A DNA stretch of 64,000 nucleotides from Aquisalinus luteolus (GTDB lineage Bacteria; Pseudomonadota; Alphaproteobacteria; Caulobacterales; Parvularculaceae), in NCBI RefSeq assembly GCF_009712425.2, contig NZ_VCJR02000001.1, positions 620,001-684,000 on the forward strand. Reading direction: 5' to 3'. The position numbers and the translations under genes were made by a program. The notes under the pieces were generated by a model. The model was given only the letters and a program-made list of their open reading frames with translations, had not been told where the DNA came from and searched no databases. This document shows, piece by piece, positions 1 through 64,000 of the stretch; position 1 is the first letter of the stretch; each line of letters opens with the position of its first letter.

Positions 1-2571
1 CAGCTGACCGATGATGTTCTCGATCTCGTTCATCGCTTCGCCGGAGGAATAGCCCGGGGCTGCCTGACCCTGAATGTTCAAGGCCGGCACACCATTATAG
101 CGTTGCAGCTGCGGGGAGCCGTAGGTCCATTCAGCTGTGGTGAAAGCGCTGAGCGGGATCATCTCGCCTTCATCATTACGGACCCGCAGGTCGGCGATAT
201 CTTCCGGCATCATGCGATGCGGGGCATCTGCCTGAACATAAACGCGCTTGATCCGTCCACGGTCGATATAGTCGTTGACGTAAAGGCCACCAATCGCGAC
301 CGATAGCGTGGAGTTCACCTGCGCGATATTGAGGCCGAGAGCCTGTGCCTTTTCAAAATCGACGCTGATATTGTATTGCGGATTGTCTTCCTGGCCGTTG
401 GGGCGAACGCCCATCAGCTTCGGATTCTGTCCCGCCATGCCGAGCAACTGGTTGCGGGCATCAAGGAGAGCATCATGGCCAAGGCCACCGACATCCTGAA
501 GATAGAGGTTGAAGCCGGAAGAGTTGCCAAGCTCGCTGATTGGCGGCGGCACGATGGTAAAGACCATGCCTTCCGTGATCTGGGAGAAGCGACCCATGGC
601 TTGTCCGGCCAGATCCTGGGCGCTGATGTCGCGGTCTTTCCAGTCCTTCAGGCGTATAAAGGCAAGGCCCATATTCTGGCCCTGGCCCGCGAAAGAGAAG
701 CCGGATGCCGTGAAGAGGCCCATCACCGCATCGCCCTGTTCTTCAAGGATATAAGTGCGGATTTCTTCCATCACTTCTTCCGTACGCTCCATGGAGGCGG
801 AGGGCGGCAGCTGGACGAGGGCAATTGCACCGCCCTGGTCTTCGTCCGGCAGGAAGGATGTCGGGATACGTGTCGACAACAGCCCTGCGAAGACCAGCAA
901 CAGCACGAACACACCGACGAACAGCCAGCGGCGGCGAATGATCCGGTCCACGGTTGCCTCATACCATTCGGTCAGGCTGTTGAAGGAGCGGTTGAACCAG
1001 TCGGCAGGGCGGGAAACGAGACCACGCCAGCCCTTTTTCTCGGTCGGCTCATGCGTGGCATCCTTGTGCTTGAGCAGGTTGGCACACAGGGCAGGCGACA
1101 GCACGATGGCAACGACAACCGACAGGATCATCGCGGAAACGATGGTGATCGAGAACTGGCGATAGATGATGCCGGTTGTTCCAGGGAAGAAGGCCATCGG
1201 TACGAACACGGCCGACAGCACAACTGCAATGCCGATCAGGGCGCCGGTGATCTGGTCCATGGATTTGCGTGTTGCTTCGCGTGGCGGCAAGCCGTCCTCC
1301 GACATCACGCGCTCGACGTTTTCCACGACGACGATGGCGTCATCGACGAGAAGGCCGATGGCGAGAACCATGGCAAACATCGTCAGTGTGTTGATGGAAA
1401 AGCCGAAGGCAAGCATGATCGCGAAGGTACCGAGCAGCACGACCGGTACGGCGATCATCGGCACCAGCGTCGCGCGGAATGATTGCAGGAAAACCAGCAT
1501 GACCAGGAAGACAAGGAAAACGGCTTCATAAAGCGTTTTTTCGACTTCGTGGATCGACTTGTCGATGAACGGTGTGGAATCGACCGGATAGATGATCTCG
1601 ACGCCCGGGGGCAGCGTGTTCTCCGTCAGCTCGGTCACGCGCTCGCGCACAGCCTCTGCCGTGTCCAGCGCATTTGCGCCGGTGGCAAGCTGTACGGCAA
1701 AACCAGTCGCGACCTTGCCGTTCCACTTGGCGACGCGACTATATTCGGCAGCGCCGACCTCGACCCGGGCAACGTCCTCGAGCCGCACGGTCGCGCCGCT
1801 CTCGGTCGTCAGCAGGGTGATGTCGCGGAACTCCTGCGGTGTCTGCAGCAGCGATTGAAGCGTGATTGTCGCGGTGATCTGCTGGCCCTCGACGAACGGG
1901 GCAGCACCAATCGCACCGGAGGACACCTGGGTGTTCTGCTCACGGATCGCCTGGACAACGTCGGAAGGCGTCAGGTTGAACTGTGTCAGCTTGTCGGTGT
2001 CGAGCCAGACACGCATGGCATATTCTGCACCAAACCGCTGGATGTTGCCGACACCCTCGATACGGCTGACCGGATCGATCAGGGTGGAGGAGGCGTAGTC
2101 GGCGAGGTCAGCCTCGGTGTAGCCATAGCTGTCATCGGCCGCGACGAGGCCCACGATGATCAGGAAGCCGGCATTGGCCTTGGCAACCGTGATGCCCTGG
2201 CGCTGGACCTGTTCCGGCAGCAGCGGCGTTGCGCGGGCAAGCTTGTTCTGTACCTGGACCTGCGCAATGTCAGGATCGGTGCCGCCGGAGAAGGTCAGGG
2301 TGACGTTGGCAGCGCCAGAGGACGAAGAGGAGGAGGAAAAATATTCCAGCCCGTCAAGACCGGTCATCTGCTGTTCGATGATCTGGGTGACGGAGTCCTC
2401 GACTGCCTTTGCAGACGCCCCAGGATAGACGGCGGAGACGCTGACGCTCGGCGGTGCGATATCAGGATATTGTGCAACCGGCAGGATGCGCAGGGAGATG
2501 ATCCCCGCCAGCATGATGACGAGCGCGATGACCCAGGCGAAGACGGGCCTGTCGATAAAAAACTTGGCCAT
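1..2571 (-). CDS. RND efflux transporter permease, AcrB/HAE1 family (3' end outside window)
   Basis: Inner-membrane proton-driven pump of a tripartite drug/solvent efflux complex. The 857 visible codons are open to the window edge; the family is about 1040 residues, so roughly the last 180 are missing. The protein begins MAKFFIDRPVFAWVIALV, the first transmembrane helix of HAE1 pumps, and carries the paired aspartates of the proton relay (LLVDD, residues 410-411) in TM4, followed by the large periplasmic loops with the expected GIIYRQF and FLPDEDQG stretches. A run of seven serines follows LEYF near residue 80. The gene starts 22 bases after the adaptor gene, so the two form an operon. Family assignment is secure; the substrate cannot be read from the sequence. 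Confidence 0.95.
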   Translation of the reverse strand, partial: MAKFFIDRPVFAWVIALVIMLAGIISLRILPVAQYPDIAPPSVSVSAVYPGASAKAVEDSVTQIIEQQMTGLDGLEYFSSSSSSSGAANVTLTFSGGTDPDIAQVQVQNKLARATPLLPEQVQRQGITVAKANAGFLIIVGLVAADDSYGYTEADLADYASSTLIDPVSRIEGVGNIQRFGAEYAMRVWLDTDKLTQFNLTPSDVVQAIREQNTQVSSGAIGAAPFVEGQQITATITLQSLLQTPQEFRDITLLTTESGATVRLEDVARVEVGAAEYSRVAKWNGKVATGFAVQLATGANALDTAEAVRERVTELTENTLPPGVEIIYPVDSTPFIDKSIHEVEKTLYEAVFLVFLVMLVFLQSFRATLVPMIAVPVVLLGTFAIMLAFGFSINTLTMFAMVLAIGLLVDDAIVVVENVERVMSEDGLPPREATRKSMDQITGALIGIAVVLSAVFVPMAFFPGTTGIIYRQFSITIVSAMILSVVVAIVLSPALCANLLKHKDATHEPTEKKGWRGLVSRPADWFNRSFNSLTEWYEATVDRIIRRRWLFVGVFVLLLVFAGLLSTRIPTSFLPDEDQGGAIALVQLPPSASMERTEEVMEEIRTYILEEQGDAVMGLFTASGFSFAGQGQNMGLAFIRLKDWKDRDISAQDLAGQAMGRFSQITEGMVFTIVPPPISELGNSSGFNLYLQDVGGLGHDALLDARNQLLGMAGQNPKLMGVRPNGQEDNPQYNISVDFEKAQALGLNIAQVNSTLSVAIGGLYVNDYIDRGRIKRVYVQADAPHRMMPEDIADLRVRNDEGEMIPLSAFTTAEWTYGSPQLQRYNGVPALNIQGQAAPGYSSGEAMNEIENIIGQL

Positions 2572-2593
2572 GATGTATTAGTCCTTGTCTTGC

Positions 2594-3835
2594 CTAGTTC
2601 GCAGCGTTGGTACCGGCGCCAGCAGGGCCACTGCCTTGCTGGCCCGCACCCTGTGGGCCTGCATCGTTGACGACCGCCACAGGCACGCCGGGGCGCAGCA
2701 TCATCAGGCCGCTGACGATAAGTTCCTCTCCCTCGGAAAGGCCGCTGGTGACGATCCAGTCGCCGGAGCGAGCAGTTTCGACCGTCAGCATGCGCTGTTC
2801 GGCGGTGCCTTCCGGGCTGACAACATAGGCGAAAGCTTCACCCTTTGGCGTGCGCTGTACGGCAGCTTGCGGCGCGAGGATCGCGTTCTCATATTCGCCG
2901 ACCGGCAGGCTGGCGCGCACGAACGAGCCGGGAAGGATATAATTGTCCGGGTTCGGTACAGTTGCGCGGATGACAACAGTGCCTGCGCGTTCGTCAATGC
3001 TGACCTCGGTAAATTCCAGTTCGCCTTGTCGGTCATAGACCGTGCCGTCTTCCAGCGTGATGGTCACCGGAACATTACCTTCGCCGGTCGAGGCCATGCG
3101 GCCCTCGGCCATCTGGCGGCGCCAGGAGAGAAGATCGGCGGAGGAGGCGGTCAGGTCGACATAGACCGGGTCGAGCTGTCGGATAGTTGCCAGTGCCTGT
3201 GCCTGATTCTGGGTGACGAGGGCACCTTCCGTAACAGCGGAGCGGCCGATCTGGCCATCGATGGGGGCGCGGATGACCGAGCGCTCGAGATTGGTGCGGG
3301 CTGTTTTCAGCGCAGCCTGCTGCATGCCGACATCGGCCTCTGCCTGACGGGCAGCAGCGACGGCTTCGTCATATTGCTGCTGGCTTACGGCATTGTTCTC
3401 GACAAGGCGCTCGAAACGGGCAGCTTGCTGGCGGGTAACCTCAGCCGTTGCCTGGGCGCGGGCGAGGGCAGCCGCGGCGCTGTCGACAGCGGCGCGATAT
3501 TCAGTGTCCTCAATGCGATAGAGCGGGTCGCCGGCGGCGACTTCACCACCTTCGATAAAGATACGCTCCTCGATCAGGCCAGTCACCTGCGGGCGGATCT
3601 CGGCAATGCGATAGGCGCTTGCTCGGCCCGACAGGGTTTCGGCCAGTTCGACGCTCGCATCATCCAGCGTAATCGTTTTGACCTGTGTCGCCTGTTGGCC
3701 TGGAGGGGCCTCCTGAGCCTGCGATTGCTGGTCGCTGCAGCCTGTCATCACAACGCCAAGCATGGCGAGGGACAATGTGGCGGCTAGACCTGACTTGAAG
3801 GAGCCTTTGACGGGGAGGGCGTATCTGGCTGGCAT
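2594..3835 (-). CDS. RND efflux periplasmic adaptor (membrane fusion protein), lipoprotein
   Basis: AcrA/MexA-type adaptor that links the inner-membrane pump to an outer-membrane channel. 413 residues. The N-terminus has a basic region, a hydrophobic stretch and a lipobox (VVMTGC), so it is probably lipidated at about residue 33. Next come the barrel-sandwich hybrid (RPQVTGLIEERIFIEGGEV), a coiled-coil alpha hairpin rich in A/Q/E (about residues 125-190), the second lipoyl half (IRAPIDGQIGRSAVTEGALV) and the beta-barrel and membrane-proximal domains. It is first in the operon with the pump gene and diverges from a TetR gene, which is the usual AcrR-acrAB layout. The start has only a weak ribosome site. 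No outer-membrane channel gene is visible in the window. Confidence 0.95.
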   Translation of the reverse strand: MPARYALPVKGSFKSGLAATLSLAMLGVVMTGCSDQQSQAQEAPPGQQATQVKTITLDDASVELAETLSGRASAYRIAEIRPQVTGLIEERIFIEGGEVAAGDPLYRIEDTEYRAAVDSAAAALARAQATAEVTRQQAARFERLVENNAVSQQQYDEAVAAARQAEADVGMQQAALKTARTNLERSVIRAPIDGQIGRSAVTEGALVTQNQAQALATIRQLDPVYVDLTASSADLLSWRRQMAEGRMASTGEGNVPVTITLEDGTVYDRQGELEFTEVSIDERAGTVVIRATVPNPDNYILPGSFVRASLPVGEYENAILAPQAAVQRTPKGEAFAYVVSPEGTAEQRMLTVETARSGDWIVTSGLSEGEELIVSGLMMLRPGVPVAVVNDAGPQGAGQQGSGPAGAGTNAAN

Positions 3836-3886
3836 GTAATGTAATTCCCGCTTGAAAATTCACCGAATAGATAGATATTCAGTCTA

Positions 3887-3923
3887 GAATGAACATTCGA
3901 TCTAAATATTTCCTTACGAATGT
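3887..3923. promoter_or_regulatory. Candidate TetR-family operator between efflux operon and regulator
   Basis: The 145-base divergent spacer is AT-rich and holds two overlapping inverted repeats: GAATG-aa-CATTC (3887-3898), and ACATTCG (3893-3899) facing CGAATGT (3917-3923). Their position between a TetR gene and its likely target operon suits an autoregulated operator. The repeats are seen directly; the role is inferred. Confidence 0.5.
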
Positions 3924-3980
3924 CAATCGCTGCAGTGCAAAAAATTTGACGGTCCCCGCGACGGGATATAGGCAAGAAAG

Positions 3981-4577
3981 ATGGTAATGACAGACGATCA
4001 GGCCGCAGAAGCCGAACCAGTCACCAAAAAAGATCAGGCCTTACAGGCTGCTGCACGGTGTTTCGTGGAAGAAGGCTTTCACGGCTCCAGCATGTCACGC
4101 ATTGCCAAGGCCGCCAAAATGAGCGTCGGCCATATCTATCACTATTTCGCGAGCAAGGACGAGATTATTGCCGCCATCGTGCGCGAGGAGGAAATCAAGG
4201 CAGATGAGAAGCTCGCCTATTTCCGCAGCCTGCCGGCGGAGGCACTGCACGAGGCGCTGATTACCAAGATCGATGAGGCGGCCTGTCATCTGTCTGACAT
4301 GTTCCACTCGGTCCTTATGCTGGAGATCCTGGCAGAGGCGGCACGCAATCCCGAGATCGCCCGGATCGTGCAGGAACTGGATACATCCATGCGCAACGGT
4401 TTCATCGAGATTATTGGCCAGCGCATGGGGCTTAGTAATGCCGAAGCCCGCGTAGAGGTTCTTTTCTCGGTCATTGGTGGTCTGGCCATTCGTGCCATCC
4501 GCAACCCGGATTTTGATCGCCGGAGTGTTGTTCCGGTCATCGAAGGTGTGATCGGACAGATCCTCAGCGAACATTAA
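3981..4577 (+). CDS. TetR/AcrR family transcriptional regulator
   Basis: 198-residue repressor-type protein. The N-terminal helix-turn-helix covers about residues 15-60 (ALQAAARCFVEEGFHGSSMS, then IAKAAKMSVGHIYHYFASKD), the typical TetR DNA-binding signature. The rest is an all-helical ligand-binding and dimerisation domain of the BetI/TetR_C type. Divergent orientation from the RND operon, with palindromes between, suggests it represses the pump and itself, released by a pump substrate. The second ATG two codons downstream (MTDDQ) is an equally possible start. Ligand unknown. Confidence 0.93.
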   Translation: MVMTDDQAAEAEPVTKKDQALQAAARCFVEEGFHGSSMSRIAKAAKMSVGHIYHYFASKDEIIAAIVREEEIKADEKLAYFRSLPAEALHEALITKIDEAACHLSDMFHSVLMLEILAEAARNPEIARIVQELDTSMRNGFIEIIGQRMGLSNAEARVEVLFSVIGGLAIRAIRNPDFDRRSVVPVIEGVIGQILSEH

Positions 4578-4749
4578 AGCGAAGCCTCCGCTACTCCGCA
4601 GAGCCGTAACTCCTCAGAGCAAAGTCCCTGCCGGGGCATTCTTCGCTTAAATTCGATTCACGGGATCGATCATCGCCCGCCTTCACGTCGTTTCGGCGCG
4701 GCAGCCTTCGCTGGCCTGCCGAGCCGTAGCTCGTCAGAGCGAAGGCTGG
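4577..4749. repeat. Two copies of a palindromic intergenic repeat
   Basis: Two related blocks share GAGCCGTARCTC followed by TCAGAGC (about 4610-4621 and 4720-4740). The second block is a clear inverted repeat with 11-base arms, CAGCCTTCGCT (from 4702) and AGCGAAGGCTG (ending 4748), and it runs into the CCA end of the adjoining tRNA gene. This looks like a REP-type extragenic palindrome, not a gene. Confidence 0.6.
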
Positions 4750-4823
4750 TGGGTCCGGAGGGACTCGAACCCCCAACCTAGCGGTTATGAGCCGCCAGCT
4801 CTAACCAATTGAGCTACAGACCC
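4747..4823 (-). tRNA. tRNA with CAU anticodon (tRNA-Ile2 or elongator tRNA-Met)
   Basis: Complete 77-base cloverleaf read on the minus strand: acceptor GGGTCTG pairing with CGGACCC, D arm GCTC-N9-GAGC, anticodon loop CTCATAA on a GGCGG/CCGCT stem, T arm GGGGG-TTCGAGT-CCCTC, discriminator A and encoded CCA. The anticodon is CAU. The absence of an initiator-type C1-A72 mismatch rules out fMet. The body resembles tRNA-Ile2, whose C34 is converted to lysidine by TilS to read AUA, more than elongator Met, but this cannot be settled by eye. Confidence 0.93.
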
Positions 4824-5103
4824 CCTATGCGTGACCGTAGAAGAGGGCTTACGCCCGGCCGGTCCCGGAGAGTTCTGCCCTATAGCAGTTTCGTTTCTCC
4901 CTTGGAAGCCTGAAAGCCCGATTGAGATGGCAGTTGGTGGTGGCCAGGGTCGTCTCTCCTTGACGGCCAGAAAGAGGCGCTGGCGATTGAGCCGTCGTCG
5001 AGGAGCAACATAGGCAGAGCATGCGGCACGCAAGATCACTGTTGCAGAAATCCCATAGGTTTTTGTTTTGGCGTATTGCCGGAGAAAAATATTGATCCGC
5101 CTG
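4824..5103. other. Intergenic stretch between tRNA and rtcB leader
   Basis: No convincing gene. The open frames here lack coding character and ribosome sites. The part nearest the tRNA presumably holds its promoter on the minus strand. Nothing else is recognised. Confidence 0.4.
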
Positions 5104-5131
5104 TTGACTTATTATCGCTGAGGCGTATGTG
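5104..5131 (+). promoter_or_regulatory. Candidate sigma-70 promoter for rtcB leader RNA
   Basis: TTGACT (5104-5109) and TATGTG (5126-5131) are separated by 16 bases, a fair match to a housekeeping promoter. It lies just upstream of the structured leader in front of rtcB. No sigma-54 site or rtcR gene, the classical rtcBA control of enterobacteria, is visible. Confidence 0.4.
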
Positions 5132-5169
5132 TCCGGCTCCCGCATCAGGGCGGGAAGAGGAAGAAGATC

Positions 5170-5328
5170 ATGAAACCGGCTGTTCTACTGGCCCAGTACG
5201 AGATGAGCGATGCAGCGCTGGCGCTTGGCACCTTTAATGGTGGCCAACCCGCAAGCCTGTTCGACGCTTCGTGTGCGTATCGCCCAGCGGGCGAGCGGCC
5301 ACAGGAGGGTTTCGTGATGAGGCGGTAG
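5170..5328 (+). CDS. Possible 52-residue leader peptide or small protein upstream of rtcB
   Basis: An ATG frame of 52 codons beginning MKPAVLLAQYEM and ending GFVMRR, with a purine-rich ribosome site (GGAAGAGGAAG) a few bases upstream. The stop lies inside the first hairpin before the terminator, an arrangement seen in translated attenuation leaders. It has no recognisable domain or membrane segment. Because the region also folds strongly as RNA, the frame may be accidental. Confidence 0.3.
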   Translation: MKPAVLLAQYEMSDAALALGTFNGGQPASLFDASCAYRPAGERPQEGFVMRR

Positions 5329-5364
5329 TCCGTACCGCCCATATCCGCAAGCAAGCGGATGTCC

Positions 5365-5399
5365 GAACCCTTCAGGCGATGCCTCGGAGGGTTTTTTAT
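5365..5399 (+). terminator. Intrinsic terminator ahead of rtcB
   Basis: AACCCT (5366-5371) pairs with AGGGTT (5388-5393) around a nested AGGC-gat-GCCT helix, followed by a T tract. It would end the leader transcript before rtcB unless read through. Confidence 0.7.
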
Positions 5400-5465
5400 T
5401 GCCTGAATTTCACAGGAAAGTGAAGGAAATCAAGCATTTAGCCGCCAACAAGAGGAGAGATTATC

Positions 5466-6683
5466 ATGGCGGAAACTGAAAATTTCGAAGTGATGGAAAC
5501 CGGCGGGGTGCCGGTGAAGGCATGGGTCAAGGGCGTGCCCGTGGAAGAGGAAGCACGGATGCAGCTTGGCAATGTCGCGCGGCTGCCCTTCATCCACAGC
5601 CACGTCGCGGCGATGCCCGACGTCCATTTCGGGCGCGGCGCGACCGTCGGGTCTGTCATCGCCACCAAGGGCGCGATCATTCCGGCTGCGGTCGGTGTCG
5701 ACATCGGCTGCGGCATGATGGCGATGCGTACCAGTCTGGGTGCTGATCAATTGCCGGACAGCCTTGCGCTGATCCGGAACGACATGGAGCGCACCGTGCC
5801 CCATGGCGGGATCGGCGCGAAGGGCGGGTGGTCGCGCGGCGTACCCAATGCCGTCGGCACGCGCTTTGTCGAGTCCGGTCTCGCCGACCGCCTGAAGGTG
5901 ATCGAGGACAGGCATCCGAAGATCGCCGGGGCGAACCACGTGATCCATCTCGGCACGCTCGGGACCGGTAACCACTTCATCGAGCTGTGTCTCGACGAGG
6001 AAGACCGTGTCTGGGTGATGTTGCATTCCGGATCGCGCGGGGTGGGCAACCGTATCGGCACCTATTTCATCGAGCGGGCCCGTGAAGCGCTGAACAAGCG
6101 TGGCTACGGCATCCCCGACAAGGACCTGTCCTGGTTCGAGGAAGGCGAAGACCTCTTTGCCGACTACACCGAAGCGGTGCTGTGGGCGCAGGACTTCGCC
6201 CGTGCCAACCGCGAGGTGATGATGGAGCGGATCCTGTCGAGCCTGCGCCATCGCCTGCCGGCGTTCACCGTCGAGAAGGCGGCCGTCAACTGCCACCACA
6301 ACTACGTGGCACGCGAACGGCATTTCGGCGCCGATGTCTGGGTGACCCGCAAGGGCGCCGTGCGCGCCGGAGACGGTGAGCTTGGCATCATTCCGGGGTC
6401 GATGGGGGCGAAATCCTTCATCGTCCGCGGAAAGGGGAATGAGCAGTCCTTCTGCTCATGTTCCCACGGAGCCGGGCGGCGCATGAGCCGTACGGCAGCG
6501 AAAAAGGCCTTCACGCTCGACGATCACCGACGGGCAACCGAAGGCGTCGAATGCCGCAAGGACAAGGGGGTCATCGATGAGACGCCCGGCGCCTACAAGG
6601 ACATCGACGCTGTGATGGCCGCGCAGACCGACCTGGTGGAGATCGTCCACACGCTCAAGCAGGTGGTGTGTGTAAAGGGATAG
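5466..6683 (+). CDS. rtcB: RNA-splicing ligase RtcB
   Basis: GTP- and Mn-dependent RNA ligase joining 2',3'-cyclic phosphate (or 3'-phosphate) ends to 5'-OH ends in RNA repair. 405 residues, the size of the short bacterial RtcB. Seen are VGVDIGCGM with metal-binding Cys82, the PDVHFG motif, LGTLGTGNHF, HSGSRGVGN, NCHHNY, and HGAGRRMSR, which contains the histidine that is guanylylated. The start is preceded by AGAGGAGAG. It stands alone: no rtcA, archease, prfH or rtcR gene is adjacent. The only companion is the structured RNA directly upstream, which is the more likely control element. Confidence 0.97.
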   Translation: MAETENFEVMETGGVPVKAWVKGVPVEEEARMQLGNVARLPFIHSHVAAMPDVHFGRGATVGSVIATKGAIIPAAVGVDIGCGMMAMRTSLGADQLPDSLALIRNDMERTVPHGGIGAKGGWSRGVPNAVGTRFVESGLADRLKVIEDRHPKIAGANHVIHLGTLGTGNHFIELCLDEEDRVWVMLHSGSRGVGNRIGTYFIERAREALNKRGYGIPDKDLSWFEEGEDLFADYTEAVLWAQDFARANREVMMERILSSLRHRLPAFTVEKAAVNCHHNYVARERHFGADVWVTRKGAVRAGDGELGIIPGSMGAKSFIVRGKGNEQSFCSCSHGAGRRMSRTAAKKAFTLDDHRRATEGVECRKDKGVIDETPGAYKDIDAVMAAQTDLVEIVHTLKQVVCVKG

Positions 6684-6756
6684 GGACAGCGGAATTCGCC
6701 GCTTTCCCATGTCCGGGGGGCGGCGAAGCATGAGAGCGCCGCCCCCAAAGTTTTTT

Positions 6757-7257
6757 TTAAGCCGGTTCTTCGGGCTTGCTTTTACTCTCGGTTTTTTTGC
6801 GCGTCGGTCCGACACTGGCGCCAAGCAGCAGGAGCCTGGCCTGTTCCTGCCACCTGTCTCGTGTGATGCGGCCGGGGAAGCCGAGCCGGTTGTCGAGCCA
6901 GGCGATCTCCTGCTCCGTCCAGTGAGCGATCTGGGCGTAGTAATAAACACCGAGGTCGTTCAGCAGCTTTTCATAGCGCGGGCCGATGCCGCTGATCCGT
7001 TGCAGGCTGTCCGGGTCGCCCTTGTCGGGCTGGTCATAGAGAACGGGCATGACCGGGTTCATCGCGCCCGGTGTCGGCGCCGGGGGTGGCGGCACGTCCG
7101 TTTTTGGCAGGGTGCGTTCCGGCGCCATGCGGCTCGGATGGGATTCTTTTTCCTCGGTGTGATGCTCGCGCTTCCAGAACAGCCACCAGCCCATGAACAG
7201 GCCGAGCAGGAAAGCGAGGGCGAGCAGGATCCACATATGCCAGGCAAGCCAGATCAT
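6757..7257 (-). CDS. Membrane-anchored helix-hairpin-helix protein
   Basis: 166 residues. One N-terminal transmembrane helix (WILLALAFLLGLFMGWWLFW) is followed by a proline-rich linker (VPPPPAPTPGA, about residues 55-65) and a C-terminal helix-hairpin-helix domain of the flap-endonuclease-like kind (LQRISGIGPRYEKLLNDLGV). The sequence YAQIAHWTEQEIAWLDNRLG is typical of a family common in Alphaproteobacteria and often annotated as a predicted 5' DNA nuclease. The gene overlaps the upstream BON-domain gene by four bases (ATGA), so the two are co-translated. The HhH motif suggests nucleic-acid binding, but with a membrane anchor the true role is unknown. Confidence 0.75.
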   Translation of the reverse strand: MIWLAWHMWILLALAFLLGLFMGWWLFWKREHHTEEKESHPSRMAPERTLPKTDVPPPPAPTPGAMNPVMPVLYDQPDKGDPDSLQRISGIGPRYEKLLNDLGVYYYAQIAHWTEQEIAWLDNRLGFPGRITRDRWQEQARLLLLGASVGPTRKKTESKSKPEEPA

Positions 7258-8039
7258 TCTTCCTGTTCTCCTGCTTCTTCCAATTCTGCATCGCTGCTAT
7301 CGTCCTCAACCAGCGTTCCTGGCATGAGATTGATTGCGGTGGTGATAGTCAACCCGGTGGGGTAGGCGGCGAGAGGTTCCCGTGCAAGGTCTGCGGTGGC
7401 CACGTCAACAGCAAGCCCGCTTAAGGTGAACTCGGCGTCATGCGCCTCGACCTGTCCGGTTTCCAGATGGCTGAGGGCGGCGAGTGACAGGCTGGCGGCC
7501 CGGGTCCAGTCGCCTTCCGGCGCGCCGCGGGCGACCTGCATCAGGTCTTCTACAGGTCCCTCGAACAGGCTTTCGGCCTCTGCCACAAGGGCGAGGCGCA
7601 CCCGGTCATCCGGCACGAAGCCGACGAGCGTCACACCCTCACCATCGGCAAGGCTCGCCGACCAGGTGAAGGGCGCGGCGACCGGCGGGGCGGCGTCGAG
7701 CATGGTCTCGAAGCGAACGCGGGAAATATCGACAGAGGTAATGCCACCCCCGACATAGCCACCCGCCCAGACGGAGGTGCGTACAAGGGTGGCGGCAGCC
7801 TCTGCGGCTTCTGCATCCGGTGCCGTGCCGGAGAGGACCGCTTTCTGGCCATTCATGGTCACATTCGCCCAGCCGACCCCGGCTTCGGTCAGGCTCGCAA
7901 GTGCTGCCTCGCGCAAGGCCTGCTCGGCGGCCTCGACGCCCATATTCTCCAACCCGGCCCGTGCTGGCCACTGGCTGTGGATGCCACCATAGCCGAGCAG
8001 CAGGAAAAGCGCCGTGCCTGCCAGAATTTTCAGCGTCAT
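7254..8039 (-). CDS. BON-domain membrane/periplasmic protein
   Basis: 261 residues if begun at MTLKILAGTALFLLLGYGGI, which supplies an N-terminal membrane helix or uncleaved signal. A longer in-frame start adds 89 residues of non-hydrophobic sequence and is less likely. The body resembles the N-terminal half of alphaproteobacterial OmpA-family proteins: two BON-like modules (VEAAEQALREAALASLTEAG, and the stretch around GVTLVGFVPDDRVRLALVAEAESLF), but no OmpA peptidoglycan-binding domain follows. Coupled by a four-base overlap to the HhH gene downstream. Envelope role likely; exact function unknown. Confidence 0.7.
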   Translation of the reverse strand: MTLKILAGTALFLLLGYGGIHSQWPARAGLENMGVEAAEQALREAALASLTEAGVGWANVTMNGQKAVLSGTAPDAEAAEAAATLVRTSVWAGGYVGGGITSVDISRVRFETMLDAAPPVAAPFTWSASLADGEGVTLVGFVPDDRVRLALVAEAESLFEGPVEDLMQVARGAPEGDWTRAASLSLAALSHLETGQVEAHDAEFTLSGLAVDVATADLAREPLAAYPTGLTITTAINLMPGTLVEDDSSDAELEEAGEQEE

Positions 8040-8304
8040 CTGCCCGTCATGTCCTTCATGGGTTGCGCGGCGCCTTACATACAACAGCGGGGCTGACGGC
8101 GTAAGCCCCGTAAGTCCCTGTAAGTATCTGCATCTAAAGGCATGTTCGGGGAGGGGACGGGCAAATCTCGACTGCGCGCCAACTGCATCGCAGCATTGCA
8201 AGCCAAATCCGGCTTGCCTAGGTTTCAGGCAACGACGGGACGGGCTTGCCGCAAGGCATCCGCGCCCCACGTCCAGACAAGCTCCAGGAAAGGACATATC
8301 CGTC

Positions 8305-9513
8305 ATGGCAGACGCTTATATTTACGACGCCGTCCGCACCCCGCGCGGCAAGGGCAAGCCCGATGGCGCCCTGCATGAAATCACCCCGGTCCAGCTCGCC
8401 GCCCAGGTTCTCGAGGCTGTGCGCGACCGCAACGATCTCGACACTGAAAATGTCGACGACGTCATCCTCGGCTGCGTGATGCCGGTGGGCGAGCAGGGCG
8501 CGAACATCGCCCGCACCGCCGTGCTGCAGGCCGACTACGCCCAGACGACCGCCGGCGTGCATGTGAACCGCTTCTGCGCCTCGGCGCTGGAAGCGACCAA
8601 CATGGCCGCGGCCAAAGTCATGTCCGGCGAGGCCGATATGGCAATCGGCGGTGGCGTTGAATCGATGTCCCGCGTGCCCATGGGCTCCGATGGTGGGGCG
8701 ATGGTTTCCGACCCGGCAGTGGCGATCAAGAACTACATCGTGCCGCAGGGTATCTCCGCCGACATCATCGCGACCAAATACGGCATCTCCCGCGACGATG
8801 CCGACGCCTATGCGGTGGAAAGCCAGAAGCGCGCCGCCAAGGCATGGGAAGAGGGCCGGTTCAAGGGCTCCATCGTGCCGGTGAAGGACGTGCTCGGCCT
8901 GCCGGTTCTGGATCATGACGAGACTGTCCGTCCGGACACGGACATGCAGAAACTGGGCTCGCTCAACCCGTCCTTCGCCATGCTGGGCGAGATGCCGGGC
9001 TTTGACTATGTCGCGATCCAGAAATATCCCGAGCTTGAAAAGATCAACCACGTCCACCACGCGGGCAATTCATCCGGCATCGTCGACGGTGCCGCGGCGA
9101 TCCTCGTCGGCTCGAAGGAAATCGGCGAGAAGCTGGGCCTGAAGCCGCGTGCCAAGATCCGCGCCATGGCATCGGTCGGGTCGGAACCGACCATCATGCT
9201 GACCGGGCCGGAATTCGTCACGCAAAAGCTGCTGAAACGTGCCGGCATGGACAAGAAGGACATCGACCTTTGGGAGCTGAACGAGGCGTTTGCCTCGGTC
9301 GTCCTGCGCTACATGCAGGCGATGGACCTCGACCATTCGGAGATCAACGTCAATGGCGGCGCCATCGCCATGGGCCACCCGATGGGCGCGACCGGCGCGA
9401 TGATCCTGTCGACGGCGCTCGACGAGCTGGAACGCTCCGGCAAGGAAACTGCGCTCGTCACGCTGTGCATCGGCGGCGGCATGGGCACGGCAACCGTCAT
9501 TGAACGCGTTTAA
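8305..9513 (+). CDS. fadA: Acetyl-CoA acyltransferase (3-ketoacyl-CoA thiolase), beta-oxidation
   Basis: Last step of fatty-acid beta-oxidation: thiolytic cleavage of 3-ketoacyl-CoA to acetyl-CoA and a shortened acyl-CoA. 402 residues from ATG 8305, preceded by AGGAAAGGA; frame extension upstream to 8014 is not credible. Thiolase signatures are present: nucleophile Cys91 in [35 protein letters not shown] with the catalytic His, and Cys388 in [10 protein letters not shown]. It lies 21 bases before fadB on the same strand, so they form an operon coding both subunits of the multienzyme complex. The order here is fadA then fadB. Confidence 0.96.
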
Positions 9514-9534
9514 TTCAGGGTACGGAGATATATC

Positions 9535-11727
9535 ATGTCATATGAAACCATCAAATTCGACGTCGACAGCGACGGCATCGCCCTGATCACCATCGATCTG
9601 CCTGACCAGTCCATGAATGTCTGGAACGCGCAGCTGATCGAAGATTTCGAAAAGGCGGTCGACGAAGTCCTGTCCAATGACGACATCAAGGGCGCGGTTA
9701 TCGCGTCCGGCAAGGAGTCGGGCTTCATGGCCGGTGCTGATCTGCGCATGCTCGGCGATTCTTCGGAGAACCCGTCCGTGCAGGAAGTGTATGAGGGTGC
9801 GACGCGCCTCAACAAGCTGTTCCGCAAGATGGAGACGGGAGGCAAGGCCTCGAAAGACCTGTCCAAGGGCGCTTACACCAAGCCGTTCGCTGCGGCGATC
9901 AACGGCCTCGCCCTCGGCGGCGGGCTGGAGGTCTGCCTCGCCTCCCATTACCGCGTCGCCTCGGACTCGCCGAAGGTTCAGATCGGCCTGCCGGAAGTGC
10001 TCGTCGGCCTGTTGCCGGGTGCCGGTGGCACCCAGCGCGTGCCGCGCCTTGCCGGTATCCAGAACGCCATGCAGATGTGCACGACCGGCTCTTCGATGAA
10101 GGCGGAGCAGGCGAAATCGCAGAACCTGATCCACGACATCGTGCCCCATGACGATTTGGTCGCGAAAGCGAAGGAATGGGTGAAGGCCAACCCGAAAGTG
10201 CGCCAGCCCTGGGACGAGGCGAAGTTCAAGTTCCCCGGCGGGCAGGGTGCGATGGACCCGCGCGTCGTGCCGATCTTTGCCGGCTCCGCGGCGATGGCCC
10301 AGAAGCAGACCTTCCACAACATGCCGCAGGTCGACAAGATCCTGTCCTGTATCTACGAGGGCTCGATCGTGCCGATCGATGTCGCCCTGCGTATCGAGAG
10401 CAAGTATTTCACCTCGCTCCTTCTCTCCGACCAGACCCAGAACATGATCCGCACCCTGTTCATCAACAAGCAGGCGGCGGAAAAGGGCATGGCCCGGCCG
10501 AAATCGGTCGATCCGGTCAAGCTGACCAAGGTCGGCGTTCTCGGCGCCGGCATGATGGGGGCGGGCATCGCCTATGTCACCGCCCGTTCCGGGATGGAGG
10601 TCGTGCTGCTCGACCGCGATGTCGATGCGGCGGAGAAGGGCAAGGACTATTCCCGCAAGCTCAACGACAAGGGCATCTCGAAAGGCAAGCTGACCAAGGG
10701 CAAGTCCGAGGAAATGCTGGCCCGGATCAAGACCACAGCCGACTATGATGACCTGAAAGATGTCGACCTGATCATCGAGGCCGTATTCGAGGACCCGAAG
10801 GTCAAGGCAGACGTGATCAGGAAGACCGAAGCCGTCATCGGCAAGGATGTCGTCTTCGCGTCGAACACCTCGACCATCCCGATCACGTCGCTGGCGAAGA
10901 ATTCAGAGCGTCCTGACCAGTTCATCGGCATTCACTTCTTCTCGCCGGTCGACAAGATGCCGCTCGTTGAGATCATTCCGGGCGACGCGTCCGGCGACCT
11001 GCCGCTGGCGGCAGCCCTCGACTACGTCAAGGCGATCAAGAAGACACCGATCGTCGTTTCCGACACGCGCGGCTTCTACTGCAACTCCGTTGTTGTTCCC
11101 TATCTGAACGAGGCGGCGCGCATGGTGAAGGAGGGGATCAACCCGGCCCTCATCGATAATTGCGCCCGCAATCTCGGCATGCCGGTCGGCCCGCTCGCCC
11201 TGATGGACGAGACGAGCCAGGAGCTTGGCTACAAGATCATGATGTCGGCGCGCGAGGAGATGGGCGATGCATATCAGCCAACCGGTGTCGATGACCTGCT
11301 TGAAAAGTTCGTCGTCGAGCTTGGCCGCAAGGGCCGCAAGTCCGGGGGTGGCTTCTATGAATATCCGGAAGACGGCGGCAAGAAATATATCTGGCCGGGC
11401 CTGAAGGATCACTTCCCGCTCGCCGACAACCAGCCGAGTGCTGAGGAAGTCGAAGAGCGCCTGCTGTTTATCCAGCTCGCCGCCGTCGCCAAATGCTACA
11501 GCGACGATGTCGTTCATGATCCGCAGTCTGCCGATCTCGGCGCCATTTTCGGCTGGGGCTTTGCACCCTGGACCGGCGGGCCGATGAGCTATATCGACAC
11601 GATCGGTGTCGAGGACTATGTGCGCCGCGCAGATGCGCTGGCCCAGCAGCATGGAGAGCGCTATGCACCACCGGCGTCATTCCGCAAGAAGGCGGAAGAG
11701 GGCGGCAAGTTCTACGCTGCTGCCTAA
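9535..11727 (+). CDS. fadB: Multifunctional enoyl-CoA hydratase / 3-hydroxyacyl-CoA dehydrogenase
   Basis: Alpha subunit of the beta-oxidation complex, hydrating enoyl-CoA and oxidising 3-hydroxyacyl-CoA with NAD. 730 residues. The N-terminal crotonase domain (about 1-190) shows MAGADLRML and INGLALGGGLEV for the oxyanion hole, then GLPEVLVGLLPGAGG with a catalytic Glu. The dehydrogenase domain begins near residue 320 with the Rossmann motif GVLGAGMMGAGIAY, followed by SNTSTIPI, IGIHFFSPVDKMPLVEII with the catalytic His-Glu pair, and a C-terminal helical domain. ACGGAG precedes the start. A terminator follows the gene, closing the fadAB operon. FadB and FadJ types cannot be told apart with confidence by eye. 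Confidence 0.95.
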   Translation: MSYETIKFDVDSDGIALITIDLPDQSMNVWNAQLIEDFEKAVDEVLSNDDIKGAVIASGKESGFMAGADLRMLGDSSENPSVQEVYEGATRLNKLFRKMETGGKASKDLSKGAYTKPFAAAINGLALGGGLEVCLASHYRVASDSPKVQIGLPEVLVGLLPGAGGTQRVPRLAGIQNAMQMCTTGSSMKAEQAKSQNLIHDIVPHDDLVAKAKEWVKANPKVRQPWDEAKFKFPGGQGAMDPRVVPIFAGSAAMAQKQTFHNMPQVDKILSCIYEGSIVPIDVALRIESKYFTSLLLSDQTQNMIRTLFINKQAAEKGMARPKSVDPVKLTKVGVLGAGMMGAGIAYVTARSGMEVVLLDRDVDAAEKGKDYSRKLNDKGISKGKLTKGKSEEMLARIKTTADYDDLKDVDLIIEAVFEDPKVKADVIRKTEAVIGKDVVFASNTSTIPITSLAKNSERPDQFIGIHFFSPVDKMPLVEIIPGDASGDLPLAAALDYVKAIKKTPIVVSDTRGFYCNSVVVPYLNEAARMVKEGINPALIDNCARNLGMPVGPLALMDETSQELGYKIMMSAREEMGDAYQPTGVDDLLEKFVVELGRKGRKSGGGFYEYPEDGGKKYIWPGLKDHFPLADNQPSAEEVEERLLFIQLAAVAKCYSDDVVHDPQSADLGAIFGWGFAPWTGGPMSYIDTIGVEDYVRRADALAQQHGERYAPPASFRKKAEEGGKFYAAA

Positions 11728-11750
11728 ATGATCAGCCTCAGGACATAAGA

Positions 11751-11781
11751 AAAGCCCCGCCGGTCTGGCGGGGCCTTTTTT
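11751..11781 (+). terminator. Intrinsic terminator after fadAB
   Basis: GCCCCGCC (11754-11761), loop GGTCT, GGCGGGGC (11767-11774), then a T run. A-rich sequence on the other side would let it serve the converging EF-hand gene too. Confidence 0.9.
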
Positions 11782-11796
11782 GTCGAGATCTAAGCC

Positions 11797-12456
11797 TTAA
11801 CCTGCGGCATCCATGTCAGTCTCGGTTTCCTGTTCAGCGGAAACTTCAAGGCCGGTAAAGCTCTGGGCGAAGGCGTCAAGCTCGCTATCGATCAGCAACT
11901 CGTCACCGTCGGCGTCAGCGTCGAGGAATGCGCTGGTGCCTTCCGAAACGAGGATCGTCGCATCAACGGCGCCGTCAACATTCAGTTCGGCAAAGCGGGC
12001 GCTGGCAGCGGCGGCAACCTTGTCTTCGCTCTTCGCGCCTTCATAAAATTCGCTGGTGTCACGCTCCATCATGTCGGCGATGGCGCCAGAAGACGAAATA
12101 TCAACACCCATGCGCGTACCGGCCGAGGCAATCGACATGTCGAGGTTGACGGCATAGTCATCGACCATCGTGTTGGAAACACCACGCGTGAACGCTTCGA
12201 ATTCTGCCTCGTCGAGCAGCTCGTCGGCATTTTCGTCAGCCGCGGCAAACTGGTTCTCCGTCAGCTCGGTCAGTTCGTCCTGAGTCAGGCCGTCGACTTC
12301 AACTTCAGCCGTGGTGTCAGTATCGATCTGTGCCTCGACAGCTTCTGTCTCTGTCGTCAGCTCGACATCGCTTTCTACATCCTGAGCCATGGCAGCGCCG
12401 AGGCTCAAAATAGAGGCCGATGTCAGTGCGGTAGCATATTTCATAAAATTAGTCAT
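11797..12456 (-). CDS. Secreted EF-hand calcium-binding protein
   Basis: 219 residues with a Sec signal peptide (ALTSASILSLGAAMAQ, cleavage after AMA) and a highly acidic mature part. Two EF-hand-like loops are visible: ADENADELLDEAEF (about residues 72-85) and DADADGDELLIDSEL near residue 180. The first departs from the consensus at the glycine position. The middle section (about 95-165) has no recognisable domain. It stands alone, converging on fadB. Likely periplasmic or extracellular calcium binding; role unknown. A second, shorter secreted EF-hand protein is encoded at 46,658-47,035. Confidence 0.75.
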   Translation of the reverse strand: MTNFMKYATALTSASILSLGAAMAQDVESDVELTTETEAVEAQIDTDTTAEVEVDGLTQDELTELTENQFAAADENADELLDEAEFEAFTRGVSNTMVDDYAVNLDMSIASAGTRMGVDISSSGAIADMMERDTSEFYEGAKSEDKVAAAASARFAELNVDGAVDATILVSEGTSAFLDADADGDELLIDSELDAFAQSFTGLEVSAEQETETDMDAAG

Positions 12457-12630
12457 TGGATCATCTCCTGTCTAATCAGAATACAGAGCAAACATACCAA
12501 CACGGCGTTTGTTCCGATCAAAAGGAGATTGGAGCCAACTAAGGCAGGAATGTGCCGATACGGGGGAATTGCTGCCCAATAAGGGGCATTTCAGGGCCAG
12601 TTAAAAAGCGGCAAGAAAGGAACTTTTGCG

Positions 12631-13404
12631 TCAGCCGAGTTTGGAAAAGTCAGGCTTTCGCTTCTGCAGGAAGGCGGATACGGCTTCCTGCATTTCGGCA
12701 GACTTGATCCGCTCGCCGAACTTCATCATTTCCTCGCGCATCAGCGCTTCCATGCCCGGCATGTGGTCGCCCTTCATCAGGCGCTTGGTCTGCCGCACGG
12801 CTTCCGGCGGGCGCTCGGAGATGCGCCTGGCGATGGCGAGCGCCTGGTCGGTGAGGGCGCCGGGGGAGACCACACGGTTTATCAGCCCCAGCTGTTCGGC
12901 CCGTGCCGCCGTCATCCGGTCACCTGCGATGAGGAATTCAGCCGCGCCGCGCCAGCCGATCGCTGCGGGGAAAAGCTGGGAGGATCCGGCCTCCGGCACA
13001 GCGCCGAGATTGACGAACGGTGTCTGGAAGGTTGCGCCCTCCGCAGCGAGAATGAAATCGAAATGCAACAGCAGCGTCACGCCGATCCCGACCGCCGGGC
13101 CATTGACCGCGGCAACAAGCGGCTTGTCGCAGCGGGCCGCCGCCATCATCAACCGGAATGTCGGAAAGGAATCGAGATCGTCCGGTTCCGGCGCGAAGAA
13201 CGATGCCATGTCGTTTCCGGCCGTAAACGTGTCGCCGCGCCCTTCCAGCAGCAGGACGCGCAGGCGGTTGTCCTTCTCGAACCGCTCGAAGGCATCGGCC
13301 AGTGCCCGGTACATGTCCGGCAGGATCGCGTTCTTCTTTTCCGGTCGGTTGAAGGCGATCCGCAGAATGCCGTCCTGGCTCGTGATGTCGATCTGCTCGG
13401 TCAT
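12631..13404 (-). CDS. Enoyl-CoA hydratase/isomerase family protein
   Basis: Crotonase-fold protein of 257 residues from MTEQIDITSQ; AAGGAGA lies at a good distance upstream, so the 24-residue upstream extension is rejected. Seen are FNRPEKKNAI, the oxyanion-hole pair TAGNDMASF and NGPAVGIGVTLLLHFD, and the catalytic region LGAVPEAGSS with one Glu. The first Glu of true hydratases (in the GG.CE.A motif) is replaced here, where VTLL stands, so an isomerase-like or other acyl-CoA activity fits better than a full hydratase. The substrate is unknown. It is monocistronic and lies near fadAB. Confidence 0.88.
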   Translation of the reverse strand: MTEQIDITSQDGILRIAFNRPEKKNAILPDMYRALADAFERFEKDNRLRVLLLEGRGDTFTAGNDMASFFAPEPDDLDSFPTFRLMMAAARCDKPLVAAVNGPAVGIGVTLLLHFDFILAAEGATFQTPFVNLGAVPEAGSSQLFPAAIGWRGAAEFLIAGDRMTAARAEQLGLINRVVSPGALTDQALAIARRISERPPEAVRQTKRLMKGDHMPGMEALMREEMMKFGERIKSAEMQEAVSAFLQKRKPDFSKLG

Positions 13405-13521
13405 GGCGATGTCCCGGTCTCCTTCAGGTCGCGTCTCTCTCATCCCTACTTGACGCAGGCGGGCAGGTGGAGGCAAGGCTTTGTGACAGTTGGCGCGTCA
13501 CGAGACGGGAGAGGGCGGCGC

Positions 13522-14259
13522 ATGAAGATCGCGATCATCGAGACGGGCATTCCGCCTGAGGGCCTCGACAGGGCCCATGGCACTTATCCGGACATGTTCC
13601 GTGCCATGCTCGCCCCGTATTTCCCCGATCTTGAGACGACGGATCATCCGGTTTACGAAGGGGCAGACCTGCCAGCGCTGGATGCTGCAGAAGGCTTCCT
13701 CATCACCGGCTCGCCCGCCGGAGTGTATGAGGATCATGACTGGATCGAACCGCTCGCGACCTTCATTCGGGACACAATCGCGGCGGAAAAGCCCGTCGCG
13801 GGCATCTGCTTCGGTCACCAGATCATGGCCCATGCGCTGGGCGGCACGGTGCGCAAGTCCGACAAGGGCTGGGGCGCAGGCATCCACACCTATGAGATGA
13901 TCGATACGGCCCCGTTCATGACCGGCGAGGCACTGCCGCGAATCGCCTGCGCGGTCTCCCACCAGGACCAGGTGATCGAGGCGCCGGCTGATTCTGTGCG
14001 TCTTGGCGGCTCGCCCTTCTGCCCCAACGGCATTCTTTCTTATGCAGGTGGCAAGGGGCTGTCCTTCCAGATGCATCCTGAATTCACCCATGAGTTTGCG
14101 CTGGCGCTGATGGAGCTACGCTCCGACCGCATCCCCGACGATGTCCGCGCGCTGGCCCGCCCGGGCCTTGCCCACGGCTCGGACCGGGAAACCATCGCCC
14201 GCTGGATCGCCAGCTTTTTTAAACCCACTTACTTGAGCAGGGAGCCTGACCATGGCTGA
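13522..14259 (+). CDS. Class I glutamine amidotransferase-like protein
   Basis: 245 residues, GMP-synthase-like class I GATase fold. The nucleophile elbow is GICFGHQIM with Cys96; the C-terminal His-x-Glu is in FQMHPEFTHEFA. TGSPAGVYEDHDWI matches the family. Such stand-alone proteins hydrolyse gamma-glutamyl bonds or supply ammonia, but the partner is unknown. The start at 13522 was chosen because it begins MKIAIIETG, the first beta strand of the fold; the longer frame is antisense to the hydratase gene. The gene overlaps the GST gene by eight bases, so the two are translationally coupled, which may hint at glutathione-related chemistry. Confidence 0.88.
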   Translation: MKIAIIETGIPPEGLDRAHGTYPDMFRAMLAPYFPDLETTDHPVYEGADLPALDAAEGFLITGSPAGVYEDHDWIEPLATFIRDTIAAEKPVAGICFGHQIMAHALGGTVRKSDKGWGAGIHTYEMIDTAPFMTGEALPRIACAVSHQDQVIEAPADSVRLGGSPFCPNGILSYAGGKGLSFQMHPEFTHEFALALMELRSDRIPDDVRALARPGLAHGSDRETIARWIASFFKPTYLSREPDHG

Positions 14260-14917
14260 CACGGACTTCACCCTCATCATCGGCAACAAGAACCTGTCGT
14301 CCTGGTCGCTGCGGCCATGGGTGCTGATGAAGCACTTTGAGATCCCCTTCGCCGAAAAGATGATTCGCCTCGACCAACCGGACACGCGCGCGACGATCAA
14401 GGATGTCTCGCCCTCCGGCCTCGTACCCTGTCTCATTCATGACGACACCCACATCTGGGATTCCCTCGCCATCGCCGAATATCTGGCTGAGCTTTATCCC
14501 GACCAGCATCTCTGGCCGCGCGGGCAGAAGGCGCGTGCTCTCGCCCGCTGCATGGCATCTGAAATGCATTCCGGCTTTTCAAGCTTGCGCGGCACTTGGC
14601 CGATGGATTTCGTCAAGGAAGGCAAGGGCCTGTGGGGCGGCCCGGGCGTGCGGAAGGACGTTACCCGCATCATCACCCTGTGGGAGGATGCGCTGGAGCG
14701 TTACGGCGCGTCGCTTGGCGGCCCGTTCCTGTTCGGGCGGTTCTCTATCGCGGACGCGATGTATGCACCGGTGGTCTCGCGCTTCCGCACCTATGGACCG
14801 CTCAGGGTGTCAGAGCCGATCGCCGAGTATCTTGAGGCGATGTGGACGCTGCCGGCGATGCAGGAATGGGGCGAGGGCGCCCGGAAGGAAGCCGATGCCG
14901 GCTGGTATCGCGGCTAA
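14252..14917 (+). CDS. Glutathione S-transferase family protein
   Basis: 221 residues. The N-terminal thioredoxin-like domain starts IIGNKNLSSWSLRPWVLMKH, where the SSW(S) stretch holds the catalytic serine of zeta/omega-like GSTs; SGLVPCLIHD supplies the cis-proline and DSLAIAEYLAELYP the glutathione gamma-glutamyl site. The helical C-terminal domain (about 90-215) has GRFSIADAMYAPVVSRFRTY. It overlaps the upstream amidotransferase gene. It ends two bases before the stop of the converging Zur-like gene. Substrate unknown. Confidence 0.92.
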   Translation: MADTDFTLIIGNKNLSSWSLRPWVLMKHFEIPFAEKMIRLDQPDTRATIKDVSPSGLVPCLIHDDTHIWDSLAIAEYLAELYPDQHLWPRGQKARALARCMASEMHSGFSSLRGTWPMDFVKEGKGLWGGPGVRKDVTRIITLWEDALERYGASLGGPFLFGRFSIADAMYAPVVSRFRTYGPLRVSEPIAEYLEAMWTLPAMQEWGEGARKEADAGWYRG

Positions 14918-14919
14918 GA

Positions 14920-15342
14920 TCACGCGCAGCGCGAGCAGCGGCCTTTTATTTCCAGCCGTGCCGCTTCCATGCGAAAGCCTTTTTCGGCGACCACGGCCTT
15001 GATGTTCGATTCGACCGACGGGGTGGCGGAGACGCCAGTGTCGATTTCTTCCACGTTGGAACAGCTCTCGCAGACCAGGAATGACTGGATCTGGTGCGGC
15101 TCGTCGTGATTGCACAGCACATAAGCGTTCAGCGCGTCGAGCTTGTGGACAAGGCCCTTGCCCTCGAGCCCCTCAAGCGCGCGGTAGATCGTCATCGGCG
15201 CGCGTACGCCCTTGGTTTTCAGGATGTCCAGAAGGTCATAGGCCTTGAGCGGCTGCCCGGCCGACTTCAGGGCGCTATAGACAAGGGCCTCATTCTTTGT
15301 GAGCGTGCCCATGAAATCATCGTCGTGGTGATCGTGTGCCAT
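14920..15342 (-). CDS. zur: Fur-family transcriptional regulator, Zur-like
   Basis: 140-residue metalloregulator. A winged helix (about 15-75: ALVYSALKSAGQPLKAYDLL, then the recognition helix RAPMTIYRALEGLEGKGL) precedes a dimerisation domain with the structural zinc site CESCSNVEE and CSRCA at the end. The His-rich N-terminus (AHDHHDDD) and the spacing of the cysteines fit Zur more than Fur. Zinc-loaded Zur represses zinc uptake genes. A tandem repeat upstream (15374-15394) may be its own operator. No znuABC genes are in the window, so the Zur call rests on sequence alone. Confidence 0.8.
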   Translation of the reverse strand: MAHDHHDDDFMGTLTKNEALVYSALKSAGQPLKAYDLLDILKTKGVRAPMTIYRALEGLEGKGLVHKLDALNAYVLCNHDEPHQIQSFLVCESCSNVEEIDTGVSATPSVESNIKAVVAEKGFRMEAARLEIKGRCSRCA

Positions 15343-15373
15343 GTTGTAAACGTTTCCCGCGTTTGTTTCCCCG

Positions 15374-15394
15374 TGTTATATCAATGTTATATCA
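15374..15394 (-). promoter_or_regulatory. Tandem TGTTATATCA repeat, candidate Zur-box
   Basis: TGTTATATCA occurs twice in a row (15374-15383 and 15385-15394), one base apart, about 30 bases upstream of the zur-like start. The AT-rich TGTTATA core resembles Zur-type boxes of Alphaproteobacteria. An autoregulatory site is inferred, not shown. Confidence 0.4.
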
Positions 15395-15521
15395 TGGCTT
15401 GGCGCGCGTTTTAAGAGGGGCAAGGGGCAAAAATCCCGCTTTTGGGGAAAACTTCTTTTCCGTGGCTTTTGGCCGAGCGTCGCCCTGCGACCATTCTGAC
15501 CAGCGATAACATGCATTTTTC

Positions 15522-15548
15522 TTGACGGATTTTGGCATAATCTATAAC
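15522..15548 (+). promoter_or_regulatory. Candidate promoter upstream of glutamate synthase
   Basis: TTGACG (15522-15527) and TATAAC (15543-15548) are 15 bases apart, a little short of ideal. It lies about 215 bases before the gltB start, in the 419-base gap between zur and gltB. Nothing else is recognised in that gap. Confidence 0.4.
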
Positions 15549-15761
15549 TAGAGGCCAACAACGGCGGTATGTTCAGCCTGACTGGCTCCCCTTGCTGGCC
15601 CGAAGGCTATGGCTGCCGTAACGAAAACAGGCGACATCAGTACACCGCAGGATGACCGTCTCACACAAACAGATTGTGTGCTGGCGCGCTTCTGGCGGTT
15701 TTTTGCGCCACAAAAAACATGTAACGACCCGAATGCCGGCCTAACTGGGATAGAGTAATAC

Positions 15762-18700
15762 GTGACTGACAGACGGAATTTTATCGGACTTTATGATGCG
15801 GATGCGGACCATAGCGCCTGTGGCGTCGGCTTCCTGACCCGCAAGGACAGCGTTCAGAGCAATGACGTTCTCGTCAAGGCGCATCAGGCCCTGTGTTCGA
15901 TTCCCCACCGTGGCGGCATGAGCTCCGAAGGCGTCGGTGACGGGGCCGGGGTGTCCATCGACCTGTCGGAGAAATTCTTCCGCAAGATCGCCGGCGAGCC
16001 GGAGATGTGCCTGGGTGATTTTGGCGTCGGCAACTTCTTCATGCCCGATGACCGCACCATGCATGAGGAGGCGGCTGCCCTGATCGACGAGGCGCTTGCT
16101 CGCCAGAATATCGAGGTCATCACCATCCGCGACCTGCCGGTGAATATGGCGGCGTTGCGTCCAGCCGCGCGTCACCACCAGCTCAATATCCGCCAGTGGA
16201 TCTTCCGTTGTCCTGACGCGGCGAAGGACGAGGATGGGCACGCCTTTGACACGCTGATCTATCAGGCGCTGCTGGAGATCGAACAGGTCGCCTATACCGA
16301 TACGCGTTTTGCCGGGCTTTACCCGCTGTCGATGAGCGCCCGCACACAGGTGCTGAAAGGCCGTTTTAACTCGCACGAGATCATTCCGTATTTCGATGAT
16401 CTTGCCGACAGCGATCATGAGATCAACACGATCTTCTTCCATACGCGGTTTTCGACCAACACCGCGCCGCACCCCATCATGGCCCAACCCTTCCGGCTGA
16501 TGGCCCATAATGGCGAGCTGAACACCGACAAGAAGAACCGCTTGTCTGAGGATGCCATCGCCCGCATGAAGGGCCGCCGGATCATCTCGCCGAAAGGCCA
16601 GTCGGACTCTGCCCGGCTCGACCAGACACTCTATCGCCGCACGATCGAGGACGGTCTCGACCTCGTCACCGCCGTCGTCGCGATGATGCCGCCGGCCTGG
16701 GAAAACGATTCGCGCTATTCGCCGGAAGTGCGGGCGATGCTGGAGTATTTCTCCCTCTATGAGGAGAAGAATGACGGCCCCGCCGCGCTTATCTTCGGCA
16801 ATGGCAAGGTTGTCGGGGCGCGTCTCGACCGTCTTGGCCTGCGTCCGCTGCGCTCGGTCGAGACCGAAGAATATCTCTGTGTCACCTCAGAGGCAGGCCA
16901 GATCGATTTCCCGCCCAAGGATGTCATCCGCCGCGGCCGCATCGAATCCGGCGGCATGCTTTGGTACAGTCACGGTGAGAAAAAAGCCTACAACTCGCTG
17001 GAAACGCTGGAAATGCTGGCGAGCCGCGAGAACTATGCAGAGCTGCTGGGCAAGAGCCGTACGAACCTCATCGACCTGCCGCCGGCACCCGATGAGGCCT
17101 ATACGGACGATCCGGACTTCACCATCGCCCAGCGCTTCGTCTCCTGCGCCCTGAACCAGGAGAGCTTCAAGTTCATGCTCGACCCGATGCTGCAATCGGG
17201 CTCGGAAAAAGTCTCCGCCATGGGCTATGGCGCGGCGATCAACGCGCTCTCCGATCAGGAAGGCGGGGTTGCGAAATATATCTCCCAGCGTTTTGCGCAG
17301 GTGACGAACCCGCCGCTCGACTCCATGCGCGAGGCCGACGGCATGACCCTGCGCGTCGCACTGGGGCCAAAGCCGTCTTTCAACGTCTTTGACACCAAGC
17401 AGATAGTCGTCGAAACGCCGATCCTGAAAGCGGGCGACCTTGCCAAGATCCGCATGCAGAAAGATGTGAAGGTTGAGGAAATCGAGACTTGCTATGAGCC
17501 GGTCTATGGCGACACGACGAAGAACGCCGCTGCCATTCTCGAGGCCATGGAAAGGGTCTTCGACCAGGTCGAGGAGAAAGTCCGCGCCGGGGCGGGTATC
17601 ATCGTGCTCAGCGATCTCGGCATGAATGCGTCGAAGGCGCCCCTGCCGGGGCTTCTGGCTGTCGCCGGGGCGAACCAGCGTTTGATCCAGAAGGGCTTGC
17701 GCTTCTCTGCTTCCATCGTGCTGGAATCCGGCCAGTTCGCGTCGTCCCACCACGTCGCGGTGGCCCTCGGTTTCGGCGCGTCGGCGATCTGCCCGGTCTC
17801 CGTCTTCTGGCGGGCACAGCAGAAATTCCCCGATGATGTCGAGGGCGCGATCAACCGTTTCGTCAAGGCCGCCAACAAGGCGCTGATGAAGACGATGGGC
17901 AAGGTCGGTCTGTGTACGGCGGAAAGCTATATCGGCGGGGAATTCTTCGAGCCGAACTTCCTCGATACCAGCGATCCGGTGCTGAAGGAATTCTTCCCGA
18001 ACATGGTCTCGCCTGTGGGCGGGGTCGGGTTCGAGACGATCGTGCGCTCGTCTGCCGACTGGCATGAACGGGCCCGCCGCGTGCGCAATGAGGACGAGAT
18101 CCCGCTCCTCGGCCTGTTCAAGGAACGCGCTGAGGGAGCAGGACACTCATACGGCACGACGGCTGTGCGCGGCTTCGTCGAGATGACCGAAGAAGAAATT
18201 GCCATCCCGGCTATCCGTGAGCCAAAGGATGGCGAGCTGGAGCCAGCCAATGACGAGGATGCAGACTCCATGCGGCTGCTTACGCTGCAGGGTCTGAACG
18301 ATTCCTTCGGCATGGACGCTGACACCTACAAGTTTGCCGGCTTCGGTCGCCGCACGCCGGAAGAGATCGACTCCCAGGAAATCACGCCGCGCTATCGCGA
18401 GTTCATCCGCATCCTGACAGAAGAGCGCAACAAGCGCCCGGCTGCGCTGCGCGACGTTCTCGGCTTCCCGGCAGACATGCGCTTCTGCACAACGGAAGAA
18501 GAGTTCGAGGACGAGCTCTCCAAGCACGATGTCTACGGCAATGAAAGCTTCCTCGTACGCGGCCTCGACTGCCGCCCGGAAAATGACGGCATCTTCGAGC
18601 TGAAACTGACCGGCCAGCTGGCGACCGACTATGCCCGCCTGACAGTGCTCGCCCACGCGATCCGCAACCGCTTCGGCGATGATATCGTCTATGCCAAGCA

Positions 18701-21287
18701 TGTCGACGATTATGTCGAGCTGCAGGCCGAAGGCGCGGCGCTCTATTACTTCACCCATCTCTATTCCGCGCCCGGCACCGTCCCGTTGGACGAGGTGCAG
18801 CCTGCGTCAGAAATCACCAAGACACTCGCCTCTGGCGCGATGAGCCACGGTGCGCTCGTGGCCACGGCCCACGAGGCTGTCGCCCACGGCACAAACATCG
18901 CCGGCGGGTTGTCGAACTCGGGCGAGGGCGGTGAACACTTCTCCCGCTACGGAACGATCCGCGCCAGCGCGATCAAGCAGCTTGCCTCTGGCCGCTTCGG
19001 CGTCTGGGCCGGTTACCTTGCCGACCCGAACCTGAAAGAGCTGGAAATCAAGATCGCCCAGGGGGCCAAGCCGGGCGAGGGCGGCCAGCTGCCTGCCCAG
19101 AAAGTGACCGTCGAGATCGCGGCTGCCCGTGGCGGCACACCGGGCGTCGAGCTCGTCTCGCCGCCGCCGCACCACGACACTTATTCCATCGAGGACCTCG
19201 CCCAGCTGATCCACGATGCCAAGGCCGCCCGCGTGCGCGTCATCGTCAAGCTTGTCTCGTCAGAGGGTATTGGCACCATCGCCGTCGGCGTCGCCAAGGC
19301 AGGTGCTGACGTCATCAACGTCGCCGGCAATACCGGCGGCACGGGCGCTGCCGCCGTGACATCGCTGAAGAACACGGGTCGCGCGGCGGAGATCGGCATT
19401 GCTGAAGTCCATCAGGCGCTATGCGTCAACGGCATCCGCCAGAAGGTGATCCTGCGTGCTTCCGGCGCCCACCAGACCGGCTCGGATGTCGTCAAGTCAT
19501 CACTGCTTGGTGCAGACTCGTTCGAGTTCGGCACGACGGCGCTGATGATGCTGAAATGCGTCATGGCCAAAAATTGCAACGTCAAATGCCCGGCGGGCCT
19601 GACCACGAACCCGGAAGTGTTCGATGGCGACCCGCGTGCGCTGGCGCAGTACCTCATCAACATCGCCCACGAGGTGCGTGAGCATCTCGGCCGCCTCGGC
19701 CTGCGCTCGCTGCGCGAATCCCGTGGCCGCTCCGACCTCCTGCATCTGCTCGATCATCCGTCCACGGTCGGCCAGCTGGACCTGAAGGCCATGCTGCATC
19801 CAGTCGAGGAAGTGCGCGTCGAAAAGCCGGTCTATCTGGAGGCCAATTTCGATGTCGACGACATGATGATCGAACGGATCGAGCAGGCCCTGTTCAAGGA
19901 TGGAGAGGAGCACATCACGCTGAAGGGGCCGGAATTCGTCCTGTCCAACCCGAACAAGACGGTCGGCGGGCAGATGTCTATCGATCTCGAACGCATCCTG
20001 CAGCACCAGATGGACCAGGAAACTGCCGACAGGCTGCTAGCGGTGAAAACCGACGACCGGGGCCGTCGCTTCCTCGAGCCGGATACGATCCGTATCGAGA
20101 CGACCGGGTCTGCCGGCCAGTCCTATGGCGCTTTCGTCAATGACGGTGTCCTGATGATCCATACCGGCACGGCCAATGACGGCGTCGGCAAGGGCCTTTC
20201 CGGCGGGACGCTCGCCATGTCCTCGCCCGGCGGCGGCAATTGGGAAGAGCAGGGCGGCAACGTCCTCATCGGTAACTTCGCCCTGTTCGGCGCAACCGGC
20301 GGCAAGCTGTTCGTGAACGGAGAGGCGGGCGACCGCTTTGCCGTGCGCAACTCCGGCGCTGTTGCGGTCGTCGAAGGCGTCGGCGATTTCGCCTGCGAAT
20401 ACATGACCAATGGCGCTGTCATAAACCTCAGCCATTTCGGCAAGGGCATGTGCAACGGCATGTCCGGCGGTTTCGCCTTCCAGTATGACCCAGAAGGCCT
20501 GCTGGAACACAGCTACAGCGCCGACTCCGTCTTGCTGCTGAACTTGGGCGATGCGACGGAAGAAGCCGCCATCATGCGCGAGAGCGTCGTCATGCTGCTT
20601 GAAGAGCATGTGAAGCTGACGAACTCGTCCCGCGCTAAGCGTATCCTGAAGAACTGGGACACAGAGGCGCGCAATTTCCGCTACCTTCTGCCGCGCGCCC
20701 TTGCCGGCAGCCAGAACACCTATGACATCCTGCGCCACCACTCGCGCAAGCAGATGATCGAGGAAATGGCAACGGCGCTGTGCAAATACCAGCTGCGGAA
20801 GTTCAAGATCGCCTGGCGCGACGGCCAGAACGTCATGTCCGGTTTCACGCCTGCCTTCGGCTCTGCCGAGGCGAACGAGACCTATGTGCTGCTCAATTCG
20901 TATACGGTCATGCACATGGCGACGCGTCTTGCCATGACCCGCCTGCCGGGCCAGCCAGCGCCGCAGGACCCGGAAGTGCAGAAGGCGATGAAGAAGCTGA
21001 TCCTGACGGAAGACTTCGCGCTGATGCAACAGCTGATGAAATATGCCCGCTCGGCGCTCGGCAATTATTCCGACGAACAGCTGGGTGTGCTCGTCTCCGA
21101 CAAGCGCCTGAAGGATTACAAGGAAGCCCTCAGCCGGCGGAACGTCTTGTCCATGTATGCCCACGGCACCTATGGCTGGATCATGCTGAAGGACCGGGAG
21201 AACCGCGAGCGCCTGTCGCCGCTGCCTGGCTTTGAGGAATTGTTTGCGCGCGAGGCGAGTGTCGATATCGCCCGGGCGGCGAGTTAG
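15762..21287 (+). CDS. gltB: Glutamate synthase large (alpha) subunit, extended variant
   Basis: Makes two glutamates from glutamine and 2-oxoglutarate in ammonia assimilation. 1841 residues against about 1500 in usual GltB. GTG start. An N-terminal class II amidotransferase domain (about 20-430) begins at Cys20 in HSACGVGFL, implying removal of a 19-residue propeptide; RFSTNTAP and MAHNGELNT follow. The FMN/2-oxoglutarate domain (about 1020-1390) shows SGAMSHGAL, GGLSNSGEGGEH, KPGEGGQLPAQKV, SPPPHHDTYSIEDL and GGTGAA. The Fe-S cysteines are C1266, C1272 and C1276 (C-x5-C-x3-C), one residue shorter than the usual C-x5-C-x4-C. The C-terminal beta-helix (GTANDGVGKGLSGGTLA) is followed by an extra helical tail of about 200 residues. 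The next gene is a diflavin reductase, not gltD. Confidence 0.93.
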   Translation: MTDRRNFIGLYDADADHSACGVGFLTRKDSVQSNDVLVKAHQALCSIPHRGGMSSEGVGDGAGVSIDLSEKFFRKIAGEPEMCLGDFGVGNFFMPDDRTMHEEAAALIDEALARQNIEVITIRDLPVNMAALRPAARHHQLNIRQWIFRCPDAAKDEDGHAFDTLIYQALLEIEQVAYTDTRFAGLYPLSMSARTQVLKGRFNSHEIIPYFDDLADSDHEINTIFFHTRFSTNTAPHPIMAQPFRLMAHNGELNTDKKNRLSEDAIARMKGRRIISPKGQSDSARLDQTLYRRTIEDGLDLVTAVVAMMPPAWENDSRYSPEVRAMLEYFSLYEEKNDGPAALIFGNGKVVGARLDRLGLRPLRSVETEEYLCVTSEAGQIDFPPKDVIRRGRIESGGMLWYSHGEKKAYNSLETLEMLASRENYAELLGKSRTNLIDLPPAPDEAYTDDPDFTIAQRFVSCALNQESFKFMLDPMLQSGSEKVSAMGYGAAINALSDQEGGVAKYISQRFAQVTNPPLDSMREADGMTLRVALGPKPSFNVFDTKQIVVETPILKAGDLAKIRMQKDVKVEEIETCYEPVYGDTTKNAAAILEAMERVFDQVEEKVRAGAGIIVLSDLGMNASKAPLPGLLAVAGANQRLIQKGLRFSASIVLESGQFASSHHVAVALGFGASAICPVSVFWRAQQKFPDDVEGAINRFVKAANKALMKTMGKVGLCTAESYIGGEFFEPNFLDTSDPVLKEFFPNMVSPVGGVGFETIVRSSADWHERARRVRNEDEIPLLGLFKERAEGAGHSYGTTAVRGFVEMTEEEIAIPAIREPKDGELEPANDEDADSMRLLTLQGLNDSFGMDADTYKFAGFGRRTPEEIDSQEITPRYREFIRILTEERNKRPAALRDVLGFPADMRFCTTEEEFEDELSKHDVYGNESFLVRGLDCRPENDGIFELKLTGQLATDYARLTVLAHAIRNRFGDDIVYAKHVDDYVELQAEGAALYYFTHLYSAPGTVPLDEVQPASEITKTLASGAMSHGALVATAHEAVAHGTNIAGGLSNSGEGGEHFSRYGTIRASAIKQLASGRFGVWAGYLADPNLKELEIKIAQGAKPGEGGQLPAQKVTVEIAAARGGTPGVELVSPPPHHDTYSIEDLAQLIHDAKAARVRVIVKLVSSEGIGTIAVGVAKAGADVINVAGNTGGTGAAAVTSLKNTGRAAEIGIAEVHQALCVNGIRQKVILRASGAHQTGSDVVKSSLLGADSFEFGTTALMMLKCVMAKNCNVKCPAGLTTNPEVFDGDPRALAQYLINIAHEVREHLGRLGLRSLRESRGRSDLLHLLDHPSTVGQLDLKAMLHPVEEVRVEKPVYLEANFDVDDMMIERIEQALFKDGEEHITLKGPEFVLSNPNKTVGGQMSIDLERILQHQMDQETADRLLAVKTDDRGRRFLEPDTIRIETTGSAGQSYGAFVNDGVLMIHTGTANDGVGKGLSGGTLAMSSPGGGNWEEQGGNVLIGNFALFGATGGKLFVNGEAGDRFAVRNSGAVAVVEGVGDFACEYMTNGAVINLSHFGKGMCNGMSGGFAFQYDPEGLLEHSYSADSVLLLNLGDATEEAAIMRESVVMLLEEHVKLTNSSRAKRILKNWDTEARNFRYLLPRALAGSQNTYDILRHHSRKQMIEEMATALCKYQLRKFKIAWRDGQNVMSGFTPAFGSAEANETYVLLNSYTVMHMATRLAMTRLPGQPAPQDPEVQKAMKKLILTEDFALMQQLMKYARSALGNYSDEQLGVLVSDKRLKDYKEALSRRNVLSMYAHGTYGWIMLKDRENRERLSPLPGFEELFAREASVDIARAAS

Positions 21288-21297
21288 GGAGCCGGTC

Positions 21298-23085
21298 ATG
21301 GGTGAACAGAACCACAAGCTTTTCGCCAACACGCTGTTCTTCCCGGAGGAGGCACCGTTCTCCCCGGACCAGAAGGCATGGCTGAACGGCTATTTCGCAG
21401 GCCTTAATTCGCGCCTTGCGCAGATCGAGGACGCAGCACCGACACAGGCGCTGAAGCCTGTCCACATCCTCTATGGCAGTCAGACCGGCAATGCCGAAAG
21501 TGTCGCCGAGGAAGTCGCCGAGAACGCCAGCCAGTTCGGCCTCGCGCCGCACGTCATGGCGCTTGATGATATCGAAATCGCCGACCTGAAGAAGATGGAA
21601 CGGGTACTGATCTGCGTCTCCACCTATGGCGAAGGCGAGATGCCCGATAACGCCCAGCTGTTCTGGGATGCGATCCTGTCCCAGACTGCGCCGCGTCTGG
21701 AAAAGACCCATTATGCCGTGCTCGCACTTGGCGATACCAGCTATGACGAGTTCTGCCAGGCGGGCAAGCTGATCGACCTGCGTCTTGAACAGCTCGGCGC
21801 CTATCGCATCGCCGACCGTGTCGACTGCGATGTCGATTACGAGGACAAGGCTGCCGAGTGGCTCGGCAGTGCCCTGCCGGAAATCTCCAAATTCGGCAAG
21901 GATGCGCCAACCGCCGGTGTTCCGGAAGCCTCCAAGGACGTGCCGGTCGGAGAGGCGAAATCAAAGCGCGCCAAGTGGAACCGGAAAAATCCGTACACAT
22001 CAGTACTGGCCACCAACCGACTCCTGTCGGCAGAGGGTTCGGCCAAGGAAATCCGGCACTTCGAATTTGCCCTCGGCGACAGCGAGATCGAGTATGAGGC
22101 GGGCGACGCCCTCGGCGTCATGCCGGTGAACGATCCGGAACTGGTCGAGGCGACGATCAAGCGGCTGGGCTACAACCCCGACGCCGATGCAGGCGATGGC
22201 AAGTCGCTGCGCGAGGCGCTGACAACGGATTATGAAATCTCCATGCCGTCGCGCGACTATCTCACCGCCGTCGCGGCACAGGCCGAAGATAGCCGCCTGT
22301 CGCACATCGTCGACAATAACGACAAGGAAGCGATCGACGATTATCTGTGGTCGAAGGACCAGCTCGACCTGCTCAATCTGTATCCGGTCGTGACCTGGGA
22401 CCTTGAGCAATATCTGGACTTGCTGAAGCCCCTGCAACACCGGGCCTATTCGATCTCGTCCTCGCCCAAGGCCGACCCGGATCATATCCACCTGACGGTC
22501 GCCTCTGTGCGCTATGACAGCCATGGCCGCCAGCATGGCGGTGTCTGCTCGACCTTCATGGCCGACCGCGTCGGCGATCAAGGGACGGCGGGTATCTTCC
22601 TGTCGCCGAACAAGGCTTTCCGCCTGCCGTCCGATCTGGACGCGCCAGTCATCATGGTCGGCCCCGGCACCGGCATCGCGCCGTTCCGTGCCTTCCTGCA
22701 GGACCGTGAAGCCGCAGGCGCGAAAGGCAAGAACTGGCTGTTCTTCGGCGACCAGAAGCGCAAGTCCGACTTCATCTACGAACAGGAAATGCTCGACTGG
22801 CACGACAAGGGCGTGCTGACCAAGCTCGATCTCGCCTTCTCCCGCGACCAGGAAGAGAAGATCTACGTCCAGCAGCGCATGAAGGAGAACGGCGCAGAGC
22901 TGTTCAAATGGCTGGAAGAGGGCGCCTATTTCTATGTCTGCGGTGACGCTACCCGCATGGCGAAAGATGTCGATGCCGCGCTCCTGAAGATCATCGAGAA
23001 GGAAGCGGGCATCAATGACGATGCCGCTTGGGACTATGTCGGCAAGATGAAGAAGGACAAGCGCTACCTGCGTGACGTCTACTGA
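21298..23085 (+). CDS. CysJ-like diflavin reductase (NADPH:flavoprotein), possible GltB partner
   Basis: 595-residue NADPH-dependent FAD/FMN reductase of the sulfite-reductase-alpha/P450-reductase type. The flavodoxin domain (about 58-200) shows ILYGSQTGNAESVAEEVAE, STYGEGEMPDNA and LALGDTSYDEFCQAG. A connecting domain follows, then the FAD motif RAYSISSSP, GGVCSTF, the NADPH motifs VGPGTGIAPFRAFLQ and FFGDQKRKSDFIYE, YVCGDATRMAKDV and the terminal KDKRYLRDVY. The start MGEQNHK lies 10 bases after gltB, on the same strand, with GGGAG upstream. No sulfite reductase hemoprotein gene (cysI) is near. The layout suggests it feeds electrons to the glutamate synthase in place of GltD, though a misplaced CysJ is the alternative. 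Confidence 0.88.
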   Translation: MGEQNHKLFANTLFFPEEAPFSPDQKAWLNGYFAGLNSRLAQIEDAAPTQALKPVHILYGSQTGNAESVAEEVAENASQFGLAPHVMALDDIEIADLKKMERVLICVSTYGEGEMPDNAQLFWDAILSQTAPRLEKTHYAVLALGDTSYDEFCQAGKLIDLRLEQLGAYRIADRVDCDVDYEDKAAEWLGSALPEISKFGKDAPTAGVPEASKDVPVGEAKSKRAKWNRKNPYTSVLATNRLLSAEGSAKEIRHFEFALGDSEIEYEAGDALGVMPVNDPELVEATIKRLGYNPDADAGDGKSLREALTTDYEISMPSRDYLTAVAAQAEDSRLSHIVDNNDKEAIDDYLWSKDQLDLLNLYPVVTWDLEQYLDLLKPLQHRAYSISSSPKADPDHIHLTVASVRYDSHGRQHGGVCSTFMADRVGDQGTAGIFLSPNKAFRLPSDLDAPVIMVGPGTGIAPFRAFLQDREAAGAKGKNWLFFGDQKRKSDFIYEQEMLDWHDKGVLTKLDLAFSRDQEEKIYVQQRMKENGAELFKWLEEGAYFYVCGDATRMAKDVDAALLKIIEKEAGINDDAAWDYVGKMKKDKRYLRDVY

Positions 23086-23102
23086 TCTTTTTCTTTCGCG
23101 GT

Positions 23103-23233
23103 ATTTCAGGGGACTGTTGCTGTCAAGGCCGCGCCGGAGGCGCGCCGCGAAGCGGTTGCAGCCTTGACAGCAACAGTCCCCTGAAATCATCATCAGCCAA
23201 GGCCTGTAAGGCATAAAGTGCCTTACAGGCCTT
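23103..23233. repeat. Bipartite palindromic element (two strong hairpins)
   Basis: A perfect 27-base inverted repeat (23103-23129 with 23161-23187, core GACTGTTGCTGTCAAGGC) and, 11 bases on, a perfect 15-base inverted repeat (23199-23213 with 23219-23233, core GCCTGTAAGGCA). The second hairpin recurs at 56.9 and 57.6 kb. It lies between two genes on the same strand and may also end the gltB operon. There is no long T tract. Confidence 0.85.
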
Positions 23234-23352
23234 GCTTGCCAATTAAAGAAGGTGTGGCTCTGTCCCATGGAGCCGCGGCTTACCTTTTTACGGCTGCTTT
23301 CCTCCCGCGCTTTTCATTTTGCCAGCGAGCCATATCGCGCTAGACCGCTGCC

Positions 23353-24033
23353 ATGTCAGATACATCCAAACCGCTTCTCATTCTCGACATGGTCTCCGAC
23401 CCTGTCTGCCCGTGGTGCTATGTCGGCAAGCGCTCGCTCGATCGCGCGCTGATGGCGCTTTCATTTTCCAATGACCTGATGGTCCGTTACCGGCCCTATC
23501 AGTTGGCGCCCGATGCGCCTAAAGAGGGGCGGAACCGCAAGGAATACCTCGCGTCGAAATTCTCCGCCGAACAGCTCGACCAGATGAACGGCGCCCTGCT
23601 CGAGGCCGCCCGTGTGGCGGGCCTTGACCTCGACCCGTCGCTACCGGAAATCGCGCCGAACACGCTCGACGCCCACCGGGTCATCCGCTGGGCCCATGAG
23701 GACAATCTCCAGCGCGAGGTGGTCGAGGCGCTGTTCGATGCCTATTGGAAGCACGGGCTCGATCTCGGCAGCCATGATGTGCTCGCCACGGTCGCAGCTG
23801 AGGCCGGCATGGAAAAGGCGGATGTGCTCGCCCGTCTTGGCTCGGTCGAGGATGTAAACGATGTGAAGGAAGAGGCGCAGGCCTTCCGCGCCGGGGGCGT
23901 CAATGGTGTGCCCACCTTCATCATCAACGAGCAGGCCGGCTTTGCCGGGGCCCTGCCACCGGACCAGCTCTTGGAAACTATCCGCCAGGTCGCGGCGGAG
24001 ACGGAGCCCCCGGAATTTCAGGATGAGGGTTAA
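23353..24033 (+). CDS. DsbA-family (FrnE-like) thiol oxidoreductase
   Basis: 226 residues without a signal peptide, so cytoplasmic. Thioredoxin fold with an inserted helical domain, of the 2-hydroxychromene-2-carboxylate isomerase/FrnE type. The active site is DPVCPWCYVGKRSL (Cys19, Cys22); the cis-proline loop is GVNGVPTFIIN near the end. FrnE proteins act as disulfide oxidoreductases or isomerases and are linked to oxidative stress. It stands alone after the palindromic element. The substrate is unknown. Confidence 0.9.
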   Translation: MSDTSKPLLILDMVSDPVCPWCYVGKRSLDRALMALSFSNDLMVRYRPYQLAPDAPKEGRNRKEYLASKFSAEQLDQMNGALLEAARVAGLDLDPSLPEIAPNTLDAHRVIRWAHEDNLQREVVEALFDAYWKHGLDLGSHDVLATVAAEAGMEKADVLARLGSVEDVNDVKEEAQAFRAGGVNGVPTFIINEQAGFAGALPPDQLLETIRQVAAETEPPEFQDEG

Positions 24034-24114
24034 CCCTCATCATCCGGTACAGACGGCACGAGGCTTGCAGCGCTGCACTGACCATGGGATTTTTCCTCGA
24101 TCGGAGACGCGGGC

Positions 24115-26319
24115 ATGACACGCAACTGGCTGGCTGGACTTTTCGGGATCTGCCTGTTCCTGACAGGGCTTCTCGCCGTGCCTGCTCTCGCCCAGGATCT
24201 CTCCGGTCTCACCCCTGAACAGCGCCGCGCCGTCGAGCGCATGCAGGCGCAGGGCGTCGAGCTGCAACAGGTCGACGGCGTCCAGCCCTTGCGGCCCCAA
24301 CCGGTTGAGGCCGTACCCTCCGCCGGTCGCATCCTGACGACACCGGATTTCCTCATGCCCCATCGGGGAGGGGAGATCACCGGTCTCAATCTCGACCGCA
24401 CGGCCCGTAATGCCGACCTTCCTTACCTGACTTTCGGGCAGGCCTTCACGGCAGGCGATTTCGCGCGGGGCGACCATCTGGCCATCCGCGTCGGCAACCA
24501 GCTCTTCCCGGTGCAGGCGGATGTGAAGGCGACCCATGGTGACGGCTCGGTCCGTCACGCCGTCCTCACTGCCGATCTCACCGGCCTCGACCGTGGCCGC
24601 CACAAGGCGATGCTGGTGCGCGTGCCAGCCGGTCCAAGCGCACCGCATAATACCATGGACCGCAGCCAGATCACCGTCAGCATTGTCGGTCGCCGGGCCG
24701 ACCGCAGCGAGTTCGCCGGGCAGGTCGATCTCCTTTCCCTGTCCGCCCAGCGCGGCACGCCATGGCTCGACGGGCCTTTCGCGCGGGAGCGCAGTTACGA
24801 GAAGGATATCGGACCACTTCTCACCGTCCGTGCTGATCATCGTGTCTATGCCGGTGGCGCAGCGCGCACGCGGCTGAGTTTCGAGAACCACAAGACCTTT
24901 GCCCCCGGCATGCGTGACATGACGTATACGGTCATTGTCCATGATGGCGACGAGGTCATCGCGCAATATGACGATATCGAGCACTATCGCGGGTCGAACT
25001 GGTCGACGGTGGTCGAGACGACCGCGCGCTCCGGCTGGCGGGTGGAGCAGGACCCGGCCTATCTCATCGCGGCGGGCGCGGTCATGCCTTTCGATCTCGG
25101 CTATGGCGTTGCCGAGACCAAGATAGAAGCAAACCTCGCCGCCCTCGCGCAGGAAAAGGGCGTGCTCACGCCCGGCTTACTGACACCGTATTTTCCCTCG
25201 ACCGGCGGGCGCGCCGATATCGGCCCGCTGCCGGCATGGGACGTGATGTGGCTGAAGAGCCAGAGCGCCAATGCCGAACGGCTGATTCTGGCGATGGCAA
25301 ACCGGGCAGGGGCGGTACCCTGGCATTACGAGGAAGACACGACAGGTTTGCCCGTGCGGGTCGAGGGCCGCCCATGGTTCTGGGCCGAGGATCGGGGCAC
25401 GGAGGAATGGCGCGGCAATGACCGGATCCCGCCGGCCTATTTCATGGGCTCGGATGGCGGTTGGTCCCTCGACACCGCGCACAAGCCGCTGATGACCTAC
25501 ACGGCGTATCTTTCTACGGGCGACGCTTACTTCGCCCGCGAGCTGTCGCACGAGGCGGCATGGGTCATCGCCGCGATCTGGCCTGACCTGCGCAATGTCA
25601 ACAATCCCGGTGACCCGCTGGTGGGCGAGGAGCTGCAATTGCGTGGCCGCGCCTGGGCCCTGCGCGATGTATCCGCCGCCGCGTTTCTGTTGCCTGACAC
25701 CGATCCGCTGAAGGGCTATTTCCGCACGGCCCGCGATATTTCGCTCGCCCACGTGAAGCGCAAATATATCGACCACGGCTTCCTCGATGCCGCCGGGGAA
25801 ACCGAAGGCTGGTTCGAGGATATGTCCTATTCTATCGCCGGGGCCGTGCCGCCATGGCAGAACGATTTCATGGTCATGGTACTTGCTCATGAAGCGCTGC
25901 GCGGCTCGCGCGATGCGGCCGCCCTCGTTCAGTGGGCGGAGAATTATCAGGTCGGGCGTTTCCTCGCGACCGGTTCCTCGCCATCGGTAGGGGCAGCATA
26001 CGCCCACATGCTGAACGAGCCGGGCACGCAGGAGCCTGTGGGGTCATGGGCGCGCGCGATGGCGCTTACAAACACCGACCCTGCCTACCTGAACAATTTC
26101 CCCGATGATGGCACTGGTTACGTGGTTAGTGCGTATGCGGCGCTTGCCATGACTCATGCCGTCACCGGCTCCCGCGCCAGCCTCGACGCGGCTGAGGCGC
26201 TGGCCGTCACGCAAGCCGACAGCCGCCTGTTCGACCCGTCGAATGCCGCCGGCATCTATACCCAGCCGCAATTCCTGATTACTTATCCGGATACGGAAAA
26301 CAGGGTTAACTCCCGGTAA
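24115..26319 (+). CDS. Large secreted protein, RIFT-barrel / exo-rhamnogalacturonan-lyase-like
   Basis: 734 residues with a clear Sec signal peptide (LFGICLFLTGLLAVPALAQ, cleavage after ALA). About residues 75-230 look like the RIFT-barrel domain of PcRGLX/YetA-type lyases (TFGQAFTAGDFARGDHLAIR, and THGDGSVRHAVLTADL). The rest is rich in aromatic, helical segments like an alpha/alpha toroid: MTYTAYLSTGDAYFARELSH, GRAWALRDVSAAAFLLPDTD, DGTGYVVSAYAALAMTHAVT. A polysaccharide-degrading or binding role in the periplasm or outside is plausible, but no catalytic residues could be assigned and no carbohydrate-use genes lie nearby. Single gene, preceded by a 20-residue Gln/Pro-rich linker after the signal. 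Confidence 0.55.
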   Translation: MTRNWLAGLFGICLFLTGLLAVPALAQDLSGLTPEQRRAVERMQAQGVELQQVDGVQPLRPQPVEAVPSAGRILTTPDFLMPHRGGEITGLNLDRTARNADLPYLTFGQAFTAGDFARGDHLAIRVGNQLFPVQADVKATHGDGSVRHAVLTADLTGLDRGRHKAMLVRVPAGPSAPHNTMDRSQITVSIVGRRADRSEFAGQVDLLSLSAQRGTPWLDGPFARERSYEKDIGPLLTVRADHRVYAGGAARTRLSFENHKTFAPGMRDMTYTVIVHDGDEVIAQYDDIEHYRGSNWSTVVETTARSGWRVEQDPAYLIAAGAVMPFDLGYGVAETKIEANLAALAQEKGVLTPGLLTPYFPSTGGRADIGPLPAWDVMWLKSQSANAERLILAMANRAGAVPWHYEEDTTGLPVRVEGRPWFWAEDRGTEEWRGNDRIPPAYFMGSDGGWSLDTAHKPLMTYTAYLSTGDAYFARELSHEAAWVIAAIWPDLRNVNNPGDPLVGEELQLRGRAWALRDVSAAAFLLPDTDPLKGYFRTARDISLAHVKRKYIDHGFLDAAGETEGWFEDMSYSIAGAVPPWQNDFMVMVLAHEALRGSRDAAALVQWAENYQVGRFLATGSSPSVGAAYAHMLNEPGTQEPVGSWARAMALTNTDPAYLNNFPDDGTGYVVSAYAALAMTHAVTGSRASLDAAEALAVTQADSRLFDPSNAAGIYTQPQFLITYPDTENRVNSR

Positions 26320-26473
26320 TGCTAACGGTATCGGGCCCGCCTGACACACAAGCTTTACAAGAAACCCCTTGCGACGATCCGTCTTTTCAGTCATAGGGGA
26401 AGGGCAAAGCGGGAATAAGCCCCCGTGTTGTTTTGGCCACGCCTGCCAAGAAGACCAGTTCTAACGGCCAGAC

Positions 26474-26543
26474 TTGAAGACGACCCAAGACAATTTTGCG
26501 ACTTTAAATCGGGCTCGCCGCCCCAGTCTTGAGGAGACTTCAA
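26474..26543 (+). promoter_or_regulatory. Cold-shock mRNA leader with possible ribosome-site hairpin
   Basis: The ribosome site of the cold-shock gene lies in a small hairpin: AGTCT (26525-26529), loop TGAGG, AGACT (26535-26539). A competing pairing links TTGAAG (26474-26479) with CTTCAA (26538-26543), right before the start. Alternative folds like this suit temperature control of csp mRNAs. Inferred from base pairing only. Confidence 0.3.
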
Positions 26544-26747
26544 ATGGCATCTGGAACCGTAAAATGGTTTAACACCGAAAAAGGCTTCGGCTTCATCGAA
26601 CCGTCTGATGGTGGCAAGGACGTATTCGTCCACATCTCTGCTGTTCAGCAAGCCGGCATGCAGACCCTGAAAGAGGGCCAAAAGCTGTCCTACGACCTGG
26701 TTGAAAACCGTGGCCGTCAAGCTGCTGGTAATCTGATTGCCGACTAA
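26544..26747 (+). CDS. Cold-shock protein, CspA family
   Basis: 67-residue single cold-shock domain. RNP1 is KGFGFIEP and RNP2 is DVFVHISAV; it begins [10 protein letters not shown]. It binds single-stranded RNA/DNA and acts as an RNA chaperone. GAGGAG precedes the start at 26544; an in-frame ATG five codons earlier is less well placed. It stands alone with its own terminator. Many alphaproteobacterial csp genes have two domains; this is the single-domain kind. Which paralogue it is cannot be told. Confidence 0.96.
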
Positions 26748-26775
26748 GCCGACCGTCTCATAGACGAAACGCAGC

Positions 26776-26808
26776 AAAGCGCGGGAGGTTTCTTCCGCGC
26801 TTTTGTTT
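26776..26808 (+). terminator. Intrinsic terminator after csp gene
   Basis: AGCGCGG (26778-26784) pairs with CCGCGCT (26795-26801), followed by TTTGTTTT. Confidence 0.85.
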
Positions 26809-27096
26809 TGCCTGCTCACTGAAAACCGGCGCACCTCGCGCGGCTGTGGCAAAATTGCATAAGCCCATCTTTTTACTCACCTTGTCAGAATTCTGTCGCA
26901 TAGAATCAGCTAGGTTGATGTCACAGGGTTAGAGGGGTAGATTTACACCTCTATATCAGAGGAGTGCTCGGGTTCAGCTATTCAACTGACACCAGTTTGC
27001 GTCGCCGCCAATCTGTCCGGCCCCCTTGCGAGGGATCCAGCCGGGGACTGAGCGGTCGACCCTTCCCGGAAATTCAAAGGGTGGGGAGACGCTGAG
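26809..27096. other. Intergenic leader of HNH endonuclease gene
   Basis: No gene recognised. It holds short complementary segments (for example AGAGGGGTAGA with ACACCTCT near 26,930-26,955) and GTGGGGAG shortly before the HNH start, which serves as ribosome site. It may be a long 5' leader. Confidence 0.35.
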
Positions 27097-27663
27097 ATGC
27101 AGGTGATCCGGCATGCACCCGATGGCTGTCCCGCTCTGGTCCTGAACGCTGATTTCAGACCCCTGAGCTATTTCCCGCTGTCGCTATGGTCATGGCAGGA
27201 TTCCCTGAAAGCGGTTTTCCTCGATCGGGTCGATGTCGTTGCCGAATACGAGACGACGGTGCGCTCGCCCAATTTCGAGATGAAGCTGCCCTCGGTCATC
27301 GCGCTCAGGCAATATGTCAACCACGCTCGCTCGCCGGCCTTTACCAGGTTCAACGTGTTCCTGCGTGACTCATTCTCCTGCCAGTATTGCGGCGATACCA
27401 ATCGTGACCTGCTGACCTTCGATCATGTCATCCCGCGCTCGCGCGGCGGCAAGACGACCTGGGGCAACATCGTCGCGGCCTGTTCGCCCTGCAATCTCAG
27501 GAAGGGGGGACGCATGCCGGCCATGGCGAAAATGCACCCCTATCATGCGCCCCGGCAGCCGAGCATGTATGAGCTGAACGAAAAGGGCCGTGCCTTCCCG
27601 CCAAACTACCTGCACGAAAGCTGGCAGGACTATCTCTACTGGGATGTCGAGCTGGAGCCATAG
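27097..27663 (+). CDS. HNH endonuclease family protein
   Basis: 188 residues. An N-terminal region of about 85 residues (PALVLNADFRPLSYFPLSLW) is typical of a conserved bacterial HNH family. The HNH/zinc module follows: CQYCGDTN, then FDHVIPRSRGGKTTWGNIV with the DH catalytic histidine, and ACSPCNLRKG. The two CxxC pairs bind structural zinc. These stand-alone proteins are widespread and chromosomal in Alphaproteobacteria; the target is unknown and they are not necessarily defence genes. The 3' end overlaps the converging membrane-protein gene by 28 bases. Confidence 0.9.
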   Translation: MQVIRHAPDGCPALVLNADFRPLSYFPLSLWSWQDSLKAVFLDRVDVVAEYETTVRSPNFEMKLPSVIALRQYVNHARSPAFTRFNVFLRDSFSCQYCGDTNRDLLTFDHVIPRSRGGKTTWGNIVAACSPCNLRKGGRMPAMAKMHPYHAPRQPSMYELNEKGRAFPPNYLHESWQDYLYWDVELEP

Positions 27664-27998
27664 GCCGCGTCCGCTTCGCCAGTTGCCGCCCCATCAACGG
27701 CAGCCATGGTCGCGACATGTCCGTGCTGGACCTCACGCCCGTTATCGCTTTCGTCTTCCCCGGCGGGCTTGAAGATCAGGTAGCGATAGATCCCGACACA
27801 GTTGATGACGAACAGCACGCCGTTCTGGATTGCCAGCGGCGTTTCGCTCGACAGGAGGGCGACGGCGACCCAACAGATCGATGACACGGTGAACACGATA
27901 AAGCCGAGGCCGGTAATCCGTGCACCGAGATTCAACGACACGGTGACAGCGGCAAAAATGCCGGTAAGTGTCGCGCTCCATTCAAGCAGGCTTTCCAT
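27636..27998 (-). CDS. Small membrane protein of unknown function
   Basis: 120 residues from MESLLEWSATLTG; a start ten codons earlier is possible. Three hydrophobic helices (about 8-27, 33-52, 57-77) are followed by a charged, acidic tail of about 40 residues. LAIQNGVLFVINCVGIYRYL resembles the Q-N-x-L-x-x-x-N-x-x-G-x-x-R-W/Y signature of PnuC-like small membrane proteins, but this is not enough to name a substrate. The C-terminal 9 codons overlap the end of the HNH gene on the other strand. Confidence 0.6.
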   Translation of the reverse strand: MESLLEWSATLTGIFAAVTVSLNLGARITGLGFIVFTVSSICWVAVALLSSETPLAIQNGVLFVINCVGIYRYLIFKPAGEDESDNGREVQHGHVATMAAVDGAATGEADAAYGSSSTSQ

Positions 27999-28057
27999 GG
28001 CGGTGATCCCGTAATTGCAGACTGCCAACGAACACCAGATAAAAAAAGCGGTTCATG

Positions 28058-28086
28058 AAAAAAGCCCCGCCGTCTGGCGGGGCTTT
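28058..28086 (-). terminator. Intrinsic terminator after the M2 peptidase gene
   Basis: Read on the minus strand: GCCCCGCC (28076-28083), 4-base loop, GGCGGGGC (28064-28071), then six T. It lies 27 bases past the peptidase stop. Confidence 0.9.
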
Positions 28087-28112
28087 GTCTTTTCATCCGG
28101 TTTAAAGCAGGA

Positions 28113-29984
28113 TTACCAGCCGCAATTGCGATCGGCGTTCTGCTCTTCCAGCCATTCGTTCAGCGGCGCGAAATAGGCGATGACGGCGGAGCCATCCATC
28201 TCGCGCGTGCCGGTGAACATTTCCAGCGTGTCCGGCCACGGTTGTGACTGGCCCATTTCCATCATCGCGTTGAAGCGCTCGCCTACTTCTTCAGAGCCAT
28301 AGAACGAACAGCGGTGCAGCGGGCCTTCCCAGCCGACCTGGTCGCAGGCGGCCTTGTAGAACTGGAACTGCAGGATGTGCGCCAGGAAATAGCGCATATA
28401 GGGCACGTTGTTCGGCACGTGATATTTCGAGCCGGGGTCGAACGCATCGGCCGGGCGCTCGTTCGGCGGACGGATGCCCTGATACTCCTGGCGCAGGTCC
28501 CACCAGCCCTGGTTATAGGTTTCCGGTGTCAGCTCGCCGGAGAACACTTCCCAGCGCCATTTGTCGACCAGCAGGCCGAAGGGCAGGAACGCGACTTTTT
28601 CCAGTGCCTGCTGCATCAGCAGCTCCAGGTCACCCTCCGTGCCCGGAACGTCGTCGAGCAGGCCGATCTGCTGCATGTATTCCGGCGTGATCGACAGGGC
28701 GATCATGTCGCCGATCGCTTCGTGGAAGCCGTCATTGGCGCCGTTCTTGAACAGGTGCGGCTGGTCCATATAGGCGCGCTGGTAGAAATTGTGTCCCAGC
28801 TCGTGATGGACCGTACGGAAATCTTCCGCGCCCACGGTCATGCACATCTTGATGCGCAAATCTTCTTTGTTGTCGAGGTCCCAAGCGGAGGCGTGGCAGA
28901 CCACTTCCTTGCCTTCGGGCTGGACGAATTGCGAACGGTCCCAGAACGTGTCGGGCAGCGGCGCGAAGCCGAGCGAGGTGAAGAATTCCTCTGCCGTCTC
29001 GGTCATGGAGACAGGCGTGTAATCGGCGTCGACCAGCAGGGCGTCAAGATCGATCGACGTCATGTTCTCCGGCGTCTCCGGCTTGACGCGATCATAGGTG
29101 GAACCCCATTGCTGGGCCCACATATTGCCGAGCAGGTCGGCCCGGATCGGCTGGTCGAGCGGCACGACCTCGTCGCCATATTCCTCGTTCAGCTTGTATT
29201 TCACATGGCATTGCAGGTTCTCGTAGAGCGGGCGGACCTGGCCCCACAGGCGGTCGACTTCGGCGGCGAACGCATCGGCGTCCATGTCATAGCCCGAGCG
29301 CCACATCTGGCCGACATCGTCAAAGCCGAGCTCGCGCGCACCGGCATTGGCCAGTTCGACCATCTGCGCATATTCATCGCGCGAGGGCTTCGCCTGCTCG
29401 CGCCACTTGGTCCAGATCTCTTCCAGCTTGGCCGGGTCCTTCACATTGCGCATCAGCACTTCGGTCTCGGCTTGGCTGACTTCCTCGCCCTCGAACTGGA
29501 TCTTGCCGGTCGAATAGGCAGAGGAGAGGGCGGTGTTCAGCTGCGCCAGCTCCTGCGCTGCGCCATCGCGCGACGGGGCGGGGATGGTGATGCCGCCGCG
29601 CAGGATATTCATCTTGCGCTGCAGGACCGCCGGCAGGTCGAGGTCCTGGAACCGCTTGGTGCCATTGGCGAGATCAACCGACAGCTTGGTCGATTCAGCG
29701 TCAATGTCAGCATAGGCCTGTTCATGCTCCGGCGTGATGTCGGTCGAATAGGTCCAGGCGATCTGCGAGGCGCGTTCCGATATCTCGGCGAGCTGTCGCT
29801 CGGCGTCGGCGACGAAAGCTTCGGCCTCCTCGACGGTCGGCTCGCCAGAAGTATCACCAGCCGTTTCAGCCATATCGGTATCAACGGTCGTATCGTCCTC
29901 GACCGCGGGTTCGGAACAGGCGATCAGCGCCAATACCGAGGCACCGGCCAAGGCCTTATAGAGTATCTTGTTTCCTGTAAGCAT
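28113..29984 (-). CDS. M2-family zinc metallopeptidase lipoprotein (ACE-like peptidyl-dipeptidase)
   Basis: 623 residues from MLTGNKILYKALAG. The signal ends in a lipobox (VLALIAC, Cys about 22), followed by an acidic Asp/Glu/Thr linker and the M2 (angiotensin-converting-enzyme) fold. The zinc motif is HELGH at residues 394-398 in VHHELGHNFYQRAY; the third ligand is expected in NDGFHEAIGDMIALS. It would release dipeptides from peptide C-termini in the periplasm. The longer in-frame start adds 30 residues before the signal and is rejected. Bacterial ACE homologues of this length are known in Alphaproteobacteria and Xanthomonas. The gene is transcribed alone, with a clear terminator. Confidence 0.94.
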   Translation of the reverse strand: MLTGNKILYKALAGASVLALIACSEPAVEDDTTVDTDMAETAGDTSGEPTVEEAEAFVADAERQLAEISERASQIAWTYSTDITPEHEQAYADIDAESTKLSVDLANGTKRFQDLDLPAVLQRKMNILRGGITIPAPSRDGAAQELAQLNTALSSAYSTGKIQFEGEEVSQAETEVLMRNVKDPAKLEEIWTKWREQAKPSRDEYAQMVELANAGARELGFDDVGQMWRSGYDMDADAFAAEVDRLWGQVRPLYENLQCHVKYKLNEEYGDEVVPLDQPIRADLLGNMWAQQWGSTYDRVKPETPENMTSIDLDALLVDADYTPVSMTETAEEFFTSLGFAPLPDTFWDRSQFVQPEGKEVVCHASAWDLDNKEDLRIKMCMTVGAEDFRTVHHELGHNFYQRAYMDQPHLFKNGANDGFHEAIGDMIALSITPEYMQQIGLLDDVPGTEGDLELLMQQALEKVAFLPFGLLVDKWRWEVFSGELTPETYNQGWWDLRQEYQGIRPPNERPADAFDPGSKYHVPNNVPYMRYFLAHILQFQFYKAACDQVGWEGPLHRCSFYGSEEVGERFNAMMEMGQSQPWPDTLEMFTGTREMDGSAVIAYFAPLNEWLEEQNADRNCGW

Positions 29985-30122
29985 GGAATGTCCTCTGAAT
30001 GTCGTCTCGACGGTGGCGGAATGCCGGACCGCAGAATCTGGCGCAACGCTAGCACGATCGGTCAGGACAGGCAAAACCGGTTAACGCTACAACATAGCAA
30101 AAAGCAGGGAAGATTCAGACGA

Positions 30123-30713
30123 TCAGAGCTTTTCGGAAACCCGGATCGCCAGATGGCACCCGGCCTGGATGACGCCTTTCAGCAGGCCATAGCCCGGCGT
30201 CTCCTCCGCGCCTTCGGAAAGGGCGGTATCCTTGTGGCCGATCTCATCGGCGCGGAATTTCAGGAAGCGGTCGCGCATCTCCGGGTCGGTGTCACCAACC
30301 TCTTCGGCCTGCGCCTTGTAGTGCTGCTCGATCACTTCTTCCACGGCGCTGGTGCAGGCCATGGCGGCCTTCTCGCCCATCAGCGCGGTGCCTGCGCCCA
30401 GCGCAAACCCGGCGACATTCCAGATCGGCGCAAAAACTGTCGGGCGTGATTTGTGCTCCATGAGCAGGTCATCGAAGGCGTGCAGGTGCTCGTATTCGCC
30501 TTCTTCCATTTCCTTCAGCAGCCCGGCGATCCGCGCCTTGTGCGGCAGCTTGTCGAACACGGCGCGCTGGCCTCTATAGATCTGCACCGCGCCATATTCA
30601 CCGGCATGGTCGACGCGCAGCATCTCGCGAATGCGCGCGGCACGTGGCCCCGGGCGGTTCAGGTGCGGGCTGTTCGCGGGCGGTGTTTCGTCAATGATCT
30701 GTTCGTCACTCAT
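30123..30713 (-). CDS. coq7: COQ7-type 5-demethoxyubiquinol hydroxylase
   Basis: Penultimate hydroxylation of ubiquinone synthesis (C6 of the ring). 196 residues, the soluble diiron COQ7 family, used instead of UbiF in many Alphaproteobacteria. Ferritin-like four-helix bundle with ligands in RVDHAGEYGAVQIYRGQ, EMEEGEYEHLHAFDD, SAVEEVIEQHY and FRADEIGHKDTAL (two ExxH motifs). It starts five bases after the dsbB stop, so the two are probably co-transcribed; both use quinone, which gives the pairing some sense. Confidence 0.96.
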   Translation of the reverse strand: MSDEQIIDETPPANSPHLNRPGPRAARIREMLRVDHAGEYGAVQIYRGQRAVFDKLPHKARIAGLLKEMEEGEYEHLHAFDDLLMEHKSRPTVFAPIWNVAGFALGAGTALMGEKAAMACTSAVEEVIEQHYKAQAEEVGDTDPEMRDRFLKFRADEIGHKDTALSEGAEETPGYGLLKGVIQAGCHLAIRVSEKL

Positions 30714-30718
30714 GATAC

Positions 30719-31276
30719 TTATCTAGTCGCTGATGGCGTCAGCGCAAACCGGTCATCGCGCAGGGCGCGGACCATGCGCACCGTTGCCCATGCTGTCAGC
30801 CCGGCGAGCGCGAGGGAGAAGAGGGCGTTATACCCCGCCATGGAAATGCCGAGGAACCGCCATGCCGCATCGGAGCAGGACACCATCGGCGCGCCGCTTT
30901 CCAGCTGGGCAAACAATTCCTCAGGCGAATTGATCATCGCCCCGCCGGAACAGGTCGCAGGCCCCGGCCAGAATTTCCATTCCACCCCTGCGTGATAGGC
31001 GGCGAGCACGGCGCTGAAGAGGTAGATGAGAGAGGTGACGCCGAGGCTGGCGGCGACCGCGCGGCTGGCCTTGAAAAAGCGCCAGATCGCGAGCGTGATC
31101 AGCGCGGCGGCCAGCGCCGTCCAATGCGCCTCGCGCTGGTCGAGGCAGAGCATGCAGGGGGCGAGCTTGCCGAAGCGTTCGAACGCATGGGCGCCGGCCA
31201 GCAGCAACAGGCTGCCTGTCGCGGCGACGCCAGCGGCGCCATAAGGCGTCAGCAATTTGTTCAAACGCTCATCCAT
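30719..31276 (-). CDS. dsbB: Disulfide bond formation protein B
   Basis: Inner-membrane quinone reductase that reoxidises DsbA. 185 residues with four transmembrane helices. The first periplasmic pair is Cys41/Cys44 (LAPCMLCLDQRE) and the second is Cys109/Cys134 (PATCSGG and MVSCSD); the arginine after CxxCL-x-Q-R is the quinone-binding one. It lies directly upstream of coq7, same strand, five bases apart. No periplasmic dsbA gene is adjacent. Confidence 0.94.
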   Translation of the reverse strand: MDERLNKLLTPYGAAGVAATGSLLLLAGAHAFERFGKLAPCMLCLDQREAHWTALAAALITLAIWRFFKASRAVAASLGVTSLIYLFSAVLAAYHAGVEWKFWPGPATCSGGAMINSPEELFAQLESGAPMVSCSDAAWRFLGISMAGYNALFSLALAGLTAWATVRMVRALRDDRFALTPSATR

Positions 31277-31341
31277 GGTGGCAGTCTAGCCGAATTTCCG
31301 GGGATGCCTAGGAACCTTTCGTCACAGGCAGACCGTGCTTT

Positions 31342-32061
31342 CTAGAACAAGCCGAGCAGCCAGTCCTTTGCAAAGCTGATCGCCTCGGCGCCAAGGAAGA
31401 CCAGCAGGAAAACCCAGATGATCCCGATGGCGAGCCCGAGAATGATCAGCAGCCCATCGCGCTCGATCAGGCCGAGCGCCGTCACGGCAACGCCGATGCC
31501 GGGCGTCGTATTGGTCAGCGGCAGGGGCACGAGGATCGAGGCACAGGGAATCAGCAAAAGCGCCCCTACGATCCGCCCGCCGATACCATCGGAGATCGCC
31601 CGGAAACGCGAATGAGAGAGGCGCTCGATCCAGCCGAGATAGCGCTCGGCACGCTCCACCGTGCCCCGCATACTGACGATCTCGAATTGCCTGTCGGCGA
31701 GCCTGCGCGGCAGCCATGGCGCCTCACGTCCCAGCGCCAGCTGGGCCGACAGGGCCAGCATAGGCAGGGCGACGATCTGCGGCAGGATATAGACGAAGGG
31801 CAGGCAGCAGGGGATCGCCAGCAGGAGAAGCATCAGGCCATAGGCGCGCTCGTCCAGCGCATCGATCAGCTGGCCCAATGTCGCCTTCGGGCCCTTGGGC
31901 TTGTCGCTGTCGCCTCCCTGGATCTCTTCGCCGACTGTCACTTCATCGATCGACGGACGGGCAGGGGCTGCTGCCATTGCCTCGCTGGCCAGCAAGTCGA
32001 GGATCGCCTTCAGGCGCTGGGTAGCGCCGACATGGCTGGTGGTGGCTTGATGGTCGGTCAT
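31342..32061 (-). CDS. exoD: ExoD-family exopolysaccharide synthesis protein
   Basis: 239-residue membrane protein. A soluble N-terminal stretch of about 65 residues leads to the ExoD signature (TLGQLIDALDERAYGLMLLL, then AIPCCLPFVYILPQIVALPM) and several helices up to the C-terminus. In Sinorhizobium, ExoD affects exopolysaccharide production and alkali tolerance; its biochemical role is unknown. The ATG at 32061 is preceded by a weak ribosome site. It stands alone between dsbB and tRNA-Leu. Confidence 0.9.
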   Translation of the reverse strand: MTDHQATTSHVGATQRLKAILDLLASEAMAAAPARPSIDEVTVGEEIQGGDSDKPKGPKATLGQLIDALDERAYGLMLLLLAIPCCLPFVYILPQIVALPMLALSAQLALGREAPWLPRRLADRQFEIVSMRGTVERAERYLGWIERLSHSRFRAISDGIGGRIVGALLLIPCASILVPLPLTNTTPGIGVAVTALGLIERDGLLIILGLAIGIIWVFLLVFLGAEAISFAKDWLLGLF

Positions 32062-32193
32062 GGCAGGGTGTGGCCTTACGGCCTGTCCTCGTGGCTGGTG
32101 GAGCGCTGTTCATAAAGCAATCCGTTTCCACTGCAAAGCGGCTGCTTGACGTTTGCTCCTGAACCCGCCAGAAAACGGGTTCGCTATTGGCTG

Positions 32194-32278
32194 GCCCCTG
32201 TGGCGGAATTGGTAGACGCGCGTGACTCAAAATCTCGTTTCTTCGGAAGTGCCCGTTCGAGTCGGGCCAGGGGCACCA
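32194..32278 (+). tRNA. tRNA-Leu (CAA)
   Basis: 85-base class II tRNA: acceptor GCCCCTG with CAGGGGC, D arm GCG/CGC with AATTGGTAGA, anticodon loop CTCAAAA (CAA, reads UUG), long variable arm TTC-TTCG-GAA, T arm GCCCG-TTCGAGT-CGGGC, discriminator A and encoded CCA. The anticodon stem CGTGA/TCTCG has a T-T mismatch at 29-41, which is unusual for a functional tRNA. Confidence 0.93.
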
Positions 32279-32305
32279 TTCAAAACCGGTCGGCCGCAGG
32301 CCGAT

Positions 32306-32328
32306 CAAACGATCCAGTGAATCGTTTG
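32306..32328. repeat. Palindrome CAAACGAT-N7-ATCGTTTG, first copy
   Basis: A perfect 8-base inverted repeat with a CCAGTGA spacer, identical over all 23 bases to the copy at 58,569-58,591. It is enclosed by a further inverted pair, CATTCAAA and TTTGAATG, so it might also act as a terminator for tRNA-Leu. Confidence 0.8.
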
Positions 32329-32397
32329 AAGGTTTGAATGCCCCGGCAGGGGCGCCTTCGCTGATTTTGGGCCATTGGATCAGGACCCTTCCTCACC

Positions 32398-32928
32398 ATG
32401 AACTGGATACGTCTCAAACAGTTTGAAAAGTCCGGTACGCTTGTCTCCGTGACGATCAGGGAGAGCGATGGCGACGCCAGCTATACCGGGTACGTCCAGC
32501 ATGTTGACCCGAACTTCATCGTTCTGGGCATGGTCTCCGAATGGCATCATGATGGCTTGTCGATATTCCGCATTCCTTCTGTCGTCAGCTGTGATGGCAG
32601 TAAATTGCTTGATGAACAGTCCCGTATCGTGGACTGGAATTGCGGTAAGCCGGATGATGTGCCCGACTGGCCCGTCTTTGAAAACGACGAAGCCCTGTTC
32701 AGGTCTCTATCCCTCCAGCCACTCTATGTTTTCCTGTACGATGGTGATGCGGCGGAAGTCGGCAGGATTTCATCGGTGAGCAGTGGTGGATTGGTCATGT
32801 CCGGTGTCGACGCTGGCGGGAACATATTGGCGGAGCCAATAACATGGACATTCGATGAAATCGTTCAGGTCACCTTCGGTGATGAATATTCATCTACTCT
32901 GTACAGGTATGTTTACCGTCAACCATAG
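32398..32928 (+). CDS. Hypothetical protein with two small beta-barrel-like repeats
   Basis: 176 residues, no signal peptide or membrane helix. Not recognised. The two halves share a pattern: SGTLVSVTIRESDG with GYVQHVDPNFIVLGMVSE, and QPLYVFLYDGDAAEVGRISS with GGLVMSGVDAGGN, each followed by a short strand ending in I-x-x-V. This looks like tandem SH3/LSm-type small barrels, as in some small immunity or accessory proteins. Sequence is less G+C-biased than its neighbours. It stands alone after the tRNA-Leu and palindromic repeat, a common site for acquired genes. Confidence 0.6.
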   Translation: MNWIRLKQFEKSGTLVSVTIRESDGDASYTGYVQHVDPNFIVLGMVSEWHHDGLSIFRIPSVVSCDGSKLLDEQSRIVDWNCGKPDDVPDWPVFENDEALFRSLSLQPLYVFLYDGDAAEVGRISSVSSGGLVMSGVDAGGNILAEPITWTFDEIVQVTFGDEYSSTLYRYVYRQP

Positions 32929-32961
32929 GACGTCTCTACCTTGTAGGCATTCAGGTTGTGC

Positions 32962-33690
32962 CTAAAACTCCCGGCCCACCCACAGCCGCAAATCCGTATC
33001 GCTCGCAGCATTGGACATGCCGACCAGCACGCTGCCGACCACGGACCAGTTTTCGGTCACAGGTAGCGACGCAAACGGGCCTATCTGGTGGCTCTGGTCA
33101 TCGAAGCCGCCCAGATCCTCCGTGTTCCCATAATTGTTGAACATCTCCACGCCGGCCTGTGCGCCGCCCTTGAGCTTCCGGGCGAGATTGGCGCGGGTCT
33201 GCAGGTAGATCCCGTCGCTGGCATTGTCGCCGATATCGATGGCGCTCATGACCAGAAACCGCGTCGACCAGCGGTCGGACAGCTTGACCTGGTTGGCCCA
33301 GTTCGCGCCGATCTGCCCCGGCCGGTCATCGTCGCGCCAGCGGGCATCGAAGCGGAAGCCGCTCTGCCATCTGCGTTCATCGGGCGTCACCTGCCAGAAA
33401 AGCTGGCCCTGCAGGTAATCGAAATCGAGACCGCTGCCGGGCCGGTCATTGGCCTGCGCCACGATACGCCACATCTTGGAGCCGTCGATAGATTGCTGAT
33501 AGTGAAGGCGGTGGGCGATGGCATCGTCGCTGCCGTTTGCATCTGGCGCCAGACCGAACCGGTACTGCGCCGATTTGTGCCCCTCATTGACCACCGGCCC
33601 GAAGACGCCGCCGGTCGTCTGGGCCATCGCAGCCGATCCCAGCGCGGCATAAACTGTTAGCAAAACCATTGAGGCCAACCGGATGCGCAT
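32962..33690 (-). CDS. Secreted protein, probable outer-membrane beta-barrel
   Basis: 242 residues with a Sec signal peptide (SMVLLTVYAALGSAAMA before QTT). The mature part alternates polar and aromatic residues in many short strands (LDFDYLQGQLFWQVT, RWQSGFRFDARWRDD, NWSVVGSVLVGMSNA) and ends in a phenylalanine (LRLWVGREF), the signature of outer-membrane barrels. Not assigned to a named family. Single gene, convergent with the hypothetical gene at 32,398. Confidence 0.65.
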   Translation of the reverse strand: MRIRLASMVLLTVYAALGSAAMAQTTGGVFGPVVNEGHKSAQYRFGLAPDANGSDDAIAHRLHYQQSIDGSKMWRIVAQANDRPGSGLDFDYLQGQLFWQVTPDERRWQSGFRFDARWRDDDRPGQIGANWANQVKLSDRWSTRFLVMSAIDIGDNASDGIYLQTRANLARKLKGGAQAGVEMFNNYGNTEDLGGFDDQSHQIGPFASLPVTENWSVVGSVLVGMSNAASDTDLRLWVGREF

Positions 33691-33808
33691 ATATGTCCCT
33701 TCAGAAAGGCCCCGTCCACTCGGGACCGTGCATTAGCCGTGAAATTACGCCTCTTCCGAAGACTTTGAAATCCGGTTGATGATATATTCGCGGTAATCCG
33801 GTTACGCT

Positions 33809-34543
33809 CTAGTCCGTATCGAGCCCGGTGCGGGTCAGCTCTTTCTGGGCCTTGCGCGAGACGATAATCGTCACCGCCAGCGTGGCGACGAGGCCAACAC
33901 CCAGAAGCCCCCATTTCGCCGGGCCGGTTTCCTCGCCGCTGCCCGCCGCAGCACCGACTGACGCGATCCACACGTAAAGCAGCACGCCGGGCATGATCCC
34001 GAAGAAAGTAGCGAGGGCGTAGGAAGTAAACTTTACCTGCGTCACGCCGAAGAAGTAGTTCTGCAGGTTGAATGGAACGAGCGGCGACAGGCGCATCAGG
34101 CCGACGATCTTCCAGCCTTCTGCCTTGATCGCCCGGTCGATTGCAGCAAACAGCCTGCTGTTGGCAGTGCGCTTTTCCACCCAGCCGCGGGCGATATAGC
34201 GTGAGACGAGGAAGCCACCGCACGCGCCCAGCGTCGCGCCGACCATCACCGGGAAGAACCCGCTCAGCCCGAAGGCGATGCCGGCGGCTATCGTCAGGGG
34301 GGAGCCGGGTGCGAGCAGGATCGTCGCAATCGCATAGATCAGCGCAAAGGCGACATAGCCCCAGATGCCGAGGCCATCGACCCAGGCGCGCAGCGCTTCC
34401 AGCCACTCGCCCAGCGGCAGCAGTGCCCACGCAGCAACGAGTGCAGCCACGACCAGGAGGCCGCCAGCGACTTTAAGCCATTTCGCCGAACCGCTCTGGC
34501 CAGCGTCATTGTCTCGCGTCGATGTCATGTCCATGTCAGTCAT
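33809..34543 (-). CDS. TVP38/TMEM64 family (VTT-domain) membrane protein
   Basis: 244 residues with about six membrane segments. The VTT/SNARE-associated domain covers roughly 55-200, with LLAPGSPLTIAAGIAFG, GATLGACGGFLVSRYIARGW and RLSPLVPFNLQNYFFGVTQV, the typical glycine-rich and RxSPxxPF motifs. Related DedA/VTT proteins are lipid scramblases or transporters; for TVP38 in bacteria the substrate is unproven. It is transcribed divergently from the PhzF-like gene with about 180 bases between. Confidence 0.92.
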   Translation of the reverse strand: MTDMDMTSTRDNDAGQSGSAKWLKVAGGLLVVAALVAAWALLPLGEWLEALRAWVDGLGIWGYVAFALIYAIATILLAPGSPLTIAAGIAFGLSGFFPVMVGATLGACGGFLVSRYIARGWVEKRTANSRLFAAIDRAIKAEGWKIVGLMRLSPLVPFNLQNYFFGVTQVKFTSYALATFFGIMPGVLLYVWIASVGAAAGSGEETGPAKWGLLGVGLVATLAVTIIVSRKAQKELTRTGLDTD

Positions 34544-34721
34544 AAGGGCGGTCTTCCTGCACTGCGAGTCCTAATGTCTACCTCGCTCTATCATGTGTGA
34601 GATGGGCCGCGACAATCGCATTCGCGTGAAACGCAGCGTGATCATGGCGGGAAAGCCTGATTGGCCTACACAAACCCGCGATCAGGGTGTAAAAGGCCCG
34701 CGAAACGATGGGAGTACCAAA

Positions 34722-35537
34722 ATGGCCGAGTATGATCTCTATCAGGTTGATGCGTTCACGGACAAAGTCTTTGCCGGCAATCCGGCGGGAGTGATGCCGC
34801 TGAGCGAATGGCTGCCGGACGAGACGCTGCAGGCCATCGCCATGGAAAACAATCTCGCCGAGACGGCGTACATGATCGCCAAGGGCAATGGTCAGTACGA
34901 TCTGCGCTGGTTCACGCCCGGTGCCGAAGTGCCGCTATGCGGCCATGCGACACTGGCGACGGCCCATATTCTTTATACGGAGCTGGGCGAGGCGGCAGAG
35001 ACGATCACCTTTGACACGATGAGCGGGCCCTTGATTGTCAGTCGCCAGGGCAATGGATACGCCATGGACTTCCCGGGCGATCAGGCGAGGCCGCTGAAGA
35101 ATGTCCCCAGTTTCCTGATCGAGGCGCTGGGCGATGACCCGGCAGAAATCCTCGCCGGGCAATACATCCTCGTTGTCTATGAAGACGCAGAGACGGTGCG
35201 GGGCCTGAAACCCAACATGCTGCTGCTCGACAAGGTGCGCACGGCACGCGGCCACGGCGCGGCGGAGAACTGCGTCTGCGTCACCGCACCCGGCGATCAG
35301 GGCTTCGATTTTGTCTCGCGCTTCTTCGCGCCCGGCGTTGGCATCAATGAGGACCCGGTAACCGGTTCGGCCCATTGCCTCAGCGCGCCTTACTGGGCAG
35401 GCAAGCTTGGGCGCGATGAACTGAGGGCCTTCCAGGCGTCGCCGCGCGGCGGCATCGTCAACTGCCGGGTCGCGGATGACCGTGTCATTCTCTCAGGCGA
35501 TGCCGTGACCTACCTGCGCGGGCGGATCAGCCTTTGA
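34722..35537 (+). CDS. PhzF-family epimerase/isomerase
   Basis: 271 residues from MAEYDLYQVDAFTDKVFAGN, with GGGAGT upstream; the 43-residue upstream extension is not conserved-looking. PhzF fold, two like halves of the diaminopimelate-epimerase type: NPAGVMPL, the catalytic Glu in ENNLAETAYM, RWFTPGAEVPLCGHATLATAH, then GINEDPVTGSAHCLSAPYW in the second half. Most members are not phenazine enzymes, and no phenazine genes are near, so the substrate is unknown. The 3' end overlaps the converging EamA gene by 28 bases. Confidence 0.93.
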   Translation: MAEYDLYQVDAFTDKVFAGNPAGVMPLSEWLPDETLQAIAMENNLAETAYMIAKGNGQYDLRWFTPGAEVPLCGHATLATAHILYTELGEAAETITFDTMSGPLIVSRQGNGYAMDFPGDQARPLKNVPSFLIEALGDDPAEILAGQYILVVYEDAETVRGLKPNMLLLDKVRTARGHGAAENCVCVTAPGDQGFDFVSRFFAPGVGINEDPVTGSAHCLSAPYWAGKLGRDELRAFQASPRGGIVNCRVADDRVILSGDAVTYLRGRISL

Positions 35538-36514
35538 AGGCCCCGTGCGCCAAAGGAAATCTGTTTCGTCCGTGAGATGGCGAGGCCGATGAGGATCGCC
35601 ACCAGCCCCGCGATGAAGGTCGGCTTCAGCGGCTCGCCGAAGGCGCTCATCCCGATAATGATGGCGACGACCGGCGTTGCATAATTGGTCAATGCCATGA
35701 AGCCTGCGCCCGCCTTGCGGATCAGCGTGATGATCAGGATCGCCGCGATCGCAGACGGGAACAGGCCGAGGAACAGGATGGACAGCCATGATACGGCGCT
35801 GACAGCGCCCCAGTCCTGTCCCGAGACAAGAGCGAAGGGCGATGCCGCAACGGCAGAGGACAGCATGACCCCGGCGGCGAAGCTGCGCGCCTGCATCTCC
35901 GGCGCCCGCCGCGTCAGAACGGCATAGATCGCATAGCAGATGACGGCGAGGATCATCGCGCCCTGTGCGATCACGTCAGCGGAGAGAATATTGGCGATGG
36001 CCGCAGGCCCGATCAGGAAGATGACGCCAGTGGTTCCCAGCATGAAACCTGTCACCTTGCGCACGGTCAGTTCCTCATCGGCGAAGATCCGGGCAAGGAT
36101 GATCGTGACCAGCGGCATGAACGCCATGTAGATGCCGGCGAGCATGGACGAGACCGTCTGCTGGGCAAAGGGGAACAGGGTGAAGGGGATGGCATAGCCG
36201 ATCACGCCACCCGCCATCATGAACCGCCACTCCGTCGAGACGGTCCAGCCTTTTCCTTCTTCCCGCCGCAAAAAGGCGGGCAGGTGCCGTCCGGTGGCAT
36301 AGGCATAGATTAGCAGGAAGGCCGCCGCCGCCCACAACCGCCCGGCGGAGACGGTGCCGGGCAGGGCGGTGGCAACCGCCAGCTTGATCCCGGCAAAGGA
36401 CGCCCCGCCGATCAGCGTCAACAGCCCGAGCAGCAGCCAGTCCCGCAGCGACGGCTCCGCCGGACGGGCTGTTGCTGTTGCTGGTTGCTCTGTTTTTTCG
36501 AGGCTATCGGTCAT
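35510..36514 (-). CDS. EamA-family (DMT) transporter
   Basis: 334 residues from MTDSLEKTEQP. Ten transmembrane helices in two EamA repeats; TLIGGASFAGIKLAVATALP begins the first, and ADVIAQGAMILAVICYAIYA the second. A metabolite exporter is likely, the substrate unknown. The 23-residue longer start is in the divergent region facing padR and is less likely. It diverges from the PadR gene, whose palindrome at 36,592-36,623 lies about 80 bases from this start, so PadR could control it as well. Confidence 0.92.
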   Translation of the reverse strand: MTDSLEKTEQPATATARPAEPSLRDWLLLGLLTLIGGASFAGIKLAVATALPGTVSAGRLWAAAAFLLIYAYATGRHLPAFLRREEGKGWTVSTEWRFMMAGGVIGYAIPFTLFPFAQQTVSSMLAGIYMAFMPLVTIILARIFADEELTVRKVTGFMLGTTGVIFLIGPAAIANILSADVIAQGAMILAVICYAIYAVLTRRAPEMQARSFAAGVMLSSAVAASPFALVSGQDWGAVSAVSWLSILFLGLFPSAIAAILIITLIRKAGAGFMALTNYATPVVAIIIGMSAFGEPLKPTFIAGLVAILIGLAISRTKQISFGARGLQRLIRPRR

Positions 36515-36591
36515 GGTTCGCCCGTAGGCTCTTCTACGCTTTTTGGCAATATGCCAGACGTGTGGACAAGCGAAGATTGCCAAAGCGCTTG

Positions 36592-36623
36592 TTACGAATC
36601 GTAATATGTAATACGATGCGTAA
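36592..36623. promoter_or_regulatory. Candidate PadR operator
   Basis: TTACGAATCGTA (36592-36603) faces TACGATGCGTAA (36612-36623), an inverted repeat matching at 11 of 12 positions with an 8-base centre. It overlaps the first possible start codon of the PadR gene. Autoregulation and control of the divergent EamA gene are inferred. Confidence 0.5.
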
Positions 36624-37161
36624 TATGAAGACGCTCACTCCGTTGAACTACGCCCTGTTAGGACTGCTCAACCGTGCGCCGTTGACGGGCTATGAGGTAA
36701 TGCAGGTGTTTCAGACGACGCCCCTTGGTGGTTATTCATCGAGCCCTGGTGCGATCTATCCTGCGCTGAAGAAGCTGCGGCACGCTGGTCTCCTTACCGT
36801 TTCCGGCAATGGTGCCAGCGGGCGCGGCGACACGCTTGCTGTGACCGCAGAAGGCAAGGCTATGCTGAAGGCGTGGCTTCTTGAGGCTCCAGTCGAGGGT
36901 GCCGGTGTGGACCTGCCAGGACAGATGCTGAAATTCACCTTCACCGGAGACATGCTGACGAAGCGCCAGCAACTGTCCTTTATCGACCGGCTGGAAAAAG
37001 CCATCGACAGCGCCATCAGTTCGCTGGCGGCGAGCCGTGACCGGATCCGGTCAAATCTGGGCACCCACGATATCCTCGCCGTCGAGGCCGGGCTTCTGCA
37101 ATACCGCGCGGCGGCGGACTGGTGCGCTCTCGCCAGACGGGAACTTTCAAAAGGAAAATGA
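36616..37161 (+). CDS. PadR-family transcriptional regulator
   Basis: 181 residues from ATG 36616; MKTLTPLNYALLG at 36625 is an equally good start. The N-terminal winged helix has LLGLLNRAPLTGYEVMQVFQ, then SSSPGAIYPALKKLRHAGLL and the wing SGRGDTLAVTAEGKAML. The C-terminal domain (about 100-180) is helical, as in PadR-s2/VirR-type regulators. Neither start has a clear ribosome site, so the message may be near-leaderless. The gene overlaps the following membrane protein gene by four bases (ATGA), the usual pairing of a PadR repressor with its membrane target. Confidence 0.88.
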   Translation: MRNMKTLTPLNYALLGLLNRAPLTGYEVMQVFQTTPLGGYSSSPGAIYPALKKLRHAGLLTVSGNGASGRGDTLAVTAEGKAMLKAWLLEAPVEGAGVDLPGQMLKFTFTGDMLTKRQQLSFIDRLEKAIDSAISSLAASRDRIRSNLGTHDILAVEAGLLQYRAAADWCALARRELSKGK

Positions 37162-38042
37162 TCATGCTACGGACTGTCCTGTTTTCCGGCCTGCGCCTGC
37201 TCGGCTTTGTGCTGCTGCAGTCAATCGCCGTCATGGTGCTTGGTGGGATTCTGATGGCCGAGGTCGCTGGCGACCTGCCGACGACGGGCGCGGCGGTTGA
37301 TCCCGGCGGCCCGCTTGGCGGCATGCTGCTCATGACCGTCTCACAGGGTATCGCGCTGATGCTACTCTTTCGGCACCTGAGCCTCGGTCGCTGGCAGGCG
37401 TTCAGCCTTGCTGCCGCCATAGCCATCATGGTCGGAACGGTTCTGACACAGATCGATTCCTTTGTTTATTTCGACTGGTTCCGGTCCGAGCTCGGCTGGC
37501 GCATCGTTGCCGTCACCGCGCTCAGCGGCCTTTCCGGTGCGCTCTGGGCATGCCTTCTTTTCCCGCGCATGGGGGAGGGAGAGTCGCAGCTGGCCTCGCT
37601 CAAGGGCATGCTCCTGCCGGTCCTGCTCGTCGCGGTCATCCACATCGCCGTCTATTACACCGTCGGTTATGTCGTCGTCTGGGTGAATGACGATGCCCGC
37701 GCTTACTACGATGGTGGGGAGCTGTTGCCGTTCTTCACCCACATCGCCGATGTCGCTGCGACCAGCGGCTGGGTCATCGCAGTCCAGCTGGTCCGCGGCT
37801 TGTTCTGGGCTGCCGTGGCCATGCTGGTCTATCGCCATGGCCGCGGTCTGCGGCTACAGCTCAGCCTGACCATCTTCGCTTTATACTTCTCCTATCACGC
37901 CATGCCGCTGGTCGTGCCAAACGGTTTCATGCCGGACGTGGTACGTGTGCTGCATTTCATCGAGCTTGCCATTACTGCCGTACTGATGGCAGCACTTGCA
38001 CATTTTCTGCTGCGTCAGAAATCCCGGCGTGAGAATGGTTAG
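37158..38042 (+). CDS. Multi-pass membrane protein coupled to PadR regulator
   Basis: 294 residues from MIMLRTVLFSGLR, starting within the padR stop codon (AAAGGAAAATGA). About seven or eight hydrophobic helices. Not recognised as a named family. PadR-linked membrane proteins often belong to efflux or stress responses; here there is no ATPase partner. The end overlaps the stop of the converging sensor kinase by four bases. Confidence 0.7.
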   Translation: MIMLRTVLFSGLRLLGFVLLQSIAVMVLGGILMAEVAGDLPTTGAAVDPGGPLGGMLLMTVSQGIALMLLFRHLSLGRWQAFSLAAAIAIMVGTVLTQIDSFVYFDWFRSELGWRIVAVTALSGLSGALWACLLFPRMGEGESQLASLKGMLLPVLLVAVIHIAVYYTVGYVVVWVNDDARAYYDGGELLPFFTHIADVAATSGWVIAVQLVRGLFWAAVAMLVYRHGRGLRLQLSLTIFALYFSYHAMPLVVPNGFMPDVVRVLHFIELAITAVLMAALAHFLLRQKSRRENG

Positions 38043-40291
38043 CGCGAGCCGAGGCGGGGAAGGTTCCGGATCCTGTTGACCTGCTGAAGGTGTTCGCTGA
38101 CCGTCATCAGGAACCGGTTTTTCTCTATCGGTTTGACGATGACATCGGTCAGTCCCATGCGCAGATAGGTCGGACGATCCTGCACGTCCGCTTCGCCGGT
38201 CAGGGCGATGACAGGCAGGCTTGCCCAGCGGCGTGTGTTGGCCCTGATACGGTTTATCGTCTCGGTGCCATCGAGAACCGGCATCTGCAGGTCCAGCAGC
38301 ACGAGGTCCACTTCCTCGGTCTCCAGAATGTCCAGTACTTCCTGTCCGTTGGCGGCATGCAGGATCGTGGCGCCGTGTGGTTCAAGGAAAAGACCAGCCA
38401 CCATCCTGTTCGTCTGCACATCATCGGCAATCAGGACGCGGGACCCTTTCAGGCAGGACAATGAAGCAGTATCGATCGCCACTTCGCTTGATGCTGCCGG
38501 GCTATCGCCAATATGGGCAATGAATGTCAGCCGGAAGGTTGACCCCTCGCGGGTGGTTTTGAGAAGGCTCAGATCGCCATCCATCAGGCGCGCCAGGCGA
38601 CGGCTGAGTGACAGGCCAAGCCCTGTCCCGCCATAGGTCGCGGCAATGCTGGAATCGGCCTGGGTATAGTCTGTAAACAGCGAGTTCCGGTTTTGCGGAT
38701 CGACGCCAATACCGGTGTCGCTGACATCGATGACGATCATCCCGCCGCTGCCGTCTTCATTCTGTTCATACCCTGCCTTGATCTCGATGCTTCCGGCCTC
38801 GGTGAACTTCACCGCATTGGACAACAGATTGTTCAGGCACTGGCCCACCCGGGTGCTGTCGAACAGCAATGCCGCCGGAAGTCCTTCGTCATAGAAGGCT
38901 TTCAGGGCAAGTCCCTTTTCCGATGCTGACGGACGGAAGAGATCAAGTGTCTTTCCGATAACGGATTTGAGATCGTTGCTGGTGGGGTTCAGCTCCATCT
39001 TCTCCGCTTCGAGCTTGGACATGTCCAGCACGTCGTTTAGCAGGGTCAGCATCATCGATCCGGTATCATGTATGGTACTGGCTTTCTGTTTCTGCTCATC
39101 GGTCAGGTCATCGTCCATCATCGACTGGGCAAGGCCCATCATGCCGTTGAGCGGTGTACGGATCTCATGGGACAGGTTGGCGAGGAAGGCGGACTTCATG
39201 GCGGAAACCCTGCTGGCGCTTTCGCGGGCGGCTTCCAGCTCTGCCTGCTCTTCCATCCGCGCGGATATATCCCGCGTGATCATGACGAGGCCGGCGACAT
39301 TGCCGTCGAGGTCATGCCAGGGCTTTACCTCCCACATCATCCAGTGGATCGTGCCGTCAGCCCGCTCGAACCGGTCGGCATCGGAGCGTTCTGTAGCGCC
39401 GGCGAGGCAACGTGCGTGTACATCTTTCCAGCTCTGCGGGATCTCGGGGAATATTTCGTAGTGGCCGCGGCCGATGATCTTCTCCCGCTGCAGCCCGTAT
39501 TCACTCAGCCAGCGCTCACTGACTTCGAGATAGCGCAAGTCGCGGTCGAACATGGCGATGGCGATCGGCGCACTGCGCGCAAAGGCTGTCAACTTGGCAC
39601 TGCCTTCGCGCAAGGCGGCCGCATCTTCCCGAACATGAACGGCAAAGGACACGATACAGGCCATGCCGAGTATGATCGTACTGATCACGATAATGCCCGA
39701 TGCGATTGTCAGCATACGGTCATTGTAAGGAGACTCGACTACCAGCCCATTCAGGTCGAGCAGGATCAGCCCAACGGCGAGAAGGATTGAAACCAGGCCA
39801 CAGACGATTGTTGCCCGCAGGCCGACGAAATATCCTGCGGCTATAGGCGCAATGATCAACAAGGGCGCGATATAGCCATCGATGCCGCCATTGATATAGG
39901 CGCCGAAACTGGCACCGATGATTGCAGCGATGATGAAGATAAGCGCGTGCGGCTTGATTGTTTCGGCCCCTCGCGAGGTCACCGCAAGGACGCCAAAGAT
40001 CGCACTGATCGCAAATGCAACGTAAACCCCGGCTCGAACGGTCGGGAACATTATCAGGGCTGCTATGCCATATCCCGCGATGGTCAGCGCAAACAGGCAT
40101 GAAAGCACAAAGAAGGCCTTCTGGGTCCCCTTACAGGATAGGTCGGACCGGCCTGACAGGGGGTCATATTTCTCCGAGTGACCGTTCAGGACTCCTCCGG
40201 AAGAGATGTGACTGTTTTTGTTATTGAAAGGCACGCAAATAATTCCCGAAAACTGCGCTGACCTTGATCCAAAAACTTTAAAGAATTTCAA
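38039..40291 (-). CDS. Hybrid sensor histidine kinase with PAS and receiver domains
   Basis: 750 residues. About six N-terminal membrane helices (residues 55-215, MASE-like) carry no known sensor signature. A PAS domain follows (about 235-350, FARSAPIAIAMFDRDLRYLE and VMITRDISARMEEQ), then the HisKA phospho-acceptor His375 in FLANLSHEIRTPLNGMMG, HATPase with NLLSNAVKFTE, DTGIGVD and GTGLGLSLSRR, and a C-terminal receiver with Asp667 in LVLLDLQMPVLDG. No response regulator or Hpt gene is adjacent, so its phosphorelay partner lies elsewhere. The first 50 residues may be an over-long start. Confidence 0.93.
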   Translation of the reverse strand: MKFFKVFGSRSAQFSGIICVPFNNKNSHISSGGVLNGHSEKYDPLSGRSDLSCKGTQKAFFVLSCLFALTIAGYGIAALIMFPTVRAGVYVAFAISAIFGVLAVTSRGAETIKPHALIFIIAAIIGASFGAYINGGIDGYIAPLLIIAPIAAGYFVGLRATIVCGLVSILLAVGLILLDLNGLVVESPYNDRMLTIASGIIVISTIILGMACIVSFAVHVREDAAALREGSAKLTAFARSAPIAIAMFDRDLRYLEVSERWLSEYGLQREKIIGRGHYEIFPEIPQSWKDVHARCLAGATERSDADRFERADGTIHWMMWEVKPWHDLDGNVAGLVMITRDISARMEEQAELEAARESASRVSAMKSAFLANLSHEIRTPLNGMMGLAQSMMDDDLTDEQKQKASTIHDTGSMMLTLLNDVLDMSKLEAEKMELNPTSNDLKSVIGKTLDLFRPSASEKGLALKAFYDEGLPAALLFDSTRVGQCLNNLLSNAVKFTEAGSIEIKAGYEQNEDGSGGMIVIDVSDTGIGVDPQNRNSLFTDYTQADSSIAATYGGTGLGLSLSRRLARLMDGDLSLLKTTREGSTFRLTFIAHIGDSPAASSEVAIDTASLSCLKGSRVLIADDVQTNRMVAGLFLEPHGATILHAANGQEVLDILETEEVDLVLLDLQMPVLDGTETINRIRANTRRWASLPVIALTGEADVQDRPTYLRMGLTDVIVKPIEKNRFLMTVSEHLQQVNRIRNLPRLGSR

Positions 40292-40410
40292 ACCCGGAAT
40301 GCGTGTATCACTGCATTTGGGAGCCGGGGCTCGCTTGAAACATTCGGTCAGGAAATAATCTGCTGATAGGCAGAAACTTCATTTGACTCTGTCGTGACAC
40401 CTGTCATGTT

Positions 40411-40461
40411 CCGCGCGGGCCACGCCGTCCCAACGCGGCGCGTCCTGTCTGTAAGGATAGG
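40411..40461 (+). promoter_or_regulatory. serC-type leader motif
   Basis: Two hairpins precede serC: CGCCG (40423-40427) with CGGCG (40436-40440), and CCTGTC (40444-40449) with GATAGG (40456-40461), which covers the ribosome site GGATAGGAG. Alphaproteobacterial serC genes are known to carry a conserved leader of two short hairpins (the serC motif). I match it by position and layout, not by alignment. Confidence 0.5.
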
Positions 40462-40469
40462 AGTACAAC

Positions 40470-41630
40470 ATGACAGACCAACTACCCGCGACCAAACCGT
40501 CGCGCCCTTATTTCTCTTCCGGTCCCTGCGCAAAGCGTCCGGGCTATTCCCTCGACAATTTGCAAGGCGCGCTGCTCGGCCGCTCGCACCGCTCCAAGCC
40601 CGGCAAGGCCCGGCTGAAGGCGGCGATCGACAAGACGCGCGCGCTGCTCGGCGTGCCGGACGATTATCGCATCGGCATCGTGCCGGCGTCCGACACCGGC
40701 GCGGTCGAGATGGCCATGTGGTCGCTGCTCGGGCCGAAACCCGTCACCGTTCTCGCCTGGGAAAGCTTTGGCCAGGGCTGGGTCACCGACGCGGTCAAGC
40801 AGCTCAAGATCGAGCCGACCGTGATGACCGCCGATTACGGCGATATCCCGGACCTGTCCAAGGTCGACCAGACCCATGACATCGTCTTCACCTGGAACGG
40901 CACCACCTCCGGCGTTCGCGTGCCGAATGGCGACTGGATCAGCGCCGCGCGCGAAGGTCTGACCATCTGCGACGCGACCTCCGCCGTGTTCGCGCAGGAC
41001 CTCTCCTGGGACAAGCTCGATGTCGTCACTTACTCCTGGCAGAAGGTGATGGGCGGCGAGGCGGCCCATGGCATGCTTATCCTCAGCCCTCGCGCCGTCG
41101 AGCGGCTGGAAAGCCATACCCCCGCTTGGCCGATGCCGAAGATCTTCCGCCTGACCAAGGGCGGCAAGCTGATCGAGGGCATCTTTGTCGGCGAGACGAT
41201 CAACACGCCCTCCATGCTCTGCGTTGAAGACTATATCGACGCGCTCGACTGGGCCGAGAGCTTGGGTGGATTGTCTGCGCTCAAGCAACGTGCCGACGAT
41301 AACCTTGCTGCACTGACGAAATGGGTCGCGAAGACCGACTGGGTCGATTTCCTTTGCGAAGACGAGGCCACCCGCTCCAACACCTCCGTCACGCTGAAGA
41401 TCGTCGATCCGGCCGTCACCGCGCTTGATGACGATGCCCAGCGGGCCTTCACCAAGAAGATGGACCAGCTGCTGGATGCCGAGGGCGCTGCCTATGACAT
41501 CAATGGCTATCGCGACGCCCCGGCAGGCCTTCGCATCTGGTGTGGCGCGACTGTCGACGCAGGCGACGTCGAAGCGCTAACCCCCTGGCTCGACTGGGCT
41601 TTTTCTCAGGCTCTCGCAGAGGTGGCCTAG
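40470..41630 (+). CDS. serC: Phosphoserine aminotransferase
   Basis: PLP-dependent transamination of 3-phosphohydroxypyruvate to phosphoserine in serine synthesis. 386 residues, the alphaproteobacterial SerC type: [16 protein letters not shown] at the start, [26 protein letters not shown], and the PLP-lysine in [18 protein letters not shown]. It begins the run serC-pagL-serA on one strand, with serA 860 bases further. The leader hairpins directly upstream suggest regulation at the RNA level. Confidence 0.96.
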
Positions 41631-41708
41631 TGGCAACGCGAATCGCGTTGCCGCCCCGCCCGAAAATCGTTAACAAGAAGCATGAGGGACTGACCGGAGG
41701 GGACACCC

Positions 41709-42284
41709 ATGAAGAAGCTGATACTTTCATTGGCTGGCGCAGCAGCGGCAATCGCGTTGTGCGGCACTGCCTCGGCCGGCGAGCTGCGGCTCGGTATCGC
41801 CATGCACGACTTCGAGATCAACATGGACGACCGGCGCGAGAGCGGGGTCAACTTCCAGCCGCAATATGTCTGGAACTCGCCGGACTTTCTGCGCATCCTC
41901 GCCAGCCCGCAACCCTATGTGATCGCGTCGATCAACTCAGACCAGGAAACGAACTTCTTCGGCGGTGGCATCCTGTGGAAGAAGAATTTCGGGGGCTCCG
42001 CATACTTCTGGGAGATCGATACGGGCATCGTCTATCAGGACGGGCGCACGGAGCTGCCGCCGCCCAACCAGCCGGAAGAGCGCCAGCGCGTGCTCGACAC
42101 GGAGATCACCTTCGGGTCGGAAACCCAGTTCCACTTCGTCTCCGGTCTGGGGATGGCGGTGACCGAGGACTGGGATGTGCAACTGTTCTTCGAGCACCTG
42201 TCGCACGGCCAGATACTGGGCGATTCCGACAAGAACGAGGGTGTCGAGAATATCGGCGTCAAGTTCGGCTACAAGTTCAACTAG
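41709..42284 (+). CDS. pagL: Acyloxyacyl hydrolase, PagL-like lipid A 3-O-deacylase
   Basis: 191 residues with a Sec signal peptide (ILSLAGAAAAIALCGTASAG). Mature part is a small outer-membrane beta-barrel. The conserved PagL catalytic segment is present near the C-terminus: FEHLSHGQILG with His163 and Ser165, followed by GVENIGVKFGYKFN ending the last strand. It would remove the 3-O acyl chain from lipid A. It lies between serC and serA but has no metabolic link to them; a palindromic repeat separates it from serA. Confidence 0.87.
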   Translation: MKKLILSLAGAAAAIALCGTASAGELRLGIAMHDFEINMDDRRESGVNFQPQYVWNSPDFLRILASPQPYVIASINSDQETNFFGGGILWKKNFGGSAYFWEIDTGIVYQDGRTELPPPNQPEERQRVLDTEITFGSETQFHFVSGLGMAVTEDWDVQLFFEHLSHGQILGDSDKNEGVENIGVKFGYKFN

Positions 42285-42310
42285 GCTTTTGCCTCTTTGC
42301 ATTTCGGCCT

Positions 42311-42418
42311 GATCCTTCGAGGCCCGCTGCGCGGGTGCCTCAGGATGAGGGCGTATCTGTAACTCAAGGAGTGCTTCATCCTGAGGTGGCCGGCTTGCCG
42401 GCCCACGAAGGACGAGGC
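42311..42418. repeat. Pair of REP-like palindromes in opposite orientation
   Basis: Two related elements: GATCCTTCGAGGC...GCCTCAGGATGAGG (42311-42350) and its inverted relative CTTCATCCTGAGG...CACGAAGGACGAGGC (42374-42418). Each has its own GC-rich inner hairpin. The CCTCAGGATGA core is a common extragenic palindrome of Alphaproteobacteria. It fills most of the pagL-serA gap. Confidence 0.8.
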
Positions 42419-42487
42419 ACGGGCGCGTATAAGCCGAATTATCTCTCACAAGTTTGCTAAATTTATCCTGACAAGGAGTACTACCCC

Positions 42488-44068
42488 ATGCCTAAAATTC
42501 TCATTTCCGACAAGCTGTCACCGACCGCCGTGCAGATCTTCAAGGATCGCGGCCTAGATGTCGTCTATGAACCCGACCTCGGCAAGGACAAGGCGGCCCT
42601 GCTCGAAGCCATCGCCGATGCCGATGGCCTCGCCGTGCGTTCCGCCACCAAGGCGACGGCTGATGTCATCGCTGCTGCGCCAAACCTGAAGGTGATCGGC
42701 CGCGCCGGTATCGGCGTCGACAATATCGATCTCGAGGCCGCAACGAATGCCGGTGTTGTCGTCATGAACACACCGTTCGGCAATGCGATCACGACGGCGG
42801 AACACGCCATCGCCATGATGTTCGCCATCGCCCGCCAGATCCCCCAGGCCAATGCCTCCACTCATCAGGGCAAGTGGGAGAAATCGGCCTTCATGGGAAC
42901 GGAAGTATACGGAAAGACCCTCGGCCTCATCGGTTGCGGCAATATCGGGTCCATCGTCGCCTCCCGCGCCCTCGGCCTGAAGATGAAAGTCGCTGCCTTT
43001 GACCCGTATCTGACACCAGACCGCGCGGTTGAACTGGGCGTTGAGAAAGTCGAACTGGACGAGCTTCTCGCCCGTGCCGACTTCATCACCATTCATACGC
43101 CCCTGACCGAGCAGACGAAGAACATCCTGTCGAAGGAAAGCCTCGCCAAGACCAAGAAGGGCGTGCGCATCGTCAACTGCGCCCGCGGCGGTCTCGTCGA
43201 CGAAGAAGCGCTGAAGGAGGCGCTCGATTCCGGCCATGTCGCGGCGGCGGCGCTCGATGTGTTCGCGACCGAGCCGGCGACAGAGCATCCGCTGTTCGGC
43301 CACAAGAGTGTCGTCTGTACACCCCATCTTGGCGCGGCGACGACCGAGGCGCAGGAAAACGTCGCCCTGCAGGTCGCCGAGCAGATGGCCGATTACCTGC
43401 TGACCGGCGCCATCACCAATGCGCTGAACATGCCGTCGGTGACCGCCGAGGAAGCACCGAAACTGCGGCCCTATCTGGCGCTTGCCGAAGACCTTGGCTC
43501 CTTCGCCGGGCAGCTGACAGAGACGGGTGTTAAGGCGATCGAGATCACCTATGCCGGGTCTGTCTCCAAGTTGAACCGCAAGCCGCTGACACAGGCCGCC
43601 ATCGCCGCGATCCTCAAGCCAATGCTGCAGGGCGTGAACATCGTCAACGCACCCTCGATCGCATCCGACCGGGGCATCGAGATCACCGAGACGGTGACCG
43701 AGAAGGCGCGCAACTTCAATTCCACGATGCAGCTGAAGGTGACGACGGAGCGGTTCACCCGCACCGTCACCGGCACGATCTTCGGCGGCATTCCGCGCCT
43801 TGTCGAGATCAAGGGCGTGGAGATGGAGGCGACCTTCTCCGAGCACATGCTCTACGTCACGAACGAGGACAAGCCGGGCTTCATCGGTGCCCTCGGCTCG
43901 ACGTTGGGCGAGCATGGCATCAACATCGCGACCTTCAATCTCGGCCGCGGCACGGCAGGCGGCGATGCCATCGCGCTGCTCGCCGTGGACTCGGAGGTTA
44001 CGCCGGAAGTGCTGGAAGCTGTCCGCGCCATCAAGCATGTAAAGAAGGCCAAGGCGCTCAGTTTTTAA
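42488..44068 (+). CDS. serA: D-3-phosphoglycerate dehydrogenase
   Basis: First step of serine synthesis, oxidising 3-phosphoglycerate with NAD. 526 residues, the long type with an intervening domain and a C-terminal ACT domain. Seen are the NAD motif GLIGCGNIGSIVASRALGLK, catalytic Arg in RIVNCARGGLVDEE, Glu in ATEPATEHPLF and His in VVCTPHLGAATTEAQENV. The ACT part (about 450-526, LYVTNEDKPGFIGALGSTLG) is the serine-sensing or dimerisation module. AAGGAG precedes the start. It follows serC at a distance, and a strong terminator follows. Confidence 0.97.
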   Translation: MPKILISDKLSPTAVQIFKDRGLDVVYEPDLGKDKAALLEAIADADGLAVRSATKATADVIAAAPNLKVIGRAGIGVDNIDLEAATNAGVVVMNTPFGNAITTAEHAIAMMFAIARQIPQANASTHQGKWEKSAFMGTEVYGKTLGLIGCGNIGSIVASRALGLKMKVAAFDPYLTPDRAVELGVEKVELDELLARADFITIHTPLTEQTKNILSKESLAKTKKGVRIVNCARGGLVDEEALKEALDSGHVAAAALDVFATEPATEHPLFGHKSVVCTPHLGAATTEAQENVALQVAEQMADYLLTGAITNALNMPSVTAEEAPKLRPYLALAEDLGSFAGQLTETGVKAIEITYAGSVSKLNRKPLTQAAIAAILKPMLQGVNIVNAPSIASDRGIEITETVTEKARNFNSTMQLKVTTERFTRTVTGTIFGGIPRLVEIKGVEMEATFSEHMLYVTNEDKPGFIGALGSTLGEHGINIATFNLGRGTAGGDAIALLAVDSEVTPEVLEAVRAIKHVKKAKALSF

Positions 44069-44098
44069 GGGCGGCACTTATCGCGACACCCATTATCA

Positions 44099-44132
44099 GA
44101 AAAAAGGCGGCTCAACCGAGCCGCCTTTTTTA
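44099..44132 (+). terminator. Intrinsic terminator after serA
   Basis: GGCGGCTC (44106-44113), loop AACC, GAGCCGCC (44118-44125), then a long T run. An A run on the other side makes it usable by the converging lipoprotein gene. Confidence 0.93.
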
Positions 44133-44149
44133 TTCTGTCGTTGATTACC

Positions 44150-44719
44150 TCAAGGCCGCTTGCCTTCCATCATGACGTATACGGTGGTCTCGCCTTCGAA
44201 CCCTTCGAGCGTGAAGCGTTCGGTCGGCACATTGGCGATGCGATAGGTCACGGCCATCACGTCATAGGACTGGTCCTCGCGCGGGCGTTCCGTGCCGGTC
44301 ATCTCGGCTGAGACGATTTCCAGCCTGTTGCCGAGGGTTATGGTCTCCACCGGTTTTGCCACGTTGGGGAAGAGGGCGTCCGAATACTGGTTGTTCCACC
44401 AGACCTGGATCATGTCCTCGCTTGCATCTTCGGCAAAGACGAACAGCTTGCCGCTCGCGGAGATCGATTTGCTCTCGTTTGGAAATTCCAGCAGCAGGGC
44501 GGCTTTCTGCCCCTCGACCGGATACATCACCTTTGTCGGGCCATAGGCATAGATCGAGAAATAGCTCGAAACCGTCTGTGCTTCGCTCACGGCCGCGTCG
44601 GCAGGCGGGCCTTCGGCGGCACTGCCCTGCAGCTTGCAGGCGCCAAGGCTGAACAGCCCGAGGGCGCCAGCAACAAGCGCGGTGGCGGTGAATGGCTTGG
44701 TCGGTCGATCTTTTTTCAT
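44150..44719 (-). CDS. Predicted lipoprotein of unknown function
   Basis: 189 residues from MKKDRPTKPFTATALVAG, chosen because it begins the signal; the longer frame adds 41 non-signal residues. Lipobox FSLGAC at about residues 23-28. The mature domain is mixed alpha/beta (VSSYFSIYAYGPTKVMYPVE, FVFAEDASEDMIQVWWN, GFEGETTVYVMMEG) and is not recognised. Divergent from purA. Confidence 0.65.
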   Translation of the reverse strand: MKKDRPTKPFTATALVAGALGLFSLGACKLQGSAAEGPPADAAVSEAQTVSSYFSIYAYGPTKVMYPVEGQKAALLLEFPNESKSISASGKLFVFAEDASEDMIQVWWNNQYSDALFPNVAKPVETITLGNRLEIVSAEMTGTERPREDQSYDVMAVTYRIANVPTERFTLEGFEGETTVYVMMEGKRP

Positions 44720-44925
44720 GGCTCTGCTCCGGTTTCTGCCGCCTCCATGGATGCTGCCCGAATGTGCCGGATTCGTGGCACAGGCAACGCTTACCAGCGT
44801 TAATTCCCGGCAATACTGTACCGGGGAAAAATACCCCGTCAAAGCGGCCCGTTGCGCTTGCCCTTCGTCCCGTTAGCGTCCATTGTCCGCGCGGTTTTTG
44901 ACAAGCCTGTGACAGGAAAATTGAC

Positions 44926-46221
44926 ATGGCAGATGTTGCGGTAATCGGCGCCCAGTGGGGCGATGAGGGCAAGGGCAAGCTGGTGGACTGGCTGTCTGCG
45001 CGCGCCGACGTGGTGGTGCGTTTCCAGGGCGGTCATAATGCCGGGCACACCCTCGTCATCGACGGCAAGGTCTACAAGCTGGCGCTCTTGCCTTCCGGCA
45101 TTGTGCGCCCGGGCAAGCTGTCGATGATCGGCAATGGCGTTGTCGTCGATCCGTGGGCGCTGGCCGACGAGATGGAGCGCCTGCGCGGGCAGGGCGTCGC
45201 CATCAGCCCGGAAAACCTCGTCATCGCAGAGAATGCCTGCCTCATCCTGCCGCTCCATGGCGAGCTTGATGCCCTGCGCGAGAATGCGGCGGGCGACGGC
45301 AAGATCGGTACGACCAAGCGCGGCATCGGCCCGGCCTACGAAGATAAAGTCGGCCGCCGCGCCATCCGCGTCGTCGATCTCGCCCATCCAGACACGCTGG
45401 CCGAAAAGGTCGAGCGCCTCTTGACCCACCACAATGCCATCCGCCGCGGCCTCGGCGAGGCGGAGATCGCTCCGGATGACCTCGTCGCCCAACTGAAGGA
45501 GATCGCGCCGAAGATCCTGCCTTTTGCCGGGCCAGCCTGGAAGATCCTGCATGAGCAGCGCGAGGCCGGCAAACGCGTCTTGTTCGAGGGTGCCCAGGGT
45601 ATCCTGCTCGATGTCGATCACGGCACCTATCCGTTCGTCACGTCCTCCAACACCGTCGCCGGGCAGGCAGCGGCTGGCGCGGGCATCGGCCCGTCCGCCG
45701 TTGGCTATGTGCTCGGCATCGTGAAGGCCTATACGACCCGCGTGGGTGAGGGGCCGTTCCCGACGGAAGATACCGGCCCCGTTGGTCAGCGCCTTGGCGA
45801 GCGTGGCCATGAGTTCGGCACCAATACCGGTCGCCAGCGCCGGTGCGGCTGGTTCGATGCGGCACTCGTCAAGCAGACGCTGAAACTCTCCGGCGTCCAC
45901 GGCATCGCCCTGACCAAGCTCGACGTGCTCGATGGTTTTGACACGCTGAAGGTCTGCATCGGCTATGAGGTCGATGGCGAGCGTGTCGATTACCTTCCTG
46001 CCGGCATGGACGCCCAGCGCACTGTCAAGCCGATCTATGAAGACATGGAAGGCTGGCACGGCTCGACCGCCGGGGCACGGTCCTGGGCCGACCTGCCGGC
46101 AGAGGCGGTCAAATATGTTCGCCGGATCGAGGAGCTGATCGATACGCCGGTCGCTCTCGTTTCCACCTCGCCGGAACGCGAAGACGTCATACTCATGCGC
46201 GATCCGTATAAGGATGAGTAA
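44926..46221 (+). CDS. purA: Adenylosuccinate synthetase
   Basis: GTP-dependent ligation of aspartate to IMP, the first committed step to AMP. 431 residues, full length. The P-loop-like motif is [15 protein letters not shown], with the catalytic Asp and [11 protein letters not shown] following; [38 protein letters not shown] and GEGPFPTE are all present. The start [15 protein letters not shown] is preceded by a weak GACAGGAAA. The ArsC-like gene follows 14 bases later. Confidence 0.98.
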
Positions 46222-46235
46222 AGGAGACTTCTCCA

Positions 46236-46574
46236 ATGAAAGTTTACGGCCTGAAAAACTGCGACACCTGCCGAAAGGCGATGAAGGAGCTTGCCGCCTC
46301 AGGCCGTGAGCTCGAGCTGATCGATATGCGCGGTGGGGAGGTGACGAAGGCCCGCATCACGCGTTGGCTCAAGGCCGTTGGCGCCGAGGCGCTGGTCAAT
46401 CGCCGCTCGACCACATGGCGCGGCCTTACTGAAGAACAGAAAGATCAGGCCATGGGGAAAGACGCCGCCAGCCTGCTCGCCGAGCATCCGACACTGATCA
46501 AGCGCCCGGTGGTGGAGACCGGTGACGAGGTCTTCGTCGGCTGGACCCCGACCTCGAAACAGGGGCTGCTCTAG
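46236..46574 (+). CDS. ArsC/Spx-family (YffB-like) protein
   Basis: 112 residues, thioredoxin-like fold. The CxxC site is NCDTCRKAMKEL (Cys9, Cys12), and LIKRPVVETGDEVFVGW is the conserved C-terminal block. YffB-like members are glutathione-linked reductases of unknown substrate; the arsenate-type arginine pattern is not complete. AAAGGAGA lies at the start. It follows purA with a 14-base gap, so they are probably co-transcribed. Confidence 0.9.
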   Translation: MKVYGLKNCDTCRKAMKELAASGRELELIDMRGGEVTKARITRWLKAVGAEALVNRRSTTWRGLTEEQKDQAMGKDAASLLAEHPTLIKRPVVETGDEVFVGWTPTSKQGLL

Positions 46575-46591
46575 CCTTCACTTTCGGCCAT

Positions 46592-46622
46592 AAAAAAGCC
46601 ACCCGCTAAAATCGCAGGTGGC
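46592..46622 (-). terminator. Intrinsic terminator of the EF-hand gene
   Basis: On the minus strand GCCACC and GGTGGC arms (extended by GC pairs) close a short AT-rich loop and are followed by six T. Confidence 0.8.
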
Positions 46623-46657
46623 AGTTTTCAGAGAGTCATATGTGACGGGTACGGACC

Positions 46658-47035
46658 CTACCAGTCCTTGTCTTCTTTATCTTTTTTGTCACCCCAATCC
46701 TTGTCGTCCATTTTCTCTTTCTTCATGGCGTAATATTCTTCCGCCTCTTCGAGGGTCAGGGCACCATCTTCGCCCCCCATCTTGTTGAAGGATTCAGTCG
46801 ACTTCGCGACGATGTCCTCATCGGTCCAGTCGGTCCATTTGCCTTCCTCCTGCTTCATGGCGACTTTCTCCTCGAAAGACGCGAGGAATTCGGCCTCGGT
46901 CACGATGCCATTGGAATCTGTGTCCATCTTGGCGAACTTGTCTTCGACGCTCATTTCCTTGTCGCCATAATCACCGGCAATTGCGGCGCCCGACAGGGCA
47001 ATGGCGGCGGCGCTGGCTGCTGCAAAAAACTTCAT
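46658..47035 (-). CDS. Small secreted EF-hand protein
   Basis: 125 residues from MKFFAAASAAAIALSGAAIA, a Sec signal. One good EF-hand loop DTDSNGIVTEAEF at about residues 37-49, and a weaker one around GGEDGALTLEEAEEY. The tail is a highly charged K/D repeat (KMDDKDWGDKKDKEDKDW). Start 47035 was chosen since it begins the signal and has GGAGG upstream; the upstream frame adds 44 unlikely residues. Calcium-binding periplasmic protein, role unknown. Confidence 0.75.
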   Translation of the reverse strand: MKFFAAASAAAIALSGAAIAGDYGDKEMSVEDKFAKMDTDSNGIVTEAEFLASFEEKVAMKQEEGKWTDWTDEDIVAKSTESFNKMGGEDGALTLEEAEEYYAMKKEKMDDKDWGDKKDKEDKDW

Positions 47036-47150
47036 GGTCTTTCCTCCTTGCAATTTGCGAATGCAGGGGGAAAACGGGCGCAACCGCCGTCTCGTTCCCT
47101 GACATCGGCGTGAGCAGGAATTGAGGTCGACCATTAACGCGTGAAGAATA

Positions 47151-48407
47151 TCAGGCCGTTTCGGCACTCTCGGTGCGCTCGGGCGGCGCTTCGTCGCGAG
47201 CCTTCCGGCGGAACGGCTGGACCTGCCAATAGGTGAGGGACCGCCAAAGCCATTCCAGCGGGCCGAAATGGAAATGTTTCAGCCAGATCGGCGACCAGAT
47301 CAGGATCGCCAGCCAGGTTACCCCGACGATGCCCATCAGCTGCAGGTTCGTCACCTGGCCAAACAGCCCACCTGCATGGCCATAGAAGATCGTCGTGCCG
47401 ATCAATGAACAGGAGATGTAGTTGGTAAATGCCATCCTGCCGGCTGCGGCCACCGGGCGCAGCTTCAGCCCGATTTTCAGCAGGAATCCGACCAGCGCGG
47501 CATAGCCGAAGGCGCCGACCAGGCCTGCGATGGTCGCGACCGGCGTGTAGATGCTGAATGTCTCGAACGACCAGCCGGAGCTTGCCATGGCATTGGCATG
47601 CAGTGCCTCCAGCCCCCAGGCCAGCGCAAGGCCGATGATCGCCAGCAACAGATAGTTCCCGCCGGACCACGCGCCCTTGTAGAAGCCGATCTTGAACAGC
47701 CACATGCCGGCCAGCATGATCGACAGCGTCAGCAGGAACTGCCCGCCGACAAGGCCATACATGACGAGATAATCGAAAGCAGAGTGCAGCCTGTTCTGGA
47801 TATGCCCGCCGACACCGCCGAGATAGGTTGCCGTTTCGGCATCCAGAACAGCAGGGTCAGACCCCCACATGATGGCCGAGACCTCTGCCCCCAGTTCCGG
47901 CACAAAGGCAGGGCCGACGCCGAACATGCTGGTCCAGGCCAGCGCAACGATCATGATGCCGAGTGTGCACCAGCCGAGCGTGCGGCCGGACAGGTTGCGG
48001 AACCAGATCGCGACAAACCCGGTCAGCGCATAGACCGTCAGTATGTCACCCATCCAGATCAGCAACAGGTGGATGACCCCGAACAGCAGCAGCCAGCTAT
48101 TGCGCAAGAGGATGCGCCCGGTGCCCTTCGCACCGGCGGCGTCCGCTTTCATGCTGATCAGCACCAGTCCGGCCCCGAACAGCGCCGTAAAGTTCGTGCG
48201 CCATTTGTTGTCGATGATGAAGGCCTGGATTTCCGCGACCAGCAGGTCGTATTCGCCCGGCCACAGGCTGGCGTTCATGTAATAGGCAAATGGCGCAGCC
48301 ATGCCTTTTATGTTCACCGCAAAGATGGCAAGAACGGCAAAGCCCCTCAGCACATCGAGGTAATCGAGACGGTCGCCCTCGCGAACCGGTGTATCTGCCG
48401 TTGCCAT
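47151..48407 (-). CDS. DUF418 domain-containing membrane protein
   Basis: 418 residues with about ten membrane helices. It opens with RLDYLDVLRGFAVLAIFAVN, the shared N-terminal motif of DUF418/acyltransferase-like proteins, and ends with the DUF418 C-terminal block (AAGRMAFTNYISCSLIGTTI, then WLKHFHFGPLEWLWRSLTYW). Related to YeiB; function unknown, possibly surface acylation or transport. Single gene. Confidence 0.92.
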   Translation of the reverse strand: MATADTPVREGDRLDYLDVLRGFAVLAIFAVNIKGMAAPFAYYMNASLWPGEYDLLVAEIQAFIIDNKWRTNFTALFGAGLVLISMKADAAGAKGTGRILLRNSWLLLFGVIHLLLIWMGDILTVYALTGFVAIWFRNLSGRTLGWCTLGIMIVALAWTSMFGVGPAFVPELGAEVSAIMWGSDPAVLDAETATYLGGVGGHIQNRLHSAFDYLVMYGLVGGQFLLTLSIMLAGMWLFKIGFYKGAWSGGNYLLLAIIGLALAWGLEALHANAMASSGWSFETFSIYTPVATIAGLVGAFGYAALVGFLLKIGLKLRPVAAAGRMAFTNYISCSLIGTTIFYGHAGGLFGQVTNLQLMGIVGVTWLAILIWSPIWLKHFHFGPLEWLWRSLTYWQVQPFRRKARDEAPPERTESAETA

Positions 48408-48505
48408 GATCCTGTTCCCCTGATTTTCTCTTGCTGGCCCTCAGTCGCGCATTCTCCGTGATATTGCAGGAGGGTGCAAGCGCGATGGCCTCGCCGGGAA
48501 ACCAG

Positions 48506-49456
48506 TCAGGGCATGTCCACGCGATAGGCGCGCACGGTTCCCGGTCGCCAGTTCGGCGTCACCAGCACGTCGCCATTCATGGTGAAGTCGTTCATGTTGA
48601 CCGGCAGGTCGACCGTGTCCTGAACGGTCATTCGTTCGCCTTCCGGGCTGACATAATGGATGATCCCAGGCCAGGAGGAGACGAGATAACCGCCATTGTC
48701 CAGCGGTGCCATCATGTCGGCATTTTCCATGCCGCCCGCAATGAGCGTAATCTCCTTTGTCTGCAGGTCGACAGACAGGAGCTCACCGGCCTCCATCGCC
48801 GCGACCAGCAGGGCACCATCATGGGCAAGCAGGCCATTGACGCGGGCCAGGCGCTCATCCTGCATCCAGACCGACGGAACACCATCATTATACTGATAAA
48901 TCGTGGCGGTGCCGGAGTCCGATACGAGAATGCCATGGCCAGGCACATAGGTCACATCGTTCAGGAATGAAGAATCCTGCATCGGTATCGTGTCGATAAC
49001 CGCGCCGCGTTCGGCGTCGATCACGACGAGCGATACGATGTCCGACACGTACAGCTTGCCATCATGAAGGGCCATGCCCTTGGGGGCATTCAGCCCGGTA
49101 ATCCAGTCGAGATCGGAAATGTCACCGTCGAGGCTCATCTTGGAGATGAATCCGTTATTGTCGACATCGCTGCCGCCGCCATTGACATTGGAGACATAGT
49201 AGAAGCCGCCATCGGCCGACAGGGTCACGCCTTCCGGCGCGGCGAAGCCGTCGGTTACCCAGAGTTCCGTCAGGGAGGGGATTGAGGCACTGGTGCTGTC
49301 AGAGGCGGTCTGGTCTGATTGCTCGGCAACCGAACTGTCTTGGGTCGCTGCGCCGGATGTTGTGTCGTTGTCGGTTTTGGCTTGCTCGCCGCAGGCAGCA
49401 AGGCCGGCGGTCATGGCGCTTGTCAGCAGCAACATGCCCAGGGTTTTCATCATCAT
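48506..49456 (-). CDS. SMP-30/gluconolactonase-like lipoprotein
   Basis: 316 residues. The start at 49456 (MMMKTLGMLLL) has GAGAGGAAAC upstream. Lipobox AGLAAC, then a Ser/Thr/Asp linker of about 40 residues and a beta-propeller: WVTDGFAAPEGVTLSADGGF, GLNAPKGMALHDGKLYVSD, HGILVSDSGTATIYQYNDG, RVNGLLAHDGALLVAAMEAG. The pattern fits an SMP-30/NHL-type six-blade propeller. The metal-binding residues of a true gluconolactonase could not be confirmed, so it may be a binding protein. Confidence 0.75.
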   Translation of the reverse strand: MMMKTLGMLLLTSAMTAGLAACGEQAKTDNDTTSGAATQDSSVAEQSDQTASDSTSASIPSLTELWVTDGFAAPEGVTLSADGGFYYVSNVNGGGSDVDNNGFISKMSLDGDISDLDWITGLNAPKGMALHDGKLYVSDIVSLVVIDAERGAVIDTIPMQDSSFLNDVTYVPGHGILVSDSGTATIYQYNDGVPSVWMQDERLARVNGLLAHDGALLVAAMEAGELLSVDLQTKEITLIAGGMENADMMAPLDNGGYLVSSWPGIIHYVSPEGERMTVQDTVDLPVNMNDFTMNGDVLVTPNWRPGTVRAYRVDMP

Positions 49457-49577
49457 GTTTCCTCTCCTCTTTTCTGAGGAAAGGTAATCCGGACAGGCGA
49501 ACAAGCGCAATCCCGGTATGTGCAGGCCGCCACCAGTCGAGCGGCCTGCAGCTTTCATCATATCTGTTCAGGGGCTA

Positions 49578-49850
49578 TCAGTTGCCGTCGTCATCGGTGT
49601 CGATGATGTCGTCATCATCGTCAAAGTCCTCGACTTCATCGCCAATCTCGTCTCCGGCCTCATTCCATTCATCGCCGAAGTCTTCTTCTTCGCTGGTCAT
49701 GGCGTCGCCAAGCTCTTCTGCCGCTTCGCCAATTTCGTCATAGACATCCTGGCGTTTCTCGGCGTCGGATTCATTGCGTTCCATCGTTTCGCACCCGGCA
49801 GCCGCAAGGCCGAAAGCGCACAGAACTGCGATCAGGGAATATCGGGTCAT
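49578..49850 (-). CDS. Small acidic lipoprotein
   Basis: 90 residues from MTRYSLIAVLCAFG; the start at 49850 is favoured because GAGGAG lies six bases upstream, whereas it abuts the ATG two codons earlier. Lipobox LAAAGC. The mature chain is dominated by Asp/Glu (EDFDDDDDIIDTDDDGN at the end) with a predicted helix of AEE/GDE repeats. Unknown; low complexity suggests a charged envelope or cation-binding protein. Confidence 0.65.
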   Translation of the reverse strand: MTRYSLIAVLCAFGLAAAGCETMERNESDAEKRQDVYDEIGEAAEELGDAMTSEEEDFGDEWNEAGDEIGDEVEDFDDDDDIIDTDDDGN

Positions 49851-49935
49851 GGTCATCTCCTCGTTCATTGCCGATGAAGGATTAACCATAATTCTTGCGG
49901 GTTGGTTCCCGGGCGGGGTTCCGGCAAAGCGGGAA

Positions 49936-51063
49936 TCAGCAACGCAGGAAGTCCCTGATCTCGTCGATACGCTCCAGCGCATCCTTGCGACCGAGATCCA
50001 TCAGGGCACGGATATAGCCGGGCTCGAACATCAGGTATGATGGCAGCACCCACGGCGCTTTCCAGGCACCGAGTGCCCGCAGCAAGGCCTTGACCGACCA
50101 TGGCAGCTCCGCGACATGCCGCGCCGCGATTTTCCGAACATCTTCGGATGGTTGCAGCATCATGACATCGACATGGTGCAGGTCCGTCAGGGCGCGCCGT
50201 TCCGGCATCATGGAGTCGAGCGTCGAGTTGATCCGCTTCAGCCTTTCGACGTCTGCCTCCAGATTGTCGTTGAACACGATGTCCAGCAACTGGCCGGCGA
50301 TGACACCGGGGGAGGGATAGGCAGGGGCGTTTTCCGGCTCGCCGCCGATTTCCGCATCCCGTGCACCGATCAGGAACAGCCTGTTGCAGCCCAGATGGAT
50401 CGCTGGCGACAGCGGCGCAATCTGGCGCAGGGCACCATCGCCGTAATACTCATCATCTATCTTCACCGACGGAAAGACGAAGGGCAGCGCGGCAGACGCC
50501 ATGATGTGTTCTGCCGTGATCCTGCCCGTCGTGCCGATCCGGCGGGAACGCTGCCAGGGCCGCGCCGGGGTCGATCCATGATAGAAGGATACGGAGGTGC
50601 CGTCCTCATAGGAAGATGCGGTAATCGCCAGCGCATCCAGCGTTGGCCCCTCGACCATCTCAGCCAGCCGGTCGAAATCAACCTCGCGCCGCAGCAGCTC
50701 GCGCAGCGGCTGGTTGTCGAGGATCGACTTCGGCGGTCGCGCCCCGGCCCATCCGAACGTTGCCGCTGCACCATAGGACAGGATCGTCCTGGCCATGGTC
50801 GCCACATCGGCGCGATAGATGCTGTCGGTATGAAGCCCTGCCCACAACGCGCCAAGCTTGCGGATTGCGAGGCCGATATTGTCGGCGTCAGCCGTCAGGC
50901 AGGCGGCGTTGATCGCGCCAACGGAAACCCCGGTGATTACATCGAACGGCCGCTCCTTCGCGCCCAGCGCCTCGCCCAGCGCGCACAGCACCCCGACCTG
51001 GTATGCGCCACGCGCACCACCGCCGGTCAGGATAAGCGCTGTCTTGTCTGTCTCTTGTTCCAT
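49936..51063 (-). CDS. Patatin-like phospholipase
   Basis: 375 residues from MEQETDKTALILTGGG. The oxyanion loop is GGGARGAYQ, the nucleophile is Ser47 in GVSVGAINA and the catalytic Asp is in YYGDGALRQIAPLSP (DGA). The C-terminal third is a DUF3336-free tail. Cytoplasmic, no signal. A 61-residue longer start runs into the divergent MBL promoter and is rejected. Lipid acyl hydrolase, substrate unknown. Confidence 0.93.
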   Translation of the reverse strand: MEQETDKTALILTGGGARGAYQVGVLCALGEALGAKERPFDVITGVSVGAINAACLTADADNIGLAIRKLGALWAGLHTDSIYRADVATMARTILSYGAAATFGWAGARPPKSILDNQPLRELLRREVDFDRLAEMVEGPTLDALAITASSYEDGTSVSFYHGSTPARPWQRSRRIGTTGRITAEHIMASAALPFVFPSVKIDDEYYGDGALRQIAPLSPAIHLGCNRLFLIGARDAEIGGEPENAPAYPSPGVIAGQLLDIVFNDNLEADVERLKRINSTLDSMMPERRALTDLHHVDVMMLQPSEDVRKIAARHVAELPWSVKALLRALGAWKAPWVLPSYLMFEPGYIRALMDLGRKDALERIDEIRDFLRC

Positions 51064-51200
51064 GGGCCCTGTCTTTTTCGGCAAGTAATGCCCTGATTGC
51101 CAGGCGCTTTCCAGTCCCGGTAATGCCGCGGCGGCATCGAATTGTTTGCCGCCCTGCAACGCCCGTGGTTTAGTATGGGCCGAAAAGGGGGAGTGCCTCG

Positions 51201-52100
51201 ATGAAAACAGTTTCGATGATCGCATGCGTGGTCGCCGTGTCGGCAATCCTCCGGCCGGCTTTCGCGCAGGACGAAGAGATTGCCGGTTCCCTGCCGCCCG
51301 CTTCCCTGCCGTCGGACGCCTTGCCCCTTGGCGGTGTCATCACCTATGTCGGCAATGAGGGCGTGGTGATCGAATACGGCCCTGCCAAGATCGCCGTGGA
51401 TGCTCTCTATGATGACGGCCTCGGCGACTATGTCGAGACGCCCGCGGCCATCCACGCTGCGATGGTCGCGGGCGATGACCCCTTTGATGGCATCACGGAC
51501 GTCTTCGTCACCCACGCCCACAAGGACCATTACGGGCCTGCCGCGATAACCGACTACCTCACCGCCCATCCGGACGTTTACGCGCTTGTGCCCGCAGACC
51601 TGAAGGTCGAGGGCGAGGGGCGGGAGACGCCGGCCCAGCCGGTGCTGAAACAGGTCGTGCCGCTGGCCGGGCGCGACGGCATTGCTTCGCCGCTGAACCA
51701 CGGCGCCAACTTCACATGGCGCTTCTTTCAGGTTCCCCACGGCGGCCGCCAGCATGTCGTCTACTGGTTCGCCCTGCCGCCTTTCGAACGGTCGGTCGCC
51801 GAGGCGGCGGGGGCGGGCATCTCCGAGCAGGATCTCACCATCCTGCATCTCGGCGACACGGATGATTATCCGGAAGACCTCGAGCCCCATCGCGCCGCCT
51901 TTGCCGAGCACCGGACCGATGTCGCCCTCGTGCCCTTCTGGCTGCTGGACGAGCCGGGTCTTGCCGAGCTGCTGAACGCCGACCAGCTCATCGGCATCCA
52001 TGTCCCCGTAATGGGCTCATCCTCTCTCGATGCCGACACCATGGACTGGTTCTCCGACCCCGGCGAGCAGCGCATCATCTACAAGAACATGGAAGACTGA
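51201..52100 (+). CDS. Secreted MBL-fold metallo-hydrolase
   Basis: 299 residues, Sec signal peptide (ACVVAVSAILRPAFA before QDE). The metallo-beta-lactamase zinc motif is THAHKDH (His105, His107, Asp109, His110), followed by LNHGANFTWRF, QVPHGG with another His, and LHLGDTDDYPED with the bridging Asp. It resembles UlaG-like MBL proteins. A periplasmic hydrolase of unknown substrate, probably not a beta-lactamase. Divergent from the patatin. Confidence 0.87.
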   Translation: MKTVSMIACVVAVSAILRPAFAQDEEIAGSLPPASLPSDALPLGGVITYVGNEGVVIEYGPAKIAVDALYDDGLGDYVETPAAIHAAMVAGDDPFDGITDVFVTHAHKDHYGPAAITDYLTAHPDVYALVPADLKVEGEGRETPAQPVLKQVVPLAGRDGIASPLNHGANFTWRFFQVPHGGRQHVVYWFALPPFERSVAEAAGAGISEQDLTILHLGDTDDYPEDLEPHRAAFAEHRTDVALVPFWLLDEPGLAELLNADQLIGIHVPVMGSSSLDADTMDWFSDPGEQRIIYKNMED

Positions 52101-52177
52101 TCGGCTCCTGCGGCCCCGTCTCTCTTTGACCGGGCCTTTGACGGAAGGGGGCACATCCTTTATGACTCAGTTTAGTG

Positions 52178-52283
52178 CCTAGGGGCGCCTTCATGTCGAA
52201 GGCTGAGATCGTACCCTTTGAACCTGATCCGGGAAACTTCTGACCCTCAAAGAGGGCGTGAAGAGGCCGGCGTAGGGAAGGAG
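52178..52283 (+). promoter_or_regulatory. TPP riboswitch (THI element)
   Basis: The conserved thi-box is complete: GGGGCGCC, GGCTGAGAT, ACCCTTTGAACCTGATC, a variable stem, then GCCGGCGTAGGGAAGG. The last element overlaps the ribosome site of the next gene, so thiamin pyrophosphate would block translation. It heads the membrane protein-thiC operon. Confidence 0.95.
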
Positions 52284-52289
52284 CCATAT

Positions 52290-52700
52290 ATGTTCGAGAC
52301 CACCACCGTCCTCACCCTGCATCTGGCGAAAGCGCTTGGCCTCTACATGGTCGCTGCCGGCCTGTCGGGTCTCATCTCCCATGGCCGCTGGCAGCGCTGG
52401 ATGATGGATTTCGGCCCGGAAAGCGCGCTGACCTATGTCACAGGCGTCGTCGCCTTCGCCATCGGCACCGCCATCATCATCGCCCACAATATCTGGTCCT
52501 CGCCGCTCGCGATCATCGTGACGCTGGTCGGCTGGGCCGCACTGATCGAAGGCCTGATCCTCATCGCTTTCCCGGACCCGCTGGTGCGCATCGGCACGTC
52601 CCTCGTGCGCCCGGGCATCTCGAAGATCTTCGCCGTCGTGACGATCCTGATCGGCGCCTTCCTGCTGCTGGGTGGCCTCATCGGCCGGGCAGGGCTGTAA
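52290..52700 (+). CDS. Four-helix membrane protein under TPP riboswitch control
   Basis: 136 residues starting right after the riboswitch. Four hydrophobic helices: about 8-28 (LHLAKALGLYMVAAGLSG), 46-66, 70-92 (SPLAIIVTLVGWAALIEGLI) and 108-132. Not recognised as a known thiamin transporter (ThiT, PnuT, YkoE). It sits between the TPP riboswitch and thiC, 27 bases from thiC, so it should be made only when thiamin is short. A role in uptake or handling of thiamin, its pyrimidine or a related precursor is inferred from context only. Confidence 0.85.
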   Translation: MFETTTVLTLHLAKALGLYMVAAGLSGLISHGRWQRWMMDFGPESALTYVTGVVAFAIGTAIIIAHNIWSSPLAIIVTLVGWAALIEGLILIAFPDPLVRIGTSLVRPGISKIFAVVTILIGAFLLLGGLIGRAGL

Positions 52701-54632
<1,932 letters not shown>

Positions 54633-54637
54633 GGGAC

Positions 54638-56137
54638 TTATTTGTATTTATTCAAAAATGAATGAAATTCTTCCAGTCCGCTTTCGTAATTGTACACATA
54701 AGTAGCAAATCTATGCGACAAAGAGGATCCATTACTCAGCCATTCATCGAAATTCCAACCGCATTCGATTAACTCAGATGCACAGAATACAAACTCTAAT
54801 GTATCCGTTAGGAACGCTTGAATAAAAAAGTGTTGTTCGTATTCGAATTTCGTTTTTGAATTGTGAACCAAGTAATTTCTGTAATCAGCGGCATGCCTGC
54901 AGACAACGTCTAAGTCTTTAAATCGCTTAGGTTGCGCTGTGGTTACTATATTTGCCCGGTGACATATTCGATCCTTTAGACTTGGCGCGCCTAAGCGTCC
55001 CAAGGCGTTGAGTAATGAGGATCGCTCAGGCGACTCTTCAAGCTGCTTCAATTCTTCCTTGAATCGGCTTCTTATATTAGAGACTTCTCGACTAAGTCGC
55101 TTTTTCTTTGGGACATCTTGGTCTGGAAGATGGTCAAACATATTTGCTGCACTGACCGTACGATCTTTCGTATATATTTTTTTGTTAAATGACAAAATAA
55201 TATCTTCTCTAGCCCGCCTTCTTTCTTCCTGTCTCATTATCCAATTTTTCAGCACTGTTTCATACGTATCTGGGTATTCGCAAGCTTGTATTAAAATGTC
55301 GGTAGGGTGGGGCGACCGTTCATCCTTTTCTCGCAAAACTTCTTTTTGCAATGATATTTTGACGTCTAAAATAGAATAATTATCATCTTGGTCCTCCAAT
55401 TTCTTTGGGGGTGATACGTCTATATACAATTTTTCTAAGTTCTGTTCTCTCCCAAGGATAAGTTCAAAAAATAATTTCAAGTCGTGTACAGATTTTAATG
55501 CGTGTTCAAAATCGACTCTTTTGTGGAATTCAAGAGTCGCTGCAGGTTTGCTCGTGATGCCAACACCAGTGGGGCCTCCATGACGGCTCGTTCGAGCATG
55601 AAAAATAATCAAATTACCCAGTTTTGTCTCGGTTTTAAAGATATATTCTTTGCCCGTGTAAAACATTATTTCCGGGTAGGGGCCAATATCCAATTCCCGT
55701 ACGTAGAAACCCTTTCTATTTATTAATTCTAGAATTTCCTTTCTTCCAGAGAGTGCCGTACCGAATGCGTCAAAGTCGTAAAATACAGATTGAAAATCGT
55801 CCAATTGAAATGTAATAGACTTAATTGATTTATCATTTGGATACAGATGTTTATTGCCGGTTATAACGAAATGCGGGAAAATTCTAGCAAATGTTACTGA
55901 TGTGTCTCCATTATATAAAGATCCTGCATTAGCTATTGCTAAGCATTGAAACAAGGATACTTTCTTTTGGCTTGCTAATATGCCATGGATATAGTCCGAA
56001 TTATCGTTCTCTAGCATGAAAAAGTCTTTGTCTTTAAGGAAAAGTTCTGTGTTTTTTCCGTCGACAATGAGTTCGCCTTGGACTGTCTTATTTTCCTTTA
56101 TGGTGAATTCGCCGCTTTTAAGATAGTCAAAATCCAT
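54638..56137 (-). CDS. ApeA-like HEPN-domain anti-phage protein
   Basis: 499 residues from MDFDYLKSGEFTIKEN (GAGGGGAAT upstream). The sequence is strikingly AT-rich compared with thiC, five bases away. The N-terminal half (about 1-320) is a beta-rich domain of the ApeA_NTD1 kind (FTIKENKTVQGELIVDGKN). The C-terminal part is helical with the HEPN active-site motif R-x4-H at Arg420-His425 (ADYRNYLVHNS). ApeA proteins are predicted RNases that stop phage by abortive infection. It ends just after thiC on the opposite strand, with no intergenic space, and begins a low-G+C island. Family call rests on motif, length and composition. Confidence 0.7.
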   Translation of the reverse strand: MDFDYLKSGEFTIKENKTVQGELIVDGKNTELFLKDKDFFMLENDNSDYIHGILASQKKVSLFQCLAIANAGSLYNGDTSVTFARIFPHFVITGNKHLYPNDKSIKSITFQLDDFQSVFYDFDAFGTALSGRKEILELINRKGFYVRELDIGPYPEIMFYTGKEYIFKTETKLGNLIIFHARTSRHGGPTGVGITSKPAATLEFHKRVDFEHALKSVHDLKLFFELILGREQNLEKLYIDVSPPKKLEDQDDNYSILDVKISLQKEVLREKDERSPHPTDILIQACEYPDTYETVLKNWIMRQEERRRAREDIILSFNKKIYTKDRTVSAANMFDHLPDQDVPKKKRLSREVSNIRSRFKEELKQLEESPERSSLLNALGRLGAPSLKDRICHRANIVTTAQPKRFKDLDVVCRHAADYRNYLVHNSKTKFEYEQHFFIQAFLTDTLEFVFCASELIECGWNFDEWLSNGSSLSHRFATYVYNYESGLEEFHSFLNKYK

Positions 56138-56270
56138 TTTATTCCCCTCGGGACACAATTCATTAGCGTTTCAGGCATGTAGTCGTTTCTGAGTTAAGCA
56201 TATCTTATTTCACGAAGTTTTGTAATCTACTGCTGTGGCGCTCTGCAACTTAGCAATGGCGCATTGCGCC

Positions 56271-56402
56271 GTAGGGTGCATGGAGCGATAGCGCAATGCA
56301 CCACTCTGATCTGACAATGCTTGGTGCATTAAGCCTTCGGCTCCATGTACCCTACAATTTCCTGAAGCGAAATGAGCGGTGTTTCACCGGGGCGGGTTGG
56401 TC
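56271..56402. repeat. Palindromic element, left flank of the 82-residue gene
   Basis: An outer inverted repeat of 16 bases with one mismatch (56271-56286 with 56340-56355, core GTAGGGTGCATGGAGC) encloses a 9-base one (AATGCACCA at 56295-56303 with TGGTGCATT at 56322-56330). It is MITE-like and is followed by the block CCTGAAGCGAAATGAGCGG (56361-56379), GTGTTTCACCGGGG. That block recurs at 56,793. The remaining 56,138-56,270 holds no gene. Confidence 0.75.
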
Positions 56403-56501
56403 AGCGCCAAGTTTGTCCGCGCCCGTCTTGCGCTTATAAAACCTATAAAAAATCTATATTATACTCTGAAGTGTCACGACTACTGAGAATAGGGGACAGC
56501 G

Positions 56502-56750
56502 GTGAAAATTCGTATCGAAATTGATGGACGGACTCAAAACATGGATACTGGGGACGGCGAAGAAGTATTTCTGGAAATCGAACCGCAATACGATGTGATT
56601 GAGTTGAATGACGTCTCTGGATACTGCTCAATCTTTATTCGGAAAAAGGCAAATGGGAAATTATTGATGGAGCGTATCAAAGTGCCCTTTGCCGAACTTA
56701 AGAAACTTTCTGCTTTCGTCGAACAATATCAATCTCTCCCAAGGGAATAA
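56502..56750 (+). CDS. Small orphan protein flanked by repeats
   Basis: 82 residues with a GTG start; AGGGGA lies eight bases upstream. Sequence MKIRIEIDGRTQNMDTGDGE runs into a mixed strand/helix chain ending KKLSAFVEQYQSLPRE. Not recognised; possibly a beta-grasp-like small fold. It lies between copies of the same repeat (56,271-56,402 and 56,773-56,956) and is AT-richer than the core genome, so it is likely acquired. Confidence 0.55.
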   Translation: MKIRIEIDGRTQNMDTGDGEEVFLEIEPQYDVIELNDVSGYCSIFIRKKANGKLLMERIKVPFAELKKLSAFVEQYQSLPRE

Positions 56751-56772
56751 CCGCAATAGCTCTTTGCACCTA

Positions 56773-56956
56773 GGCTTCATGCACCCTACGATTTTCTGAA
56801 ACGAGATGAGCGGTGTTTCACCGGGACGGGTTTGTCAAGGAGCGTAGCCCAGCTTCGCTGGCGGCCCTTCGGGCCGTCCTTGATTAACCCGGCCCGGCTC
56901 ACAATTGCTCGCCGTGCCTGTAAGGCAAAATCTGCCTTACAGGCCTCGGCTGACTA
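56773..56956. repeat. Composite palindromic repeat, copy B
   Basis: Begins ATGCACCCTACGATTTTCTG (56780-56799), ACGAGATGAGCGGTGTTTCA, closely matching the left flank element. Then an imperfect inverted repeat CCGGGACGGGTTTGTCAAGG with TCCTTGATTAACCCGGCCCG, and the hairpin GCCTGTAAGGCA / TGCCTTACAGGC, ending TCGGCTGACTA. The same series occurs at 57,474-57,659. Confidence 0.85.
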
Positions 56957-56997
56957 GCTTTTTGGGCCTAGACTCCTCACACTGCATCATAAGTTAC

Positions 56998-57462
56998 ATG
57001 GGGATGGCTATGTGCGGTTGGCGCGAAGAGATCATTTCAGCTATGGGTGACTTTCCTAAAGTGCTTGTTGCTTGTGGAGACTATCAACCGTGTAAGTGGG
57101 AGCTGGAGTTATTGGAAGCCCCACATCAGCGCCCAAGGTTATCGAAAGGGAGCTCAGCTGTGTATGGCTTCAACTTCAAAAGCGAATGGCTAAAGATAGG
57201 CAAGGTCGGGCCAAACTCTGGACCACGATATTCCTCTCAACATTATCAACCTAATAGTGCGCGGAGTAATTTGGCCAAAAGCTTGTTAAAGGATGTGGAA
57301 ATGGTATCAGGCCAACATTTGCATGAACAAAACATCAGCGCGTGGATTTTCCAGAACGTTTCTCGATGCAATATCATATTTGAGAATATCTACTGTAATA
57401 CTACCCTATCTCTTTTAGAATCTTATCTTCATCATCGACTCAAACCAAAATACGAAGGTTAG
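56998..57462 (+). CDS. GIY-YIG-like nuclease family protein
   Basis: 154 residues from ATG 56998, the first start beyond the upstream repeat; earlier in-frame ATG 56905 lies inside the repeat. Motifs: AVYGFNF at residues 54-60 in place of GIY, LKIGKVG at 65-71 in place of YIG, Arg77, and Glu141 in SLLESYLHHRLKPKYEG, a typical end for GIY-YIG proteins. The N-terminal 50 residues are not recognised. Single-domain proteins of this type are often mobile or defence-linked. AT-rich and bounded by repeats on both sides. No strong ribosome site. Confidence 0.6.
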   Translation: MGMAMCGWREEIISAMGDFPKVLVACGDYQPCKWELELLEAPHQRPRLSKGSSAVYGFNFKSEWLKIGKVGPNSGPRYSSQHYQPNSARSNLAKSLLKDVEMVSGQHLHEQNISAWIFQNVSRCNIIFENIYCNTTLSLLESYLHHRLKPKYEG

Positions 57463-57473
57463 TTTTATACTTT

Positions 57474-57659
57474 GCGGTGTTTCACCGGGCCGGGTTTGTC
57501 AAGGATGAGGCAAATTATTGGGGATGGGACCCCAATGATTTGCCGAATGCCCGGCTCCGCCGGCGGCCCTCCGGGCCGTCCTTGACTAACCCAACCCGGC
57601 TCACAATTGGCCGCCGTGCCTGTAAAGGCATTCCATGCCTTACAGGCCTCGGCTGACTA
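57474..57659. repeat. Composite palindromic repeat, copy C
   Basis: GCGGTGTTTCACCGGG, CGGGTTTGTCAAGGA, an inserted hairpin with GGCAAAT/ATTTGCC and ATTGGGG/CCCCAAT arms, a GC-rich hairpin, GTCCTTGACTAACCC, CCCGGCTCACAATTG and the GCCTGTAAAGGCA / TGCCTTACAGGC hairpin ending TCGGCTGACTA. It matches copy B except for the inserted hairpin. It fills most of the 326-base gap before the DUF4262 gene. Confidence 0.85.
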
Positions 57660-57788
57660 ATTTCCTCTAGCCCTCCACACGACCAGCGGGTTCGAATCTC
57701 TTCCACTCCGCCGCGTCCCGACAACAAAGACTCGCTGCAACGTCCCGGTGCCTGTACTCTCACCATAACCGCAACGAAAGGCACCACC

Positions 57789-58295
57789 GTGGGGAAAATC
57801 CGCGATGACATGGACCAGAGGCTGATCGACGCCATCGACAAGCATGGCTGGCAAGGCATGTCCGTGGCTTCCCGTGCCGACGAGCCGGACGATGGGCCGG
57901 CCTTTTGCTATTCCATCGGCTTCGAGACCAGCCTCGGCCTGCCAAACGTCATCATCTTCGGGCTTCGGACAAATGTCATGCACGGCATGCTCTGGCAGGT
58001 CTTCGACGCCCTCAAGGCAGGCCGCACCCTTGAAGACCGGTCGGTCTGGCCGGAGCCGCTGGAGGGCTATAAGTGCGAACTGCGGGCCGTCCACCGGACC
58101 AATCTGGTCTCCGATTATTTCGGCTACGGATTATGGTATCACGAGCGCTATCTGGAGCGGACCGACCCCTATAGCGCGTTCCAGCTGTTCTGGCCCGGCG
58201 TCGGCGAGAAGCTGCTGCCATGGGAGGAGGGGTGCCACGAGGATGTCATCGCCGCGCAACCCCGCCTCGACCTGCCGCACAAGGACCTGCATTGA
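57789..58295 (+). CDS. DUF4262 domain-containing protein
   Basis: 168 residues, GTG start (MGKIRDDMDQRLIDAIDKHG). PAFCYSIGFETSLGLPNVII and FDALKAGRTLEDRS, and the C-terminal FQLFWPGVGEKLLPWEEGC match the DUF4262 pattern. Base composition returns to the high G+C of the core genome. Cytoplasmic; function unknown. Follows repeat copy C. Confidence 0.85.
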   Translation: MGKIRDDMDQRLIDAIDKHGWQGMSVASRADEPDDGPAFCYSIGFETSLGLPNVIIFGLRTNVMHGMLWQVFDALKAGRTLEDRSVWPEPLEGYKCELRAVHRTNLVSDYFGYGLWYHERYLERTDPYSAFQLFWPGVGEKLLPWEEGCHEDVIAAQPRLDLPHKDLH

Positions 58296-58805
58296 GCGAT
58301 CCTGCCTGTGTCCCCACCCAATCTTATCCCCGCGCCCCCGACCCCCGCTATAACCACCCCCAGGCCGGGTGAGGACCCGGCGGCGGTGCTCCATCCTCCC
58401 GTAACCTGCGGGCGAGGGCGGGGCGCATCAGGTTCCGGATTGCATGAGAGGGTGTGCGCAAGTCTCGCATCGTCGATCCGGGCGGTGTTCCGTACCTTGA
58501 CAGTGCGGACGGGAGAGCTGGGTATCGGCCCCGCACCAGATCACCGCCGTGGGAGTGAGACGGAAAAGCAAACGATCCAGTGAATCGTTTGCCCGTCGAA
58601 CGCCTTGCCCATACCACTAGACACATTGAAGGGCACTGCCCCGCTTCCACGAGCCCCCTTTATCGCGTCGAAGCCCAAAGGGCGAAGACGGATCATTCCC
58701 ATACGCTCGCGGGGAAACCCGGCGGCGCTTTTCGTGCATGCTACCCCCGCACCGAACCATCGTCCCGCCCACCTGTTTCCTGCCTGATCACCAGTAGGAA
58801 ACATC
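58296..58805. other. 510-base gap without a convincing gene
   Basis: Very GC-rich. Short open frames exist on both strands but have no ribosome sites and show Pro/Arg/Gly-rich composition typical of spurious frames. It contains the second copy of the CAAACGAT palindrome (58,569-58,591). The last part is the leader of the lipoprotein gene at 58,806. Confidence 0.5.
58569..58591. repeat. Palindrome CAAACGAT-N7-ATCGTTTG, second copy
   Basis: Identical over 23 bases to 32,306-32,328, including the CCAGTGA spacer, although the surrounding sequences differ. Confidence 0.8.
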
Positions 58806-59357
58806 ATGACCCGCATATTGCTCGCCGCCAGTGCCGCCATCGCCCTTATCGCCGCCTGTTCCGGCGAGCCGGAAGACGCTCCCGATCCACGCGCCCCGCA
58901 GGCCGACCCGGAGGAAATCTCCGAACGCGCCGCCGACGATGCCGCGCCCGCTTCGCAGACGCAGGGCGGCGACGGCTCCGCGCTGGTGCTCTCGCCCCTC
59001 ACGGCGGCGGACCGGCGGGCCAACCAGCTCGATGGCGAGCTTGGCTGCGCCTTCACCCTGGCGGGCGATGACGCGCCGCTGTTCATCGGCGCGGGCTATG
59101 CCGGCGTCGACGAGCCCGCCTATGGCCTGATCAAGATCGCCAGCACGGTCGAGCGCGTGACGAGCCAGACGGCGGATGGCTTCGGCGGCATGGAGGATGG
59201 CGGGCGCTTTTCCGGCCGCGGCATGACGATCGAGATTTCGCCCACCGGCGAGGACCGCGCCGATCATGAAGGCCTGTTGCAGGACGCGACGCTGACCGCC
59301 ATGCGTGGCGATGGCGCGGAGCGCACCTGGTCCGGCGACTGGACCTGCGGGCCGTAA
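58806..59357 (+). CDS. Predicted lipoprotein of unknown function
   Basis: 183 residues. Signal MTRILLAASAAIALIAACSG with lipobox LIAAC, then an acidic/proline-rich linker (about 20-60) and a compact beta-rich domain (about 65-183) with NQLDGELGCAFTLAGDD, APLFIGAGYAGVDEPAYGLI and the closing TWSGDWTCGP. Two cysteines in the domain (ELGCAF and DWTCGP) could form a disulfide. Not recognised. Confidence 0.7.
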   Translation: MTRILLAASAAIALIAACSGEPEDAPDPRAPQADPEEISERAADDAAPASQTQGGDGSALVLSPLTAADRRANQLDGELGCAFTLAGDDAPLFIGAGYAGVDEPAYGLIKIASTVERVTSQTADGFGGMEDGGRFSGRGMTIEISPTGEDRADHEGLLQDATLTAMRGDGAERTWSGDWTCGP

Positions 59358-59443
59358 GCGGCCCTTCACCGGAATGGGGGATAGCGCTGGCACCGGCGCG
59401 TGCTAGTCTCGCCTGGTCGAAAACGATCATCAGGGGGACAATC

Positions 59444-60034
59444 ATGACACACACGCGCACCGCGCTCGCCGGGCTGGCCGCATCCATTCTCGCGACTACC
59501 GGCGCGGCCGCAGAAGACGCAGCAGACTGGACGCCGCAGGATTTTGCCGCCCTCGAGGCCATCATGACCGCCTCTGCCGACGATAGCGAACAGTCCGTCT
59601 ACGCCCTCACGGTCAGCGAGGCGGGCTTTGCCGAGGAGATCGCCACCGGTGTGATCGGCTATCTCGACTCCGTCGACGAACCGTTCAATTTTACCGAAGC
59701 GCCCGACAGCGTGAAAATCGCCTGGATCCGGCTCGAGTTCCTGCGCGACCAGACCACCCCCGCAGGCTTTGCCGACGATATCGATGGCGAGGCGGTCTAT
59801 CGCTCCCAGCAGGGCGGCTATCTCGTCGACTGCGCCACGCGCGAGCTTGCCCAGCACGGGCTGACCCGCTTTGCCCGCAACGATACCGAGGGCCGCGCCG
59901 TCTATTCCTGGCCGGGGGATTTCAACGTGCCGGTCGACACGTTCGATTTCGCCACCCCGGAGGAGGGTAGCCACACAGCCGGGCTCCTCGCCGCTGTGTG
60001 CGATAGCACCTTCGTCTATCTGCCAGCGGATTAG
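59444..60034 (+). CDS. Secreted hypothetical protein
   Basis: 196 residues with signal ALAGLAASILATTGAAAED. The mature part is acidic with YRSQQGGYLVDCATRELAQH and two cysteines (VDCATR and AAVCDS), probably disulfide-bonded. Some resemblance to the surface-adhesin E-like pattern (VDCATRE...), but not enough to name it. Same strand as the lipoprotein upstream. Confidence 0.6.
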   Translation: MTHTRTALAGLAASILATTGAAAEDAADWTPQDFAALEAIMTASADDSEQSVYALTVSEAGFAEEIATGVIGYLDSVDEPFNFTEAPDSVKIAWIRLEFLRDQTTPAGFADDIDGEAVYRSQQGGYLVDCATRELAQHGLTRFARNDTEGRAVYSWPGDFNVPVDTFDFATPEEGSHTAGLLAAVCDSTFVYLPAD

Positions 60035-60040
60035 GGGGGC

Positions 60041-60517
60041 TTAGCAGCTGCCCTTGAAGGTCGCCGTAGAGCTCACCGACATCGACGCAGCATTATTGTC
60101 GTTGATGGCGCCACTGAGGAAAGTGAAGGATGTGATCGTATTGCCGTCATCCCTGATCGACGCGCTGACGGAGCCTGTCATCGTCACCCCGGCAGAGCCG
60201 CAAGAGGCGGACACGTTCATGGAATTGTCCGTATAGGTGGCACCGGTGAAGGAACAGCCCATCGGCAGGAAGAATTCCGGATAGAGCACGGCGTTATCCT
60301 TCTTGACGCACTGGGTCGTCGTGTTGACCTGTTCCGGCAGGTTCGTGGTGGTCTGGCCCGTGGTGGAGGACTGGGTCATGGTGCTCGTCATTTCCCACTT
60401 GCCAGGCTTGATCTCCGGCGCGGTGGTCCGCTCCTGCGCTGCATGCGCCACGATTATGCCCGTCGACATCAAGGCAGTTATGATGGTCAGGGTCGTTGCT
60501 TTCCGGGCTTTTGTCAT
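60041..60517 (-). CDS. DUF3617-family secreted protein
   Basis: 158 residues, Sec signal (ITALMSTGIIVAHAAQ). KPGKWEMTSTMTQSSTTGQT, then TTTQCVKKDN, FFLPMGCSFTGATYTDNS and the ending STATFKGSC match DUF3617, small periplasmic proteins with two disulfides. Serine/threonine-rich. Convergent with the preceding gene, six bases between stops. Confidence 0.8.
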   Translation of the reverse strand: MTKARKATTLTIITALMSTGIIVAHAAQERTTAPEIKPGKWEMTSTMTQSSTTGQTTTNLPEQVNTTTQCVKKDNAVLYPEFFLPMGCSFTGATYTDNSMNVSASCGSAGVTMTGSVSASIRDDGNTITSFTFLSGAINDNNAASMSVSSTATFKGSC

Positions 60518-60689
60518 TGATCTCTCTCTCTCTACTCAATTATTGGCGTACAGATTTGTGCTATTCTTCTGCGCCCGTCAATCATCCGTTCCGGGGAGGG
60601 TTTGTTGCGGTGCAGCGCTGCCTCCGCCGACCAATTGCGGTCGGTTGCTTTCCGGCGCATACTTCATGCCACGAAGAGGAGAGATCGTC

Positions 60690-61115
60690 ATGAAACAGAA
60701 ATTGCTTGTTGTCCTTACCGGATTTGTTGCTTCATCAGCCCTGCTGGTTTCCTCGGGAAATGCATTTGCGAGCCCTCAGGCAGATCAGTTGACGCCAGCC
60801 ACAGCCCGGATCGCCGTGCAGAAATCCGACGATGGCGATACGGCGTATCAGCGCGGTTCCATCGTCTCCATCTACGTCAGTGCTCTGGGATCGGATAATT
60901 ACGGAAAATATCGCGGTACCCTGACGCTCGATTTCCTCGGCACCGGTGCAATGGATTATAAATGGGGCGGGTCGACCTGCCCGGGGCGGGATCTGTCGGG
61001 CGAGCAGGTGCAGATGCTGGTCATGGCCCGGGCGCATGACCTGAAAGTCACGCCGGAGCATAAGCGCGGACAGGGCGGTGCCTTGTGCCTCACCGGTTTT
61101 ACGCTTTCCGGCTAG
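60690..61115 (+). CDS. Small secreted protein of unknown function
   Basis: 141 residues from ATG 60690, with GAGGAGAG upstream; the long upstream frame is antisense to the DUF3617 gene. Signal VVLTGFVASSALLVSSGNAF ends near SPQ. The mature part has strand-rich VSIYVSALGSDNYGKYRGTL and a likely disulfide between Cys in GGSTCPGRD and GGALCLTGF. Not recognised. Confidence 0.65.
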   Translation: MKQKLLVVLTGFVASSALLVSSGNAFASPQADQLTPATARIAVQKSDDGDTAYQRGSIVSIYVSALGSDNYGKYRGTLTLDFLGTGAMDYKWGGSTCPGRDLSGEQVQMLVMARAHDLKVTPEHKRGQGGALCLTGFTLSG

Positions 61116-61131
61116 GTGATCGGGGCAGGGT

Positions 61132-61168
61132 AAAAAAAGACCCGGGGCAACCTGTCGGTGCCCGGGTC
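61132..61168 (-). terminator. Intrinsic terminator of the glycine-zipper gene
   Basis: Minus strand: GACCCGGGCA arm (61159-61168) with its complement at 61139-61149, followed by seven T (61132-61138). Confidence 0.85.
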
Positions 61169-61222
61169 AGGATAGTGCTTATGCGGGAGGGAAATACATA
61201 AGCATCGAGGGAAGGGTATGAT

Positions 61223-61585
61223 CTATCGTGTACGGATTTCGCCATTCGCCCAATAGGTGCGGCCGGTGCGTTCATCGACATAGTAGTAGCGGCCTGCACC
61301 CTGATCGTAATAGCGGTCATCATTGCTGGCGACGCGGTCACCGCCGACATAGCAGCCACCCTGCTGGCGGCAGCCGGTATAGGCACCGACTGCGGCACCA
61401 AGAGCGCCACCGACAAGCGCGCCTGTGGTCTCGTCCCCGGCAACGGCGGCACCTGCTGCGGCACCTACGCCTGTGCCGATGGCGGCGTTGCGCTGGGCGG
61501 GTGTCATGTTCTGGCAGCCTGCAGCGGCGAGGGCTGCGGTGGATACTGCGGCTATGGCGAGATGGGATTTGTTGAAACGTGTCAT
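61223..61585 (-). CDS. Glycine-zipper (YMGG-like) lipoprotein
   Basis: 120 residues from MTRFNKSHLAIAAVSTAALA; lipobox LAAAGC. A glycine-zipper stretch (IGTGVGAAAGAAVAGDE, then GALVGGALGAAVGAYTG; about residues 38-70) is followed by a Tyr-rich domain with YYYVDERTGRTYWANGEIRT. Glycine-zipper lipoproteins such as SlyB/OsmB insert in the outer membrane. In-frame starts at 61606 or further upstream are possible. Confidence 0.8.
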   Translation of the reverse strand: MTRFNKSHLAIAAVSTAALAAAGCQNMTPAQRNAAIGTGVGAAAGAAVAGDETTGALVGGALGAAVGAYTGCRQQGGCYVGGDRVASNDDRYYDQGAGRYYYVDERTGRTYWANGEIRTR

Positions 61586-61761
61586 AACTGAACCTGCTTT
61601 CATCATTTCTCTACTGGCGTATCGATGCCGTCGCACATGGAGCTGTCCGCTCCATCGCGCCGGGCTTATGTCTCGGCCAACAGGATGTCGCACATACCGT
61701 TCCGCAGAAAATGCAGATGATCCGGATGTGAAGGGATTGTAACCGTGTACGGCAGATCTGG

Positions 61762-62631
61762 TCAGGTGCGCCGCTTAGTCAGCGTGGCGAGGGCGACACC
61801 GCTCAGGATCAGCAGGCTCGCTATGGTAAAGCGCACTGTCAGTGGCTCGGACAGGAAGATGACACCACCTGCCGCGGCGATGGCCGGTACGCTCAGTTGC
61901 GCGATGCCCGCCTGCGTCGCCTTCAGCCCTGGCAGGGCGGCATACCAGACCGCATAGCCAAGGCCGGAAGCAATGGCACCGGACAGGGTGGCATAGGCGA
62001 TGCCAGCGAACGCAGGCATCGGTTCAGGCATCATGGGTAACAAGGCTATGGCTGGCAGCACGGTGATGATGCAGGCACGCAGGAAATTTCCGGCTGTCTG
62101 CGCCGTCGGCTGGCGTGCGCCGCGCCCGATCAGGGAATAGACGCCCCAGGCGACGCCTGACAGTGCCATGGCGAGCATCGCAGGCAATGCCGACAGGCTG
62201 GCATTGCCAGCACCCGGCGCGATCAGCCACAACAGCGCCGACACCGCCACGGCCAGGCCGATCAGCTGGACAGGGGCGAGCCGCTCACCGCGAAAGACGC
62301 CCCAGCCGATCATGGTCATCTGTACGCAGGCAAAAAGGATCAGCGCCCCCAGCCCGGCGCCCAGCACGACATAGGCAAGCGAGAACAGGCCGGCATAGGC
62401 GGCGAGGGAGGCTCCACCGGTCCAGCTTCCGTGTCGAAGCGGGTTCAGGCGAAAGCGCCACATTGCCAGCCCCGCCAGCACCGCTGCGCCGCTGACGAGC
62501 CGGATCACCGTATAGGCAACCGGACCGATCGCGGCCCCGGCACCGCTGTCGATCAGCGCCAGTCGGGCGAACACGGAATTGGCGGCGAAGGCGATCATCG
62601 CCACGATTGTGAGGGCCAGGATGCGGGTCAT
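61762..62631 (-). CDS. EamA-family (DMT) transporter
   Basis: 289 residues from MTRILALTIVAMIAFAANSV, the first helix; a start 24 codons earlier is open. Ten helices in two repeats (SAAVLAGLAMWRFRLNPLRH separating the first pair, and LSVPAIAAAGGVIFLSEPLT in the last). Metabolite exporter of unknown substrate; only distantly like the EamA protein at 35,510. Divergent from the flavoprotein gene. Confidence 0.9.
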   Translation of the reverse strand: MTRILALTIVAMIAFAANSVFARLALIDSGAGAAIGPVAYTVIRLVSGAAVLAGLAMWRFRLNPLRHGSWTGGASLAAYAGLFSLAYVVLGAGLGALILFACVQMTMIGWGVFRGERLAPVQLIGLAVAVSALLWLIAPGAGNASLSALPAMLAMALSGVAWGVYSLIGRGARQPTAQTAGNFLRACIITVLPAIALLPMMPEPMPAFAGIAYATLSGAIASGLGYAVWYAALPGLKATQAGIAQLSVPAIAAAGGVIFLSEPLTVRFTIASLLILSGVALATLTKRRT

Positions 62632-62731
62632 GCGCGCACCATGGCCTGACGCGTTATCCCCGCCAAGCCCGGATGCACTATGCTCGCTGCGCTGTGATGA
62701 CATCCCTCAACCAATAGGCTAGTCAGCGGCC

Positions 62732-63937
62732 ATGGCCTCTAACCCTCACCACAACACCATCATCATCGGTGCCGGTGCCGCCGGCATGATGTGCGCAGCC
62801 CATTCAGGCGGCGACACGCTGGTGATCGACCATGCCAAGGCGCCGGGCGAGAAGATCCGCATTTCCGGTGGCGGGCGCTGCAACTTCACCAACATGCATG
62901 CGGGGGCGGACAATTTCATCTCGTCCAATCCCCACTTCGCCAAATCGGCACTGAAACGCTACACCCAGTGGGACTTCATCGGTCTCGTCGCCAGCCATGG
63001 CATTACGTATCACGAGAAGACGCTGGGCCAGCTGTTTTGCGATGACTCCTCGAAACAGATCGTCTCCATGCTGATGACCGAGATGGAGAAGGCGGGTGCG
63101 AAGCTCGTCCTGCGCACCGCTGTCGACAAGATCGAGAAGACGGAGAGCGGCTTTCGCCTGATGCTTTCCGGGGACCGGCAAGGCGCGGTGAGCTGCCAAC
63201 ACCTCGTCATTGCGACTGGCGGGCTGTCGATCCCGAAAATGGGTGCGACCGGCTTCGGCTACGATGTCGCAAGACAATTCGGACTACCGGTGACGCAGAC
63301 CCGCGCCGGGCTCGTACCCTTCACCTTCGACGAGACGGTGATGAAGAATTTCAAGCCCATGGCCGGTGTCGCCTGCGATGCGCGGGTGACGACGGACAGG
63401 ACGGCATTCGAGGAAGCCATGCTGTTTACCCATCGTGGGCTGTCGGGCCCCGCCATGCTGCAGGCATCGTCCTACTGGCGGGATGGGGAGGGCATCAGCG
63501 TTGCCCTGATGCCGGGTACGGATTTCTTCGGCCAGCTCAAGACCGTCCGCACCACCAATGGCAAGCGCGATATCTCTTCTGTCCTAGCGGAAATCCTGCC
63601 GCGACGCCTTGGCCAATATATGGCAGGCCTTGCAGGCGCCTCAGGCAATATTGCCGATTATTCGGACAAGAAGCTGCAGGCGCTTGCCGACCTTCTGTCC
63701 TGCTGGCAGCTGAAGCCAGCAGGCACCGAGGGCTATCGCACGGCGGAAGTCACTGTCGGCGGTGTCTCGACAGACGCGCTCAGTTCGCAGACAATGATGG
63801 CGCGCGATGTGCCGGGCCTCTATTTCATCGGCGAGGTCGTCGATGTTACAGGATGGCTCGGCGGCTACAATTTCCAGTGGGCCTGGTCGTCCGGCTGGGC
63901 CGCGGGCACCGCCATCGCCGCAGCGAAAGCGAGCTGA
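62732..63937 (+). CDS. HI0933-family FAD-dependent oxidoreductase
   Basis: 401 residues. Dinucleotide-binding motif IIIGAGAAGMMCAAHSG at the N-terminus, then the family signature GEKIRISGGGRCNFTN, VIATGGLSIPKMGATGFGYD, THRGLSGPAMLQ and the C-terminal FIGEVVDVTGWLGGYNFQWA. BaiN/HI0933-type flavoproteins; the reaction is not known for most members. 27 bases before the next gene. Confidence 0.95.
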   Translation: MASNPHHNTIIIGAGAAGMMCAAHSGGDTLVIDHAKAPGEKIRISGGGRCNFTNMHAGADNFISSNPHFAKSALKRYTQWDFIGLVASHGITYHEKTLGQLFCDDSSKQIVSMLMTEMEKAGAKLVLRTAVDKIEKTESGFRLMLSGDRQGAVSCQHLVIATGGLSIPKMGATGFGYDVARQFGLPVTQTRAGLVPFTFDETVMKNFKPMAGVACDARVTTDRTAFEEAMLFTHRGLSGPAMLQASSYWRDGEGISVALMPGTDFFGQLKTVRTTNGKRDISSVLAEILPRRLGQYMAGLAGASGNIADYSDKKLQALADLLSCWQLKPAGTEGYRTAEVTVGGVSTDALSSQTMMARDVPGLYFIGEVVDVTGWLGGYNFQWAWSSGWAAGTAIAAAKAS

Positions 63938-63964
63938 CACAAACTATCCAAGGGAGGAGCCGTC

Positions 63965-64000
63965 ATGGACTATCAGCCCTTTGTCGACGACAGGATTATC
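63965..64000 (+). CDS. Start of a gene cut by the window edge
   Basis: Twelve codons (MDYQPFVDDRII) after a strong ribosome site (GGGAGGAG). 27 bases downstream of the flavoprotein gene and same strand. Too short to identify. Confidence 0.5.
   Translation, partial: MDYQPFVDDRII

Follow-up and report, generated by a model that had tools for sequence, protein, structure and literature searches.

Glutamate synthase paired with a CysJ-type diflavin reductase in place of GltD in Aquisalinus luteolus: a predicted third class of NADPH-dependent glutamate synthase

Glutamate synthase holds a central place in ammonium assimilation, and to our knowledge the electron donors described for it are GltD or ferredoxin. 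GltD, the partner of the large subunit in the NADPH-dependent GltBD systems (Azospirillum, E. coli, Bacillus), carries FAD and two 4Fe-4S clusters. The locus analyzed here resembles GltBD in being a two-gene unit with an NAD(P)H reductase partner and in its large subunit (same four domains, nucleophile cysteine, FMN barrel and three cluster cysteines). However, it is devoid of GltD and encodes in its place a diflavin reductase that has no Fe-S domains, and its GltB has a 98-residue insert, a helical C-terminal extension of about 177 residues and an Fe-S loop one residue shorter. The large subunit of the ferredoxin-dependent enzyme (plants, cyanobacteria) likewise works without GltD, but the pair studied here lacks the stretch inserted in that enzyme (1llw) and includes an adjoining dedicated reductase gene. 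The reductase shares with CysJ its domain order and its FMN, FAD and NADPH sites, whereas its partner gene is gltB, not cysI, and it misses the cut-offs of the CysJ models. No description of a gltB-diflavin reductase pair was found among the literature matches listed, which leave most subscription journals outside, and an earlier description is possible. The word "diflavin" does not occur in the accessible part of PMC8097209, nor do gltB or GOGAT occur in PMC9231021.

The features of the locus are collected in Table 1, with positions in the window, i.e. the whole 64-kb stretch of DNA analyzed. The earlier note had described a synthase large subunit gene followed 10 bases later by a diflavin reductase gene, which the open reading frames and Pfam domains confirm: GATase_2, Glu_syn_central, Glu_synthase and GXGXG in GltB, and Flavodoxin_1, FAD_binding_1 and NAD_binding_1 in the reductase, each score above the Pfam cut-off. 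The absence of gltD and cysI nearby, also claimed there, holds across the window, where neither the GltD of E. coli nor two sulfite/nitrite reductases, used as tblastn queries, gave a match. The divergent Fur-family gene, also found next to the pair in genomes G121 and G124, is a possible candidate regulator of the pair.

Table 1. Features of the gltB-diflavin reductase locus
Feature	Positions	Strand	Details
Fur-family gene, divergent from gltB	14920..15342	-	
Long-class GltB, glutamate synthase large subunit	15762..21287	+	GTG start, 1841 aa
Cys20, expected nucleophile	15819..15821	+	C in 76/76 aligned long GltBs
Insert, residues 902-999, 5' of FMN domain	18465..18758	+	unmatched in 3 short GltBs compared
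Fe-S cluster loop C-x5-C-x3-C, residues 1266-1276	19557..19589	+	shorter by one residue than the loop of solved glutamate synthases
C-terminal all-helical extension, residues ~1665-1841	20754..21284	+	nearly all unmatched in 3 short GltBs
Intergenic gap, 10 bases	21288..21297	+	AGGGAG immediately 5' of second ATG
NADPH diflavin reductase, CysJ-like (flavodoxin/FMN, FAD, NADPH domains)	21298..23085	+	ATG start, 595 aa

Judged on its sequence, the synthase belongs to a distinct long class, characterized by inserts, a C-terminal extension and a shortened Fe-S loop. This class and the wide spread of the unit were both missed by the earlier note. The long GltBs were compared in an alignment of 76 sequences from 83 sources, omitting three without a GltB start (L040, L082, L111) and four short GltB reads (L037, L048, L080, L108). 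The shortened loop is found in all 76, with its three cysteines and the nucleophile cysteine invariant; the latter is presumably the glutaminase nucleophile exposed by propeptide removal. The classical loop, C-x5-C-x4-C, is carried by five solved sequences, by E. coli and the congener G064, and by 7 of 9 short GltB loci. The insert, modeled at high confidence from residue ~907 to 1000 in the predicted structure, was initially placed at residues ~805-1000 and narrowed to its present limits by alignment with the GltBs of E. coli and two congeners; residues 818-874 and 1415-1432 are smaller stretches without match in short GltBs. Neither modeled residues 796-1012 (mean pLDDT 77.5) nor 1600-1841 (mean pLDDT 88.9) had a fold match in the PDB at E <= 0.001, the best match of the former, to an arginine repressor (E 0.065), not being significant. 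GltB misses the cut-off of NCBIfam NF008730 by 10 bits (1037 bits vs 1047, split in two stretches) and other long GltBs score 1005.7 (K. vulgare) and 986.4 (Tsukamurella); since the four Pfam domains pass, we take NF008730 to be tailored to short GltBs. Furthermore, the long GltBs make up one side of a branch with a support of 100, in a tree where long branches meet and whose short GltBs are only 12, 11 of them from the order of the window's species.

The pair is a conserved and mobile two-gene unit. A long gltB lies directly upstream of the reductase gene in all the 80 best named relatives (out of at least 558), and these loci span three phyla. Conversely, a search with the synthase found the pair in 9/9 genomes, three of which match named loci among the 80. 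The pair was also present in all nine plasmid records obtained, from five genera (including four K. vulgare and two Shinella). Adjacency of gltB and the reductase gene is therefore far above chance, and the conservation that the earlier note had proposed to look for extends across phyla. Pairwise distances of GltB and of the reductase correlate (r = 0.94, 75 loci), a value confounded by shared ancestry.

GltD is excluded from these loci. Its N-terminal domain, Fer4_20, has no match in the whole near-complete genome of A. luteolus, whereas 9 of 14 control genomes have one; a gltD elsewhere, which the earlier note had considered as an argument against its proposal, is thus not found. The only full-length GltB of this genome is that of the pair, the other two matches to the Glu_synthase family being a 495-aa protein that has just the FMN domain, and an IMP dehydrogenase. 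Among 41 relatives, Fer4_20 is encoded within 4 kb of 29/29 short GltBs but nowhere in the genome for the three long ones. It has no match in G121 and G124, a weaker absence since these genomes are 92% and 78% complete. It is also absent from 28 of the 80 named genomes carrying the pair, some of them drafts or MAGs. A scan of 50 named genomes for GltB and Fer4_20 found 17 with only a long GltB (including all 14 that lack Fer4_20) and 33 that also keep a short one; in the latter, the pair is not necessarily the main enzyme. In the 33 genomes with both systems, GltD is found at 32 classical loci and no pair locus, and the reductase at all 33 pair loci and no classical one. One classical control locus had no GltD match.

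These data make it very probable that both genes code for a single enzyme system, in which a CysJ/cytochrome-P450-reductase-type diflavin reductase replaces GltD, and the best reading of this prediction is that NADPH-dependent glutamate synthases include a third class. The enzyme would convert glutamine, 2-oxoglutarate and NADPH to two glutamates. Electrons would pass from NADPH to the FAD of the reductase, then to the FMN of its flavodoxin domain and, one at a time, to the synthase's own Fe-S cluster and FMN. The large subunit would perform glutaminase activity, ammonia channeling and reduction of the imino group like an ordinary GltB, and the insert and C-terminal helical domain would probably serve as a docking site or shape the oligomer. 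We infer physical contact of the two proteins, the path and direction of the electrons and a role of the extra domains. Direct transfer from reductase to synthase is strongly suggested, and the third electron route (NADPH-FAD-FMN-synthase) put forward in the earlier note is supported.

A long GltB depending on ferredoxin or flavodoxin, only indirectly linked to a reductase that supplies a reduced carrier, would agree with the ability of diflavin reductases to reduce carrier proteins. This seems quite improbable, however, because the reductase has a flavodoxin domain of its own and the FMN domain of the synthase, near its residue 1062, lacks the stretch inserted in 1llw, which we take to be the ferredoxin loop. 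Clustering of the flanks covered ORFs of at least 90 aa. Ferredoxin-dependent GOGAT does exist, according to the accessible part of PMC8097209.

We consider it very unlikely that the reductase is a CysJ serving a sulfite reductase encoded elsewhere and adjoins gltB incidentally. Its nearest solved structures are CysJ, and it is 41% identical to a reductase of G099 which adjoins a sulfite/nitrite reductase like a true CysJ. It also passes NF004859 ("sulfite reductase subunit alpha", 477 vs a cut-off of 432), so that service to another acceptor is possible. However, it misses the cysJ cut-offs of TIGR01931 (636.6 of 668.15) and PRK10953 (513.2 of 838), and tblastn with two queries detected no sulfite/nitrite reductase in the flanks of the 80 loci (up to 8 kb per side, shorter at contig ends), whose invariable pairing with gltB over three phyla is beyond chance. 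FMN, FAD and NADPH motifs are kept across the 82 aligned reductases (one row of three residues being dropped). Their flavodoxin-loop motif E-M-P-D-N differs from the sole CysJ in the alignment and is present in 82/82, an invariance due in part to selection since it was one of two scan patterns. The genome does encode one nitrite/sulfite reductase, away from the pair (C2:402 kb), with a PAPS reductase gene downstream and a gene read as cysG upstream. However, this hemoprotein scores best with ferredoxin-type models, albeit below every cut-off, and the congeners G064 and G114 carry orthologues (76-77% identical) but nothing that matches the reductase at E <= 1e-60, a threshold at which the genome of A. 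luteolus has a single match, the copy of the pair. The congener G074 has neither. A cysI partner clearly served by the reductase, which would have weighed against the earlier proposal, was therefore not found.

Finally, a product other than glutamate, formed by another amidotransfer and reduction in specialised metabolism, might account for the regions specific to the long class, the patchy distribution, the plasmid carriage and the short GltB of 33/50 genomes, but is extremely unlikely given that the long GltB is the sole full-length one in A. luteolus and in 17/50 named genomes, that the pair lies in the gltBD interval of Erwiniaceae and that a P. ananatis knockout reportedly requires glutamate (PMC12364357, accessible part).

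As for the predicted glutamate synthase, its genomic position agrees with a replacement of gltBD in Erwiniaceae. All 15 Erwiniaceae-type loci have the gene order arcB-[pair]-sspB-sspA-rpsI-rplM, and the arcB-sspB interval of E. coli contains gltBD plus other genes; the pair thus occupies the gltBD interval. Such a replacement is not seen in the genus of the window, since the classical gltBD of G064 and G074 is at another site. P. ananatis LMG 2665 carries the pair and lacks Fer4_20. The accessible part of PMC12364357, a 2025 paper, states, citing Hara 2012, that the gltB knockout of P. ananatis is a Glu auxotroph, and gives 64% identity between PAJ_RS19710 and the GOGAT of A. tumefaciens; it contains neither "flavoprotein" nor "gltD" and does not mention the reductase. 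The long GltB of LMG 2665 is ~68% identical to that of Agrobacterium in our comparison, and PAJ_RS19710 is probably a long GltB.

A bolder and partly supported reading, plausible but still tentative, is that this third class is an iron-sparing form, acting as an iron-limitation isozyme beside gltBD and as sole synthase in Pantoea, Porticoccaceae and the species of the window. If true, flavins would replace the two 4Fe-4S clusters of GltD, and a unit would need about three iron atoms (if the cluster of the synthase is 3Fe-4S) instead of 11. Part of the loci link siderophore-uptake and HemS-like genes to the pair (six of 10 scanned HemS-like proteins pass the Pfam cut-off). Upstream regions (n = 80: 77 of the 80 named loci, the window, G121 and G124) were scanned with consensus strings. 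Means were no better than those of shuffles for Fur and Irr and slightly above for RirA. Among 14 actinobacterial regions, three of the five from mycobacteria have prominent IdeR-like boxes (single-base shuffles as good: 0/300 for L092 and L093, 3/300 for L101). The boxes are weaker in two loci of Rhodococcus (4/300 and 8/300), and in the remaining nine regions 14 to 300 of 300 shuffles were as good. No Rfam match was found beside the pair, either in positions 12000-26000 of the window or in eight loci.

If true, glutamate synthase would receive electrons by a third path, from NADPH through a flavin-only reductase. This would explain how bacteria lacking GltD synthesize glutamate, for example Pantoea ananatis, a species used in amino-acid production, and public annotations that name the reductase gene a sulfite reductase subunit would need correcting. 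Overall, many bacteria appear to use a longer glutamate synthase fed by a flavin-only reductase rather than by the iron-rich GltD.

The earlier note had proposed that a glutamate synthase large subunit (GltB) receives electrons from a CysJ-like diflavin reductase encoded directly downstream, from NADPH to FAD and FMN in the reductase and then to the FMN and Fe-S cluster of the synthase. In the window (C1:620001-684000 of the genome), the 10-base spacing of the two genes was confirmed. The A. luteolus genome (nine contigs, 3.68 Mb, listed completeness of 100%) gave no match in a profile search for Fer4_20, the N-terminal domain of GltD, and is therefore devoid of a GltD of known kind, extending the claimed lack of gltD to the whole genome. 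Its three Glu_synthase family matches are the long GltB, a 495-aa protein with only the FMN domain and an IMP dehydrogenase. The claimed lack of a neighboring cysI also held: the sole sulfite/nitrite reductase gene lies away from the pair, with a PAPS reductase gene and a gene read as cysG, and its product obtains its top scores from ferredoxin-type models, yet below every cut-off. This protein has matches in 32 of 41 related genomes (own counted), including the congeners G064 and G114, in which no diflavin reductase was found (E ≤ 1e-60).

Conservation of the adjacency, a check suggested by the note, was found in 80/80 named loci and 9/9 plasmid records. A scan of named genomes with three aligned reductases retrieved at least 558 relatives, and the analysis covered the best 80 of them (52-60% identity), every one of which has a long gltB directly upstream. 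These loci belong to Pseudomonadota (Rhizobiales, Rhodobacterales, Pseudovibrio, Cohaesibacter, Pantoea, Erwinia, Porticoccaceae, Methylobacillus) and also to Rhodococcus, mycobacteria, Leucobacter and one planctomycete MAG, and neither sulfite/nitrite reductase nor GltD was found in the flanks covered (up to 8 kb per side, less at contig ends). In four of them (L037, L048, L080, L108), the long GltB is split into separate pieces, possibly by frameshifts or assembly errors. Among plasmids, 76 records match the reductase and nine the C-terminal region of long GltB (Shinella, n = 2; Neorhizobium; Sinorhizobium; Ketogulonicigenium vulgare, n = 4; Tsukamurella); the nine reductases with at least 52% identity occur exactly in these nine records, four of which are typed as conjugative. 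The other 21 plasmid reductases among the matches listed show ≤48% identity and come from records devoid of this region, and none of 46 further reductase-matching records is among the nine. Both genes are adjacent in the three plasmid regions read; there, the synthase is annotated as "glutamate synthase-related protein" and the reductase as "sulfite reductase subunit alpha" or similar.

Long GltBs were found in 3/385 class and 6/398 phylum genomes (own counted, E ≤ 1e-250), and the reductase gene directly follows in all seven other genomes, three of which have GltB regions identical to named loci (L069, L074, L081). The order sample revealed the reductase in only 2/120 genomes: A. luteolus and G099, whose reductase (41% identity) adjoins a sulfite/nitrite reductase, as expected of a true CysJ. 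The 41 relatives include three genomes with long GltB, 29 with short GltB and nine with none (E ≤ 1e-60). The three are A. luteolus, G121 (97% identity) and G124 (66%), and the long GltB of the latter two adjoins a reductase (95% and 65% identity, respectively). Fer4_20 matches lie within 4 kb of the short GltB in 29/29 genomes and nowhere in the three genomes with long GltB. In named genomes carrying the pair, Fer4_20 is matched in 36/50 and 16/30. The 50 genomes scanned for GltB all encode the long form, 33 with a short one and 17 alone; the 14 lacking Fer4_20 are all among these 17 (Fisher p = 7e-10, for genomes that are not independent).

In the long form, compared to GltBs of E. coli and two congeners, the main insert spans residues 902-999 and an extension starts at about residue 1665. 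The cluster loop is C-x5-C-x3-C in 76/76 long GltBs, one residue less in the last spacer than the C-x5-C-x4-C of the solved and other GltBs compared. In a FastTree phylogeny of the FMN-GXGXG region, with only 12 short rows and long branches, 83/83 long rows fall on one side of a branch (support 100), Actinomycetota and one Planctomycetota row being interspersed among Pseudomonadota. The reductase motifs G-x-Q-T-G, R-x-Y-S and G-P-G-T-G and residues S515, R516, K521, Y523 and Q525, which we take to be the NADPH-phosphate site, are invariant in 82 sequences; E-M-P-D-N is also invariant but was itself one of the scan patterns. The route proposed in the note thus has good support as far as a conserved enzyme system is concerned, and the best reading makes the reductase the putative electron donor to long GltB.

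In Erwiniaceae-type loci, the pair stands in the gltBD interval. The order in E. coli K-12 is arcB-yhcC-gltB-gltD, more genes, then sspB-sspA-rpsI-rplM-zapE; in 15/15 of the Erwiniaceae-type loci, arcB and sspB flank the pair, with no yhcC match, and 13/15 of these genomes have no Fer4_20 match. The match in genome G581 and the better one in G555 fall in frames of ~650 aa, which exceeds the length of a GltD; the second G555 match belongs to a frame of 1101 aa. Genes read as aroB and hemE flank the pair in six loci of Porticoccaceae or Cellvibrionales, presumably the gltBD site of Pseudomonas. Loci L074 and L107 bear Enterobacter-group record names yet fall within Pantoea in the GltB tree; these genomes are perhaps misnamed. 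A 2025 study, citing another source, describes a P. ananatis gltB knockout as a glutamate auxotroph and reports that its authors found no close homologue of E. coli GOGAT (PMC12364357).

Coordinates of the pair and of associated features
Feature	Location	Remark
GltB-type protein, 1841 aa	15762-21287	domain set complete
Diflavin reductase, 595 aa	21298-23085	10 bases past gltB; domain set complete
HemS/ChuX-like gene	L106:9751-10704; L073:9793-10746; L101:9721-10554; others (19/80)	directly after pair
TonB-dependent receptor (G121)	L030:3637-5922	upstream of Fur-like gene
CAGGTCNCCTGCGGCTCCGCC-like element	L052, L059, L060, L063, L064, L077, L083, L090	upstream of gltB

A HemS/ChuX-like gene, possibly a third component or an iron-linked companion, follows the pair in 19/80 loci (Rhodobacterales, some Rhizobiales, Rhodococcus, mycobacteria); ten of these proteins were scanned, including those of K. 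vulgare and Tsukamurella, and six exceed the Pfam cut-off. After the pair in K. vulgare come a weakly HemS-like gene, an AraC gene, a TonB siderophore receptor gene, genes for Fhu-type transport and one for a siderophore-interacting protein. Its plasmid pYP1 (L125), typed as conjugative, bears the pair, the siderophore receptor and Fhu-type transport genes. In 33 genomes having both systems, siderophore/TonB-uptake genes lie near nine pair loci versus no classical gltB locus (p = 0.002), and HemS-like genes near 12 versus none, three of the four HemS queries being drawn from the 80 loci. IdeR-like boxes precede the pair in 3/5 mycobacterial loci; Fur and Irr boxes showed no overall enrichment upstream. 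A divergent Fur-family gene adjoins the pair in 3/3 pair-bearing genomes of the window's family; the near-identical congener G121 has a TonB-dependent receptor beside it, absent at the matching place in the window. Four Rhizobiales loci (L036, L037, L038, L046) share a GTCAG-N5-NTGAC-like element just 5′ of gltB, and a GC-rich CAGGTCNCCTGCGGCTCCGCC-like element is conserved ~100 bases 5′ of gltB in Agrobacterium and Rhizobium, with no Rfam match in L052 or L064. The iron-linked features fit an iron-sparing role of the pair, but over half of the loci have none of them.
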